A stretch of 38,571 nt of DNA from a virus: IMG/VR virus record IMGVR_UViG_3300027793_000152, positions 1-38,571 of that record; one strand, given 5' to 3'. How positions within the stretch are numbered: position 1 is the first letter of the stretch; the number at the start of each line of letters is the position of its first letter. The notes beneath the pieces are model-generated. The model ran no database searches. It worked only from the letters and a program-made list of their open reading frames with translations, and had not been told where the DNA came from. This document shows, one piece after another, positions 1 to 38,571 of the stretch. Made by a program: the position numbers and the translations under genes.

Positions 1-247
1 ACCAAATTTGATTTGCGACGCCTCTATTCATACCTGTTTCCCATTTTTCGCCACCTTTACTTAACATGTTGGCTTTCCCTCTTTTAGGTCCACCGTGAAT
101 ATCGGCCCATTTTGGTGGTACTTTACCACCCCCTGTAGAACCTCCTGAAGGTGCAGCTGCCGCTTCTTGTTCTCCAATTTCACTTGATGTTTTCTTATCC
201 GAGTACTTTTCGAATAGTGTTATTAAAATATCTACGTCTAAAATCAT
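1..247 (-). CDS. Hypothetical protein, 3' end outside window
   Basis: The ATG is at 247 and the frame stays open for 82 codons to the left edge, so the C-terminus is missing. The visible part has a short helical, acidic N-terminus (MILDVDILITLFEKYSDKK), an Ala/Gly/Pro/Ser-rich linker around residues 35-55, and then a basic, Gly-rich stretch that includes GGPKRGKANMLSKGG. A TATTTAT late box lies 4 nt before the start codon. I recognise no family. The late box and the low-complexity linker would fit a virion or packaged protein, but that is inference. Confidence 0.7.
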   Translation of the reverse strand, partial: MILDVDILITLFEKYSDKKTSSEIGEQEAAAAPSGGSTGGGKVPPKWADIHGGPKRGKANMLSKGGEKWETGMNRGVANQIW

Positions 248-251
248 ATAA

Positions 252-259
252 ATAAATAT
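252..259 (-). promoter_or_regulatory. Late-type promoter box (ATATTTAT)
   Basis: ATATTTAT in the sense of the leftward gene, ending 4 nt before its ATG at 247. It belongs to the window-wide TATTTAT family. Confidence 0.6.
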
Positions 260-289
260 TTTTTGGTTTGGTAAAATTTCATACCTTTG
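259..289 (+). promoter_or_regulatory. Host-type promoter, weak -33
   Basis: TACCTTTG at 282-289 matches the Bacteroidota -7 consensus TAnnTTTG. With the usual 20-nt spacer the -33 position reads TTT rather than TTG. The box ends 5 nt before the ATG at 295, so the transcript would be leaderless or nearly so. Confidence 0.5.
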
Positions 290-294
290 GGATT

Positions 295-837
295 ATGAAA
301 AAATATATTATTTTCTTACTCCCATTTCTCATATCATGTGAAAAATATGTTACTGAAGTCAGTGACCTGACTTTGAGTGGAAAGTATGTTGTTTCCAAAG
401 TTACTCTGATTCAAACATCACAGGCAACCACAAAAGATACAACCTTCCTTTCAGGTTCTACTTTTATGACTCCATACCTTCCTGACCCATTTGATTCAAT
501 CAAAGTAGATAATTTCTATCTGCATTTTGATTACTCAACCATAAGAATGATTTGGTTCAATAGACAACAAAATGGTCAAAGGGATAGATGGGAGTATGGT
601 GAGTCACCAAACGAAATTATGTTTTGGAGGGTTCCATATAGTTTTGATGCATATACTACAGGAAAAATTCAATTTGACTACAAACCAAAAGATAGAAATT
701 CTTACGCAAGAATTACGTTCCAAGTTGATAGTGACTTGTTAGAAACTCTTCAACTTTCAGGTTTAGATTTTGCACCCTACGGTAAAGATGGTCCGCACTA
801 CAGGTTAATTCTTTCTCTTAATAGAGTTGGACCTTAA
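295..837 (+). CDS. Predicted exported lipoprotein, function unknown
   Basis: 180 residues. The N-terminus MKKYIIFLLPFLISCEK is a lipoprotein signal peptide: a Lys pair, a hydrophobic core and a lipobox with Cys at residue 15. The start is placed at 295 rather than at the upstream in-frame codon at 268, because it gives a clean signal peptide and sits directly behind a TAnnTTTG promoter box. The mature part is rich in Phe, Tyr and Asp and looks like a beta-sandwich, but I recognise no family. The stop overlaps the stop of the convergent gene by 3-4 nt. A phage-encoded lipoprotein would be anchored in the host envelope. A role in superinfection exclusion is possible but unproven. Confidence 0.75.
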   Translation: MKKYIIFLLPFLISCEKYVTEVSDLTLSGKYVVSKVTLIQTSQATTKDTTFLSGSTFMTPYLPDPFDSIKVDNFYLHFDYSTIRMIWFNRQQNGQRDRWEYGESPNEIMFWRVPYSFDAYTTGKIQFDYKPKDRNSYARITFQVDSDLLETLQLSGLDFAPYGKDGPHYRLILSLNRVGP

Positions 838-1133
838 TAAAATTCCGCACTTGGTAAAGAGTTAGGGTGAATTGTATAATATTCATTTAAGAATGTTATC
901 AATTCATCCTCATCCAATTCAACTTTGTCTTCGTCAACGAATGAATCATCTTCATCCTCGTCAAAAAAATCTAAAGATTCTGTGACTAAATCAAACCCGT
1001 ATTCTTCAACTATTGAATAATCTATTTGGTCTACTCTAATAACCTCATCGTTGTCCTCAATTGTCCTAAAAGAAACCTCCATGATGTTGCTATCACTGTT
1101 CATGAAGTAGGACACAATTTCTTTAATTTCCAT
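834..1133 (-). CDS. Small acidic protein, unknown
   Basis: 99 residues starting MEIKEIVSYFMNSDSN. An upstream in-frame non-ATG start would add 15 hydrophobic residues and is less likely. The central part is very acidic, with runs of Asp and Glu around residues 55-75. Strongly acidic small phage proteins are often DNA mimics or inhibitors of host factors, but nothing specific identifies this one. It is transcribed convergently with the lipoprotein gene and overlaps its stop. Confidence 0.65.
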   Translation of the reverse strand: MEIKEIVSYFMNSDSNIMEVSFRTIEDNDEVIRVDQIDYSIVEEYGFDLVTESLDFFDEDEDDSFVDEDKVELDEDELITFLNEYYTIHPNSLPSAEFY

Positions 1134-1152
1134 AAGCAATTTTATATAACAA

Positions 1153-1183
1153 ATATTATAAAGTAAGGTAAAAGTCATTTCAA
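1153..1183 (-). promoter_or_regulatory. Possible host-type promoter variant
   Basis: On the minus strand TTG (1181-1183) is followed after exactly 20 nt by TATAATAT (1153-1160). The spacing equals that of the clear host-type promoters, but the -7 box deviates from TAnnTTTG. Confidence 0.35.
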
Positions 1184-1211
1184 AATTTTTCTTTTACCAT
1201 TTTTTTTCTGT

Positions 1212-1219
1212 GTATTTAT
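1212..1219 (+). promoter_or_regulatory. Late-type promoter box (GTATTTAT)
   Basis: GTATTTAT, 27 nt before the ATG at 1247. It belongs to the TATTTAT family. Confidence 0.55.
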
Positions 1220-1246
1220 GGTTACTTTTTACTAAAGACAAATTTT

Positions 1247-1843
1247 ATGAGATTTAATTCACTTACAATTGACGATTTCTACGCAAACCCAATGGATGTT
1301 AGAGAATTCGCACTCAAACAAGAATTTAAAGTTAGAGGAAATTATCCAGGTCAAAGAACAAGGTCATTTTTAAATGACGGACTTAAAAAGAAATTAAGAG
1401 ATATTCTTTATCCATTTGCTGGAGAAATTACCTATTGGGGTAGTGACGACCCTGAAAACAATTATACTGGTTCTTTTCAATATACGGTAGCAGAAGACAG
1501 GTCATGGATTCACGCTGACTCCACAACTGATTGGGCCGCGGTTTGTTACCTAACACCCGACGCTCCTCTTAGTTCGGGAACGGGTATTTTTCGACATAAA
1601 GCAACAGGGTGGATGCACTACGATTATAAAAGAGAAAATGAACCAGGCTACAAAGAGTCTGCACCTCCTGGTATTGATTGTAGAGATTATACAAAATGGG
1701 AATTAGTCGATAGAGTTGGAAATGTTTTTAATCGTCTTATCATGTATAGAGCAGACAACTATCACGTATCCTTGGATTATTTCGGAAGGGATATGTACGA
1801 TGGAAGATTATTTCAGGTATTTTTCTTCAATACTGAACGTTAA
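1247..1843 (+). CDS. Fe(II)/2-oxoglutarate oxygenase-like protein (DUF6445-like)
   Basis: 198 residues. It resembles the DUF6445 family, which has the double-stranded beta-helix fold of Fe(II)/2-oxoglutarate oxygenases. The candidate iron ligands are H89 and D91 (WIHAD) and H173 (NYHVS). R187 (GRLFQVFFF) is a candidate for binding the 2-oxoglutarate carboxylate. The region 100-116, from YLTPDAP to GTGIFRHK, is typical of the family. The substrate is unknown: related enzymes hydroxylate amino acids, proteins or modified bases. It starts behind a late-type box and converges on the gene at 1840 with a 4-nt overlap. Together with the second oxygenase at 2256 it suggests a modification function. 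Fold assignment is fairly sure; activity is inference. Confidence 0.7.
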   Translation: MRFNSLTIDDFYANPMDVREFALKQEFKVRGNYPGQRTRSFLNDGLKKKLRDILYPFAGEITYWGSDDPENNYTGSFQYTVAEDRSWIHADSTTDWAAVCYLTPDAPLSSGTGIFRHKATGWMHYDYKRENEPGYKESAPPGIDCRDYTKWELVDRVGNVFNRLIMYRADNYHVSLDYFGRDMYDGRLFQVFFFNTER

Positions 1844-2259
1844 TCAAATTTGAAATCTTTAAGTAAATTCGGATTAAGGTCTGCAACTACGCTTATAATT
1901 CCTTCTGCACAATAACATTTATTTGGATGAAATGTTGAGGTGACTAATCTCATGTAATTGAATCCCAATACCAAAGTAAAAAAATGGTCTCTTTGATAGA
2001 GCTTATTCGCTGTAATATGTGGGTCTAATGATAACAAGAAGTCGTAAGATTTAGAAGATTCACTTTCAAAAACAGGAATAGACATTTGGTCTACAATGTA
2101 TCTAAAAGGATGAAATCCTATTTCATCCGTTGGTCCCATAAGTGACTGAATTTGTTGTGCTGGTAATGGTTTAGATGCAGTAAAATGCCACAACCAATAT
2201 TCATTGGCTAGACCAACTCTCCTATAATCTTGAACTGATATGTATTCGTGTCGTATCAT
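1840..2259 (-). CDS. Hypothetical protein downstream of an oxygenase
   Basis: 139 residues. Its ATG overlaps the stop of the upstream oxygenase gene (ATGA at 2256-2259), so the two are translationally coupled. It is rich in aromatic residues (Trp, Phe, Tyr, His), for example NEYWLWHFTASKPLP near residue 20 and NKCYCAEG near residue 115, and is probably a compact globular protein. No family is recognised. Coupling suggests a job linked to the oxygenase. Confidence 0.65.
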   Translation of the reverse strand: MIRHEYISVQDYRRVGLANEYWLWHFTASKPLPAQQIQSLMGPTDEIGFHPFRYIVDQMSIPVFESESSKSYDFLLSLDPHITANKLYQRDHFFTLVLGFNYMRLVTSTFHPNKCYCAEGIISVVADLNPNLLKDFKFD

Positions 2260-2855
2260 CTCAAATTAGCACCACACAACCAAGTAACTAATGACCTTCT
2301 TAATCCTGATGATAGTGGCGTAACTCTGTGTAAAAGAAACGAAGGGAAAAAACAAATTAAGCCTTTTTCTTTGGGGACATTGATGATGCTTCCACCTGTA
2401 TTCATTTGTAGTTCACCTCCCTCGTACTCATCTGCATTTGAAAGTTGTAAGACTATGGATAGTTTTCTATTTGAGATACCTACACCTAAATCAGCGTGCC
2501 AATCATAATGACCTCCGTTACCGTAATATGATGTATATTGTAAATCATCTTGGAAATCCCAAATATCAAAATTCCACATTTCATTATTTGCCTTTATTGC
2601 CAAATCAGCAATTCTATCGTAAAGCCAACTTGTTTTTTGGTTATTAGACAACCAAGCAATATCACTTACTCTGTATTCAGACACACTTTGACCGATATCT
2701 TCACCTACAGTAGTAGCTTTAATTTTTGGTTGAGATTCCCCAACTTCAATAATATTTTCAATTTCTTGGTCTGTAAAAACATTAGTGAAATAATAGTAAT
2801 TGAAATGATTGACGTTATTTCTTTGATTCGAAACAAATTTGTTGTTAGATGCCAT
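2256..2855 (-). CDS. Fe(II)/2-oxoglutarate dioxygenase, prolyl-4-hydroxylase/PKHD type
   Basis: 199 residues, the normal size for stand-alone PKHD-type (PiuC/prolyl hydroxylase-like) dioxygenases. The metal site reads HYDWHAD, with H120-x-D122, and the distal histidine is H176 in SFLLHRVTP. R186 or R187 in GLRRSLVTWLCG is the expected 2-oxoglutarate-binding arginine. EYEGGELQM (residues 143-151) and the LSIVLQLS strand (132-139) are also typical of the family. It starts the leftward pair 2256-2855 and 1840-2259. No box of either promoter class is obvious upstream. Phage relatives are common, but their substrates are mostly unknown. Confidence 0.88.
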   Translation of the reverse strand: MASNNKFVSNQRNNVNHFNYYYFTNVFTDQEIENIIEVGESQPKIKATTVGEDIGQSVSEYRVSDIAWLSNNQKTSWLYDRIADLAIKANNEMWNFDIWDFQDDLQYTSYYGNGGHYDWHADLGVGISNRKLSIVLQLSNADEYEGGELQMNTGGSIINVPKEKGLICFFPSFLLHRVTPLSSGLRRSLVTWLCGANLR

Positions 2856-2908
2856 GTTGTAATTTTATTACTTTAAGTTTAACCCGCTTTTCATATATTT
2901 TCAATAGT

Positions 2909-3862
2909 ATGATTGGAAAAAAATTGATTTTTGACGTGGTCTTGATTGGAGATGATGTTGACGTTTTTGAGATAAGGTTCAAAAAGTTATATGAAATCGT
3001 TGATTATTTTTTAATTTTCGGTGACCAAGAAAGTTTAGAAAAATTGAAAGAATTTTATGGTGTGATTGACCACAAAATCAAAACCTTTACACTACACAAA
3101 AACTATATCGATTCGCTCGAAAACAATAAATTTATTTCAATTTCAATACAATCCACGTTAGAAAAACTTTATAAAACCTTTGAAGACTATGTTTTTATAT
3201 CTTACGATAATGAAATTCCAGACATTGAATCACTAACTGAGGAACAATTAAATTCCAAAGAAGTTACCGTCTTATTGAATGATGTCTACGAATACGATTC
3301 GGAAAGAAAAAGAAAATATCCTGAAGTTGGGCCTGTCTTAGTAAATTTTAGTCATATCCTGAAAAATAAAAAAAATTTTTTTTCTGGTGTTATGCAAATC
3401 AAAAAGAGTAAAAGAAACCAAGACACCCATATACGAAACGGTTTTAAAATTTTAAACTATAAAAAAACAAATGATATTCAATCAAAATTCTATGAGTGTC
3501 CTGTATCAAAAAATTTAGTTGAATACCATTATAAAAGAGAAAAAAGAAAATTTGTTTTTTTCATTGATACTCCAATGAAAGATTGTGCGTCGGATTACCG
3601 TTTTGAAATAAAATCTACAAATAAGTTTCCTGAAGAAACAAAAATTGATTTGAATAAATCTGAAAATTTTTTAAAAATATTTGTACCTGAATATAATTTG
3701 TATGGTTCTGATACACAATCTTTTAACAATGTTTATAAAATAAACGAAATTAAAAGGATTATCTCGATTTTCGACTGCAAAGACGAGGATGATATAGAAA
3801 TATTTATTGATGAACAAGTGAAAAAATTAAAGTATCATGAAATAAAAAACCCCTCTTTATGA
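2909..3862 (+). CDS. GT17-like glycosyltransferase
   Basis: 317 residues with ATG at 2909. An upstream non-ATG start would place the start inside the promoter region of the divergent oxygenase. The N-terminus (IFDVVLIGDDVDVFEIR, then KLYEIVDYFLIFGDQ) has the layout of the glycosyltransferase 17 family, in which a D-x-F strand is followed by E-x-R and a (V/I)VDYFVI strand. The rest diverges and is Lys-rich. GT17 enzymes transfer N-acetylglucosamine; here the acceptor could be a phage or host surface glycan. The gene ends in a bidirectional terminator hairpin. The family call rests on the N-terminal 45 residues only. Confidence 0.5.
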   Translation: MIGKKLIFDVVLIGDDVDVFEIRFKKLYEIVDYFLIFGDQESLEKLKEFYGVIDHKIKTFTLHKNYIDSLENNKFISISIQSTLEKLYKTFEDYVFISYDNEIPDIESLTEEQLNSKEVTVLLNDVYEYDSERKRKYPEVGPVLVNFSHILKNKKNFFSGVMQIKKSKRNQDTHIRNGFKILNYKKTNDIQSKFYECPVSKNLVEYHYKREKRKFVFFIDTPMKDCASDYRFEIKSTNKFPEETKIDLNKSENFLKIFVPEYNLYGSDTQSFNNVYKINEIKRIISIFDCKDEDDIEIFIDEQVKKLKYHEIKNPSL

Positions 3863-3871
3863 GGGGTTTTT
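3846..3871. terminator. Bidirectional Rho-independent terminator
   Basis: A ten-base-pair stem, AAAACCCCTC / GAGGGGTTTT, with loop TTTAT. It has T runs on both strands and lies between the convergent genes ending at 3862 and 3876. Confidence 0.85.
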
Positions 3872-3875
3872 GTTA

Positions 3876-5045
3876 TTAAAGAACTTTCATTCTAATCATC
3901 ATTTCTGTTATCTTATTTTTTTGTTTTTCGAAAGACTCTTTCAAATCTTCATCAATTTCGTCCCAATTACCTGTATGGGCTTTAATTTCTTCCCACGTAG
4001 AATCCTCAGGGTTGAATTTTTCTAAATCCAAGTCTAATTCATTTGGTGCCAAATCTTTTTGCCAATAAACATCGTCTTCAGCGGTATCATCGTTAGATGA
4101 ACCTCCCCAACTTGATGTTTGGTAAGGTCCAGCACTTCCTGGTCCTTTTGAATCAAAATCAAATGCTGGTTCCATATCACCATAAATTCCTTGTACTCCT
4201 GAAATATCGGTCTCTTCTAACTCATCAGACCAAGCTGACTCCATTGTCTCGTACGCAGTTTCATCGTCACAATCTAAACAATCTTGTTCTTCCATTTCTC
4301 CTTCAGGGTAGACATCCATGGGTCCATTACTAACAAAATCGTAGGCTGGTTCAACATTACTGATGTCCATATCAGGAGCGTTTCCACCGCCAGTATACCC
4401 TTGTTCATACATTTCACTTGAATCAATTTCCAAGTCATCTGTTCCCACAACTTCGTCATCTTCGTTGTCTGGGTCTTCAAAATTGTCGACATAATCATCT
4501 TCTACTTGTTCTCTTTTTATTCCTTTCATGTGATGCATTTTTTCAAATGTACCGTATTTGTTACCTCCTCCTTGAACATAATCAAATTCTGCGTCACCCA
4601 AATCTTCAACATTATAGATATCATCTAAATGTCCTGTTTCATCCAATTCTTCCATTTTGTAACCACACTCGGAACACTCACCTTCGTTCATTGCTCCACC
4701 ACATTCAGAACACATAAGTTCTTTTGCCTCTTCCATTGCACCAATCTCACCTTTCCACCCACACTCCATACATTCACCTTCACTCATTTGCATCGCTCCG
4801 CATTCGTCACAAACCTCTTTCTGAACTTGTTCGTTTATTCCCATGTTGGTATAAGGTTTTACAACACCTTTGTTGTTTACTACTGCACCAACTTTGTCTT
4901 TTGCAAAGTCTTGTACATATAATGGTTGTTCGTTAGATACCGAGGATTGCATCGTTCTGTATCCATCGTATAGTGTTCTGTGTTTTGCCAAGATATCATT
5001 CTTCTCATCTTGACTCATTCTACTTGCAGCAAAGTATGCGTTCAT
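3876..5045 (-). CDS. Acidic protein with two zinc ribbons, probably late/structural
   Basis: 389 residues starting MNAYFAASRMSQDEKND at 5045, 16 nt behind a late-type box. The N-terminal helix is followed by a segment VNNKGVVKPYTNMGINE (residues 56-72), which I associate with uncultured phage proteins. Two closely related four-cysteine knuckles follow: C79/C82/C92/C95 and C112/C115/C124/C127. The remainder is extremely acidic. It contains a duplicated motif: EPAYDFVSNGP and EPAFDFDSKGP. Frequent Asn/Gly/Pro linkers suggest an extended protein. The function is unknown; a virion or scaffold-associated protein is the best guess. Confidence 0.75.
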   Translation of the reverse strand: MNAYFAASRMSQDEKNDILAKHRTLYDGYRTMQSSVSNEQPLYVQDFAKDKVGAVVNNKGVVKPYTNMGINEQVQKEVCDECGAMQMSEGECMECGWKGEIGAMEEAKELMCSECGGAMNEGECSECGYKMEELDETGHLDDIYNVEDLGDAEFDYVQGGGNKYGTFEKMHHMKGIKREQVEDDYVDNFEDPDNEDDEVVGTDDLEIDSSEMYEQGYTGGGNAPDMDISNVEPAYDFVSNGPMDVYPEGEMEEQDCLDCDDETAYETMESAWSDELEETDISGVQGIYGDMEPAFDFDSKGPGSAGPYQTSSWGGSSNDDTAEDDVYWQKDLAPNELDLDLEKFNPEDSTWEEIKAHTGNWDEIDEDLKESFEKQKNKITEMMIRMKVL

Positions 5046-5061
5046 AAAAGAATTGTTTCTT

Positions 5062-5069
5062 ATAAATAC
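5062..5069 (-). promoter_or_regulatory. Late-type promoter box (GTATTTAT)
   Basis: GTATTTAT on the minus strand, 16 nt before the ATG at 5045. Confidence 0.6.
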
Positions 5070-5094
5070 CAAATAATTTCCATTTTTCTATTTT

Positions 5095-5204
5095 ACATTG
5101 TCTTGGACAATGTTTAATATTCTGTAGACAGGTTCAGTTTAATTCTATTGATAAAGTATCTTGGTAATTTACTTATCGCCCAATAAAACTGACCTGTTTT
5201 TTTT
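5095..5204 (+). ncRNA. Structured RNA element or attenuator upstream of the thyA operon
   Basis: Two nested signals lie between the divergent genes. First, a perfect 8-bp inverted repeat ACATTGTC-TTG-GACAATGT at 5095-5113. Second, a long-range stem in which ACAGGTTCAGTTT (5128-5140) pairs with AAACTGACCTGT (5186-5197) with one bulged base, followed directly by a run of T to 5204. Inside the big stem, GATAAAGTA and TTACTTATC can form another arm. The T run gives it the look of a terminator of a plus-strand RNA, yet no plus-strand gene precedes it. It may be a small RNA or a leader attenuator. No clear promoter is seen for it. Confidence 0.5.
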
Positions 5205-5218
5205 ATGCCATTTTTTTG

Positions 5219-5226
5219 TATATTTG
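5219..5226 (+). promoter_or_regulatory. Host-type -7 box (TATATTTG)
   Basis: TATATTTG fits TAnnTTTG, 20 nt before the ATG at 5247. No TTG is present at the usual 20-nt spacing. It would drive the five-gene thyA operon. Confidence 0.5.
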
Positions 5227-5246
5227 TATTCTAAACAAATTAAATC

Positions 5247-5462
5247 ATGCAAACACTTATTTTCAACACAACTACAAAATCAATCAAAGTTTACGAGAAC
5301 TACACCTCTGAAAATCAAAAAATTTTAATGGAAATGTCTAGCATTCCGACCGTGAAGGTTTGTGAAGGATTTTATGAGGTAATCCAAAGTGATGAATTTG
5401 AAAAAAAATATCCTGTCCTTCGTCTACCAATTTCAAACACAAACATGGTAATAACAAAATAA
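5247..5462 (+). CDS. Hypothetical protein, first gene of thyA operon
   Basis: 71 residues, MQTLIFNTTTKSIKVYENY to the C-terminal ISNTNMVITK. The alternating hydrophobic pattern suggests a small beta-rich protein. It is followed after 1 nt by the next gene, and the five genes 5247-7131 touch or overlap, so they form one operon ending in thymidylate synthase. No family is recognised. Confidence 0.65.
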   Translation: MQTLIFNTTTKSIKVYENYTSENQKILMEMSSIPTVKVCEGFYEVIQSDEFEKKYPVLRLPISNTNMVITK

Positions 5463-5463
5463 T

Positions 5464-5661
5464 ATGGACATCAGACTCACTGAAATATTTGAAAACACAA
5501 TACCTCATAGTTCTTTCTTAAGTGAAAGTGCTATCAAGAGTTGCATGTATCAATCCTACAAGTTGGGTGTAGATGACGTTTTGGAATGGTTGAAAAAAAA
5601 CGACCATCTGTCCGATAACATAAATTATCTAATTGAAGAATTTCAAAATCAGAAAAATTAA
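5464..5661 (+). CDS. Hypothetical small protein
   Basis: 65 residues, mainly helical (residues 1-60), with Cys at 27 in SAIKSCMYQSYKLGVDDVL. It lies 1 nt after the previous stop and 2 nt before the next ATG. The function is unknown. Its place in the thyA operon suggests early expression. Confidence 0.65.
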   Translation: MDIRLTEIFENTIPHSSFLSESAIKSCMYQSYKLGVDDVLEWLKKNDHLSDNINYLIEEFQNQKN

Positions 5662-5663
5662 AA

Positions 5664-5828
5664 ATGAGTATCACTAGCGAAGAGATAATTGATGAAATTT
5701 TACATGAAGCCAGTAAGTATGATTTGAGAAAAGAAGTCATAGATACAGCTAAACAAATTTTAGAGGAGTCTCCAAACTTAGACCGAGTTTCCGCTTACGA
5801 ACTAGCTTTTCAAGAATGGGTAAAATGA
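5664..5828 (+). CDS. Small helical protein (54 aa)
   Basis: A short frame read directly from the sequence: ATG at 5664, stop TGA at 5826-5828, 54 codons, starting MSITSEEIIDEILHEASK and ending AFQEWVK. It is acidic and almost entirely helical. It sits 2 nt after the previous stop, and its TGA overlaps the ATG of the next gene (ATGA). That fills the only gap in an otherwise continuous operon and supports it as a real gene. Confidence 0.6.
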   Translation: MSITSEEIIDEILHEASKYDLRKEVIDTAKQILEESPNLDRVSAYELAFQEWVK

Positions 5829-6037
5829 AAGAATTAGATTTACACGGTATATTTCATAGAGATGTAAGAGACAAGGTAGAAAATTTTGTTCTCTTACACT
5901 CTACTGAATTACCTGTTAGAATTATCACAGGAGACTCACTTAGAATGAGAAATTTAACTGTAAACATTCTTAATAAACATAAATTTACCTACGACATACC
6001 AGCTCACAACCCTGGTGAAATAATAGTTTTATCATGA
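5825..6037 (+). CDS. Minimal Smr-like domain protein
   Basis: 70 residues. It opens with the Smr signature LDLHG (residues 4-8) and has IITGDSLRMR at 34-42 in the place where Smr domains have the TGxG loop. The order of a helix after LDLHG, a strand VRIITG, a helix and a C-terminal strand (GEIIVLS) matches the family. Smr domains bind or nick nucleic acids: MutS2-associated domains act on DNA and SmrB acts on collided ribosomes. The loop here reads TGDS rather than TGKG, so activity is uncertain. The start at 5825, inside ATGA overlap, is preferred over 5816 because it couples to the previous gene. Confidence 0.6.
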   Translation: MKELDLHGIFHRDVRDKVENFVLLHSTELPVRIITGDSLRMRNLTVNILNKHKFTYDIPAHNPGEIIVLS

Positions 6038-7131
6038 ATACTATAGACAAAAAATATCAAGACCTACTACTCCACATCCTTCGTGATGGGGTAGAAAAAA
6101 AAGATAGAACAGGTACGGGAACCAAATCAATCTTTGGTTATCAAATTCGTCATAACATGAGAGAGGGGTTTCCCTTACTCACAACAAAAAAAATGGCATG
6201 GAAAACTATGGTAACTGAATTACTTTGGTTTTTACGTGGTGATACTAACATCAAGTATTTGGTTGATAATGGTTGTAACATTTGGAATGGTGATGCTTAT
6301 AAAAATTATTTGAACATTACTAAACGTGAGTTTGAACTAAATTCAGCGATGTCGGGTCATCCTCATTTCAACCTCAAATCTGTAGATGAGTTCATAGATA
6401 AAATCAAAACTGATAAGAAATTTGCCAAAGAATATGGTGAATTAGGTCCTATATACGGTAAACAATGGAGACAATGGCAAGGTTGGATGACCACTTCTAA
6501 AGGTGAAATGGGCTCATTGTGGTTCGACCAAATTCAAAGATTAGTTCACATGTTAAGAACAGAACCTGATTCAAGAAGGCTTATGGTTAATGCTTGGAAT
6601 GTTGGTGAATTAGATGAAATGGTATTACCTCCATGCCATTACGGGTTTCAAATATATACAAGAGAACTTACATACAGGGAAAGATATAGTTTGTGGTTTT
6701 CCAAAAATTACGAAACGGGGATGGAATACGATGAAACAATAATTCCTGATTTTGATAATGAGTACTACTGCAAGACACCTACAAGAGCAATATCTTTAAT
6801 GTGGAATCAGAGGTCTGTTGATACGTTTTTAGGTTTGCCTTTCAATATTGCATCCTATGGATTACTACTTACTTTGCTCGGCAAATTAACCAATATGGTT
6901 CCCGACGAGTTAATTGGTAATTTGGGGGACACTCATTTGTATCTTAATCATATTGACCAAGCAAGGGAACAAATCGAAAGAAAATCTTTCGAACTTCCGA
7001 ACGTAAAATTAAATTTTGATTTTAAGTTCAGAGATGGTTATATTGTTGATTGGGAAAAAATCGGTGTTGATGATATCCAGTTAATGAACTACACCTCCCA
7101 CCCTTCTATCAAGGCACCTTTGAGTAATTAA
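6034..7131 (+). CDS. thyA: Thymidylate synthase with internal insertions
   Basis: The enzyme makes dTMP from dUMP using methylene-tetrahydrofolate. 365 residues, about 100 more than the E. coli enzyme. Conserved parts: DRTGTGTKSIFG (24-35) for dUMP phosphate, FPLLTTKK (46-53), WFLRGDTNI (65-73), GPIYGKQWR (138-146), PDSRRLMVNAWN (178-189), the catalytic Cys201 in PPCHYGFQ, GLPFNIASY (267-275), H301/Y303 in GDTHLYLNH, and the C-terminal HPSIKAPLSN. The extra length sits in two places: about residues 93-130, and about 210-256, between the strand after the active Cys and QRSVDTFLGLP. All key residues are kept, so it should be active. It closes the operon and overlaps the Smr-like gene by 4 nt. 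It would feed phage DNA synthesis. Confidence 0.97.
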   Translation: MNTIDKKYQDLLLHILRDGVEKKDRTGTGTKSIFGYQIRHNMREGFPLLTTKKMAWKTMVTELLWFLRGDTNIKYLVDNGCNIWNGDAYKNYLNITKREFELNSAMSGHPHFNLKSVDEFIDKIKTDKKFAKEYGELGPIYGKQWRQWQGWMTTSKGEMGSLWFDQIQRLVHMLRTEPDSRRLMVNAWNVGELDEMVLPPCHYGFQIYTRELTYRERYSLWFSKNYETGMEYDETIIPDFDNEYYCKTPTRAISLMWNQRSVDTFLGLPFNIASYGLLLTLLGKLTNMVPDELIGNLGDTHLYLNHIDQAREQIERKSFELPNVKLNFDFKFRDGYIVDWEKIGVDDIQLMNYTSHPSIKAPLSN

Positions 7132-7751
7132 TTTCTTCCACCTAACGAGGATAAAGCAATATATAGACCCAATATTCTTTGAGCAAAATGTTGTGCGTAT
7201 CTGTTGACTTGGTCCATGTTATCAAGGTCTTTGTTATTTTTTTCCATATATTTTATAACACCTTGGATAATTTTGTTTTTTGACTCGTCAGCATCTTCTA
7301 AAACCGCTTGGAATTCCTCTTCATCTTCTCTACCTTCACCGTAATAACGGTCTATGTGTTCGCTTCCCGAATAAAGTAACGGATATGCCGCATACATGTT
7401 GATTATACCACTGTCTCTCACTTTATATAGAAATTGTTCTAACCATCTCCAATCGAAATTTTCAAAAACATCCGCATTTTGAGTCATATAATCCCAAGCA
7501 CTATCACGTTGTTCTTGGATATTTTCTTCAGACTTTATTTTTTTCCAAGCATCTGTTGATGTAATCATACTCAACGTACTTCCATTTTCCCATTTCACTG
7601 AAATAATCTTTTCGTCAGGAGACTCAAAAGGGTCTCTCGTTATATTAGTAACAACACCAATAGTTCCTGGCGGAACCGCAGTTTCTTTTTCCATGTGTAG
7701 TAACATTACTACATCTCCAACTTTTAAATCAGGATTAAGCGGACCTTTCAT
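7128..7751 (-). CDS. Hypothetical protein with N-terminal SH3-like barrel
   Basis: 207 residues with ATG at 7751, placed 4 nt after a late-type box. The longer frame to 7805 would run through that box. Residues 8-60 (KVGDVVMLLHMEK, then PPGTIGVVTNI, then ISVKWENGSTLSMI) look like the small SH3-type barrel seen in DUF4314 and KOW-like domains. The rest is helical and acidic, with a conserved-looking IINMYAAYPLLYSGSEH near residue 115. Convergent with thyA, overlapping its stop by 4 nt. The function is unknown. Confidence 0.7.
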   Translation of the reverse strand: MKGPLNPDLKVGDVVMLLHMEKETAVPPGTIGVVTNITRDPFESPDEKIISVKWENGSTLSMITSTDAWKKIKSEENIQEQRDSAWDYMTQNADVFENFDWRWLEQFLYKVRDSGIINMYAAYPLLYSGSEHIDRYYGEGREDEEEFQAVLEDADESKNKIIQGVIKYMEKNNKDLDNMDQVNRYAQHFAQRILGLYIALSSLGGRN

Positions 7752-7755
7752 ACTA

Positions 7756-7763
7756 ATAAATAT
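7756..7763 (-). promoter_or_regulatory. Late-type promoter box (ATATTTAT)
   Basis: ATATTTAT ending 4 nt before the ATG at 7751. It lies 7 bp from the oppositely oriented box at 7771, making a compact divergent late promoter pair. Confidence 0.65.
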
Positions 7764-7770
7764 AACTGGA

Positions 7771-7778
7771 GTATTTAT
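7771..7778 (+). promoter_or_regulatory. Late-type promoter box (GTATTTAT)
   Basis: GTATTTAT ending 6 nt before the ATG at 7785. Confidence 0.65.
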
Positions 7779-7784
7779 AATCGT

Positions 7785-8408
7785 ATGGAATTTATCATAA
7801 GTCAATCACAGTTTCAATTAATATTGAATGAACAAAGAAATGATGATAATCTTTCTAGTTCATTGAAAAAAATGAAGTCGTTTACCAATAACATGGTTGG
7901 TAGAGTTTTGAAAACGTACGACATCAACCTTAAGATGTTTTTAACTTGGGGTACCTCAATTGCAGGATTGGTGATGCCTTTGAACGAATTTTTGAAATCA
8001 GGTGATTTTCAATTGAATGAAAGTGAAAGATATCTTGTGTTGTCGGGTATCGCCTTTTTAATATTTTTTGAAGGTAAGAGAGGGTTTATTAAAGTCATGA
8101 ACACAATCAAAGAAAATGGTTTGGAAGAAGCATTTGATGTTGCTTTATTGAAAGCCTACCAACTCAAAGACTCTTTCACAAAATTTTTAAATTCAACCAA
8201 AGTTATAACAAGTCAGGTTTTGGAAATTGTTTCATACGCATTTTTGATTCCAATAATTGGAGATATTCAAGATATTGCATATGGGGCAACGAATATCACA
8301 GAGTCCGCGGTCTTGATAGCTGAGAGACTAATAGCATCAGGTGCTGTTTTATTATCCAAAGAGATTTTAATTTCTTTGTTCAAAAAACTAATTAAGAGGC
8401 TGTTATAA
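7785..8408 (+). CDS. Predicted membrane-active protein with packaging-type leader
   Basis: 207 residues. The N-terminus MEFIISQSQFQLILNEQ ends in a possible prohead-protease site, L14-N15-E16 before Q17. Downstream are hydrophobic stretches: about 43-64 (MFLTWGTSIAGLVMPL), 80-95 (YLVLSGIAFLIFF), 146-165 (EIVSYAFLIPIIGDI) and 180-205 (SAVLIAERLIASGAVLL). An internal hydrophobic protein with a late promoter and a cleavable leader could be a head protein that acts at the membrane. No family is recognised. Its 3' end overlaps the convergent gene by 17 nt. Confidence 0.7.
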   Translation: MEFIISQSQFQLILNEQRNDDNLSSSLKKMKSFTNNMVGRVLKTYDINLKMFLTWGTSIAGLVMPLNEFLKSGDFQLNESERYLVLSGIAFLIFFEGKRGFIKVMNTIKENGLEEAFDVALLKAYQLKDSFTKFLNSTKVITSQVLEIVSYAFLIPIIGDIQDIAYGATNITESAVLIAERLIASGAVLLSKEILISLFKKLIKRLL

Positions 8409-9147
8409 AAAAATCGGGTTGAATCTTGCCGTATCTTTCTTCTTGTTTAACTCTAATCCCATTTAGTCTATTCACTCTGATAAAAACTTGAGCATATACG
8501 TCCTCAACTTTATCAATTTTTGTTTCAGGTGAAATTACTTCATATATATAGTCTTCCATTTTAGGAAGAAACCAATCTCTATCAACTAAAAGACTCCAAA
8601 GAGTTCCAGCCACATCATTTAGTTTTTCAGGATTTGGTATTACGGGTGTTTTATCTAATTCGAAGTCGGAAAGTTCCATTTTCATATAAAAATTTACGTT
8701 TTCATGAATTCCATCATAAGGAACTTTATCCCAACTTAATCTACAACTCATATCCAAAGTCTTTTCACCCTCGAAAACTGTTATGCCAATCCTTCCGAAT
8801 TCATCGTTACATTTTTTGATAATTTCACTTAGTGATTCTTTATTAATAAATGTAAAAGTATTGTTGAATAGCTCTTTATCGTTAACATCCATAACGATAG
8901 TATACGAATACGTTTTTCCGATAAATTTGTAGGCTTCGTAAATTTGGTCTTGAATTAAACTATCCAACACTTGAGCTATGTAAGATTGATTTTCTTTAGG
9001 AAGAATAACGTTTACGTTGAATCTGAAAGCATCGGCGAACCCTTCTTCAATCTCAATATCAAAGTATTGAAATATAATTCCCTCAAATTCAATTGGGTCC
9101 TTGAAATACTTTTGTAGAAATTTTAATATCCCTTGTAATTCATTCAT
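8392..9147 (-). CDS. Hypothetical protein
   Basis: 251 residues, beginning MNELQGILKFLQKYFKDP and ending QPDFFITAS. Soluble, mixed alpha/beta, acidic. Its ATG overlaps the stop of the upstream metallopeptidase-like gene, so the two are translated together. The segments VYAQVFIRVNRLNGIRV and FRFNVNVILP look like core strands. The layout (short helix, then strands ending in a VNxL segment) is loosely like the 105-residue protein at 13032, but I cannot show homology. Confidence 0.65.
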   Translation of the reverse strand: MNELQGILKFLQKYFKDPIEFEGIIFQYFDIEIEEGFADAFRFNVNVILPKENQSYIAQVLDSLIQDQIYEAYKFIGKTYSYTIVMDVNDKELFNNTFTFINKESLSEIIKKCNDEFGRIGITVFEGEKTLDMSCRLSWDKVPYDGIHENVNFYMKMELSDFELDKTPVIPNPEKLNDVAGTLWSLLVDRDWFLPKMEDYIYEVISPETKIDKVEDVYAQVFIRVNRLNGIRVKQEERYGKIQPDFFITAS

Positions 9148-9728
9148 TTTTCACTGAGTATTTTTTGAATTACTCTTTCGGCTTGGTCTTTATTCATTCT
9201 GTGTTTATGTATGTTTTCGTCGAACCATCTTCTAACCAATGTTTCATAATCAACCCTTTCACCTTTTGACCTCCTTTTGAAACCAGCTCTTTGAGCCTCC
9301 AATTCATGGTGTTGTGTGTAATATTTTTCAGGACTTTTAGGTTCTCGACTCGGAAACTTATAACCTTTTTGATGTTGTTTTATGTGTTCCAATTCGTGTC
9401 TAATTACTTCATTTAACTCACCAACCAAGGGTTGTAATATTTCTTGACCATAACTTGGGTTAGTTATAATTTCCACATAAATTACATCATCATCATTGTA
9501 GTATTCTGCATCTACATCGAATCCATCAACTGATTCGTCAGAGGAAATCTCTAAAAAAATTGAAAAAGAATTGCCCAATTGGGGAAATTCATATTCCATT
9601 TGGTCTTCGTATAAATCTTCAGGAAGACCGTACTCACCGTCTTTTTCCTTTTTAACAATCGTTATAATATCTCTAACGATTGTTCTTACAACATTATCCA
9701 ATTTATCCTCTAATATTAGTTTCTTCAT
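9144..9728 (-). CDS. Predicted zinc metallopeptidase (HExxH) with leader
   Basis: 194 residues. HELEH at 111-115 (VIRHELEHIKQHQKG) is the zincin HExxH motif. A second acidic ligand is likely in the HHELEAQRAG segment at 140-149, where Glu142 or Glu144 follows at normal distance. The N-terminus MKKLILEDKL holds an I-L-E site of the kind cleaved by T4-type prohead protease. A late-type box lies 5 nt before the ATG. The gene overlaps the next by 4 nt. The substrate is unknown. The partial gene at 37522 carries a similar HELKH site, so the phage encodes at least two such proteins. Confidence 0.75.
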   Translation of the reverse strand: MKKLILEDKLDNVVRTIVRDIITIVKKEKDGEYGLPEDLYEDQMEYEFPQLGNSFSIFLEISSDESVDGFDVDAEYYNDDDVIYVEIITNPSYGQEILQPLVGELNEVIRHELEHIKQHQKGYKFPSREPKSPEKYYTQHHELEAQRAGFKRRSKGERVDYETLVRRWFDENIHKHRMNKDQAERVIQKILSEK

Positions 9729-9730
9729 TA

Positions 9731-10165
9731 TTAATAAATACCTCTGAATGGGATTGATAAACCAACTCCGTATCTAAATCCTTCCATGTAATTTACACCA
9801 AAAGTAAAATCTAAACCTTTTTCAGTTTTTGTTAGAATTCTAAGTGGGTAAATTTTAACCCAAATGTCTGGTTTAACGGAGATACTATCTCTGAAAGATT
9901 CAACGAAACCACCCGCCATCAAAGATATTCTATGATTAGTTATGGATAATCCCATTCTGTTAAATCTACTCATTGGTGTGGTGTAAATGTAGGGAGTAGG
10001 AAAAGATGTGAGTAGATATCCACCGAGGTAAAATCCTACCCCGTTTATATCACTATTGTAAGTAACAACCATGGTTTTTTGGTCAGGAACCCACATTACA
10101 TCACTTGTTTGACTGAAAGATTTCAAACAAATTATTAAGAATATTGTCGTTAGAGTTGTTTTCAT
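9731..10165 (-). CDS. Predicted secreted/outer-membrane beta-rich protein
   Basis: 144 residues. MKTTLTTIFLIICLKSFSQ is a Sec signal peptide with a Bacteroidota-style SFSQ cleavage region. The mature part has alternating Gly/aromatic strands and ends in GLSIPFRGIY, with an aromatic last residue as in outer-membrane barrels. It is too short for a full barrel alone, so it may be a small barrel or a periplasmic beta-protein. It has a strong host-type promoter 4 nt upstream, unlike the late-promoter genes next to it. The late box of the downstream metallopeptidase gene lies inside the 3' end of this gene. Confidence 0.7.
   Translation of the reverse strand: MKTTLTTIFLIICLKSFSQTSDVMWVPDQKTMVVTYNSDINGVGFYLGGYLLTSFPTPYIYTTPMSRFNRMGLSITNHRISLMAGGFVESFRDSISVKPDIWVKIYPLRILTKTEKGLDFTFGVNYMEGFRYGVGLSIPFRGIY
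9734..9741 (-). promoter_or_regulatory. Late-type promoter box (GTATTTAT)
   Basis: GTATTTAT ending 5 nt before the ATG at 9728. It lies within the end of the upstream coding region. Confidence 0.65.
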
Positions 10166-10186
10166 AGAACAAAGTTAATAGATTTG
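10156..10186 (+). promoter_or_regulatory. Host-type promoter of tRNA-Ser
   Basis: TTG at 10156-10158, exactly 20 nt, then TAGATTTG at 10179-10186. Transcription would start near 10192, ahead of the tRNA at 10209. It is interleaved with the divergent promoter 10170-10200. Confidence 0.7.
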
Positions 10187-10200
10187 TATTTATTGAACAA
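10170..10200 (-). promoter_or_regulatory. Host-type promoter of the secreted protein gene
   Basis: On the minus strand TTG (10198-10200), exactly 20 nt, then TAACTTTG (10170-10177), ending 4 nt before the ATG at 10165. This predicts a leaderless message. Confidence 0.7.
10186..10193 (+). promoter_or_regulatory. Late-type box upstream of tRNA-Ser
   Basis: GTATTTAT, 15 nt before the tRNA 5' end, overlapping the host-type promoter by one base. It may allow late transcription of the tRNA. Confidence 0.4.
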
Positions 10201-10208
10201 ATAAATTC

Positions 10209-10295
10209 GGAGGTTTGGCAGAGCGGTTGAATGCGTCAGTCTTGAAAACTGAATTACGGGAAACTGTAACTGGGGTTCGAATCCCTGAGCCTCCG
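10209..10295 (+). tRNA. tRNA-Ser (anticodon TGA)
   Basis: 87 nt with a class II fold. The acceptor stem GGAGGTT pairs with AGCCTCC, and the discriminator is G. The anticodon stem TCAGT/ACTGA encloses loop CTTGAAA with anticodon TGA. There is a long variable arm and the T loop is TTCGAAT. The 3' CCA is not encoded. It decodes UCA, a codon common in this AT-rich DNA. A terminator hairpin follows directly, so it is a single-gene transcript. Confidence 0.95.
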
Positions 10296-10297
10296 CA

Positions 10298-10326
10298 AAA
10301 GGTGGATAACTAATCCACCTTTTTTT
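10298..10326 (+). terminator. Rho-independent terminator after tRNA-Ser
   Basis: AAAGGTGGA / TCCACCTTT stem with a 7-nt loop, followed by a T run. Confidence 0.85.
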
Positions 10327-10328
10327 AT

Positions 10329-10359
10329 TTGACTAAAAATTCAATTTAAACTATGTTTT
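10329..10359 (+). promoter_or_regulatory. Host-type promoter variant
   Basis: TTG at 10329-10331, exactly 20 nt, then TATGTTTT (one mismatch to TAnnTTTG) at 10352-10359, 13 nt before the ATG at 10373. Confidence 0.5.
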
Positions 10360-10372
10360 AAAAAAAAAAGTT

Positions 10373-11374
10373 ATGTCTCGAATTGATGAAATGAAAAAAC
10401 AATATCCTGAATTGAATGTGTCTATATTAGACATAATTGTAAATTTGGACACATCGAAAACTTACAAATATACCCCACTTTTATGTAAACTAATCGCAAA
10501 AAGATTGAATTTGAAAAATAACTCTGTCGGGGAAGTTTACAGTGATGTAAAACTAAGATATGAATCTAGTCTTATAAACAGAGGTATTTCTATTATAAAT
10601 CTGACTGATAACGAGTTGTACGTTTACAATATGATTATGGAATATTTCCCTAGCGAAATTTTTTCTACAATCAAAGAGTTCATGTATTTTATGGATAGGA
10701 ATCAAATTGAAAATAATGATGTTACTTCTTATTCAACCATCGATGAAATTAGAGGTGCAATTACTTTAGCATCGATGAAAGAACTTACCAAAGAACTTGA
10801 GGGTCAGGTTATTAAAGAATACGAGGACGATGTGTGGGTGGCAGTTAGACCTTTAACATTCCAAGCTTCAGTGAAATATGGAGCAGGTACAAGATGGTGT
10901 ACCACGTATCAGGCTGAAAAAAATTATTTCGAAAGATATTGGAGAGGTGGGATTCTTTGTTATTTCATCAACAAAAAAACAGGATATAAATTTGCTGGTT
11001 ACAGAAGTTTACCCGATAGAGAAATGAGTTTTTGGAATGCAGCGGATAATCGTGTAGATTATTTGGATTTGGAAATTGATGACTATATGTTCCAAAACAT
11101 AAGAAAAATATTTTCATCTGAATTCACAAACAAAAACCTTTCTTCAGATGAAATTCAGGATTTGGTACATAAAGAATGTATAGACGCATATGAGAAAAAA
11201 GAGATATTAGTTGCAGAACTTCCACAATTAGCAGAATTAGCGGGTGGCGATGTTTTAGAACCAATGGAAGAACCCAATCAAACTTTAAGAGATGCCGCAC
11301 AAAGATATAGGACCATGACTGCCGTACCTATATTCGAGCAACCTGAAATCCCTGTAATCCCTATTAGAGGATAA
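10373..11374 (+). CDS. Phage protein with YGAGTRWCT motif
   Basis: 333 residues. The central part VWVAVRPLTFQASVKYG, AGTRWCTTYQAEKNYFERY and GGILCYFINKKTGYKFAGY (about residues 158-215) matches a motif pattern I associate with uncharacterised proteins of large phages, where a G-x-GTxWCT strand is followed by a strand with (I/L)xYFI. The N-terminus MSRIDEMKKQYPELNV is helical and the C-terminal tail is Pro/Glu-rich with a repeated IPVIPIRG ending. No biochemical function is known to me. Invariant Trp-Cys-Thr next to Arg suggests a binding or catalytic site. It has its own promoter and terminator. Confidence 0.7.
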   Translation: MSRIDEMKKQYPELNVSILDIIVNLDTSKTYKYTPLLCKLIAKRLNLKNNSVGEVYSDVKLRYESSLINRGISIINLTDNELYVYNMIMEYFPSEIFSTIKEFMYFMDRNQIENNDVTSYSTIDEIRGAITLASMKELTKELEGQVIKEYEDDVWVAVRPLTFQASVKYGAGTRWCTTYQAEKNYFERYWRGGILCYFINKKTGYKFAGYRSLPDREMSFWNAADNRVDYLDLEIDDYMFQNIRKIFSSEFTNKNLSSDEIQDLVHKECIDAYEKKEILVAELPQLAELAGGDVLEPMEEPNQTLRDAAQRYRTMTAVPIFEQPEIPVIPIRG

Positions 11375-11379
11375 TATTG

Positions 11380-11403
11380 AACCCACCTATTTGGTGGGTT
11401 TTT
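11380..11403 (+). terminator. Rho-independent terminator
   Basis: AACCCACC / GGTGGGTT stem with loop TATTT, followed by Ts, just after the gene ending at 11374. Confidence 0.85.
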
Positions 11404-11418
11404 AATTACAATAGTTAG

Positions 11419-11426
11419 GTATTTAT
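11419..11426 (+). promoter_or_regulatory. Late-type promoter box (GTATTTAT)
   Basis: GTATTTAT ending 6 nt before the ATG at 11433, directly behind a terminator. Confidence 0.65.
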
Positions 11427-11432
11427 CATAAT

Positions 11433-12200
11433 ATGAGGACACTCAACGAAATATTAGACAAATACAATGTATCTGAGAAAAATGGTTCTTCAGGTAATTT
11501 GAAAGCACTGAAGAAAACTATCGAAGAACTTGAAAAGTTAGACAAAGTTCTACTTTTACCTTGTTCGAACAGATACAATTGGGATTTGGGTAAAATGGAC
11601 ATCCCAAAGTCTACAATTTTGGCGATGGTCATTGACGAGTACCTTGGAGACAAGTCTGTTTTGATTGATGTGCCAGAACTAAAGATTTATCCATGTGAGG
11701 GAAATGTATCAAGAGCCGAGGGTAATTCTTGTGGACTTAAAAAAGCCATGCTAAAGGACAAAACAAAAAACCCATCAGGGGAACACAGATGTTGGGCTAG
11801 TCTAAACAACAAAGACGACGAACTTTGGAAAATATCAAAGGAACTTTTGGAATCTGATGCTGTTATATTTTTCTCATCTGTGAGATGGGGTCAAGCAAAC
11901 ATGTTTTATCAGAAATTGATTGAAAGACTTACATGGTTAGAAAATAGACACACAACTTTGGGTGAGTCTAATATTATCAAAGACATTCAAAGTGGATTTA
12001 TATGTGTAGGACAAAACTGGAAAGGTATCGATGTCGTAGATACTCAGAAAAGAGTACATACATATTATGGATTTAGACCGAATGATAACTTCTATTGGAA
12101 TTGGCAGTTCACAAACAAAATTTCTGACGAGACACAGAAATCTTATAAAGAAGCCTTCCCTAAATTTGTTGAGAAATTTGATTTGAAAGATTTAATTTAA
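11433..12200 (+). CDS. Flavodoxin-fold NAD(P)H-dependent oxidoreductase-like protein
   Basis: 255 residues. Order of elements: a helical leader (MRTLNEILDKYNVSEKNG), a first beta strand KVLLLPCSNRYNWDLGKM (about 38-54), a second strand SVLIDVPELKIYPCEGN, a Cys-rich loop, and then ESDAVIFFSSVRWGQANMFYQKLIERLTWLE (about 143-173). The last part is the (S/T)P-x-W/Y-x-x-x-(S/P)-x-x-(L/F)K segment of FMN-dependent reductases of the flavodoxin fold. ISDE and related C-terminal parts are helical. It probably binds FMN; the electron donor and substrate are unknown. It sits behind a terminator and a late-type box. L-N-E near the N-terminus could be a packaging cleavage site, but this is weaker than in other genes. 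Confidence 0.65.
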   Translation: MRTLNEILDKYNVSEKNGSSGNLKALKKTIEELEKLDKVLLLPCSNRYNWDLGKMDIPKSTILAMVIDEYLGDKSVLIDVPELKIYPCEGNVSRAEGNSCGLKKAMLKDKTKNPSGEHRCWASLNNKDDELWKISKELLESDAVIFFSSVRWGQANMFYQKLIERLTWLENRHTTLGESNIIKDIQSGFICVGQNWKGIDVVDTQKRVHTYYGFRPNDNFYWNWQFTNKISDETQKSYKEAFPKFVEKFDLKDLI

Positions 12201-12769
12201 ACGTCTTTCAAAATTTTCTCAATTTCCTTCCACTTTCTTGTTATTTCCTTTGGGGTTTTTCCTTCAGTTAATATTAATGTTACACCGTCGTTTTTTTTAA
12301 CAGGTACTTTACCTTTGAGTTTTTCGTAAATATTTCCTTCGTCCACCATACCCAAAACACCTTTTGTTTGGTATTTTCTAAGCTTTTTTAAAAAGTCATC
12401 TTTTGTGTAGGGGAGTTTATAATTCTGATTTTTATAAAAGAATCTTCTATCTGTCTCAGGATTAATTAACTCGATTCCATCCTTTCTAATTTTATTTTTT
12501 GTGTGGGCTAACGTTTTGAATATCTTTTCATAATGGTCGTCATTTTTGATATGACCTGAGCAAGATGGGGTCGTTGGGATTTTTTTTGAATGAAGGCTAA
12601 TAACAATATCTTTCAAATCTTCATCTAAAGTATTGTAGAAATTTTTGTTGTTTGGTAACTTAAAATCTCTCGGTGATTCATAAAAGAAAAACCACGGGCA
12701 CTTTTCTGTTTTCAACCAGAAACCTTTGTGAAAATTTTCATGTGGTATAAAATCAGAATTTAAAATCAT
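12197..12769 (-). CDS. Hypothetical basic protein with SCSGH motif
   Basis: 190 residues, last gene of the minus-strand operon that begins with PPK2. The motif KKIPTTPSCSGHI near residues 62-74 recalls the (T)SSCSGR strand of TYW3-like proteins, but the rest does not clearly match. The C-terminal half is Lys-rich (about residues 90-190) and helical. Its stop overlaps that of the flavodoxin-fold gene by 4 nt, and its ATG overlaps the cupin stop by 4 nt. The function is unknown. Confidence 0.65.
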   Translation of the reverse strand: MILNSDFIPHENFHKGFWLKTEKCPWFFFYESPRDFKLPNNKNFYNTLDEDLKDIVISLHSKKIPTTPSCSGHIKNDDHYEKIFKTLAHTKNKIRKDGIELINPETDRRFFYKNQNYKLPYTKDDFLKKLRKYQTKGVLGMVDEGNIYEKLKGKVPVKKNDGVTLILTEGKTPKEITRKWKEIEKILKDV

Positions 12770-13035
12770 GTTAACTCTTCAATTTCGACAACTAATGTCC
12801 CTTTTCCTTTTATAACTCTATGCCAAACAAATTTCGGAATATAAAGTTGTCTCGCATCTTCTAATTTGCTTGGCAATGAATCTTCCATTTGAAATTCCCA
12901 ACCACCTCCTTCAATTACAGTTACTTTTCTGTCCTTCAAGTCTTGATGCCATTTTAACTCCTCGGACTCAACGTCAGGAGTAAAAACTCTTCTAAGTTTG
13001 TTATCTATTATTTCTTGTTGAAATGGGTAGTTCAT
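12766..13035 (-). CDS. Small cupin-like protein
   Basis: 89 residues. H30 in LKWHQDLKDRKVTVIEGGGW, then a Gly-rich turn, YIPKFVWHRVIKGKGTLVVEI with H72 near the end. This matches a single small cupin barrel: strand, H, strand, G-x-G-W, P-x-x-x-x-H-x-(V/I). Only two clear histidines remain, so metal binding is uncertain. It overlaps both neighbours by 4 nt. A sugar- or metal-binding role is typical of the fold; the role here is not known. Confidence 0.6.
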   Translation of the reverse strand: MNYPFQQEIIDNKLRRVFTPDVESEELKWHQDLKDRKVTVIEGGGWEFQMEDSLPSKLEDARQLYIPKFVWHRVIKGKGTLVVEIEELT

Positions 13036-13349
13036 AGTTCCATAACTCCTTTGAGATTGGGTGATTTATTCCAATGTATTTTTACCCTAAAATTTATTGA
13101 AAAAATTTGAAAGAAATTACTTATGTCTCTTTCAATTCCACTTAAAGACATTCTCGGGGTCCAATGCGGTTCAACTTCTATAAAAACATGAATAATCGGT
13201 GGTTGATAGCTACCCTTGAGAATACTTTTTACATTCATAGAAAGGGGTTCACTACGTTCACTATTCGACGCTGGTAAAACAACTGTATCTAAGTAATCTT
13301 GGAGAAATTCTTTGATTCTATCGAATTCCATACCCTTCTTGATTTCCAT
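13032..13349 (-). CDS. Hypothetical protein
   Basis: 105 residues with ATG at 13349, overlapping the TAA of the upstream gene (TAATG). The two extra codons upstream give only a TTG start. Sequence: MEIKKGMEFDRIKEFLQDYL, a variable loop with ASNSERSEPL, then strands PPIIHVFIEVEPHW and INFRVKIHWNKSP. It looks like a small alpha/beta protein. Unknown family. Confidence 0.6.
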   Translation of the reverse strand: MEIKKGMEFDRIKEFLQDYLDTVVLPASNSERSEPLSMNVKSILKGSYQPPIIHVFIEVEPHWTPRMSLSGIERDISNFFQIFSINFRVKIHWNKSPNLKGVMEL

Positions 13350-13966
13350 TACCAAGAGTTTGAGGATGATAATCCCAACTGCTTGGCATATCTTCCGACA
13401 TTACAAGACCAATATCCTGCAGTTGTTCTGTCTTTCTTTTGGTCACATCTGTGTCTTGCTCTGAAAGATTTTGCAGCCCCTTTATTTCTGTTTCTAACTT
13501 TCAATTTCGGGTCACCAAAAGTAACCTTTTTAACACCACCCCCTTTTGATTTAACATATACTGCAAACTTCTTTGGTCCACCAGGTGTTCTGAATGGTTT
13601 ACCTAATTTAACATTTTTACCTCTGTGTTTTGCTTCTTCCAAAACTTCTTCATCATCCAATTCAAATGGGGCGTCTAAGTAAACAATTTCCTCTCCAATT
13701 TTAACTCTTTTACCTAAGTCAGATTCAACCATTAAAGTATCCTCTTCATTCAATTTTATTTTACCTTGTTCCCAAAGATTTCTTACTTCATTAACCAAGC
13801 CAAAATAACCCTTTGAGTACACTCTAAACACATTATCAGTCAATGATAACTCGTTATCTATATGATATTTTAAAGCCTCTGAAATCTCTACTTTATCTAT
13901 AAGAATCAAAGTTTGATTTAATTGTTTTTCTAAAGCCTCTTTAATAATTTGTTTTAAATTTCTCAT
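13349..13966 (-). CDS. Phage protein with C-terminal DUF5872-like domain and packaging-type leader
   Basis: 205 residues. N-terminus MRNLKQIIKEALEKQ: amphipathic, with I8-K9-E10 before A11, a good match to a T4-type prohead-protease site. C-terminal domain, about 115-195: HRGKNVKLGKPFRTPGGPKK, then VTFGDPKLKVR, then AAKSFRARHRCDQKKDRTTA and YWSCNVGRYAKQ. This SFRARHxCDxxKDRxTxxYWSC signature is common in phage structural or head-associated proteins and is listed as DUF5872 to my recollection. The two Cys, His and Asp may bind a metal. It follows PPK2 by 3 nt and is co-transcribed. Confidence 0.7.
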   Translation of the reverse strand: MRNLKQIIKEALEKQLNQTLILIDKVEISEALKYHIDNELSLTDNVFRVYSKGYFGLVNEVRNLWEQGKIKLNEEDTLMVESDLGKRVKIGEEIVYLDAPFELDDEEVLEEAKHRGKNVKLGKPFRTPGGPKKFAVYVKSKGGGVKKVTFGDPKLKVRNRNKGAAKSFRARHRCDQKKDRTTAGYWSCNVGRYAKQLGLSSSNSW

Positions 13967-13969
13967 ATA

Positions 13970-15076
13970 TTATAAATTTGGTTTGAGTACTGTTAATACC
14001 TCAGGGTATTCTTTATCAAGAACGGCTTCATTTTTACCTTCATAAGGAATATTCTGAAGTACGTATCTAATCGCATTTAAACCTGATACTCTTTTATCCT
14101 CAGCATCAATAATAACCCATGGGTGATTAAGTGTAGATGTTTTATCGAATAATTTTTCTTTGAACTCAGTGAATCTGTCCCATAAATCCTGCATTTTGGA
14201 ATCGTTTGGTGAATATTTCCAATATTTTAACGGGGATTGTTGTCTCATTTTGAATCTTCTTGCTTGTGTGTCTTTGTCTATGGAAAACCACAACTTAAAA
14301 AGATAGTCACCCTCTTTTACCAAATCACTTTCAAAATCCTCAACGTTTTCCATAAAGTCTTCGTACTCTTCGGGTGAGCCATAACCCATCACAGGTTCAA
14401 TAAGACCTCTATTGTACCAACTTCTATCAAAAAGGTTAATCATTCCAGGTCTTATTTGTTTACGATATCTACCCCACCAATCTTTTCTATCTTCAGGTGT
14501 GGGTACCCCTAAGGCAATTACATTGTAATACCTCGGATTCAAATTTTCGATGAATTTTTTGATTGTTGACCCTTTACCTGCTGAATCTCTACCCTCAAAA
14601 ACGATGATTACTGTTTTGTTGGTTTTTTTCAACCACTCTTGGAGTTTAAGTAGTTCTACTTGTAATTCGTAAAGTTCTTTTCTGAAAACTTTCTTTGGTA
14701 CAATTGATGGTTCCTCGATTTCAAACTCATAGTCTTCACTTTCTGGTTCAGTACCATAACCTGACCTTTCTCTATATTTTAAGGATGTAATTATTTTTCC
14801 CAAATATTCTTCAACATTTTTTTTCTTATCTCCTTTTTTCAGAAGAGTCTTTCTTAGACCTCTATTCATCATGTCGAAGTCTATAATCTGATTGTTTGAA
14901 TAATCAGATATGTCCATTAAGATTTTATCAATCTTATTACTGTGAAGTTTTAGAAACTGCAAAGTTTCAACAAAACTTTTAAGGTTTACGTTCATTTTTT
15001 GACCTCCGATTTCCTCTTGTTCTGTTAGGAAACCCATAACCGCACGTATCCTTCCTATTTCATTTAATATAGACAT
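13970..15076 (-). CDS. ppk2: Polyphosphate kinase 2 family protein with packaging-type leader
   Basis: PPK2 transfers phosphate between polyphosphate and nucleotides. 368 residues with ATG at 15076, 16 nt behind a late-type box. Residues 1-25 (MSILNEIGRIRAVMGFLTEQ and on) are a short helix with the site L17-T18-E19 before Q20. Residues 30-125 are a helical, charged extension not usual in PPK2. The kinase core is 130-345: Walker A EGRDSAGKGS (161-170), WWGRYRKQIRPG (200-211), the Walker-B-like FDRSWYNRG (216-224), the lid Arg residues in QARRFKMRQQSPLKYWKYSP (271-290), and WVIIDAEDKR (320-329). A single core domain suggests a class I enzyme (polyphosphate to NTP). All key motifs are present. 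It leads a five-gene minus operon. In a virion or infected cell it could supply NTP from host polyphosphate; that is inference. Confidence 0.93.
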   Translation of the reverse strand: MSILNEIGRIRAVMGFLTEQEEIGGQKMNVNLKSFVETLQFLKLHSNKIDKILMDISDYSNNQIIDFDMMNRGLRKTLLKKGDKKKNVEEYLGKIITSLKYRERSGYGTEPESEDYEFEIEEPSIVPKKVFRKELYELQVELLKLQEWLKKTNKTVIIVFEGRDSAGKGSTIKKFIENLNPRYYNVIALGVPTPEDRKDWWGRYRKQIRPGMINLFDRSWYNRGLIEPVMGYGSPEEYEDFMENVEDFESDLVKEGDYLFKLWFSIDKDTQARRFKMRQQSPLKYWKYSPNDSKMQDLWDRFTEFKEKLFDKTSTLNHPWVIIDAEDKRVSGLNAIRYVLQNIPYEGKNEAVLDKEYPEVLTVLKPNL

Positions 15077-15092
15077 CCAAAATTCTTTATTA

Positions 15093-15100
15093 ATAAATAC
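15093..15100 (-). promoter_or_regulatory. Late-type promoter box (GTATTTAT)
   Basis: GTATTTAT, 16 nt before the PPK2 ATG. Divergent from the box at 15120. Confidence 0.65.
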
Positions 15101-15119
15101 TAATTTAATGTAAAAATCT

Positions 15120-15127
15120 GTATTTAT
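15120..15127 (+). promoter_or_regulatory. Late-type promoter box (GTATTTAT)
   Basis: GTATTTAT, 21 nt before the ATG at 15149. It is the only promoter box I see for the seven-gene exported-protein operon to 21989. Confidence 0.65.
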
Positions 15128-15148
15128 AGATACCAAGATACTTTATAA

Positions 15149-15646
15149 ATGAAGATATTACTATCATTCATACTGACCTTATTATGTTTTGTTTCATATA
15201 GTGAAAAACAAGACCCAAAAAGGATTTATATTCATCCAATTGAGAACAAGATTCAAATTGGTCCAATGGTTAAGAATCGAAATCTTACTTTTGGGGTAAA
15301 AAACATAATATTAGAGAGTCTACAAGAAATGGATTACACACTTGCAGATTCACTTAACAATTCCGACTACTCACTAAAAGTTGAACTTATATATTTCGAC
15401 ATCCTGCAAACCAATACGGGTGTTTCTGTTTTTCACAAAGACAATAGCGAAACAATCCTTAGAATGAGAGGAACACTTTATTCTCCATCTGGTAAAAAAA
15501 TCAAGGAATATCTATCCACAGGGAAATCGTCCGAGATTTCCATGTCCACAATTATTATTTCTGAAGCAGGCACAATCAATCAACAATCCGTTTCGAATGT
15601 AATAAAAAAGTCCTCAGAGGCATTAATCCAAAACCTTTTCAAGTAA
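15149..15646 (+). CDS. Exported CsgG/LPS-assembly-like protein
   Basis: 165 residues. MKILLSFILTLLCFVSYSE is a Sec signal peptide without a lipobox. The mature part runs KRIYIHPIENKIQIGPMV, then LTFGVKNIILESLQEMDYTLADSL (about 47-70), then SLKVELIYFDIL, MRGTLYSPSGKK and a C-terminal helix. This strand/helix order resembles the periplasmic nucleotide-free Rossmann-like core of CsgG-type proteins, where a helix that raises the C-terminus of an ILESL segment precedes a Y-x-(L/V)-x-(V/G) strand. It shows general similarity to the longer CsgG-like protein at 18425 in the same operon. First gene of the operon; 1 nt before the next. Confidence 0.55.
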   Translation: MKILLSFILTLLCFVSYSEKQDPKRIYIHPIENKIQIGPMVKNRNLTFGVKNIILESLQEMDYTLADSLNNSDYSLKVELIYFDILQTNTGVSVFHKDNSETILRMRGTLYSPSGKKIKEYLSTGKSSEISMSTIIISEAGTINQQSVSNVIKKSSEALIQNLFK

Positions 15647-15647
15647 A

Positions 15648-17555
15648 ATGAAAAAAACCCTTTTGGGGTTGCTTCTACTAATATGTGGTATTAGTAGTTT
15701 TGCACAAACCCCAGAAATAGGTCACTTTCAACAACTTGCAACAGTCAGAAGGGGGGATACGTTAGATGTTGCGTGGTATTACAAACCAGCACCAGGTGTA
15801 GACATCCGCGGTTTCCAAGTCGACTGGCAATTTAAGAAAACCCTATTTACCCATCTTTCAACCACGGTAGATGTTGCAGTGAACGGCAACACACCTGTTG
15901 TAGATTACAAAACTTGGAACGACTACAAATATGATTCTTACTCCAATGGGAATTATAACTACGTAGCAAACACAGACTGGACAATTGGTAGAAACTATTT
16001 GATTCTATCTAACGGTGCTGCTGTTAGTTCCAATGGTTATGTTATTCACAACAAGTACAAAATTAACAACGTAGGTCCAAACTACGATTCAGATTCCATT
16101 ACCGTTAACTGGGTAAGGATGATAAAACAAGATGGTACGTCAATTGGCGATAACGTTGCTAATCTGTCGTATAAAAAAATGGCAGTGAAGTTATTAGGGA
16201 ACCTTACCATTTCAGGTAAAGTTTTCTTACCTAACTCAGTAACTTCTAGTGGTTTATTACCAACGATTAATTGTTACGACTTTAATACAAATCAGTTAGT
16301 TTCATCAACTGTACCAAACGCATCAACAGGTCTTTATACACTAACTAACATTGAGGAAAATACAAGATACAAAATCGAGTTAAAATTCCCTCAAGATAGT
16401 TTGGCATCTCTGAGAGACAGAGCTGTTACAATAACCGATGCGGTAAAATCGTTCAATGAGTTTACATCAACTGATGTTAACTTAGGATATGGTCGTCAGT
16501 ACTTAAAACACCCATTATCATATCTAATAGGTGATATTAACCTTACAGGTACATTAGATGGTGGTGACCCTTATGGTATCTACGCATCAGTTTCAGGTTT
16601 AAAACCAATCGATTTAACTAAATTAATCAACGTATTCAAAAAAGAAGAATACGACAGTTTAGTTTTATCTAACACAACTTGGTCAACTTGGGCATCCAAA
16701 TCTAACAGAGGTATAATCGTAACGGATTCTGTTGGTACTGAAAACCTAACATTAGACTTAAAGTATTTTATACTTGGGGATGTCGACAGAACACACTCAT
16801 CTCCTGTATTTGATGGACAAGGTAGTGAGGTTTTAGCATACAATTTTATCGGTAACATGAACATAGAAATACCAAACCAATATGTTGTAGGTCAACCTCT
16901 CAATGTTCCATTTAGATTACAGACAAATGGTCTCCAAAATACAGGTTTACAGTTTGAGATGTCCTATGATATCAATAAAGTTAAATTCGAAGGAATACAA
17001 TCCAATTTGGGTGGGCCGTGGTTACAGTATGTAAACCACGACCCCCAAAAAGGTGTTGTTCGATTCGGAGGAATGAACAATCAAAAAACGGGGGCACTGA
17101 TTGGAGCGGTGACCCCGTTTAATTTAAAATTCACAGCCATTAATCCAAGCGAGGATATTTCCACATCAGTGTATGTAAGAAAACTTATGGATGCATCAAA
17201 TTCCATGGGAGAACATTTCAATATTAGTTTAGCCTCAGACGTTACAGTCTTGACCTACAGAGCCATGATGGTTGTTACACCATCACCAAATGAACAAATA
17301 ACAATCAAATTGTTCCCTAACCCGACTGAAGGGATTATCAACATGGAAATTGGTTTACCAAAACAAACTGTATTATATGCATCTATTTATGATATGGGCG
17401 GTAAGGAAGTTATTAATTTGGGTAAAATTCAACCACAAGATTTCGACTCGAAAATTATCAAAAGACTCGATGTTAGAGGTCTCCCTGGTGGATTATACCA
17501 ATTAGTAGTTTTTGATTCCCGTAATAAAACAACTAAACAATTTATAAAAATTTAA
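15648..17555 (+). CDS. Large exported protein with type IX secretion sorting domain
   Basis: 635 residues. Signal peptide MKKTLLGLLLLICGISSFAQ. Then a cohesin-like beta domain (about 20-190), a segment NLTISGKVFLPN of carboxypeptidase-regulatory type (about 190-260), a dockerin-like GDINLTGTLDGGDPYGIYAS (about 297-316), a second cohesin-like domain (about 405-545), and finally residues 553-635. The last part opens with KLFPNPTEGIINMEI and ends GLPGGLYQLVVFDSRNKTTK followed by QFIKI. This is the Por secretion-system type A sorting domain of the type IX secretion system. Such domains send folded cargo across the outer membrane and are removed by the sortase PorU. The protein would end on the host surface or outside. 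It is surprising in a phage and is the core of a key finding. Confidence 0.85.
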   Translation: MKKTLLGLLLLICGISSFAQTPEIGHFQQLATVRRGDTLDVAWYYKPAPGVDIRGFQVDWQFKKTLFTHLSTTVDVAVNGNTPVVDYKTWNDYKYDSYSNGNYNYVANTDWTIGRNYLILSNGAAVSSNGYVIHNKYKINNVGPNYDSDSITVNWVRMIKQDGTSIGDNVANLSYKKMAVKLLGNLTISGKVFLPNSVTSSGLLPTINCYDFNTNQLVSSTVPNASTGLYTLTNIEENTRYKIELKFPQDSLASLRDRAVTITDAVKSFNEFTSTDVNLGYGRQYLKHPLSYLIGDINLTGTLDGGDPYGIYASVSGLKPIDLTKLINVFKKEEYDSLVLSNTTWSTWASKSNRGIIVTDSVGTENLTLDLKYFILGDVDRTHSSPVFDGQGSEVLAYNFIGNMNIEIPNQYVVGQPLNVPFRLQTNGLQNTGLQFEMSYDINKVKFEGIQSNLGGPWLQYVNHDPQKGVVRFGGMNNQKTGALIGAVTPFNLKFTAINPSEDISTSVYVRKLMDASNSMGEHFNISLASDVTVLTYRAMMVVTPSPNEQITIKLFPNPTEGIINMEIGLPKQTVLYASIYDMGGKEVINLGKIQPQDFDSKIIKRLDVRGLPGGLYQLVVFDSRNKTTKQFIKI

Positions 17556-17559
17556 AAAA

Positions 17560-17883
17560 ATGTCTGAAGAACAAATTCAAGAGACAAATGACGGAACATG
17601 GTCAGGTCTCAAAAAAACAATCGTAGGTACTTTGGGTACCGTAGTAGCTGGAGGTGGTGTATGGTTAAGTACACTATTGTTTGGTGGTCACGATGAAAAG
17701 GCCGCAGAACCAGTACAAGCACAACCTCAACCGACAATCGTCATAAACAACTCTCAACAACAACAGGCAGCACCTGCAGGTGGTACAACAAAAGTCATTG
17801 AACGTGTTGTAGAAAAACCAGTAGCAAAACCAGCAGAACCTGTGAAGAAAGAGAAACCTTTCCAAGAGGAACCAAAATGGTAA
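17560..17883 (+). CDS. Small single-pass membrane protein with Pro/Ala/Gln-rich tail
   Basis: 107 residues. A short acidic head is followed by one membrane segment (IVGTLGTVVAGGGVWLSTLLFGG, about 22-43), then a low-complexity tail of Pro, Gln, Ala and charged residues that includes SQQQQAAPAGGTTKVIERVVE. The topology could be a tethered periplasmic or cytoplasmic tail. It lies 4 nt after the previous stop and 3 nt before the next gene. The function is unknown; a component of a membrane-anchored assembly with its operon partners is possible. Confidence 0.65.
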   Translation: MSEEQIQETNDGTWSGLKKTIVGTLGTVVAGGGVWLSTLLFGGHDEKAAEPVQAQPQPTIVINNSQQQQAAPAGGTTKVIERVVEKPVAKPAEPVKKEKPFQEEPKW

Positions 17884-17886
17884 TTT

Positions 17887-18423
17887 ATGCAACCAAACAC
17901 AGGATTTAAAGAGTTATTAAACTCCATGATGAAAAGAAGGTGGTGGATTACCTTCTTAGTTTTGGGTGGATTTGTTGTTATAATGGGTGCCATTTTTATG
18001 GCCATCTTTGAACAAAGCGCAATTAGTGGTGAATGGAAAGAATTATTACTCCTTTTACTAGGAGCGTTTATTGGGTCTTATGGTAAAATTATCGACTATT
18101 GGTTCAGCGACACCGACAAAGACAAAATGTTGGTTCAGAAAATGGACGAAGAAGATGGTGTATCGTTTTCTAATACCCAAGATGGTAGTGTTCAATCACC
18201 TCAGCAACAATCAATTACCCCCCAAGTCACCCCCCAAGTCATCCCCCAAGTCGGTGTAGAAATCGATGAAGATGGTGATGGTGTAATGGATGGGATAGAT
18301 GAAGATGGTGATGGTATAATCGACATGTATTTTGAACATCGTCAATGTGAACATGTATGGGGTGATAAAGATGGTGATGGTGAAGAAGAATGTCTTAAAT
18401 GTGGTTTAATAAAACAAGACTAA
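17887..18423 (+). CDS. Two-TM membrane protein with calcium-loop repeats and zinc knuckle (holin-like)
   Basis: 178 residues. Membrane helices lie at about 20-41 (WITFLVLGGFVVIMGAIFMA) and 52-73 (LLLLLLGAFIGSYGKIIDYW). The second, with its Gly-rich turn before a charged end, is like many phage holins. A Gln/Pro/Val linker (105-122) contains three 4-residue repeats (TPQV, TPQV, IPQV), encoded by a near-perfect 12-bp repeat at 18218-18252. Two tandem Asp-rich loops follow (DEDGDGVMDGID at 127-138, then DEDGDGIIDMYF). A CxH...CxxC zinc knuckle (C154, H156, C169, C172) closes the protein. The Asp-rich loops look like dockerin or thrombospondin type 3 calcium sites. This combination is unusual. 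Holin function is a possibility only. Confidence 0.7.
   Translation: MQPNTGFKELLNSMMKRRWWITFLVLGGFVVIMGAIFMAIFEQSAISGEWKELLLLLLGAFIGSYGKIIDYWFSDTDKDKMLVQKMDEEDGVSFSNTQDGSVQSPQQQSITPQVTPQVIPQVGVEIDEDGDGVMDGIDEDGDGIIDMYFEHRQCEHVWGDKDGDGEEECLKCGLIKQD
18218..18252 (+). repeat. Three tandem 12-bp repeats in the coding region
   Basis: The unit CCCCCCAAGTCA occurs nearly three times in frame and encodes the (T/I)PQV linker of the membrane protein. The run of Cs stands out in this AT-rich DNA. Confidence 0.7.
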
Positions 18424-18424
18424 T

Positions 18425-19177
18425 ATGAACAAATTATCTACAACACAAAAAGGAATCATCATTACAATTTTATGGTTCACTTTGTTGTTTCTATTTGCGG
18501 TAAGGGTAACTGCTCAAACTGTTGGTACAACAAAAACAGAATCTTACAAAGCAAGTTTTGAAACCAAAATAAACATTGATTCTCTTATGGATTACGATGG
18601 ACCTCAAATCCCAATTCAAATTTTAACAATTGGTATAAGTGATGAGGTTTACGAACAATATCCTGAACTTAAAGAGAAAAAAGTTGGTCTTGGTGTTGCT
18701 AACATTGTGTTAGAATATCTTTCTGAGCTCAATAGATTCACGTTTACTGAGGACAAAACCGAGATTAAAAACAGAATGGTTAAACAATTCCAAGCATCTC
18801 AAGCAGGAATATCACAAGACAAACTTGATGGTAGAGGTAAGATTAGACTTGCTCACTATTTTGTTACAATTGAGGTGTATGATTTTTCAGTATCAGAGGA
18901 TGAGACTGTTAATCTCAAAGATGGTGTTAAAAACACAGTTAATACAAGACTTGGACTTCAAGTAAGGTTCACAGATGCTGAGACAGGTGAAATTGTGGCA
19001 GCATCAGGTTTAGGTGAAGCGAAAACAGTAAGAGAATTAACATTACTTAATGATGATAATTTAAGTGATGTTAAATTCAATCAATCAACTATCGGTATAA
19101 CTACAAAGAAAGCACTTGATATTGCTTGTGGTAGAATACTCGTTAGATTAATTAAAAAGGGTAAATTCCCGAGATAA
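18425..19177 (+). CDS. CsgG-family-like exported protein
   Basis: 250 residues. Signal peptide about 1-31 (WFTLLFLFAVRVTAQ). The core follows the CsgG/curli-secretion layout: IQILTIGISDE, then KKVGLGVANIVLEYLSELNRFTFTEDK (about 85-110), then KIRLAHYFVTIEVYDFSVSEDE (about 138-160), then LGLQVRFTDAETGEIVAASGLGEAK (about 176-200) and KKALDIACGRILVRLI. In CsgG these form the periplasmic domain of an outer-membrane secretion channel. A lipobox is absent, and I do not see a membrane-spanning hairpin, so it may be a CsgG-like periplasmic protein rather than a pore. It is linked by 1-nt gaps to exported partners. Confidence 0.7.
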   Translation: MNKLSTTQKGIIITILWFTLLFLFAVRVTAQTVGTTKTESYKASFETKINIDSLMDYDGPQIPIQILTIGISDEVYEQYPELKEKKVGLGVANIVLEYLSELNRFTFTEDKTEIKNRMVKQFQASQAGISQDKLDGRGKIRLAHYFVTIEVYDFSVSEDETVNLKDGVKNTVNTRLGLQVRFTDAETGEIVAASGLGEAKTVRELTLLNDDNLSDVKFNQSTIGITTKKALDIACGRILVRLIKKGKFPR

Positions 19178-20553
19178 TGTGCAAAAGATTAAGAACTTTT
19201 TTAAGTATATTCTTTATCTTATTTCTCAGCTTGAAAGTTGATGGTCAAACTATGACCACATCTTTTGTTGACCCTTGCACAAAATCTGTAACCACATTTA
19301 CAATACCTATTCAAGGGGGTACTGTAATATATTTTTATGGTCAATCAAGAACATTCACCGCTGCAGATGTAGCTAGTGGTGAATTTGCCAATTGGATTAA
19401 TCAGTTATATTCTGATTACAGAAAAATTTCTCCTTGTTCTGTTCAATCAACAACTGTTATCAGAAATCAAATAACGGCTCAAGTAATAGGTAATGTGGTT
19501 TCGAGTATTGCAGGTGCAATTGCTTCAGAAACTGCAGGAAATTTGGTTATAGAGAACTCAAAATCTTCAGATAACTCAAAAAATAAATTAAAAAATGGAA
19601 ATCGTAATAATCCTAATGGCGGTTCCACTTCTAATAGTGGTAGTGTTGGGAGCGGTGGGACTACTAACGGACCTGGTGGAGGCAATCAAAACAATTCTCA
19701 AAGTTCTCAAAACAATAATAATCCTGTCGGTGGCGGCGTCAGTAGCTCATCTTCATCTAATCAAACAGGGTTTCAAAACTCTCAACAAACAAATAATTCA
19801 TCTGATTCAAAAGATAAAAACTCTGAAACTTCTGAAGTAGCAACAACAACACAAATGAACGTTGACGCCAGAAATGAAAAGGGGGGTAATTCAAAGTCAA
19901 CAAGGAATAATCCTGTGGTTGTATCTTCAGATTTAACAAGTGCACAGAATCTAGATAAATCATTTACGGGAATTATCAACGTCGGAATGTCTCAAACTTC
20001 AATGACGGGGACTGCAAGTTGGGGTGTAACATCTATGATTTGGTTCAATCTAAAACAATTTGCACTGAATGGACGTTATACCAAGATTCACTTCAGTAAC
20101 AACGGTAAACTGAAATGGGTTCATAATATCAATGCCACTGCATTATATAGCTACGGAAATTACATGGGATTTGTGGGTTACAGTGCAATCCTAAACGCAG
20201 GGAAGTGGGGTATTACAGGAATGAACTTAAGCGGCATGATTACAAAAGTTACCGACGAAAAAAATCTATTCATAAGTCCATCAATAACCGCTTTTTATAC
20301 AAAACCATTCAGGTCAGGAAAAAAATTAACAATATCTCCCGAAATTTATATAATTTCTACTCCTCTTGTTTACTCATCTTTTGATAAAGTAACCGTAGGT
20401 GATAGAACATTTAGCGGATTTTTAGGTTCGGGTTTTGATTATCAATTAACAAGAAGATTTAAGGTAAACGTGAACTATAAGGCGAATTTGAGTACCAATC
20501 CTGATTTTCCAATTCTTTCGTTTTTCTTAATCGGTAGTAAAATTAATTTATGA
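19177..20553 (+). CDS. Exported outer-membrane-like protein with Asn/Ser/Gly linker
   Basis: 458 residues. Signal peptide (MCKRLRTFLSIFFILFLSLKVDGQ). N-terminal domain about 25-130, with Cys in FVDPCTKSVTTF and SPCSVQST. A long low-complexity linker about 138-240 is dominated by Asn, Ser, Gly and Lys. The C-terminal half, about 250-458, has repeated aromatic/Gly strands and ends LSFFLIGSKINL, as in outer-membrane barrels. The ATG shares the A of the previous TAA. A surface anchor or a channel for the secreted neighbours is plausible. No specific family is recognised. Confidence 0.65.
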   Translation: MCKRLRTFLSIFFILFLSLKVDGQTMTTSFVDPCTKSVTTFTIPIQGGTVIYFYGQSRTFTAADVASGEFANWINQLYSDYRKISPCSVQSTTVIRNQITAQVIGNVVSSIAGAIASETAGNLVIENSKSSDNSKNKLKNGNRNNPNGGSTSNSGSVGSGGTTNGPGGGNQNNSQSSQNNNNPVGGGVSSSSSSNQTGFQNSQQTNNSSDSKDKNSETSEVATTTQMNVDARNEKGGNSKSTRNNPVVVSSDLTSAQNLDKSFTGIINVGMSQTSMTGTASWGVTSMIWFNLKQFALNGRYTKIHFSNNGKLKWVHNINATALYSYGNYMGFVGYSAILNAGKWGITGMNLSGMITKVTDEKNLFISPSITAFYTKPFRSGKKLTISPEIYIISTPLVYSSFDKVTVGDRTFSGFLGSGFDYQLTRRFKVNVNYKANLSTNPDFPILSFFLIGSKINL

Positions 20554-21989
20554 GGTATCTAATACTAATATTATTTTTTTTTCCGTTATTTTTGTTTGGA
20601 CAAAGTATAACTTCTCCACCATCAAGGATATATCAATTTAATACATCAAATCAGGACGGAAGTGGGTTTGTATTAAACGGATTCAACTCATCAACAACAT
20701 TACTGGCGTCGGTTGGATTTGTTAATCCTCCCGCTGGTACTACTTTTAGTCTCACAACAACCTCAGGACTTTCCTTTGCGACAGGGTATAATACGTGGAA
20801 TAACATTACTCGTATAGCATTTACTGGTACCATGGCAAATATCAATAACGCTTTAGCCTCTCTGAAGGTTAATACAGGTGGAACACTGGGTAATGTTCAG
20901 ATATCCGTATCTGCAACAGTAAACCCCGTAGGATATTACTATAATCCAATAAATGGCCACTTCTATAGGCCAATATCTACAACAGCAACATATGATAATG
21001 CAAAAGCACTTTCAGTTGCACAAACATTCAAAGGACAAACAGGATATCTTGTAACAATAACTTCAGCCAACGAGGAAGCATTTATTATATCAAATGTACC
21101 ACAAAGTAATATTTGGTTTGCACTTACGGATAGAGCTCAAGAAGGTTTTTGGAGAGTAGATGCTGGTCCTGAAAATGGTACATTGATTAAAACCCAAAAC
21201 GGTCAAACTGCAGGAAATATTGCAGGCCAATATAATAACTGGTGTAATGGTGAACCAAACAATTCAGGTGATGAAGATTTTGCCGTTACGAAATGGGGTG
21301 GTGGTAGTTGTTGGAACGACTTACCAGGTAACGTAAATTGGTCTAATCCCTATGTAATAGAGTTTGGTACATGGACAAACCCTGAACAACAAACATTCAC
21401 TGATTTTTATAGTGCTAACGTAACTAACCAAGTATCTTTAGGGTCAATTTCAGGAACAATATCAGTTCCAACATTATCATCATATCCATCAATTTCTTTA
21501 TTTAGAGTTGTTAATGGTGTGGACAACTTTATCGAAACCAAGACCGTAACATCAAGTGGATTTTTCACCTTCAGTGTTCCTTTTCAAAACTCAACATACA
21601 AGTTAGTTCCGTCGTTCCCCGTTATTGGTGTTACATCTCAAGATTTCAATCTTGTTTTTGACGAAACAAAAAACATTTCTACACCACCTGTAACACCAAC
21701 AGGTTTGATTCTAACGGGTACAAAACAATGGAAAGCATCTGATGTAAATAAAAACGGGACTTTAGATTTTGGGGATGCTTACTTAATCGCCTCACACATA
21801 ACAGGGTTTATGCCAATTACAGAAGTACTTTGGTTTACATCTTCAAATTACGATTTGATTAATAAAAATAATTTTGGAACTATTAGTCCTGTAACATCAT
21901 TTACACTCAATTTTGTTACAACAAGTCTAACTCAAAACATCAAATATTGTGTTTTGGGTGATGTTAACCTGTCCCATTCTTCACAGTAG
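20550..21989 (+). CDS. Exported C-type lectin-domain protein, truncated relative to its paralogue
   Basis: 479 residues. Signal peptide MRYLILILFFFPLFLFGQ. An N-terminal beta domain (about 20-130). A C-type lectin domain at about 135-273, with the sugar motif EPN (235-237), typical for mannose-type ligands, and CWNDLP (254-259). A Ca-dependent site is likely (EPNNSGDEDF, WND). A regulatory-like domain (about 290-375) and a dockerin-like module, DVNKNGTLDFGDAYLIAS (about 399-416), follow. The protein ends with YCVLGDVNLSHSSQ, the point where the 635-residue paralogue at 15648 (YFILGDVDRTHSSP) runs on into its second cohesin-like domain and type IX sorting signal. The end is followed after 3 nt by the endolysin's late box. 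So it has lost the sorting domain. Confidence 0.75.
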   Translation: MRYLILILFFFPLFLFGQSITSPPSRIYQFNTSNQDGSGFVLNGFNSSTTLLASVGFVNPPAGTTFSLTTTSGLSFATGYNTWNNITRIAFTGTMANINNALASLKVNTGGTLGNVQISVSATVNPVGYYYNPINGHFYRPISTTATYDNAKALSVAQTFKGQTGYLVTITSANEEAFIISNVPQSNIWFALTDRAQEGFWRVDAGPENGTLIKTQNGQTAGNIAGQYNNWCNGEPNNSGDEDFAVTKWGGGSCWNDLPGNVNWSNPYVIEFGTWTNPEQQTFTDFYSANVTNQVSLGSISGTISVPTLSSYPSISLFRVVNGVDNFIETKTVTSSGFFTFSVPFQNSTYKLVPSFPVIGVTSQDFNLVFDETKNISTPPVTPTGLILTGTKQWKASDVNKNGTLDFGDAYLIASHITGFMPITEVLWFTSSNYDLINKNNFGTISPVTSFTLNFVTTSLTQNIKYCVLGDVNLSHSSQ

Positions 21990-21992
21990 AAA

Positions 21993-22000
21993 GTATTTAT
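21993..22000 (+). promoter_or_regulatory. Late-type promoter box of the endolysin
   Basis: GTATTTAT, 17 nt before the ATG at 22018 and 3 nt after the stop of the lectin gene. Confidence 0.65.
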
Positions 22001-22017
22001 ATTAAACGTAAATTACT

Positions 22018-22860
22018 ATGCTACTAAAAGTTGGGTCTAGAGGAGAAGACGTAAAAAAACTCCAATCAAAGTTAGGTTTAGGTTCTGATGGTATTTTTGG
22101 TAAAGGAACCGAGGAAGCAATTAAATCTTTTCAATTAAAAAATGGGTTAACACCTGATGGAATAGTTGGTGAACAGACTTGGCAAAAAATCATGGGTCAG
22201 GCGGTTCTAATTACCGAACCAGCAAAGGTTACTCAGGTATCACAACCTGTAGTATCAAGTGGAACCCTCAAATTAGAAAATTTAAAAGGTCACATTCCTG
22301 ATAATGTTATTTCTCAAATTCCTGATACCGCTTCAAAGTTTGGTATTGATACTCCTTTAAAATTGGCACACTTTTTGGCACAATGTGGACATGAAAGTGG
22401 TGGATTCAAAGTGGTTAACGAGAATCTAAATTATTCTGCTAGTGGTTTGAAAGGAATCTTCGGAAAATATTTTAAAGAAGCTGGTTTAGCTGAATCATAT
22501 CAAAGAAATCCACAAAAGATTGCAAGTAGAGTTTACGGTGGTAGAATGGGTAATGGTCCTGAATCTACAGGTGAAGGATTTAAATTCAGAGGTAGAGGTT
22601 ATATTCAATTAACAGGTAAAGACAACTATACCGCATTTGGTAAGGCAATTAATGAGGATGTGGTTTCAAACCCTGATTTGGTAGCAACAAAATATCCTTT
22701 ATTATCCGCAGCTTGGTTTTTCAGTAAAAACTGTTTGAAAAGATGTGTGGATGCGTCTGATGCAACAGTTACATCTGTAACAAAATGTGTTAACGGAGGT
22801 ACTATCGGTCTTCCTGATAGATTAAAGCATTTTAAAGAATATTATAAATTATTATCTTAG
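22018..22860 (+). CDS. Endolysin: peptidoglycan-binding plus GH19 chitinase/lysozyme domain
   Basis: 280 residues. Residues 4-60 are a PG_binding_1 domain (VGSRGEDVKKLQSKLG, GIFGKGTEEAIKSFQ, DGIVGEQTW). Residues 88-278 are a GH19 domain. The general acid is E126 in AQCGHESGGF. The STGEGFKFRGRGYIQLTG stretch (183-200) with E186 is typical of phage GH19 lysozymes, as is the KYPLLSAAWFF segment. It degrades peptidoglycan at lysis. There is no signal peptide, so a holin is needed. The membrane proteins at 17887 and 27882 are candidates. Confidence 0.95.
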   Translation: MLLKVGSRGEDVKKLQSKLGLGSDGIFGKGTEEAIKSFQLKNGLTPDGIVGEQTWQKIMGQAVLITEPAKVTQVSQPVVSSGTLKLENLKGHIPDNVISQIPDTASKFGIDTPLKLAHFLAQCGHESGGFKVVNENLNYSASGLKGIFGKYFKEAGLAESYQRNPQKIASRVYGGRMGNGPESTGEGFKFRGRGYIQLTGKDNYTAFGKAINEDVVSNPDLVATKYPLLSAAWFFSKNCLKRCVDASDATVTSVTKCVNGGTIGLPDRLKHFKEYYKLLS

Positions 22861-22863
22861 TTT

Positions 22864-22894
22864 TTGGTTATTTTACCTTTGTTTGGTATCTTTG
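22864..22894 (+). promoter_or_regulatory. Host-type promoter
   Basis: TTG at 22864-22866, exactly 20 nt, TATCTTTG at 22887-22894, 15 nt before the ATG at 22910. Confidence 0.7.
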
Positions 22895-22909
22895 ACCAAA
22901 ATTATAACT

Positions 22910-23134
22910 ATGGAACTCGAAGTGAAAGAAACAACGGTAAATACAGAACTCAATTGGGTTATCAAAATTGTTAACTCGGTAAAAACCAAAGACCAACTCG
23001 ATGTGGCTCTCAAATGTTTTTTACTTTGGGACCTCAAGCATAGTTGTGAACCTAGGTGTAAAGAAAAATCTCAATTAAAAGGGGTTTTTTGGTCGATATA
23101 TAAAAACAAAGAAGCTAACTTTTTTTGTCCTTAG
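22910..23134 (+). CDS. Small Cys-containing protein, unknown
   Basis: 74 residues with ATG at 22910, placed behind a host-type promoter. The earlier in-frame start would run through that promoter. Residues 30-60 contain CFLLWDLKHSCEPRCKEKS with Cys 36, 46 and 50, and the last residues are FFCP. Four Cys and one His may form a metal site. Early-type expression and a small size suggest a host-takeover factor, but this is inference. Confidence 0.6.
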   Translation: MELEVKETTVNTELNWVIKIVNSVKTKDQLDVALKCFLLWDLKHSCEPRCKEKSQLKGVFWSIYKNKEANFFCP

Positions 23135-23169
23135 ACGTATCAAATAAAGATTTTTTTTATTTTTTTGAT

Positions 23170-23177
23170 ATATTTAT
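23170..23177 (+). promoter_or_regulatory. Late-type box without a coding gene
   Basis: ATATTTAT in an intergenic stretch, pointing at a terminator hairpin 45 nt downstream instead of an ATG. Confidence 0.45.
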
Positions 23178-23182
23178 CTCTA

Positions 23183-23258
23183 CATCACTCTTCAGAGTGT
23201 TCTCATATATCCCTTTTCCAAAAGACCCGTCAAATTAATTTGTCGGGTCTTATTTTTT
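23183..23258 (+). ncRNA. Candidate late small RNA, about 75 nt
   Basis: Between the late-type box at 23170 and a strong terminator there is no reading frame, but two hairpins. CACTC-TTCA-GAGTG lies at 23186-23199, and the terminator palindrome at 23222-23251. The order promoter, hairpin, terminator is that of a small RNA gene. The start is estimated from the box and is approximate. Confidence 0.45.
23222..23258 (+). terminator. Strong palindromic Rho-independent terminator
   Basis: AAGACCCG / CGGGTCTT arms enclose CAAATT/AATTTG, with single T mismatches between the two stem blocks, followed by ATTTTTTT. Confidence 0.85.
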
Positions 23259-23269
23259 TATTACATTTG
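23239..23269 (+). promoter_or_regulatory. Host-type promoter
   Basis: TTTG at 23239-23242 (TTG with a 19-nt spacer), TACATTTG at 23262-23269, 4 nt before the ATG at 23274. Predicts a leaderless mRNA for the operon 23274-25799. Confidence 0.6.
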
Positions 23270-23273
23270 CATT

Positions 23274-23396
23274 ATGGAATCTCTATTATTATATCAACAA
23301 ATTGAAAACGCCATCATAAAATGGTCAAATGATGGTACGAAGACAGCAGGTTCTCTAACAAGAGAAATTATGGAAATTATAAAAAATTCAAGATGA
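23274..23396 (+). CDS. Very small protein (40 aa)
   Basis: Read directly from the sequence: MESLLLYQQIENAIIKWSND, a turn, then a second helix ending EIMEIIKNSR, TGA at 23394-23396. Its TGA overlaps the ATG of the next gene (ATGA) and it starts 4 nt behind a host-type promoter. That arrangement supports it as a true gene. The function is unknown. Confidence 0.55.
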   Translation: MESLLLYQQIENAIIKWSNDGTKTAGSLTREIMEIIKNSR

Positions 23397-23995
23397 AAGT
23401 AACATTTGCAGATAGTTTTTGGAAATCACTCAAAAGGTTGGCAAGACACCAAACTTGGTGGTACAAAACTTACGAAGTTTTTCGTTATAAAATACCTATG
23501 TTCTTGGAAAACCTTTGGTATTTCAGAAAAGAACTTTGGAGATTTAGGTCATGGGACTATACTTTCAATTTAAGTCTTCTTGCACGTTCATTGGAAAAAA
23601 GTGCTAACACACTTGAATTTCATGGTAACGAGGTAGAAGTATCAAGGATGAAGAAAGTTGCTAAAATGAAAAGAGTTATTGAAATTATAAGAAATTTGGA
23701 TGAATCAAATTATATTTCATTAGCGGAAAAGGAATTGGGTGAGTTGAAAAATAGTGGTGGTTGGTTCGACGACATAGAAGATACTCCTGAAGAAAAAGAA
23801 CATAACAGAAAGGTTTTCGATTTATCAACTGAGCTCGAAAAGAAGGAATGGGATGAATTATGGTCAATTCTCAAAGGACAAGACCATCAAGAATTCATAA
23901 AAATTTACGATAAACTATCCGACGAAGAAAAATGGGAGCATTCTCATTGGGAAAATTGGTTTGATGGTTCAGGTATAAAAAATTGGTGGGATTAA
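23393..23995 (+). CDS. Hypothetical Trp-rich phage protein
   Basis: 200 residues. The first 75 residues are basic and rich in Trp, Tyr and Phe (SFWKSLKRLARHQTWWYKTY, ENLWYFRKELWRFRSWDYT). The second half is acidic and includes WDELWSILKGQDHQEF and EKWEHSHWENWFDG. The pattern WRFRxWDY...LxxSLxxxxxxLE resembles uncharacterised proteins of large phages. The basic aromatic N-terminus may bind membrane or nucleic acid. No function is known. Confidence 0.65.
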   Translation: MKVTFADSFWKSLKRLARHQTWWYKTYEVFRYKIPMFLENLWYFRKELWRFRSWDYTFNLSLLARSLEKSANTLEFHGNEVEVSRMKKVAKMKRVIEIIRNLDESNYISLAEKELGELKNSGGWFDDIEDTPEEKEHNRKVFDLSTELEKKEWDELWSILKGQDHQEFIKIYDKLSDEEKWEHSHWENWFDGSGIKNWWD

Positions 23996-24009
23996 AAAAT
24001 TTAAAAAAT

Positions 24010-24168
24010 ATGTGGATAGTTTTTTTAGTAATGTTCATAGTTGTCGCAATTATATCCTACCTTTGGGTTCAAGGAATTGATAACATGCACAAAAATCACC
24101 CTGACTATAAAGGAGATGATTTTCTAAATTGGGATAAAGATGAAGACGATAAAAATAACATTCATTAG
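24010..24168 (+). CDS. Small single-pass membrane protein (52 aa)
   Basis: ATG at 24010. The longer frame to 23983 overlaps the previous gene and adds no motif. The sequence begins with a membrane helix (WIVFLVMFIVVAIISYLWV) and continues with an acidic, Lys-rich tail ending DKDEDDKNNIH. N-in/C-out or reverse topology is not determined. The C-terminus overlaps the start of the next gene by 29 nt. It could act as an early membrane protein. Confidence 0.6.
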   Translation: MWIVFLVMFIVVAIISYLWVQGIDNMHKNHPDYKGDDFLNWDKDEDDKNNIH

Positions 24169-24823
24169 TGATACTCATAACAAACACGAGTATTTGACCT
24201 CCAAGGCCTATAATAACATTTTAGGTAGTGGTGATGTTCTTGTACACGCGGGTGATATCAGTATGATGGGTAAAACAGGGGAAATCAAAAGTTTCTTGGA
24301 TTGGTTTTCTAATGTTGACTACACTCACAAAATCTTCATTGCTGGTAACCACGATTGGGGTTTTGAGTTGGTGAGTGATATTGCCCCTGAATATAAAGAA
24401 AAAGGAGTTCATTACCTTTTCGATAATGGTATCGAAATCGATGGTGTAAAGTTTTACGGTAGTCCTTGGCAACCTGAATTTTTCAATTGGGCATTCAATC
24501 TACCAAGAGGAGAAAAACTCGCAGAGAAGTGGGCAATGATTCCTGGTAACACTGATATTTTGATAACTCATGGACCAGCACATGGAATGTTGGATTGGGT
24601 TCCAAATGGTCAAAGAGTAGGTTGTGAGGATTTGTTTCAAAGAATTATGGATATCCAACCCAAAATACACGTATGTGGTCACATACACTGTGCTTACGGT
24701 CAGAAAAGTTTTAATGGGGTAGAATTCATCAACGCATCAGTCTTAGGTGAGAGATACACACATGAAAACAAACCTATAACCATTTTATTTGATACCGAAA
24801 CAAAACAAATTGATTACCCATGA
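24140..24823 (+). CDS. Calcineurin-type metallophosphoesterase
   Basis: 227 residues. All five family motifs are present: SDTHN (D11, H13), HAGDIS (D39), AGNHDW (N70, H71), ITHGP (about 134-138) and CGHIHCAYG (about 176-184). These bind two metals and hydrolyse phosphoesters. Length and motif spacing fit the UDP-sugar or cyclic nucleotide-type metallophosphoesterases often named MPPED. Substrate is not predictable. It overlaps the following gene by 4 nt. In the same operon lies a receiver domain (cREC) of the cyclic-phosphate processing type, which hints at RNA or cyclic nucleotide handling. Confidence 0.93.
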   Translation: MKTIKITFISDTHNKHEYLTSKAYNNILGSGDVLVHAGDISMMGKTGEIKSFLDWFSNVDYTHKIFIAGNHDWGFELVSDIAPEYKEKGVHYLFDNGIEIDGVKFYGSPWQPEFFNWAFNLPRGEKLAEKWAMIPGNTDILITHGPAHGMLDWVPNGQRVGCEDLFQRIMDIQPKIHVCGHIHCAYGQKSFNGVEFINASVLGERYTHENKPITILFDTETKQIDYP

Positions 24824-25302
24824 AAAATGAATCTGTAATTTCAGAACTCAAAAAGTTGAATCCTGATGATTACGTAAAAGTCAGCATTGACCTTTATAGA
24901 AAGTCGCTACTCGAAATTTGTTACCACAATGGTTCCAAATTCGATAAACAGTTTTCTTGTGATTCCGAAACTACTTGGAGAGGAGCTAACTTAGTTTGTG
25001 AACAATTTAACGTCTCCGAACTAATCGAACTTTTAGAATCCAAAGACTTAACTGAAATGCAAGACCTTGACTTCCCTGATTTGTCTATAGAGACCTCTAC
25101 GGACGGCGATGTTGACGTAACTAATGTTGAGTGGGACGAACCCTTGACTGAAGAAGAAGAGTCAGAATTCAGTCCTATTGACCTTTATTGGGATTCTGAA
25201 ATTACAGATTCTGAATTAAATTTTGGTACGGGTAGTATTCATACCATGATTATAGAACATAACGATTCAATAATTGCAAAAATTACTGAAAATGAAGATT
25301 AA
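24820..25302 (+). CDS. Acidic hypothetical protein
   Basis: 160 residues, pI low. N-terminal helix (SVISELKKLNPDDYVKVSIDL), two Cys near 34 and 46, then an acidic linker (TEEEESEFSPIDLYW) and C-terminal strands. Coupled to the metallophosphoesterase by ATGA overlap and to the next gene by an 11-nt overlap. No family is recognised. Confidence 0.6.
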   Translation: MKNESVISELKKLNPDDYVKVSIDLYRKSLLEICYHNGSKFDKQFSCDSETTWRGANLVCEQFNVSELIELLESKDLTEMQDLDFPDLSIETSTDGDVDVTNVEWDEPLTEEEESEFSPIDLYWDSEITDSELNFGTGSIHTMIIEHNDSIIAKITENED

Positions 25303-25543
25303 TGATGGACATTATTTAGAATTAATGGATAGATTACACGTACAAACATGTATGATTGAATCTCATTTGGTGGGTCATCCGATAACCAAAAGAATTAAGA
25401 AAGTAAAAAAATTAATAAATTCAGCACAGTGGGCTCTACTTGAAGCCTATCAAGTTGTTGGAGAAAAAGATTATGAAAGAGAACAAAAAAATAATCCAAT
25501 TGCCGAAGTTGTACTTGGACGACGTAAGAAATCCAAAGACTAA
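25292..25543 (+). CDS. Small helical basic protein
   Basis: 83 residues with ATG at 25292. The TTG upstream is less likely. Two helices, LELMDRLHVQTCMIESHLVG and VKKLINSAQWALLEAYQVVG, are followed by a Lys/Arg-rich tail. It overlaps both neighbours, the next gene by 71 nt in another frame. It is typical of densely packed phage operons. Unknown function. Confidence 0.55.
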   Translation: MKINDGHYLELMDRLHVQTCMIESHLVGHPITKRIKKVKKLINSAQWALLEAYQVVGEKDYEREQKNNPIAEVVLGRRKKSKD

Positions 25544-25799
25544 GGGTTGGACTATTGTAAGAAATTACGAGGAATTCGTTAAACACATTGAAGAAAATGG
25601 TCTTCCTGATGAAATATCATTTGACCATGATTTGGGTGAAGATATCAAAACGGGTTACGATTGTGCAAAATGGTTGTGTAACTACTGTTGGACAAATGGG
25701 ATTCCAATTCCGACTTATAATGTTCACTCAGCTAACCCTGTTGGTAGAGATAACATAATTGGAGTACTCAAATCCTTCGAGCAAAAACTGAATGATTAA
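25473..25799 (+). CDS. cREC-like receiver domain (cyclic-phosphate processing)
   Basis: 108 residues. YLDDVRNP at 14-21 (D16, D17) is the acidic pair of the receiver fold. SFDHDLGE at 49-56 (D51, H52, D53) and YNVHSANP at 82-89 (H85) are the added His and Asp residues that define the cREC variant (Cyclic-phosphate processing receiver domain). This variant is predicted, not proven, to process cyclic phosphates. ATG at 25473 is preferred because the upstream TTG lies deep in the previous gene. It closes the operon before a terminator. A metallophosphoesterase four genes earlier could act on the same class of ends. Confidence 0.7.
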   Translation: MKENKKIIQLPKLYLDDVRNPKTKGWTIVRNYEEFVKHIEENGLPDEISFDHDLGEDIKTGYDCAKWLCNYCWTNGIPIPTYNVHSANPVGRDNIIGVLKSFEQKLND

Positions 25800-25800
25800 A

Positions 25801-25828
25801 AAAGGTGAGTTAATTCTCACCTTTTTTT
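25801..25828 (+). terminator. Rho-independent terminator
   Basis: AAAGGTGAG / CTCACCTTT stem with loop TTAATT, then a T run. The late-type box of the next gene starts within 1 nt of its end. Confidence 0.9.
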
Positions 25829-25836
25829 GTATTTAT
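25829..25836 (+). promoter_or_regulatory. Late-type promoter box (GTATTTAT)
   Basis: GTATTTAT ending 4 nt before the ATG at 25841 and flanked upstream by a terminator. It therefore cannot serve as part of a long leader. Confidence 0.75.
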
Positions 25837-25840
25837 AAAC

Positions 25841-26458
25841 ATGAGCGTGCTATCTAATCAACCATTAAAAGTTTTACTTGTATTATCAAAACAACTCATT
25901 GAAGATGAATTCGAATATAGAAATCCTTGGGACTATGAACATGATAATATGAAAAAATTAAATACTAGCGGGGCTTGGATTGGAGAAAAATTCGATGAAG
26001 ACGACATGGAATTTATTGCCGCATTCATTTTGGAAAATCTCAAGATAATACTTAGTTCAATACACAATGAACTAACAAGCTCAGAAGCAATAGAAGCACT
26101 TTCAATTCCAAAAAAGAAAAAATATACTGCTTACTACGAAATTTGGGGCTCAGCGACTTTGACCGAAAAATATAAAACCACTTGGAAATCTTATTATAAG
26201 GATTGGGTGAAAGATTCGCTAAGATACAGTTACAACGAGGGTAATTTTGACTACTATGAAGGACATTATTTAGAGCATGAATCAGACAACTTTGAGCCAG
26301 ACAATTTTGATATAACTTACGTAAATGAACTAAACGAAAACAAAGTACCAATTTTAGATAAATTAGTTGTGGAAAACACTAAGGATTTGTTGGACAACTT
26401 AGATAGAGATACTCTATTGAAACTCAGGAATTTGATTAATCAGAAACTTTCTTCTTAG
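25841..26458 (+). CDS. Hypothetical protein with late promoter
   Basis: 205 residues. The N-terminal helix contains PLKVLLVLSKQLIEDEFEY. The middle has a segment KKYTAYYEIWGSATLTEKYKT, and the C-terminus is helical, ending DRDTLLKLRNLINQKLSS. Acidic overall. A late-type box lies only 4 nt upstream. Convergent with the gene at 26436, overlapping it by 23 nt. No family is recognised. Confidence 0.65.
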   Translation: MSVLSNQPLKVLLVLSKQLIEDEFEYRNPWDYEHDNMKKLNTSGAWIGEKFDEDDMEFIAAFILENLKIILSSIHNELTSSEAIEALSIPKKKKYTAYYEIWGSATLTEKYKTTWKSYYKDWVKDSLRYSYNEGNFDYYEGHYLEHESDNFEPDNFDITYVNELNENKVPILDKLVVENTKDLLDNLDRDTLLKLRNLINQKLSS

Positions 26459-26654
26459 CCTCTTTTGCAAGTTCCCCTAAGGTTTTTTTCTTGGAACCAG
26501 GATGAACGTAACCCCTTTTATATTTATATTCTACCTCGACAGGACCGTTTGTCGTAATTTTGGAGTTATATTTCCAAATCGAGATACACTCGTCGTCTTC
26601 AAATACGTATTCGTATTTTGTGGGTTTGGGCTCAGGTTTTTTCTCGAAAGGCAT
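26436..26654 (-). CDS. Small basic protein, early-type promoter
   Basis: 72 residues: a Lys/Pro-rich start (MPFEKKPEPKPTKYEYVFED), a short beta hairpin (ISIWKYNSKITTNGPVEVEY), and a basic C-terminal tail (GSKKKTLGELAKEAKKK). It has a perfect host-type promoter, with the box 4 nt from its ATG. Small, basic and early-type: a possible nucleic-acid-binding or host-takeover protein, unproven. Confidence 0.6.
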   Translation of the reverse strand: MPFEKKPEPKPTKYEYVFEDDECISIWKYNSKITTNGPVEVEYKYKRGYVHPGSKKKTLGELAKEAKKKVSD

Positions 26655-26658
26655 AGTA

Positions 26659-26689
26659 CAAAATTACTCAGTTTCACAATTCAAACCAA
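26659..26689 (-). promoter_or_regulatory. Host-type promoter
   Basis: On the minus strand TTG (26687-26689), exactly 20 nt, TAATTTTG (26659-26666), 4 nt before the ATG at 26654. Confidence 0.7.
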
Positions 26690-27824
26690 GAAAATCTTCA
26701 TCAAAAGATTTTGGTAAACCTTTCCCTGTATCGTAGACCCAATTTCCACAGTCTCTTTTTTTCTCTGCGGGATAGACTAAGATGCCACCGATATCATAAG
26801 ATAATAATTTTGAGTATTTGGCTTGTGAACTCTTTATTTGGATTGGTACCCATTTGTCTTCAAATTTGACCATCAAATCACATTGGAATGTGATATCAAC
26901 AAGGTTTCCATATGAAGAAAAAATTCTAATATTTTCTCTTGGAATACCGTTATACAACAAATCACTAATGAAGTCCCTTTCAGCGGATTCACCTTTTTCT
27001 GTAGTCTTTTTAATTCTTTCCAACATTCTTCTATAATCGTAATCGGATTCTGAATCATCCGCACTTATTAGTAAAGAGAGAACATCTCTGTCGGCTAAGC
27101 TCAATTCAGGGACTTTTAGTTTTATCAAATCCCTTTGCTGTGGGCCATAACCAGATAAATCAACTATAGTTTCAATAGGTTTTTCTTTGAAGTAGTTTTT
27201 TACTTTTTCTGTAACTGTTCGCCCTTCTAACTCCCCTTCTACGTCGCTCTTTGCAATTAACTTTATCCAATTTGTATAGTTGGTATTAATTCTATTGAGT
27301 ATTGACCAGTCGTCTTTTTCTATAAATCCAAAAAAATCTCTAGCACCTAATTGTCTAATCAACTTATTACATTCATTCGTGATTGTAGATTTGTACTCTC
27401 TATCTGGAAAATCAAATTTTTTTCCTGTGTCTTCAATGTTATTTTTGAAGAACACTAAGTCTCTAACGTTTTGCAGAATCCAACTCCTTTCAGGTTGACC
27501 AACTTTGATGTTTTTGTTGTTGTTTAGCATGATTCTTTTGCTACTCCTGATTAGGTCGTTGTATGTTTTTGTACCTAAATCCTTAATCAAATCATGAATT
27601 TTTTGGTTGGTTCTTATAGAATCCAAAATTGATGTTGCGTAGTATTCCTTTTTAAATTGTGATACCGCCTTATTATATTCCGCCTTTGTAATTTTTCCGA
27701 AAACTCTTAGTTTACGACCAATGTCCTGCAAGGTTATATCAGGTCCCTGATAATTCCTTAGCATTTCATATGTGTCGTATTTTTCCTCTTGCTCCTGTAA
27801 AAATTTTCGAATAGAACTTTTCAT
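26664..27824 (-). CDS. PD-(D/E)xK nuclease-fold protein with packaging-type leader
   Basis: 386 residues. Leader MKSSIRKFLQEQEEKYD with L9-Q10-E11 before Q12, a good T4-type prohead-protease site. The central part (about 20-270) is helical and basic. The C-terminal part (about 275-360) has a nuclease fold: a helix with Glu (GESAERDFISDLL), then D310 in NLVDITFQCD, D316, and the QIK strand at 329-331 (WVPIQIKSSQAKY) as the (D/E)xK variant. Such folds occur in restriction and Holliday-junction enzymes. Q instead of E/D at the first position is known from some families. It follows a late-type box at 5 nt. It could degrade or process host DNA after injection; inference. Confidence 0.6.
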   Translation of the reverse strand: MKSSIRKFLQEQEEKYDTYEMLRNYQGPDITLQDIGRKLRVFGKITKAEYNKAVSQFKKEYYATSILDSIRTNQKIHDLIKDLGTKTYNDLIRSSKRIMLNNNKNIKVGQPERSWILQNVRDLVFFKNNIEDTGKKFDFPDREYKSTITNECNKLIRQLGARDFFGFIEKDDWSILNRINTNYTNWIKLIAKSDVEGELEGRTVTEKVKNYFKEKPIETIVDLSGYGPQQRDLIKLKVPELSLADRDVLSLLISADDSESDYDYRRMLERIKKTTEKGESAERDFISDLLYNGIPRENIRIFSSYGNLVDITFQCDLMVKFEDKWVPIQIKSSQAKYSKLLSYDIGGILVYPAEKKRDCGNWVYDTGKGLPKSFDEDFLGLNCETE

Positions 27825-27829
27825 CAGTA

Positions 27830-27837
27830 ATAAATAC
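27830..27837 (-). promoter_or_regulatory. Late-type promoter box (GTATTTAT)
   Basis: GTATTTAT ending 5 nt before the ATG at 27824. Confidence 0.65.
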
Positions 27838-27840
27838 CAA

Positions 27841-27874
27841 AATAAAATAAAAATCCCCTCTTTTGGAGGGGATT
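27841..27874 (-). terminator. Terminator of the holin-like gene
   Basis: AATCCCCTC / GAGGGGATT stem, 5-nt loop, with a T-rich run on the minus strand (27841-27851), downstream of the gene that ends at 27882. Confidence 0.8.
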
Positions 27875-27881
27875 AGTTAGT

Positions 27882-28133
27882 TTACTCTTCAGTAACGTCA
27901 GACTTTCCTTTGTTAATCCATTTGTCGATTGACCCGATTCCAAAAGAACCAAGAACCAACCATAGGAATGCATTAAAGATGAATTCGTTAATTACAAGGT
28001 CTTTTCCTAAAGAACCTGTAACGATGTCCGCAATTGCGAACCCAGTCATCATAACAAATGCTAAAAATCCAACGACACTTTTTTCATTGATTGCGTTGTT
28101 GTCGTTAAACAACTGTGAGAAAAATTTTTTCAT
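27882..28133 (-). CDS. Holin-like two-helix membrane protein
   Basis: 83 residues with ATG at 28133. The codon at 28169 lies upstream in the late-type box and is rejected. MKKFFSQLFNDNN is followed by two membrane helices (about 20-40, VGFLAFVMMTGFAIADIVTG; about 51-70, FIFNAFLWLVLGSFGIGSID) and a charged tail. Size and layout fit small phage holins. A phage fragment of this size usually carries only one holin; the other candidate is at 17887. Late promoter 23 nt upstream. Confidence 0.7.
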   Translation of the reverse strand: MKKFFSQLFNDNNAINEKSVVGFLAFVMMTGFAIADIVTGSLGKDLVINEFIFNAFLWLVLGSFGIGSIDKWINKGKSDVTEE

Positions 28134-28156
28134 AGTATTTGGTAATTTACTTACCA

Positions 28157-28164
28157 ATAAATAT
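28157..28164 (-). promoter_or_regulatory. Late-type promoter box (ATATTTAT)
   Basis: ATATTTAT, 23 nt before the ATG at 28133. Confidence 0.6.
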
Positions 28165-28188
28165 TTCAAAAATTTTAAGAATTACATT

Positions 28189-29001
28189 TTAATTAACCAC
28201 CAAGCTTACGTAAACTGGGAATCCAATGTTATACGGAGTTGATGCGGATTGTATAAGTATTGCAGTTCCTGAAGGAATATTCGTAGGTGGAGCACCTATA
28301 CCAGCACCAAAGACAAATCCATTATCTGTTGGTGACGATTCCCAATATTTGAAAGAATTTGTATCACCTGAATATATTGCGGTATTTCCTGTTTGATTGA
28401 ATGTTATTGTTACACTTTGTCCTGTGAATCCAGAATAATAGCTTGTCCTATCAATTCCATCATTATCAAAAGAATTGAAATAGAATCCTCTTCCTCCTGT
28501 TGCCAAAACATTTATATCTGTACTACCTGATGATACCCCTCCAGTATTATTCATAATCGAATTACCCGCTGATGGGAAGGTATATGGTGTTGCAACTAAA
28601 TTGAATGAGTATCCTGTAAGAGACACAACATATGAATTCCAAAATCCATTATTTGTTAACCATACACTTGCATCAGTTGCCGATGAAAATGTTTGTGGTG
28701 TAGAATATTTTCTTGAAATATATTCGGATAATTGAATGAATGAATTATCATCTCCAGGAACTTTACTTCTCCAAAATTGTACAAATCCTGTACCTGATGC
28801 AGGTAATGGCTGAGTTCCTCCTGATTGAGGATATCCAATTACGTAACCCAAATCTTCATTTGGACCATTTTTCCATATAAGTCCACCATATCCTTCTGAT
28901 ACAGGTAATTCATTTGTTCCAATTGCTAAATCACCGACTTGTGTTGTTGCTGAAACGGTGGAACCCGTGTTATATGCGAAAGGTCTAAAAGTTGCCATCA
29001 T
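28189..29001 (-). CDS. Virion/fibre-like protein, paralogue of the next gene
   Basis: 270 residues from M at 29001 (or 28998). The first 75 residues, MATFRPFAYNTGSTVSATTQ through SGTGFVQFWRS, are nearly identical in pattern to the protein at 29058 (MATTRPFAYNTGSTISATTQ and on). The C-terminal part differs and is beta-rich with many Ser, Thr, Asn and Gly. This pattern, a constant N-terminal attachment module plus variable C-termini, is typical of phage fibres and decoration proteins. A late-type box lies 32 nt upstream. The C-terminal domain is not recognised. Confidence 0.75.
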   Translation of the reverse strand: MMATFRPFAYNTGSTVSATTQVGDLAIGTNELPVSEGYGGLIWKNGPNEDLGYVIGYPQSGGTQPLPASGTGFVQFWRSKVPGDDNSFIQLSEYISRKYSTPQTFSSATDASVWLTNNGFWNSYVVSLTGYSFNLVATPYTFPSAGNSIMNNTGGVSSGSTDINVLATGGRGFYFNSFDNDGIDRTSYYSGFTGQSVTITFNQTGNTAIYSGDTNSFKYWESSPTDNGFVFGAGIGAPPTNIPSGTAILIQSASTPYNIGFPVYVSLVVN

Positions 29002-29033
29002 TGTATGTTCTTGGTAATTTTGATTTACTCTCA

Positions 29034-29041
29034 ATAAATAC
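29034..29041 (-). promoter_or_regulatory. Late-type promoter box (GTATTTAT)
   Basis: GTATTTAT, 32 nt before the ATG at 29001. Confidence 0.55.
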
Positions 29042-29057
29042 CCTCAGTAAATTAAAA

Positions 29058-30104
29058 TTATATACCGTACAAAGATTTTCTAGAATTAAAGAAATTAGTT
29101 ACTTGAGTTTGACTAATTGCACCATTCCAAACTCTCCATTGTCCAATGTAACCTCTAAAATAACCGTTTGCACCTCCCAAATATGAATTTGCAGTATCAG
29201 GTCTTCCTAATGTTAAAGTTGTTGATGGAGGATTGGCTTTAACTCCGTTCGTTGTTGAAATTAATGAACCATTTACATACAACTTGAGATTTCCACTAAT
29301 AGGGTCGTATGTTAGTACAATATAATACCATGTGTTGACTGAAAAATTTGGTCCTTGAATATATGGGTTAGGTGAGAAATTATCAGGGAAAACACCACCA
29401 TTTATTTTTCCTCCAACAAATGCGAGTTGAGCATCATTCCATCCTGTTGGTGGGAATCCACTCCATTCTGCAATCAAAGTACCGTTCTGTGTTTTAGTTG
29501 GATAAGCCCATATCTCATATGTTAGTCCGCATGTATCCATATCATTACCGAAACCAGATATTGGTATTACAAATGAAGTTGTTCCACTCAAGGCAACAAC
29601 TTGATTTCCATTAAATGTCGCTAACGCATAATCGTTATATAATGTGGCGTTTCTTCCATTACCTGAGATATCCGCCCAAATGTTACTTGTGATTCCTGTT
29701 GTAGAATCTAACTCCATCAGTTTGGATGCAGCACCACAACCAATCCCAAATGAAGTCCAATAACCGTTTGACTCTAACCATGTTTTAGCATCATTTCCTG
29801 TTGCAAAAGTTTGAGAAAAATTTGCAATATATTCAGCTAAACTTATGAATGTACCTTCGGTCAAATCCTCAGACCTCCAAAATTGAACGAATCCTGTTCC
29901 TGAAACGGGTAATGGTTGTGTACCCGCGAAGTTCGGGTAGGCTATAACATAACCAAGCTCTTCATCAGCGCCATTTTTCCAAATCACACCACCATATCCT
30001 TCAGATACTGGTAAGTCATTTGTTCCGATTGCTAAATCTCCTATTTGTGTTGTTGCAGATATTGTTGAGCCTGTGTTATAGGCGAAAGGTCTTGTTGTTG
30101 CCAT
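29058..30104 (-). CDS. Virion/fibre-like protein with LamG/concanavalin-type domain
   Basis: 348 residues. The N-terminal 75 residues are the module shared with 28189 (RPFAYNTGST, GTNDLPVSEGYGGVIWKNG, GTQPLPVSGTGFVQFWRS). From about residue 145, LDSTTGITSNIWADISGNGRN through TYEIWAYPTKTQNGTLIAEW and NTWYYIVLTYDPISGNLKLY to GYIGQWRVWNGAISQTQV, the sequence is a LamG/pentraxin-type carbohydrate-binding domain. It probably binds a surface glycan. Late promoter 11 nt upstream. Confidence 0.85.
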   Translation of the reverse strand: MATTRPFAYNTGSTISATTQIGDLAIGTNDLPVSEGYGGVIWKNGADEELGYVIAYPNFAGTQPLPVSGTGFVQFWRSEDLTEGTFISLAEYIANFSQTFATGNDAKTWLESNGYWTSFGIGCGAASKLMELDSTTGITSNIWADISGNGRNATLYNDYALATFNGNQVVALSGTTSFVIPISGFGNDMDTCGLTYEIWAYPTKTQNGTLIAEWSGFPPTGWNDAQLAFVGGKINGGVFPDNFSPNPYIQGPNFSVNTWYYIVLTYDPISGNLKLYVNGSLISTTNGVKANPPSTTLTLGRPDTANSYLGGANGYFRGYIGQWRVWNGAISQTQVTNFFNSRKSLYGI

Positions 30105-30115
30105 TTTTTTTATTT

Positions 30116-30123
30116 ATAAATAT
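30116..30123 (-). promoter_or_regulatory. Late-type promoter box (ATATTTAT)
   Basis: ATATTTAT, 11 nt before the ATG at 30104. Confidence 0.6.
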
Positions 30124-30132
30124 CAAGTTTTT

Positions 30133-30699
30133 TTATCCACACTGACCCCAATTTATCACAAGGGTTCCAGTAACTTGAATAAAGGTTGCTCCATCAGTAA
30201 TTGTAAATTTTGCACCTACAGGGGGAATTGTTAATTCTTTATTTCCAAAAACTTGGTCACCCTTTCTTAATAAATGAAATGGTTTATAAGAATAAATCAC
30301 AACATTACAAGGGGTTCCAAAGTTTACAGAATTACACACATCTTGATACCAACCACCAGTTATTAAACATCTTACATAAAGTGGGGTTGGAGTTAGAGTC
30401 GGGGTAGGAGTGTATGTTGGTGTTGGTGTTGGAGTATGAACTGTTGGTGTCGGAGTAAGCGTCGGAGTAACTGAAGGGGTGAGTGTTGCTGTTGGTGTTG
30501 CCGAAGGACACGGTCCAATAATTTCAATAGTCAAAGGTGAACTATATTCTTCCTGTATCAAATTTTCGGCACAAACATATGCTCTATCCAATGGATTTAA
30601 AGGAGAAACACTGATTATACCTCCCGTACATCCAGTCCATCTATAATACCCCTCTTCAACGCTGTTATAATTGGTAATTTCGTAGTAGTTACACGCCAT
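30133..30699 (-). CDS. Virion-like protein with Thr-Pro repeat linker
   Basis: 188 residues. A Cys-containing N-terminal domain ([21 protein letters not shown] to IIGPCPS, about 1-66). A linker of alternating Thr and Pro (about 68-107) with runs such as [20 protein letters not shown]-terminal beta domain (about 108-188) with Cys in VRCLITGG and ending INWGQCG. The TP linker is typical of extended virion proteins and can be glycosylated. It stands beside the two fibre-like genes and has a late box 4 nt upstream. Confidence 0.7.
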
Positions 30700-30703
30700 A
30701 ACT

Positions 30704-30711
30704 ATAAATAG
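30704..30711 (-). promoter_or_regulatory. Late-type promoter box (CTATTTAT)
   Basis: CTATTTAT ending 4 nt before the ATG at 30699. Confidence 0.6.
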
Positions 30712-30722
30712 AATGGGTATAT

Positions 30723-30751
30723 AAAAAAAAAGGGGAAGCCGTCGCTTCCCC
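30723..30751 (-). terminator. Terminator of the ncRNA
   Basis: GGGGAAGC / GCTTCCCC perfect stem, 4-nt loop, with an A run on the plus strand (T run on the minus strand). Confidence 0.9.
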
Positions 30752-31032
30752 GAATCTCCGTCGAGATAATTTTGGTCTAATTTTTTTGAACTAAGGGCGA
30801 AAGACCGATAAACCCGTGGGAGTGGACAACTCCTGTTTTGTACACATGTCTCAAAACATTCAAGAAAAAGACGTAGTTGTTAGTTTATTGAGGATAAAAC
30901 TGGATTGACCTTTCCACGTAAACCTCCCGTGTTTTGATTGACCTTCAATTTTCTAATTTATAGAGCGGAGAAGAAAATAGGTCGGGTGAGTATGGGGAAC
31001 CACCACAAGAAAACCATTCCGCTGTCCATTTG
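30723..31032 (-). ncRNA. Unidentified structured non-coding RNA, about 300 nt
   Basis: No reading frame fits this stretch, but it has a perfect host-type promoter at 31038-31068 and a strong terminator at 30723-30751. The expected RNA begins near 31031. Visible structure: a stem AGCGGA/TCCGCT (30964-30969 with 31018-31023), a hairpin GGAGT-ggaca-ACTCC (30819-30833) and a 10-nt direct repeat (GATTGACCTT at 30903 and 30936, 33 nt apart). GC content is higher in short islands than in neighbouring genes. I looked for RNase P, tmRNA and 6S hallmarks and found none. It lies downstream of the aberrant tRNA, on the same strand. Confidence 0.75.
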
Positions 31033-31037
31033 TTTTA

Positions 31038-31068
31038 CAAAGATAAGAAAGATTTTAATGCCTTCCAA
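31038..31068 (-). promoter_or_regulatory. Host-type promoter of the ncRNA
   Basis: On the minus strand TTG (31066-31068), exactly 20 nt, TATCTTTG (31038-31045). The box and spacing are identical to the tRNA promoter at 31206. Confidence 0.75.
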
Positions 31069-31076
31069 ATCTTTTC

Positions 31077-31100
31077 AAAAAATTCAGATAAAAATCTGAA
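31077..31100 (-). terminator. Terminator after the aberrant tRNA
   Basis: TTCAGAT / ATCTGAA stem with loop, T run at 31077-31082 on the minus strand. Confidence 0.75.
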
Positions 31101-31107
31101 AATTTCG

Positions 31108-31195
31108 TGGTTGGGAGTGGAGTCGAACCACTGGCACACGGTGTTCACCCGCTGCTCTACCATAAACCCCGAAGAGTTACTGAGCTACCTCAACC
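31108..31195 (-). tRNA. Unusual tRNA, tentative Phe (GAA), with hairpin in the D loop
   Basis: 88 nt. The 3' half is a normal tRNA: T stem AGTGG/CCACT, loop TTCGACT, 3' acceptor strand CCCAACC, discriminator A. The 5' strand GGTTGAGG pairs if one A is bulged. The D stem GCTC/GAGC is intact, but the D loop is about 18 nt larger than usual. It contains a small hairpin AACTC-TTCG-GGGTT with the stable C(UUCG)G loop. The anticodon arm is short: GCGG/CCGT with loop GTGAACA, giving anticodon GAA if T33 is placed normally. CCA is not encoded. It has its own promoter and terminator, so it is expressed. Isotype is uncertain. Confidence 0.7.
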
Positions 31196-31205
31196 AATTG
31201 TCTTA

Positions 31206-31236
31206 CAAAGATATGTTATCTTGTTCAGACTATCAA
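31206..31236 (-). promoter_or_regulatory. Host-type promoter of the aberrant tRNA
   Basis: On the minus strand TTG (31234-31236), exactly 20 nt, TATCTTTG (31206-31213), about 10 nt before the tRNA 5' end. Confidence 0.75.
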
Positions 31237-31345
31237 ATTTTGTAAGAACTTTTTTTGTTCGAAGACCGAGTATCTTTCATCGCCTGTAAGTTCCGAACTG
31301 AATACAAAACTAATAACTAATTTTTATTCCGTCAAATTTTTTTTG

Positions 31346-31353
31346 ATATTTAT
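31346..31353 (+). promoter_or_regulatory. Late-type promoter box (ATATTTAT)
   Basis: ATATTTAT ending 4 nt before the ATG at 31358. Confidence 0.65.
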
Positions 31354-31357
31354 TTTT

Positions 31358-31996
31358 ATGAAAAAATTATTAATAGTAACCCTTTTTTGTCTGAGTTCAA
31401 TTGTCTCATATTCACAAGACACTGTTAGAATTAAACATACAAATTACAGTACGGTTTTCTCAAAATCTAAAAAGTATCCTGTGGTGGTTGAATGGTGGGT
31501 CACTAAAAATATGGTTACCTGTCCAACTCCATTGAAAAGAAAAGACAACTTCAAAGCTGACCCAAAACTATTTCAATATACAGATTTATCAAAAGATTAT
31601 GTGGGGAGTGGTTTCGACAGAGGACATATGATGCCAGCAGCAGATAACTTGTGCCAAACTCAACAGGTTCAGGATGAGTGTTTTTATTTTTCAAACATGG
31701 CAGCACAATATCATAGTTTGAATGCTGGTGATTGGAAGTCTTTGGAAACTTTCGTTAGAGAGGAAGCCAAGAAAAGTGATTCAATTCGTGTGTGGTGTGG
31801 TAATATTGGTGAAATCAAAAAGATTGGTTCTGTATCTGTACCAAAATATTGTTGGAAAGTAATTTACATCAAGAAAGAAAATATTTGGAAATCATTCCTA
31901 TTTGAAAACAACACTTCAAAACCTGATGGGTTTCAAAACAACAAAGTCGAGATTTCTGAGATTGAAAAAATGACGGGTCTAAAATTTAAGAATTAG
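31358..31996 (+). CDS. Exported DNA/RNA non-specific endonuclease
   Basis: 212 residues, ATG at 31358. The TTG at 31343 lies inside the late box and is rejected. Signal peptide MKKLLIVTLFCLSSIVSYSQ. The nuclease signature is FDRGHMMPAAD with H90 as the general base in DRGH (87-90). N113 in YFSNMAAQYHSLNAGDWKSLE fits the metal-binding Asn, with E130 downstream. This is the NUC/EndA beta-beta-alpha-metal family. It would be active in the periplasm or outside the cell, where it could cut incoming phage DNA or free DNA. It has a late-type box and an exported nature that differs from the usual intracellular phage nucleases. Confidence 0.93.
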   Translation: MKKLLIVTLFCLSSIVSYSQDTVRIKHTNYSTVFSKSKKYPVVVEWWVTKNMVTCPTPLKRKDNFKADPKLFQYTDLSKDYVGSGFDRGHMMPAADNLCQTQQVQDECFYFSNMAAQYHSLNAGDWKSLETFVREEAKKSDSIRVWCGNIGEIKKIGSVSVPKYCWKVIYIKKENIWKSFLFENNTSKPDGFQNNKVEISEIEKMTGLKFKN

Positions 31997-32282
31997 AAAC
32001 TCCGTCGAGATATTTTTTTATTGTTCTTCTGATTTTTTGTTCTCCTAAAGAAACCCATTCGTCTTCAATAATCTGAAATATTTTACCAACAAGGTACTTC
32101 TTGTTATTCAACAAAGGTCTAGTCTTATCTTCAATTTGAATAAATTTTGCAGGTTGTTTCATCCAATCGAAGTTAATTTCGTGAGTGGGAAAATGTCTTT
32201 TAAGATAAGTTAATAGCTCATCTGATGTGTCCTCAACATATTTCGATAAAATATCTTTTCTTTCTTCCTCTGTGATACGCAT
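31986..32282 (-). CDS. Small late protein with short acidic leader
   Basis: 98 residues, ATG at 32282, 4 nt after a late-type box. The ATG at 32288 lies within the box and is rejected. The start MRITEEERKDILSKYVED has I-T-E at residues 3-5 (a possible cleavage site) and helps place it with the leader-bearing family. The remainder is a small mixed fold (HEINFDWMKQPAKFIQIED). It converges with the nuclease gene, overlapping its 3' end by 11 nt. Confidence 0.65.
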   Translation of the reverse strand: MRITEEERKDILSKYVEDTSDELLTYLKRHFPTHEINFDWMKQPAKFIQIEDKTRPLLNNKKYLVGKIFQIIEDEWVSLGEQKIRRTIKKYLDGVSNS

Positions 32283-32286
32283 ATTC

Positions 32287-32294
32287 ATAAATAT
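32287..32294 (-). promoter_or_regulatory. Late-type promoter box (ATATTTAT)
   Basis: ATATTTAT ending 4 nt before the ATG at 32282. Divergent from the box at 32299, with 4 bp between them. Confidence 0.6.
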
Positions 32295-32298
32295 AGTT

Positions 32299-32306
32299 CT
32301 ATTTAT
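32299..32306 (+). promoter_or_regulatory. Late-type promoter box (CTATTTAT)
   Basis: CTATTTAT, 15 nt before the ATG at 32322. Confidence 0.55.
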
Positions 32307-32321
32307 TTGAAAAATCTAACT

Positions 32322-32453
32322 ATGGCAAAAGCAAAAGGTGGTGCAAGTGTATCAAGAAAAATTTCCTTCGGTAAAAGAAAAGGAGGAGTTGCAAAGAAAT
32401 CTTATAACAAACACAATCCAAGACCAAAAGCTTATAGAGGACAAGGACGTTAA
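32322..32453 (+). CDS. Very small, highly basic protein (43 aa)
   Basis: Read directly from the sequence: MAKAKGGASVSRKISFGKRK, then GGVAKKSYNKHNPRPKAYRG and QGR, TAA at 32451. There are about 15 Lys/Arg and no acidic residue, so it should bind nucleic acid strongly. A late-type box lies 15 nt upstream. Such a protein could condense DNA in the head or act like a small ribosome-associated protein. Low complexity is real coding use and not a tandem repeat. Confidence 0.65.
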   Translation: MAKAKGGASVSRKISFGKRKGGVAKKSYNKHNPRPKAYRGQGR

Positions 32454-32489
32454 CTTCAGTTCTCTCATAAATTAGTTATAATTTTTATC

Positions 32490-32777
32490 ATGTTAGATAA
32501 GAAAAGAAGACTTTTTCGCCTAATAGAATCATACATCAATGATTATCAAAAAGACGCTGTGGAGGAAATGTATGGTGTTGGTACAAAAATAAAAATCCAC
32601 AATATGGCTGAGTCTCAAGCTAGAAAATCAATCTTATTCGAAGCAATAATAATTTTGGGGAACACAATTACCGAACAAGTGATGGACAGGAAATTGGCAG
32701 ATGTATTGATTCAAGACGCAGTTGTCTATTTTTTTCCTGACCAATCTATTAAAACTTATGTGAGATGGGATGTTTAG
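32490..32777 (+). CDS. Hypothetical small helical protein
   Basis: 95 residues. N-terminus MLDKKRRLFRLIESYIND contains L11-I12-E13 before S14, in the style of the leader sites elsewhere in the window. The rest is helical, with an ARKSILFEAIIILGNTITEQ segment, and ends KTYVRWDV. It converges with the gene at 32774 (4-nt overlap). Only a weak AT-rich box lies upstream. Function unknown. Confidence 0.6.
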   Translation: MLDKKRRLFRLIESYINDYQKDAVEEMYGVGTKIKIHNMAESQARKSILFEAIIILGNTITEQVMDRKLADVLIQDAVVYFFPDQSIKTYVRWDV

Positions 32778-33082
32778 AGAGCTCTTTTTCTCATTTCATC
32801 TATTAACTCGCTATTTTCTTTTTGTAAAAACTCTACTTTAACAGTAAGTGCAGAAACCTTTTCTGTTAGTAAGAGGATGGTACTTCTCATATCATCTTTT
32901 TCTCTAGAGCTTTCTTGTAATAAAGCTTCTAATTTCGCAATTCTGTCTCTACAGTCATGGCGAATAAATTCTTCATCTCTTTCTTTTCTCATTGCTCTTT
33001 TTTCATAGAATCTCCACGCACTTGCGGAACCTAAAACTGTAATCACGGTAATAAGAACCGTCCAAACTGAATCATTCGTCAT
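32774..33082 (-). CDS. Membrane-anchored coiled-coil protein (spanin-like candidate)
   Basis: 102 residues. N-terminal membrane helix (VWTVLITVITVLGSASAWRFY, about 6-26) followed by a long charged coiled coil to the C-terminus, with Leu/Val/Ile heptads (IAKLEALLQESSREKDDM, LLLTEKVSALTVKVEFLQ). One Cys at 44. An anchored periplasmic coiled coil is the shape of a phage inner-membrane spanin, which would complete the lysis set with endolysin and holin. It resembles uncharacterised phage proteins I remember in this form. Late-type box 26 nt upstream. Confidence 0.6.
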   Translation of the reverse strand: MTNDSVWTVLITVITVLGSASAWRFYEKRAMRKERDEEFIRHDCRDRIAKLEALLQESSREKDDMRSTILLLTEKVSALTVKVEFLQKENSELIDEMRKRAL

Positions 33083-33108
33083 AAAAGGGAGTTATTTTTT
33101 ATACTTTT

Positions 33109-33116
33109 ATAAATAC
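33109..33116 (-). promoter_or_regulatory. Late-type promoter box (GTATTTAT)
   Basis: GTATTTAT, 26 nt before the ATG at 33082. Confidence 0.5.
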
Positions 33117-33173
33117 AAAAAAGTCAAGAAAAGAATTTTTTTTCTTAAAAGAATTTCTGGGCCGAGGGAAATA

Positions 33174-33198
33174 ATTATTATTCTTATAGAATAATAAT
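33174..33198. other. Long AT hairpin in the gap 33117-33246
   Basis: A 10-bp perfect inverted repeat centred on TTATA (33184-33188), arms ATTATTATTC-type. There is no T run on either side, so it is not a normal terminator. It may be an operator or RNA stability element. Confidence 0.4.
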
Positions 33199-33207
33199 AA
33201 AAGTTAT

Positions 33208-33236
33208 AAAAAATAAAAAAACTAGTAATACTAGTT
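33208..33236 (-). terminator. Terminator, minus strand
   Basis: AACTAGT / ACTAGTT stem with loop AAT, T-rich run 33208-33220 on the minus strand, downstream of the gene that ends at 33247. Confidence 0.7.
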
Positions 33237-33246
33237 CTAGGCGATT

Positions 33247-33516
33247 TCAAACGAAATCGACACAACACTCTAAATTCAAAAGACTTTCCAAAAGATTAGT
33301 AACTTCGTTAATTGTAAAATTTGACTCCAAGTAAGGAGAACCCGATTTGTTTTCGATGGACAAAAAAATTGTGTGAGAATCGGGTAACCATTGGTCACTA
33401 TTTTGGTCATATTTCTGTGTTGGCAGTACAATCACCTCTCTGATTTTTAAACTATCCCCATAAGAAAGTTCAAATGAGGATTCCACCAATCTCTTTATTC
33501 GTTTAATTTTGTCCAC
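33247..33516 (-). CDS. Hypothetical protein with LVES leader-like start
   Basis: 89 residues. MDKIKRIKRLVESSFELSYG begins with a basic amphipathic stretch ending L10-V11-E12 before S13, a possible packaging-protease site. The rest shows strands (TIFLSIENKSGSPYLESNFT) and a C-terminal helix with ECCVDFV. Overlaps the upstream DUF2452 gene by 22 nt and ends in a terminator. No family is recognised. Confidence 0.55.
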   Translation of the reverse strand: MDKIKRIKRLVESSFELSYGDSLKIREVIVLPTQKYDQNSDQWLPDSHTIFLSIENKSGSPYLESNFTINEVTNLLESLLNLECCVDFV

Positions 33517-33881
33517 GTCATATCAGAATTTAAAACGACTGAGTATAAGTATTTTTTATTCCATTCTTTGGGTCCAATTATAGAAAGTGTTCGTCCACCA
33601 TCATCGTCTTCATATAAGTGATATATCTCCCCTATAATCGGTTCAAATTTGTATCTTGACTCGTAGACCTCTTGCTGTAAAAGAATTGAATTTTGGAGGG
33701 TTTCTGCATCTTTAACGAGCTCTTGGTATCGTCTCTTGATAACCCTATCCACTTTGATTATCCCCTGTTTTTTAAATGCCGTCAAATCGGTAGGTTCAAT
33801 CTTAGGTGCACCCACATGAGTAGGATATGGAATACTCATTGGTTGTAAATTAACCTTATCTATGTGGGATTGTGTGGACAT
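33495..33881 (-). CDS. DUF2452 family protein
   Basis: 128 residues. The segment PMSIPYPTHVGAPKIEPTDL, the coil with QELVKDAETLQNSILL, and YKFEPIIGEIYHLYEDDDGGR followed by LSIIGPKEWN match DUF2452, a family of unknown function present in bacteria, including Bacteroidota, and in eukaryotes. The phage copy is full length. It starts just after a terminator, and no promoter box of either class is found, so a start at the internal M15 (33839) is also possible. Confidence 0.75.
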   Translation of the reverse strand: MSTQSHIDKVNLQPMSIPYPTHVGAPKIEPTDLTAFKKQGIIKVDRVIKRRYQELVKDAETLQNSILLQQEVYESRYKFEPIIGEIYHLYEDDDGGRTLSIIGPKEWNKKYLYSVVLNSDMTWTKLNE

Positions 33882-33907
33882 AAAAAAAATGTCCCAATTG
33901 GGACATT
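33882..33907 (-). terminator. Terminator, minus strand
   Basis: AATGTCCC / GGGACATT stem with loop AATT, T run of 8 on the minus strand. It separates 33940 from 33881. Confidence 0.85.
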
Positions 33908-33939
33908 ATAATATTAAAAAATTATTTTAAAAAAGACAA

Positions 33940-34437
33940 TTACTGCCCTTTAATCATTCCTATACCGTGTTTTAGAAATTCCTTAGCTCTTGGTGAAACG
34001 TGTTGCATCGCATAAACTTTTTCGATGTCTTTAACTAATTCTTCACCATGTTCATTTTCCTTGTAAAGTTCTATGATTTTATCCATGGCCTTAGAACACT
34101 CTTTTTTTGTTTCGTCAAAATAATTGTAAGGTTTGAAAGACTTGATGTGGTTCATGATTTCATAAGCTAAATGCTCACCACCATCAGAAACCTTCGGGTG
34201 TAATCTTAAAGTCTTTAAAAGCTCAAGTTTATCAACTAAACCTCTGATACCATTCTTTCTTAGTCTAACACCCTCAATGTAATCATCATCTTCGTCGTCA
34301 CCAACAATTTCTTCTAACGATTTAGTATTTCCTGCGTGGCAGAATTTTCTGTCCTCTGATTTTTCAGCTTCGTTGACCTGATATATTTTTCTGATTCTCT
34401 GTTTTTCGTCCTCAGTTATAATAAATCTATTACCCAT
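33940..34437 (-). CDS. Helical late protein with packaging-type leader
   Basis: 165 residues. Leader MGNRFIITEDEKQRIRKIYQ followed by VNEAEK, with V21-N22-E23 before A24 and an earlier I-T-E at 7-9. This pattern, FIITEDEKxxIxxxY, is repeated in other genes here. The body is helical and charged, with two Cys (SEDRKFCHAG near 33, KKECSKAMD near 113) and a long acidic linker (GDDEDDDYIEGV). Late-type box 4 nt upstream, terminator behind. Function unknown; an injected head protein is a candidate. Confidence 0.65.
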   Translation of the reverse strand: MGNRFIITEDEKQRIRKIYQVNEAEKSEDRKFCHAGNTKSLEEIVGDDEDDDYIEGVRLRKNGIRGLVDKLELLKTLRLHPKVSDGGEHLAYEIMNHIKSFKPYNYFDETKKECSKAMDKIIELYKENEHGEELVKDIEKVYAMQHVSPRAKEFLKHGIGMIKGQ

Positions 34438-34441
34438 GTCT

Positions 34442-34449
34442 ATAAATAC
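34442..34449 (-). promoter_or_regulatory. Late-type promoter box (GTATTTAT)
   Basis: GTATTTAT ending 4 nt before the ATG at 34437. Confidence 0.7.
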
Positions 34450-34469
34450 TGCGATATTTACAAAATTTT

Positions 34470-35171
34470 TTAATCAAACGTATTGTGTATAAACGAAATT
34501 TTATCCCCGTCTGATAATAATTCTTTAGTAAATGAAAACGGGTCATAGTCAAACTTGTAAAAACAAGGTTTGAAAAATTCGTAGACTAATTTTGCGCTTT
34601 TAACATCATAAGCATCTTGGAATGAATGGTACCTTTCGTTTTTGAAGGAATTGTCCTTTAATAAATCATTAATTCGTTCTATTTCACCTTCTTCTTTGGA
34701 AATAAAAGGAAGTTTTATCAAATCTTCTTTTAAATTTTCCATTTTGATAAAATAATCAACGTCTTGCTTTTCGAATGTCCATTTTTGAAAAAAATTATTA
34801 ACGTCGTCGTAACGTGGACTTAAAAAAACGTAAAAACCTAACGACCAAAAATTTTCAGCAACCCAAATTGAAAATTTTTCTTTGAAATCCTTGATATTTC
34901 TCAAAATAGGTTTTTCTAAATAGAATTTTTGATAACATGCGAAAACTCTATCATAAGGATTTCTAATATTTGTGATTATATTGAAGTTTGAGTATTGTTC
35001 AGACAACTTATTTTCGTGAGAATGGACTGTTTGTCTAAAATCCAACAATTTGTAGTCATTCTTCTTAGTTACTGAGAAGAAATTATAATTTTCAAAGATT
35101 TTTTTAGTAATTGAACTACCAGTCCTTTCAGGTGCAAGCCAAATTACTCTGTTTTCTAAAGAAATGTTCAT
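34470..35171 (-). CDS. Sulfotransferase-family protein
   Basis: 233 residues. PAPS-dependent sulfotransferases move sulfate to a sugar or protein. The 5'-phosphosulfate loop is WLAPERTGSSITKKIF (11-26). The 3'-phosphate-binding segment is NIITNIRNPYDRVFACYQ (64-81), with R70 and the Arg/Ser position. The rest agrees with the family core, including FKPCFYKFDYDPFSF near the end. No signal peptide. It overlaps the upstream gene by 4 nt. With the GT17-like protein at 2909 it suggests surface or virion glycan modification. Activity not shown. Confidence 0.75.
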   Translation of the reverse strand: MNISLENRVIWLAPERTGSSITKKIFENYNFFSVTKKNDYKLLDFRQTVHSHENKLSEQYSNFNIITNIRNPYDRVFACYQKFYLEKPILRNIKDFKEKFSIWVAENFWSLGFYVFLSPRYDDVNNFFQKWTFEKQDVDYFIKMENLKEDLIKLPFISKEEGEIERINDLLKDNSFKNERYHSFQDAYDVKSAKLVYEFFKPCFYKFDYDPFSFTKELLSDGDKISFIHNTFD

Positions 35172-35419
35172 ATTTTAATGAAATTATTAACATTTTGGAT
35201 TGTGTAAACAGAATCATACCTGTCTTCACAAAAATCCCAAAGTGTTTTGAATTTCAAGTAGGGATGCTTACGAGATTTTGACCATTTTTTTGCGGTTTTG
35301 AAATCATCAACAGTCCAAGATAGTTTTCTTGTTGGAGTTTGGACAAATAAACTCCTGAATTTCAAAAATAATTCAAAAAGAGTAATTCTAATCCTATAAA
35401 TAAAGTTTCGAAGTTTCAT
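35168..35419 (-). CDS. Hypothetical basic protein, coupled to sulfotransferase
   Basis: 83 residues from M at 35419; an upstream codon at 35437 is possible. The N-terminus (MKLRNFIYRIRITLFELFLK) is a basic amphipathic helix that could touch membrane. The rest has TRKLSWTVDDFKTAKKWSKS and KFKTLWDFCEDRYDSVYTIQ. It overlaps the upstream gene by 26 nt and the sulfotransferase by 4 nt. No family is recognised. Confidence 0.55.
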   Translation of the reverse strand: MKLRNFIYRIRITLFELFLKFRSLFVQTPTRKLSWTVDDFKTAKKWSKSRKHPYLKFKTLWDFCEDRYDSVYTIQNVNNFIKI

Positions 35420-35588
35420 TGAAGATTTGTTTTGCAATTATTTCTAATCTATCAATTTCTTTTTGGTCTTTTTCTGATACCTCAAAGTTTTTCGCTTTAA
35501 TTTGTCTGATTTCTTCCTGAACCTTTTGATATTGGTAGAGATATCTGTTATATAGTTCGGCTTTTTGTTCGTTTGTAAGTCTTTGCAT
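35394..35588 (-). CDS. Small coiled-coil protein
   Basis: 64 residues, almost wholly helical and charged (MQRLTNEQKAELYNRYLYQY, EIRQIKAKNFEVSEKDQKEI, IIAKQIFNETSKLYL). No Cys. It starts just after a terminator, and I see no promoter box, so it may depend on read-through. Function unknown. Confidence 0.55.
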   Translation of the reverse strand: MQRLTNEQKAELYNRYLYQYQKVQEEIRQIKAKNFEVSEKDQKEIDRLEIIAKQIFNETSKLYL

Positions 35589-35605
35589 GATGATGTTTTT
35601 GAAAA

Positions 35606-35642
35606 AATAAAAAAAAGGAACAAAATGTAAATTATGTTCCTT
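35606..35642 (-). terminator. Terminator, minus strand
   Basis: AAGGAACA / TGTTCCTT stem, extended by three pairs after one A/A mismatch, with a T-rich run on the minus strand (35606-35616). It overlaps the end of the gene 35632-35916. Confidence 0.8.
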
Positions 35643-35916
35643 CTTTGGTTGTGTTGTAGATTGAATTTAATTCATCCACAACGGAGAATATTTTATTTTT
35701 GGTGTCTTGTTTGATTTTTTTTCCTACCTTGAATAGATAATTTAGTTCTTTCAACTTATTCATGATTTCATCCAAAGAATCTTCCAAATTTTCATTACCA
35801 GCACTTGTGTCGTAATGGACAGGTTGAACATAAATGTCCAAATCCATAGCCGCACTGTTAGAACCTGTTTCTAATAACCTTCGATATTGCTTTTCAGTAA
35901 TTAGAATTGTTCTCAC
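35632..35916 (-). CDS. Late protein with packaging-type leader
   Basis: 94 residues. Leader MRTILITEKQYRRLLETGSN with L14-L15-E16 before T17 and an ITE at 6-8; clearly of the same style as the leaders at 34437 and 32282. The body is helical (SAAMDLDIYVQPVHYDTSAG, then NKLKELNYLFKVGKK). It is 5 nt downstream of the next gene's stop, so the two form an operon from the late box at 36304. Function unknown. Confidence 0.65.
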   Translation of the reverse strand: MRTILITEKQYRRLLETGSNSAAMDLDIYVQPVHYDTSAGNENLEDSLDEIMNKLKELNYLFKVGKKIKQDTKNKIFSVVDELNSIYNTTKEGT

Positions 35917-35921
35917 AAAAT

Positions 35922-36287
35922 TTAAACGTTAGATAAAGTCACATTAATGACTGTAGACGAGTTTAAAGAAGCCCAATCCAGTAATTTATCTTCAGAATTT
36001 GCAGATACTTCAATACCAGAACCGAAACTGTGGTCTCCCTTCAGTTTATTTCCACCGATATTTTCTAAATTTAAATAAACACCATCATTTACTCTGAATA
36101 TAACTTTGAAAAGACCCAAAAAAGCGCCACAACTTTCATCAGAATAGACATTGAAAATTTTGTCTTCAGTAACATCGAGTAATTGTACGGTTACATCTTC
36201 AGTTACACCTGATGGTTTATGAACATAAGAGTCGTTCAAAAGTTTTATGAATTTGTTTGATTCATTTCTAATGTTAAGAGTTGCCAT
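35922..36287 (-). CDS. Virion-like beta protein
   Basis: 121 residues, beta-rich (MATLNIRNESNKFIKLLNDS, VTVQLLDVTEDKIFNVYSD, VYLNLENIGGNKLKGDHSFG, ends INVTLSNV). The N-terminus begins MAT as in the fibre-like genes. Size and composition fit small phage decoration or baseplate proteins. Late-type box 16 nt upstream. No family is recognised. Confidence 0.6.
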   Translation of the reverse strand: MATLNIRNESNKFIKLLNDSYVHKPSGVTEDVTVQLLDVTEDKIFNVYSDESCGAFLGLFKVIFRVNDGVYLNLENIGGNKLKGDHSFGSGIEVSANSEDKLLDWASLNSSTVINVTLSNV

Positions 36288-36303
36288 AGTTTTGATTTTC
36301 TTA

Positions 36304-36311
36304 ATAAATAG
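36304..36311 (-). promoter_or_regulatory. Late-type promoter box (CTATTTAT)
   Basis: CTATTTAT, 16 nt before the ATG at 36287. Divergent from the box at 36330. Confidence 0.55.
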
Positions 36312-36329
36312 TCTAATTTTTCTTAAGAA

Positions 36330-36337
36330 ATATTTAT
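36330..36337 (+). promoter_or_regulatory. Late-type promoter box (ATATTTAT)
   Basis: ATATTTAT ending 4 nt before the ATG at 36342. Confidence 0.6.
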
Positions 36338-36341
36338 TGGT

Positions 36342-37157
36342 ATGAAAAATATATTTTTACTAATCGTTTTAATACCTGTGTTGAGTTTTTCACAAACTTC
36401 AACATGGAGGACAAACCCACCAACATCAAATCCAAGCTCTAATTCATCATCTTCACCGAGAGTAACCACAAACACTCCCTCTGTTAGTACTTGGAGAAAT
36501 TCTGAACCAAAAGAATTCAATAAACCAAGAACTAATAATACAGTCATCGTTAGAGACCCATGGTTTGATATGGGATGGAATAGATGGGGAATGTTCGGAG
36601 GACCACAATTCGGATGGAACAGTTATTTACCGACTTGGTATTTGAATGATTGGGGTTATAGACAACCAGCAAGAGTGTACTACTATAATAATGGGAAGAC
36701 AGACACTATCAGGGGTAAGAGACCGATAGTGAGTTTCGGTTTACATCACACAACGAACAATCAAATGGGTGCTTTTTTCACAATTGGAAATAAAGGTTAT
36801 TTCGTTTTTGATTTCAATACAACATATAAAAGAGACCGTTCTACATTTTTTCCTTATGGAACCATAAACCAAGTTGATTTCCCCTTAATTTCTGACTTGG
36901 TGAAAGAAAACAGTTTTTATTTCGGTGCAGGAAAAAGAATAAAGAGATTTGGTTTACATGCTATGGTTGGATTTGCAAATGAGAAAATATTATGGAGAGG
37001 AAAAGACGACATTGGTGAAATAACTTTCCCAAAATCTCAACAAAGGTTTGTTACGTTTAAGTTTGGTGCACTTAAAGATTTGAAAAACTTCACTTTGAAG
37101 GCAGACTACGACCCAGTTATAAATTACGGACAGTTAGGTGTTGGTCTAAATTTCTAA
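36342..37157 (+). CDS. Exported Ser/Asn/Pro-rich protein with outer-membrane-like C-terminus
   Basis: 271 residues. Signal peptide MKNIFLLIVLIPVLSFSQ. A Ser/Asn/Pro/Thr-rich segment to about residue 60. A Trp/Tyr/Gly-rich region (about 68-110, MGWNRWGMFGGPQFGWNSYL). The C-terminal half has alternating strands (GKRPIVSFGLHHTTNN, LHAMVGFANEKILWRGKDD) and ends NYGQLGVGLNF, typical for outer-membrane barrels. It is followed after 2 nt by the IscA-like gene. Exported function is unknown. Confidence 0.65.
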   Translation: MKNIFLLIVLIPVLSFSQTSTWRTNPPTSNPSSNSSSSPRVTTNTPSVSTWRNSEPKEFNKPRTNNTVIVRDPWFDMGWNRWGMFGGPQFGWNSYLPTWYLNDWGYRQPARVYYYNNGKTDTIRGKRPIVSFGLHHTTNNQMGAFFTIGNKGYFVFDFNTTYKRDRSTFFPYGTINQVDFPLISDLVKENSFYFGAGKRIKRFGLHAMVGFANEKILWRGKDDIGEITFPKSQQRFVTFKFGALKDLKNFTLKADYDPVINYGQLGVGLNF

Positions 37158-37159
37158 AA

Positions 37160-37483
37160 ATGATTACAGTTTCCGAAACAGCAGCAGAAAAAGTCAAATC
37201 TTTAATTGAAGAGAGTGGGTACAAAACTCCATACTTACGTGTTGCCGTGAAAGGAGGTGGATGTAGTGGTTTGTCCTACGATTTATCATTTGATTCAGAC
37301 CAAAATCCAACCGATACACTCTCAGAAGATAAGGGTGTTAAAATATTAGTAGACAACAAATCCCTTCTTTATCTATTCGGAACAGAACTTCAGTTTTCTG
37401 ATGGTTTGAATGGTAAAGGTTTTGAATTTATCAATCCTAATGCTAGTCGAACCTGTGGATGTGGTGAAAGTTTTGCGGTCTAA
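37160..37483 (+). CDS. A-type iron-sulfur carrier (IscA/ErpA/HesB family)
   Basis: 107 residues, the normal length. It has the three conserved Cys: C35 in GGGCSGLSYD and C99 and C101 in RTCGCGESF. SETAAEKVKSLIEE is the typical N-terminal helix. A-type carriers bind a [2Fe-2S] or [4Fe-4S] cluster and pass it to apo-enzymes. The phage copy looks functional. Co-transcribed with an exported protein, 2 nt upstream. It may help mature a phage Fe-S enzyme or sustain host metabolism. Confidence 0.95.
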   Translation: MITVSETAAEKVKSLIEESGYKTPYLRVAVKGGGCSGLSYDLSFDSDQNPTDTLSEDKGVKILVDNKSLLYLFGTELQFSDGLNGKGFEFINPNASRTCGCGESFAV

Positions 37484-37502
37484 CTTTATTCTTTTTATTT
37501 AG

Positions 37503-37510
37503 GTATTTAT
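37503..37510 (+). promoter_or_regulatory. Late-type promoter box (GTATTTAT)
   Basis: GTATTTAT, 11 nt before the ATG at 37522. Confidence 0.65.
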
Positions 37511-37521
37511 AAAACAGTAAT

Positions 37522-38571
37522 ATGAAGAAAAATATAATAGAAGCTGTTGGTGTACCCGCAAACATTCACGAGACATCCGAAAAAATATACAAGAAAGTAT
37601 TCAATTGGGTTAAAAACCTCAAAGAAGAGGATTTGGAACCAGGTGTAGGTGCCCAAAAAGATTTTAGAGGACAGTTTCAGATTGCCGACTATCCATTTTC
37701 AACAGTGAGGGTAAAACTTGGTGTGGAGCCTCACAAAAAAATTACCGAACCTGAATTGATGTCCATGAGTGTACAAACTCAATCGAAGAAAACTCCTGAT
37801 TTCAAACTTCAGACAATCAAAAGTAAGACAATCAACATCCTCGTTCTGATTCTCGTTCCAAAAGGTTGGGATTACAGTGAATTACCTTCTTTTTTTGAAA
37901 AGAACAAGAATGAAATAATAGAAAATTTCAGTCATGAATTGAAACACGCTTACGACCATCATAAGAAAGAATATGATAGTATGGAAACTAGAGCAATTTA
38001 TCAAGGTGCCGTTGGTTCGGGTATAGGAATTGACGCTGTTGATAGATTTATTCATGATATCTACTTCACTTCCGCTAATGAAAATTTAGTAAGACCAAGT
38101 GAAGTCTTAAGTGCGATTAAAGCCAACAAAATTTCACAAAAAGATTTTTTAAATTTCTTAACAAATCACACAACTTATCAAAATTTTAAAAGAATACAGA
38201 ATTTCAATTTTGAACAGTTTACTCAAGAAATTCTCTCCAAACCAAAACAGGTAGATAAATTCTTAAAAAAACTTGGTCTGGACCCAACTACGATGAGGGA
38301 CAAAACCAAAGTTAGAAGAGTGTTAGAAGCGACGTACAATTACATTGTTAACACTACAATTTCTAACTATAGTGATATGTTAAAACAGTCAATTTTAGAC
38401 GAACTCATAGGATTCCAAGGAGAACAACAAGTCATGTTTACTAATTTCATAAAAAAGGTAACAAGGTTCAAGAAACCTGAAGATTTTTACAAATATTATG
38501 AAAAACAATTCAAATATGTTGCCGATGAAATGATTAGAAAAATTTCTAAAGTATATTCTTTAGTTGATAAG
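37522..38571 (+). CDS. HExxH metallopeptidase-like protein, 3' end outside window
   Basis: 350 codons to the right edge, no stop reached. Leader MKKNIIEAVGVPANIHETSE with I5-I6-E7 before A8, a good T4-type protease site. Residues about 70-115 include strands (TINILVLILVPKG). HELKH at 138-142 (NFSHELKHAYDHHKKEYDSM) is a zincin HExxH motif. Downstream YFTSANENLVRPSEV (about 181-195) has the Glu expected as a third ligand. The rest is helical. Related to the protein at 9144 by motif only. Late-type box 11 nt upstream. Confidence 0.75.
   Translation, partial: MKKNIIEAVGVPANIHETSEKIYKKVFNWVKNLKEEDLEPGVGAQKDFRGQFQIADYPFSTVRVKLGVEPHKKITEPELMSMSVQTQSKKTPDFKLQTIKSKTINILVLILVPKGWDYSELPSFFEKNKNEIIENFSHELKHAYDHHKKEYDSMETRAIYQGAVGSGIGIDAVDRFIHDIYFTSANENLVRPSEVLSAIKANKISQKDFLNFLTNHTTYQNFKRIQNFNFEQFTQEILSKPKQVDKFLKKLGLDPTTMRDKTKVRRVLEATYNYIVNTTISNYSDMLKQSILDELIGFQGEQQVMFTNFIKKVTRFKKPEDFYKYYEKQFKYVADEMIRKISKVYSLVDK

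Follow-up and report, generated by a model that had tools for sequence, protein, structure and literature searches.

A seven-gene cassette in a viral contig

We analyzed a 38,571-nucleotide stretch of viral DNA (IMG/VR record IMGVR_UViG_3300027793_000152, positions 1 to 38,571), referred to below as the window. Positions 15149-21989 hold an operon-like cassette of seven genes, A-B-C-D-E-F-G, spaced from A to G by +1, +4, +3, +1, -1 and -4 bases, with an endolysin gene 28 bases further. The genes, and the features of gene B that relate it to the type IX secretion system (T9SS), are as follows.

15149-15646, + strand: gene A, secreted protein of 165 aa with a hydrophobic N terminus; distant relative of E (CsgG-like family)
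15648-17555, + strand: gene B, predicted T9SS-tagged cohesin scaffold of 635 aa; no internal stop
15648-15707, + strand: signal peptide region of B, aa 1-20, from the sequence; cleavage expected before Q20
16503-16802, + strand: dockerin-like segment of B, with a calcium-type loop DINLTGTLDGGD at aa 296-307 and a degenerate second loop, GDVDRTHSS
16845-17261, + strand: predicted cohesin domain of B, aa ~400-538, from the structure model and Pfam matches of homologues
17304-17552, + strand: T9SS type A C-terminal sorting domain of B, aa 553-635, from profiles and model
17560-17883, + strand: gene C, 107 aa, one predicted membrane helix and a P/Q/A-rich tail, without signal peptide, from the sequence
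17887-18423, + strand: gene D, 178 aa, two predicted membrane helices and acidic DxDxDG repeats, from the sequence
18425-19177, + strand: gene E, secreted protein of 250 aa with a predicted CsgG fold (model pLDDT 72); best-conserved gene of the cassette
19177-20553, + strand: gene F, 458 aa, signal peptide and N/S/G-rich linker, from sequence and alignment; homologue of immuto gp18
20550-21989, + strand: gene G, predicted secreted C-type lectin of 479 aa (Pfam Lectin_C, 5.7e-5), with a dockerin-like loop DVNKNGTLDFGD
22018-22860, + strand: endolysin with peptidoglycan-binding and GH19 domains (phrog_181, E 3.7e-66; Pfam), often adjoining the cassette

A polyphosphate kinase 2 gene (13970-15136) adjoins the cassette on the opposite strand and is kept in the clades closest to the window. 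Farther away, the thymidylate synthase gene (6034-7131) encodes ~100 residues beyond a Pfam model that is covered end to end, which suggests an internal insertion.

Gene B carries signals predicted for export by a host T9SS

The first-pass annotation had read a Sec signal peptide and a type A sorting domain (aa 553-635) in B, and both were borne out. The N terminus, MKKTLLGLLLLICGISSFAQ followed by TP, is a Sec signal peptide ending in SSFAQ, i.e., with the glutamine of the Bacteroidetes Q-rule, and Q20 is invariant among 25 aligned full-length homologues. The [A/S/G]-Q cleavage pattern predicted by this rule (PMC5837995) was found in 34/34 B, 42/42 F and 37/37 G proteins, as well as in 16 of 18 E and 22 of 31 A proteins. 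At the opposite end of B, family PF18962 matched aa 555-633 with 35.3 bits against a curated cut-off of 27 bits (E 1.5e-8, profile positions 1-74 of 75), and TIGR04183 matched with 30.1 bits against a cut-off of 23 bits (E 3.5e-7, profile positions 1-71 of 72). The sorting-domain family was found once in the whole window and, apart from a few additional matches, roughly once each in 46 whole phage records of 15-321 kb, and it was present in all 25 full-length homologues of B, which places this assignment far above chance.

In the structure model of B (pLDDT 73 for the whole protein), aa 552-634 form seven strands, in the same beta1-beta7 layout as solved T9SS C-terminal domains (CTDs) (PMC11285876). 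The PNP motif, the D..G of the beta3-beta4 loop, the G.Y.L motif and the C-terminal K/F were invariant or nearly so among the 25 homologues, G585 and F632 being invariant and K630 and K634 nearly invariant. The beta3-beta4 loop and the C-terminal motifs are required for T9SS export in Porphyromonas gingivalis, and exchange of CTDs between host species is not always possible (PMC11285876). In four clades of B, dN/dS was 0.06-0.10 for the body of the protein and about 0.05-0.23 for the sorting domain. The domain was more variable than the body in most clades while its signature positions stayed constant, a pattern expected of a transport signal.

No SprA translocon was found in nine cassette-bearing phage records, and the same search detected SprA in three T9SS-bearing bacterial genomes used as a positive control. 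SprA was present in a Flavobacterium metagenome-assembled genome (MAG) that contains a cassette contig, and the host of the isolated cassette-bearing phage immuto is a Flavobacterium. The signal peptide, the above-threshold sorting domain with invariant hallmarks, purifying selection, the phage context and the lack of a phage SprA together make it well supported in silico that B is a phage protein built for the host T9SS. The earlier proposal that B is T9SS cargo thus stands at the level of signals, selection and context, export itself being predicted.

The cassette belongs to phages

Lineages that are far apart share the order A-B-C-(D)-E-F-G. In immuto, a Flavobacterium phage available as an isolate, G corresponds to gp13, the front and back of B to gp14 and gp15, C to gp16, E to gp17, F to gp18 and A to gp19. 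Relatives of B occurred at 35 viral loci, with 56-100% identity and on contigs of up to 321 kb, and 27 further IMG/VR loci were reached from gp15, most of which share the immuto gene set. Gene A was found in nearly all cassettes, as were homologues of C (61% identity to immuto gp16). Gp23-type (T4-type) capsid genes were present in 13 of the 16 cassette records tested, including the 321-kb record and immuto.

The first-pass annotation had also allowed that the stretch might be host DNA, and Bacteroidota chromosomes do typically carry T9SS domains. This reading, or that of a chimeric contig, is refuted by immuto, an isolated phage that carries the same block; the window is itself a complete virus record, and dozens of independent viral contigs carry the cassette in synteny. 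Relatives of E, moreover, turned up at 500 viral places, against just 3 in a scan of 84,980 species genomes of bacteria and archaea, two of the three having phage-like neighbours. One relative from the genome scan (L117) adjoins a phage-type endolysin, and another (L118) lies on a 254-kb contig with a Gp23-type capsid gene. The remaining one (L119, 10025-11328) comes from Ignavibacteriales, where two paired genes are relatives of E and A and the first of them encodes a lipoprotein signal; an Ignavibacteriales protein was matched by both the A and the E profile. This pair is a possible bacterial source family of the CsgG-like phage genes.

Secreted endonucleases recur near the cassette. The window encodes a DNA/RNA non-specific Endonuclease_NS protein with a signal peptide (31358-31996, E 1.1e-39), and its relatives are either part of the cassette or adjoin it in L029, L107, L098, L101 and immuto (gp12). 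Such enzymes would suit the destruction of incoming DNA.

Gene B is a predicted cohesin scaffold and gene G a predicted lectin

Residues ~400-538 of the B model superimposed on solved cohesins with target-normalized TM scores of 0.68-0.78 (rmsd 2.6-5.5). Pfam Cohesin was not listed for the window's own B at E values up to 1 and matched 14 of its 25 homologues (best 7.8e-6), as well as immuto gp15 (E 5.9e-9), where it occurs together with the sorting domain. The predicted cohesin fold of the window's B is accordingly assigned from its own model and from homologues.

Ahead of the cohesin lies the dockerin-like segment. The dockerin-type calcium-loop motif DxNxxGxxDxxD was present in 18/34 B and 24/38 G proteins, compared with about 0.001 (B) and 0.0005 (G) occurrences per shuffled protein. 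Pfam Dockerin (Dockerin_1, two F-hand loops) matched neither the window's B or G nor the 25 homologues of B, and the segment of B has one good and one degenerate loop, so we do not claim dockerin membership for either protein, although the segment may function as a dockerin does. That B and G have this loop in common counts in favour of the role proposed below.

A profile search with G retrieved the lectin CEL-I (E 4.6e-10), and the EPN...WND sugar-binding signature was found in nearly all G members. These matches argue that G is a C-type lectin with a calcium- and sugar-binding EPN/WND motif.

C-type lectin and Ig-like domains are frequent in phage adhesion proteins. B and G could on that ground be adhesins decorating the tail or capsid, their signals being incidental. 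Q-rule signal peptides throughout the families speak against such a virion component, as do the lack of any match of B to PHROG structural families and the distance of some 20 kb or more between cassette and capsid gene in the larger records, and we consider this reading very improbable.

The remaining genes encode candidate envelope components

A fold search with the E model returned CsgG (4uv2 and 6l7a), PelC and FlgT at the top, with E values of about 1e-5 to 1e-6 and a TM score of about 0.4 to CsgG. No Pfam family, including CsgG, matched E at E 0.1, and comparing sequence profiles of A, E and F with solved structures brought up no meaningful match, so the placement of E as a CsgG fold follows from the fold match with a model of middling pLDDT (72). 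E is 54% identical to its immuto homologue; a lipobox, absent from the window's E, is present in the L149 and L119 relatives. The C terminus of F, judged by eye, is probably an outer-membrane barrel. A shorter second copy of F adjoins the cassette in L022 (11107-11883) and L118 (13537-14358). No Pfam family was found for C, and curated family searches with D gave none above cut-off. No PADLOC defence or exclusion model matched any of A to G.

These genes might instead form an envelope-lysis module, in which holin-like C and D together with A, E, F and B would perturb the outer membrane late in infection, along with the endolysin. C and D are indeed small membrane proteins, a CsgG-type ring could, judging from the fold, open the outer membrane, and the endolysin lies directly downstream of the window's cassette and close to its counterpart in many further lineages, so frequent a neighbour that a lysis role is conceivable. 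However, no holin family matched C or D in Pfam and PHROG searches, the whole lineage group L062-L081 has no endolysin around the cassette, and lysis needs neither a lectin nor a T9SS-tagged cohesin. A lysis module is in our view unlikely.

Cassette lineages probably differ in how the cohesin is anchored

We compared 60 distinct cassette loci, defined by 60 distinct E sequences. In 44 of them a CTD-tagged B lies a little upstream of E, and 14 have a B that lacks the CTD, with one or two small lipoproteins behind it; of the last two E sequences, one is cut by the contig end and one is a bacterial gene. The cassettes fall into two broad lineages, one with a fused B and an immuto-like one in which B is split exactly at the boundary between its dockerin-like and cohesin parts. 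In the latter, the sorting domain stays with the cohesin (gp15 consists of cohesin and CTD, and gp14 of the front). Such fusion or fission at a domain boundary suggests that both halves work together.

In the CTD-less lineages a cohesin-like region forms the end of B, and in several cases the end of G as well, and the lipoproteins behind it have 109-124 residues. Lipoproteins after the CTD-less B lie at:

L103, 6595-6945
L086, 6679-7047
L117, 8213-8584
L113, 5915-6630
L100, L105, L112, L116, L091 and L106, in the same place

Their position right behind genes that end in a cohesin looks as if anchoring were a conserved need. An acidic pair follows the lipid cysteine in 10 of 23 lipoproteins and loosely resembles the surface-export signal of Bacteroidetes lipoproteins (PMC5080379), so surface placement may be kept in some. 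These lineages apparently swap T9SS export for a lipid anchor, and the gene order suggests that a cohesin with an outer-membrane anchor is the constant theme, T9SS being the commoner solution.

The same loci bear on the possibility that the CTD is a structural beta-sandwich only, with B periplasmic or associated with the outer membrane in a phage-built envelope complex that makes no use of T9SS. The replacement of the CTD by small lipoproteins favours it, as do the few of these with a recognizable CTD-like match (weak matches to the sorting-domain family in at least the L103 and L113 lipoproteins); the fold may therefore also serve as an ordinary structural domain. Yet in the CTD-tagged majority the type A domain sits at the extreme C terminus with its export-relevant positions conserved, which looks like a signal under selection, and the acidic pairs of the lipoproteins leave surface placement plausible even where the CTD is missing. 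We regard a purely structural CTD as improbable.

Proposed role of the cassette

The computed features, i.e., the signal peptide and sorting domain, the cohesin and CsgG folds, the lectin motif, synteny and selection, are best accommodated if the cassette encodes a cohesin anchor, exported by way of T9SS, through which the infected Bacteroidota cell presents lectin modules on its surface, a reading to which we give a probability of roughly 0.6. B would cross the inner membrane by means of its Sec signal peptide; the host type IX machinery would then recognize its C-terminal sorting domain and export it across the outer membrane, and B would be fixed on the cell surface or released. We infer this transport, as well as the pairing of cohesin and dockerin-like parts, in which the cohesin of B would hold, non-covalently, partners with a dockerin-like ending, chiefly the C-type lectin G. 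The infected cell would thereby show a calcium-dependent sugar-binding coat. A, E with its CsgG fold, F as a probable barrel, and C and D may be envelope parts that aid export or assembly of the complex.

The most likely purpose would be the coating or cross-linking of surface glycans while infection proceeds. This could hide receptors from superinfecting phages or make infected cells adhere to neighbours or particles; receptor masking and adhesion fit a lectin coat equally. The first-pass annotation, which had missed the conserved cassette, had proposed superinfection block, adhesion or sugar capture for B, and the cohesin, lectin and CsgG-like parts narrow these roles towards a surface lectin complex.

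More tentatively, at somewhat less than even odds, we suggest that the arrangement is widespread, i.e., that T4-like large phages of Bacteroidota place a cohesin scaffold that captures dockerin-like lectins by way of T9SS or a lipid anchor, with CsgG-type outer-membrane proteins assisting, and so alter which things the infected cell adheres to or lets in. The logic would parallel, on the phage side, that of cellulosomes and curli. T9SS tagging is in any case no stray acquisition here, since it belongs to a module that many large phages of Bacteroidota conserve. If true, this would bring within reach of experiment a phage that targets its own products to the host's dedicated outer-membrane secretion system, and it offers a concrete hypothesis for the effects of large phages on the surface of infected Bacteroidota cells. 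With immuto and its Flavobacterium host in culture, the reading is directly testable.

Relation to known systems

Phage proteins with predicted T9SS type A domains were previously reported for Cryophage (Bellas et al. 2020, PMC7468147), and that paper already put forward both a hijacked host exporter and superinfection exclusion. The first-pass statement that no characterized case was known holds for experiments, no experimental study of phage T9SS cargo having been found in the literature searched, and not for predictions. Cryophage has 76 kb and highly variable cargo genes (endoglucanase, GH39 and a PA14 protein) (PMC7468147), whereas B is a cohesin scaffold that large T4-like phages conserve within a syntenic cassette. 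No description of a cohesin/lectin/CsgG cassette was found in the literature searched, subscription papers being mostly outside its reach.

A search with a generic T9SS consensus added a single phage record, LR745206, and another query added none, which indicates that single-domain sequence searches are insensitive. Two candidates lie outside the cassette:

L120 (LR745206, 634-kb uncultured phage), 8055-8654: protein of 199 aa with a signal peptide and a T9SS-type sorting domain; independent cargo candidate
L121 (same 254-kb contig as L118, binned in a Bacteroidetes MAG), 983-1837: second T9SS cargo candidate, 284 aa

Given these two, phage T9SS cargo probably arose more than once.

Proteins of Porphyromonas phages obey the Bacteroidetes Q-rule and were suggested to modify the outer membrane (PMC10367356); those are different phages, and T9SS is not mentioned in that paper. 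B resembles the type A cargo of Bacteroidota in its signal peptide and in a seven-strand sorting domain above both cut-offs, and differs in being encoded by large phages, about once per genome, in a fixed cassette without a translocon. E shares its predicted fold with the curli protein CsgG (and with PelC and FlgT), and the lipobox of its L149 and L119 relatives is like that of CsgG; the window's E, in contrast, lacks the lipobox cysteine and a Pfam match, and pore formation is putative at most. With cellulosome scaffolds the cassette shares the cohesin fold, a dockerin-like calcium loop in the partners and modules split or fused between genomes. Unlike in cellulosomes, the dockerin of the cassette is half-like and Pfam-silent, the predicted partner is a lectin, and the anchor is a T9SS domain or a lipoprotein.

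Follow-up and report, generated by a model that had tools for sequence, protein, structure and literature searches.

What kind of gene is represented by a stretch of about 300 nt that has a promoter and a terminator but no reading frame, and that lies beside an aberrant tRNA in a phage genome? The question arises from a 38,571-nt IMG/VR stretch (the window) in which an earlier inspection, here termed the sequence-only reading, had placed such an RNA at 30723–31032. These coordinates held: the gene, for a structured and stand-alone non-coding RNA of ~305 nt, occupies the minus strand from about 31031 to 30724. Judged by its relatives, the RNA is a member of a new, previously uncatalogued family of phage-encoded stand-alone structured RNAs.

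Transcription signals and neighbouring elements

The relevant features of the locus, in the direction of transcription, are as follows.

31239–31298 (−): conserved leader hairpin with core ACUUACAGGCGAUGAAAGAUACUCGG and boxA-like GUUCUUACAAA, at the start of the tRNA/RNA cassette
31108–31195 (−): tRNA-Phe(GAA) with a hairpin insert in the D-loop (AACUC UUCG GGGUU); Rfam tRNA 26.5 bits, homologues
31038–31068 (−): Bacteroidota-type promoter of the RNA, TTG-N20-TATCTTTG, with transcription expected to start at ~31031; sequence, homologues
30724–31031 (−): structured non-coding RNA, ~305 nt; blastn and nhmmer homologues, covariance model, pair counts
30723–30751 (−): intrinsic terminator GGGGAAGC(GACG)GCUUCCCC plus U run; 99.5% paired, six of eight pairs covarying

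The host-type promoter previously claimed corresponds to TTGGAAGGCATTAAAATCTTTCTTATCTTTG at 31068–31038 (−), which matches TTTG ... TAnnTTTG, the Bacteroidota promoter type. A TATCTTTG/TATCTTTA box was present at the promoter position in all homologues but five, in which the RNA directly abuts the CCA of the tRNA. A sigma-70 scan missed the promoter, the Bacteroidota type being outside its coverage. The strong terminator was likewise confirmed as a G+C-rich stem of 8 bp (30751–30732) followed by a T run. Hairpins closed by C(GACG)G recur at terminator-like sites in the window, at 32002–32007 and, on the minus strand, at 30758–30763 and 30739–30744.

The absence of a reading frame also stood: no convincing ORF was found on the RNA strand, where the longest comprises 28 aa, and the frame and position of the short ORFs vary among homologues, with no conserved reading frame found. 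A coding role was rejected on the basis of this lack of conservation. The 10-nt direct repeat reported with a period of 33 (AAGGTCAATC) is indeed present in the window, but is broken in homologues (for example, AAGGTTTATC/AAGGTCATTC in L007), and is probably fortuitous rather than a conserved part of the RNA.

The aberrant neighbour proved to be a tRNA-Phe(GAA), whose promoter at 31236–31206 (−) is of the same type as that of the RNA and has identical spacing. Its D-loop insert varies among phages but keeps its stem (AACUCUUCGGGGUU, GUGUGGCAUUACCACAC); L103, L134 and L371 lack it. Insert-free homologues were called Phe(gaa) by ARAGORN, and anticodons were read by eye where the insert defeated that program. 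At nearly every locus of which the upstream side was read, the RNA lies beside a tRNA-Phe(GAA), with the tRNA upstream. Elsewhere in the window, a tRNA-Ser(UGA) at 10209–10296 (+) also has a host-type promoter upstream.

The leader hairpin at the head of the cassette has its own promoter at 31335–31305 (−), and gave no Rfam match at its position in the window. Hairpins with the core ACUUAUAGGUGAUGAAAGAUACUCGGU and a covarying outer stem, located just after host-type promoters, were present in 107 IMG/VR stretches (e.g. L354–L436), with a tandem duplicate in L430; the GTTCTTTGAAA-like sequence that follows resembles a Bacteroidota boxA. The leader resembles a phage element for processive antitermination (nut/put-like).

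Many window genes have the motif TATTTAT 10–25 bases before their start codons (e.g. 7785, 11433, 25841 and 30699), probably as a phage-specific promoter. As judged by inspection, the motif precedes many phage genes, unlike the tRNA and the RNA, a contrast which suggests distinct promoter classes and an RNA made early by the host polymerase, the early timing being read from promoter type.

Homologues and family membership

Relatives were sought using as bait the nuclease gene at 31358–31993 (Pfam Endonuclease_NS) and the gene at 31986–32288, and full-length homologues extending from promoter to terminator were recovered by blastn and nhmmer. A motif scan of IMG/VR returned 39 stretches, all of them homologues by nhmmer, and a second motif returned 31; the pattern AAAACACGGGNNGTTT was too loose, and returned mostly unrelated contigs. 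Further members, in whole contigs, came from a covariance model built on the first 115 positions at the 5' end, the E-values of which are only rough; they include one in a 317-kb phage and a diverged copy of the RNA in a 145-kb contig. Alignment of 24 distinct full-length sequences, a figure which does not count independent lineages, gave pairwise identities of 45–97% with a mean of 62%. In addition to the window, members occur in IMG/VR contigs of up to 326 kb, and a contig of 111 kb has the RNA three times in tandem at a spacing of ~311 nt, every copy preceded by a promoter of its own.

A scan of 84,980 bacterial and archaeal genomes with the motif used on IMG/VR gave only chance-level matches, among them pattern matches in 12 bacterial contigs which showed little similarity outside the query motif and were rejected. 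Named phages yielded no match to the RNA, the best matches of the first such search being to the promoter region or due to chance, and a profile search with an alignment of the upstream neighbour protein provided no usable stretch. The nearest cultured relatives, by two window proteins (42% and 26% identity), are the Flavobacterium phages immuto; the host of the window phage is therefore probably a flavobacterium or a relative. The uncultured phages that carry the family probably infect Bacteroidota.

The Rfam covariance search proposed in the sequence-only reading returned no family at the gathering threshold; relaxed to E ≤ 10, it yielded a scatter of matches attributable to chance. The lack of tmRNA, RNase P, 6S or other common-RNA signatures noted there was upheld, with no match to the RNase P RNA, 6S RNA or SRP RNA covariance models, and with both ARAGORN and Rfam negative for tmRNA. 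The likeness to tmRNA is architectural, each being a stable intergenic RNA of ~300–350 nt with several pseudoknots; the present RNA, however, has neither tRNA-like ends nor a tag reading frame, and it ends in a terminator.

Covariation and the pseudoknotted fold

The first evidence for structure was weak, since the folding energy of the single window sequence lay within chance (z −1.23; 12 of 100 shuffles equally good). The proof of structure is comparative rather than energetic; covariation, together with the homologues and the lack of an Rfam match, bears out the structured phage RNA proposed in the sequence-only reading. The helices are listed below.

31024–31027 (−): P0, 5' strand GGAC, with the P8 hairpin loop GUCC (30827–30824)
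31018–31023 (−): P1, 5' strand AGCGGA, with UCCGCU (30969–30964) within the P3 loop, a pseudoknot
30985–31004 (−): P2, hairpin GGUG/CACC with strongly conserved loop GUUCCCCAUACU; 100% paired, nearly invariant
30940–30983 (−): P3, hairpin GACC..UUUCU/AGAAA..GGUC with conserved loop UCUCCGCUCUAUAAAUU; pair counts
30882–30901 (−): P5, hairpin AGUUU/AAACU; 70% of cells paired, compensatory changes in all five pairs
30835–30872 (−): P6/P7, H-type pseudoknot, P6 being GUCU (30872–30869) with AGAC (30851–30848) and P7 GUUUU (30857–30853) with AAAAC (30839–30835); swap test (P6), pair counts (P7)
30819–30833 (−): P8, hairpin GGAGU-UGUCC-ACUCC; all five pairs covary, 41 double-sided cells
30754–30767 (−): P10, hairpin AUCUC(GACG)GAGAU; 98% paired, 23 double-sided cells

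When this named structure of 56 pairs, pseudoknots included, was counted on a MAFFT alignment of the 24 sequences, 89.1% of cells were paired, as against 80.9% in shuffled alignments and 43–56% when the structure was slid, the structure having an advantage over its slid versions in that it was drawn up from the same sequences. Double-sided change was recorded in 29 pairs (18.9 when shuffled), and double-sided compensatory cells numbered 138, compared with 49.8 in shuffles that leave shared ancestry in place (0 of 500 as high) and 11–47 in the slid controls. Against shared ancestry as the whole explanation speak the slid controls, the tandem copies with their divergence, and co-loss. Comparison of the homologues shows a predicted fold that is compact, held by several pseudoknots, under selection and preserved through compensatory mutation.

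P8, P10, the terminator, P5, P7 and P3 are the strong helices. In P3, 61–72% of cells are paired in the outer part, with many compensatory changes, and 85% in the inner part; in P1, 94% are paired, with one compensatory change. P0, by its comparative record a long-range pseudoknot that closes the RNA, is paired in 24 of 24 sequences, with C-G replaced by U-A in five related ones; the first copy of the tandem array has AAGACA with UGUCUU in its place, and the diverged copy of L249 is without both partners. P6, which crosses P7, was distinguished by the own-versus-swapped test (0/5000). The P2 loop could pair with GGGAG (30928–30924), and is so paired in 93% of cells; this contact is plausible, but not proven because double-sided change is absent, and swapped tandem copies score equally well. 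P4, P9 and P11, which are visible as stems in subgroups, are likewise plausible, and were not proven by alignment counts or swap tests, own pairing being no better than swaps for P4 and P9 and 212 of 5000 swaps being as good for P11.

At L249 2727–2420 (−), a tRNA-like stretch in permuted order (T-arm before D-arm), with a sub-threshold YrlA match (E 0.0045), adjoins the diverged copy of the RNA. A stretch resembling a group I intron core, recognised by eye, lies downstream, and the end of the upstream ORF resembles a homing endonuclease; the neighbourhood is possibly a circularly permuted intron.

Genomic context and candidate roles

Given that the window gene downstream of the RNA, a virion gene, starts 24 bases past the terminator on the same strand, the RNA might be a cis-acting 5' leader or attenuator of that gene. 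The flanking genes are syntenic among homologues, but the gene directly downstream of the RNA differs, and is antisense to it in L129; L371 retains the leader, the tRNA-Phe and the virion gene with the RNA absent, and L182 lacks both tRNA and RNA. A TATTTAT motif of its own precedes the downstream gene, as is the case for many window genes. A cis-regulatory leader or riboswitch is largely refuted by the lack of a conserved downstream gene, and such a role is considered highly improbable. Since the RNA may be missing from relatives, whether or not the tRNA is present, and is not followed by a constant gene, it is judged from these arrangements to be an accessory transcript rather than a leader, and is probably trans-acting. 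In five homologues (L112, L106, L017, L127 and L142) the promoter of the RNA is missing and the RNA starts right after the tRNA CCA; its 5' end would therefore derive from tRNA 3' processing, at the same position as the promoter-driven start.

With about an even chance of being correct as a whole, the best explanation is that of a new family of structured phage RNA which acts in trans by binding a macromolecule. The host RNA polymerase would transcribe the RNA from the early-type promoter or, in one sub-lineage, the RNA would be processed off the tRNA-Phe transcript at its 3' end. It would then act through its three-dimensional shape, rather than by coding or by base-pairing to phage mRNA, and would bind and occupy, scaffold or mimic a host or phage macromolecule during cell take-over, with the translation, transcription or defence machinery as candidate targets. 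Macromolecule binding is adopted here as the default assumption for structured RNAs; no gene was found to be conserved specifically together with the RNA. We would rank it first, followed by RNA-only assembly as in ROOL or GOLLD, a defence decoy, and antisense action.

In its search of the literature on structured RNAs in such phages, the analysis found only the ROOL, GOLLD and OLE work relevant. ROOL is encoded by phages and prophages near tRNA genes, is rich in pseudoknots, has no known protein partner or function, and measures 659 nt in the solved member (PMC12286853); GOLLD is phage-encoded, near tRNAs and structured, with function unknown, and exceeds 800 nt in many members (PMC12286853). 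The sequence-only reading had likened the RNA in its habit to these larger RNAs, and the likeness survives: the RNA is phage-borne, is immediately preceded by tRNA-Phe at almost every locus, and contains multiple pseudoknots (P0, P1/P3 and P6/P7). It could accordingly be imagined as a compact analogue that self-assembles by loop–loop contacts into a particle near the site of tRNA production, in keeping with the tandem copies, with the lack of a protein partner (as for ROOL and GOLLD; PMC12286853), and with several loop pairings that might form between molecules. One molecule can, however, satisfy all the pairings, and at ~305 nt the RNA is half the size or less, unrelated to ROOL in sequence and structure and different from GOLLD in architecture; neither Rfam covariance model gave a match at gathering level or at E ≤ 10. 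The RNA was not filed under ROOL or GOLLD because size, sequence and covariance models fail to match, and a compact analogue is regarded as unlikely.

Pseudoknotted antitoxin RNAs are known, and an RNA antitoxin or decoy directed at a nuclease of host defence or at a system that cuts tRNA, paired with a replacement tRNA-Phe, would fit the accessory presence and absence, the pseudoknot-rich fold and the coupling to tRNA-Phe(GAA); it is argued by analogy to those antitoxins, no defence partner was found, and we consider it improbable. An antisense or guide role in trans, with host RNA bound by the conserved loops CCCCAUACU and UCUAUAAAUUAGAAA, is likewise considered improbable. Loop sequence is strongly conserved beyond the needs of pairing, but the conserved parts UCCGC and UGUCC are accounted for by internal pseudoknots, and within the rest of the phage window complementarity to the RNA showed no excess (best 13 nt; shuffles 11–14). 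An antisense or a catalytic role is possible.

A more novel proposal, made tentatively and with distinctly less than even expectation, is that the family may form a new class of compact, pseudoknot-locked RNA-only device for the take-over of Bacteroidota cells, either a self-assembling particle below the size of ROOL and GOLLD or a decoy by which a host machine is disabled, moving as one module with the D-loop-extended tRNA-Phe and an antitermination-like leader. Few structured phage RNAs are known, and the work extends their number by a family that is well supported and whose pseudoknotted fold can be tested. The family sits in large uncultured phages, the RNAs of which are almost unexplored, and its function is directly testable with the alignment, the covariance model and the clean pairs of loci that differ in its presence or absence.
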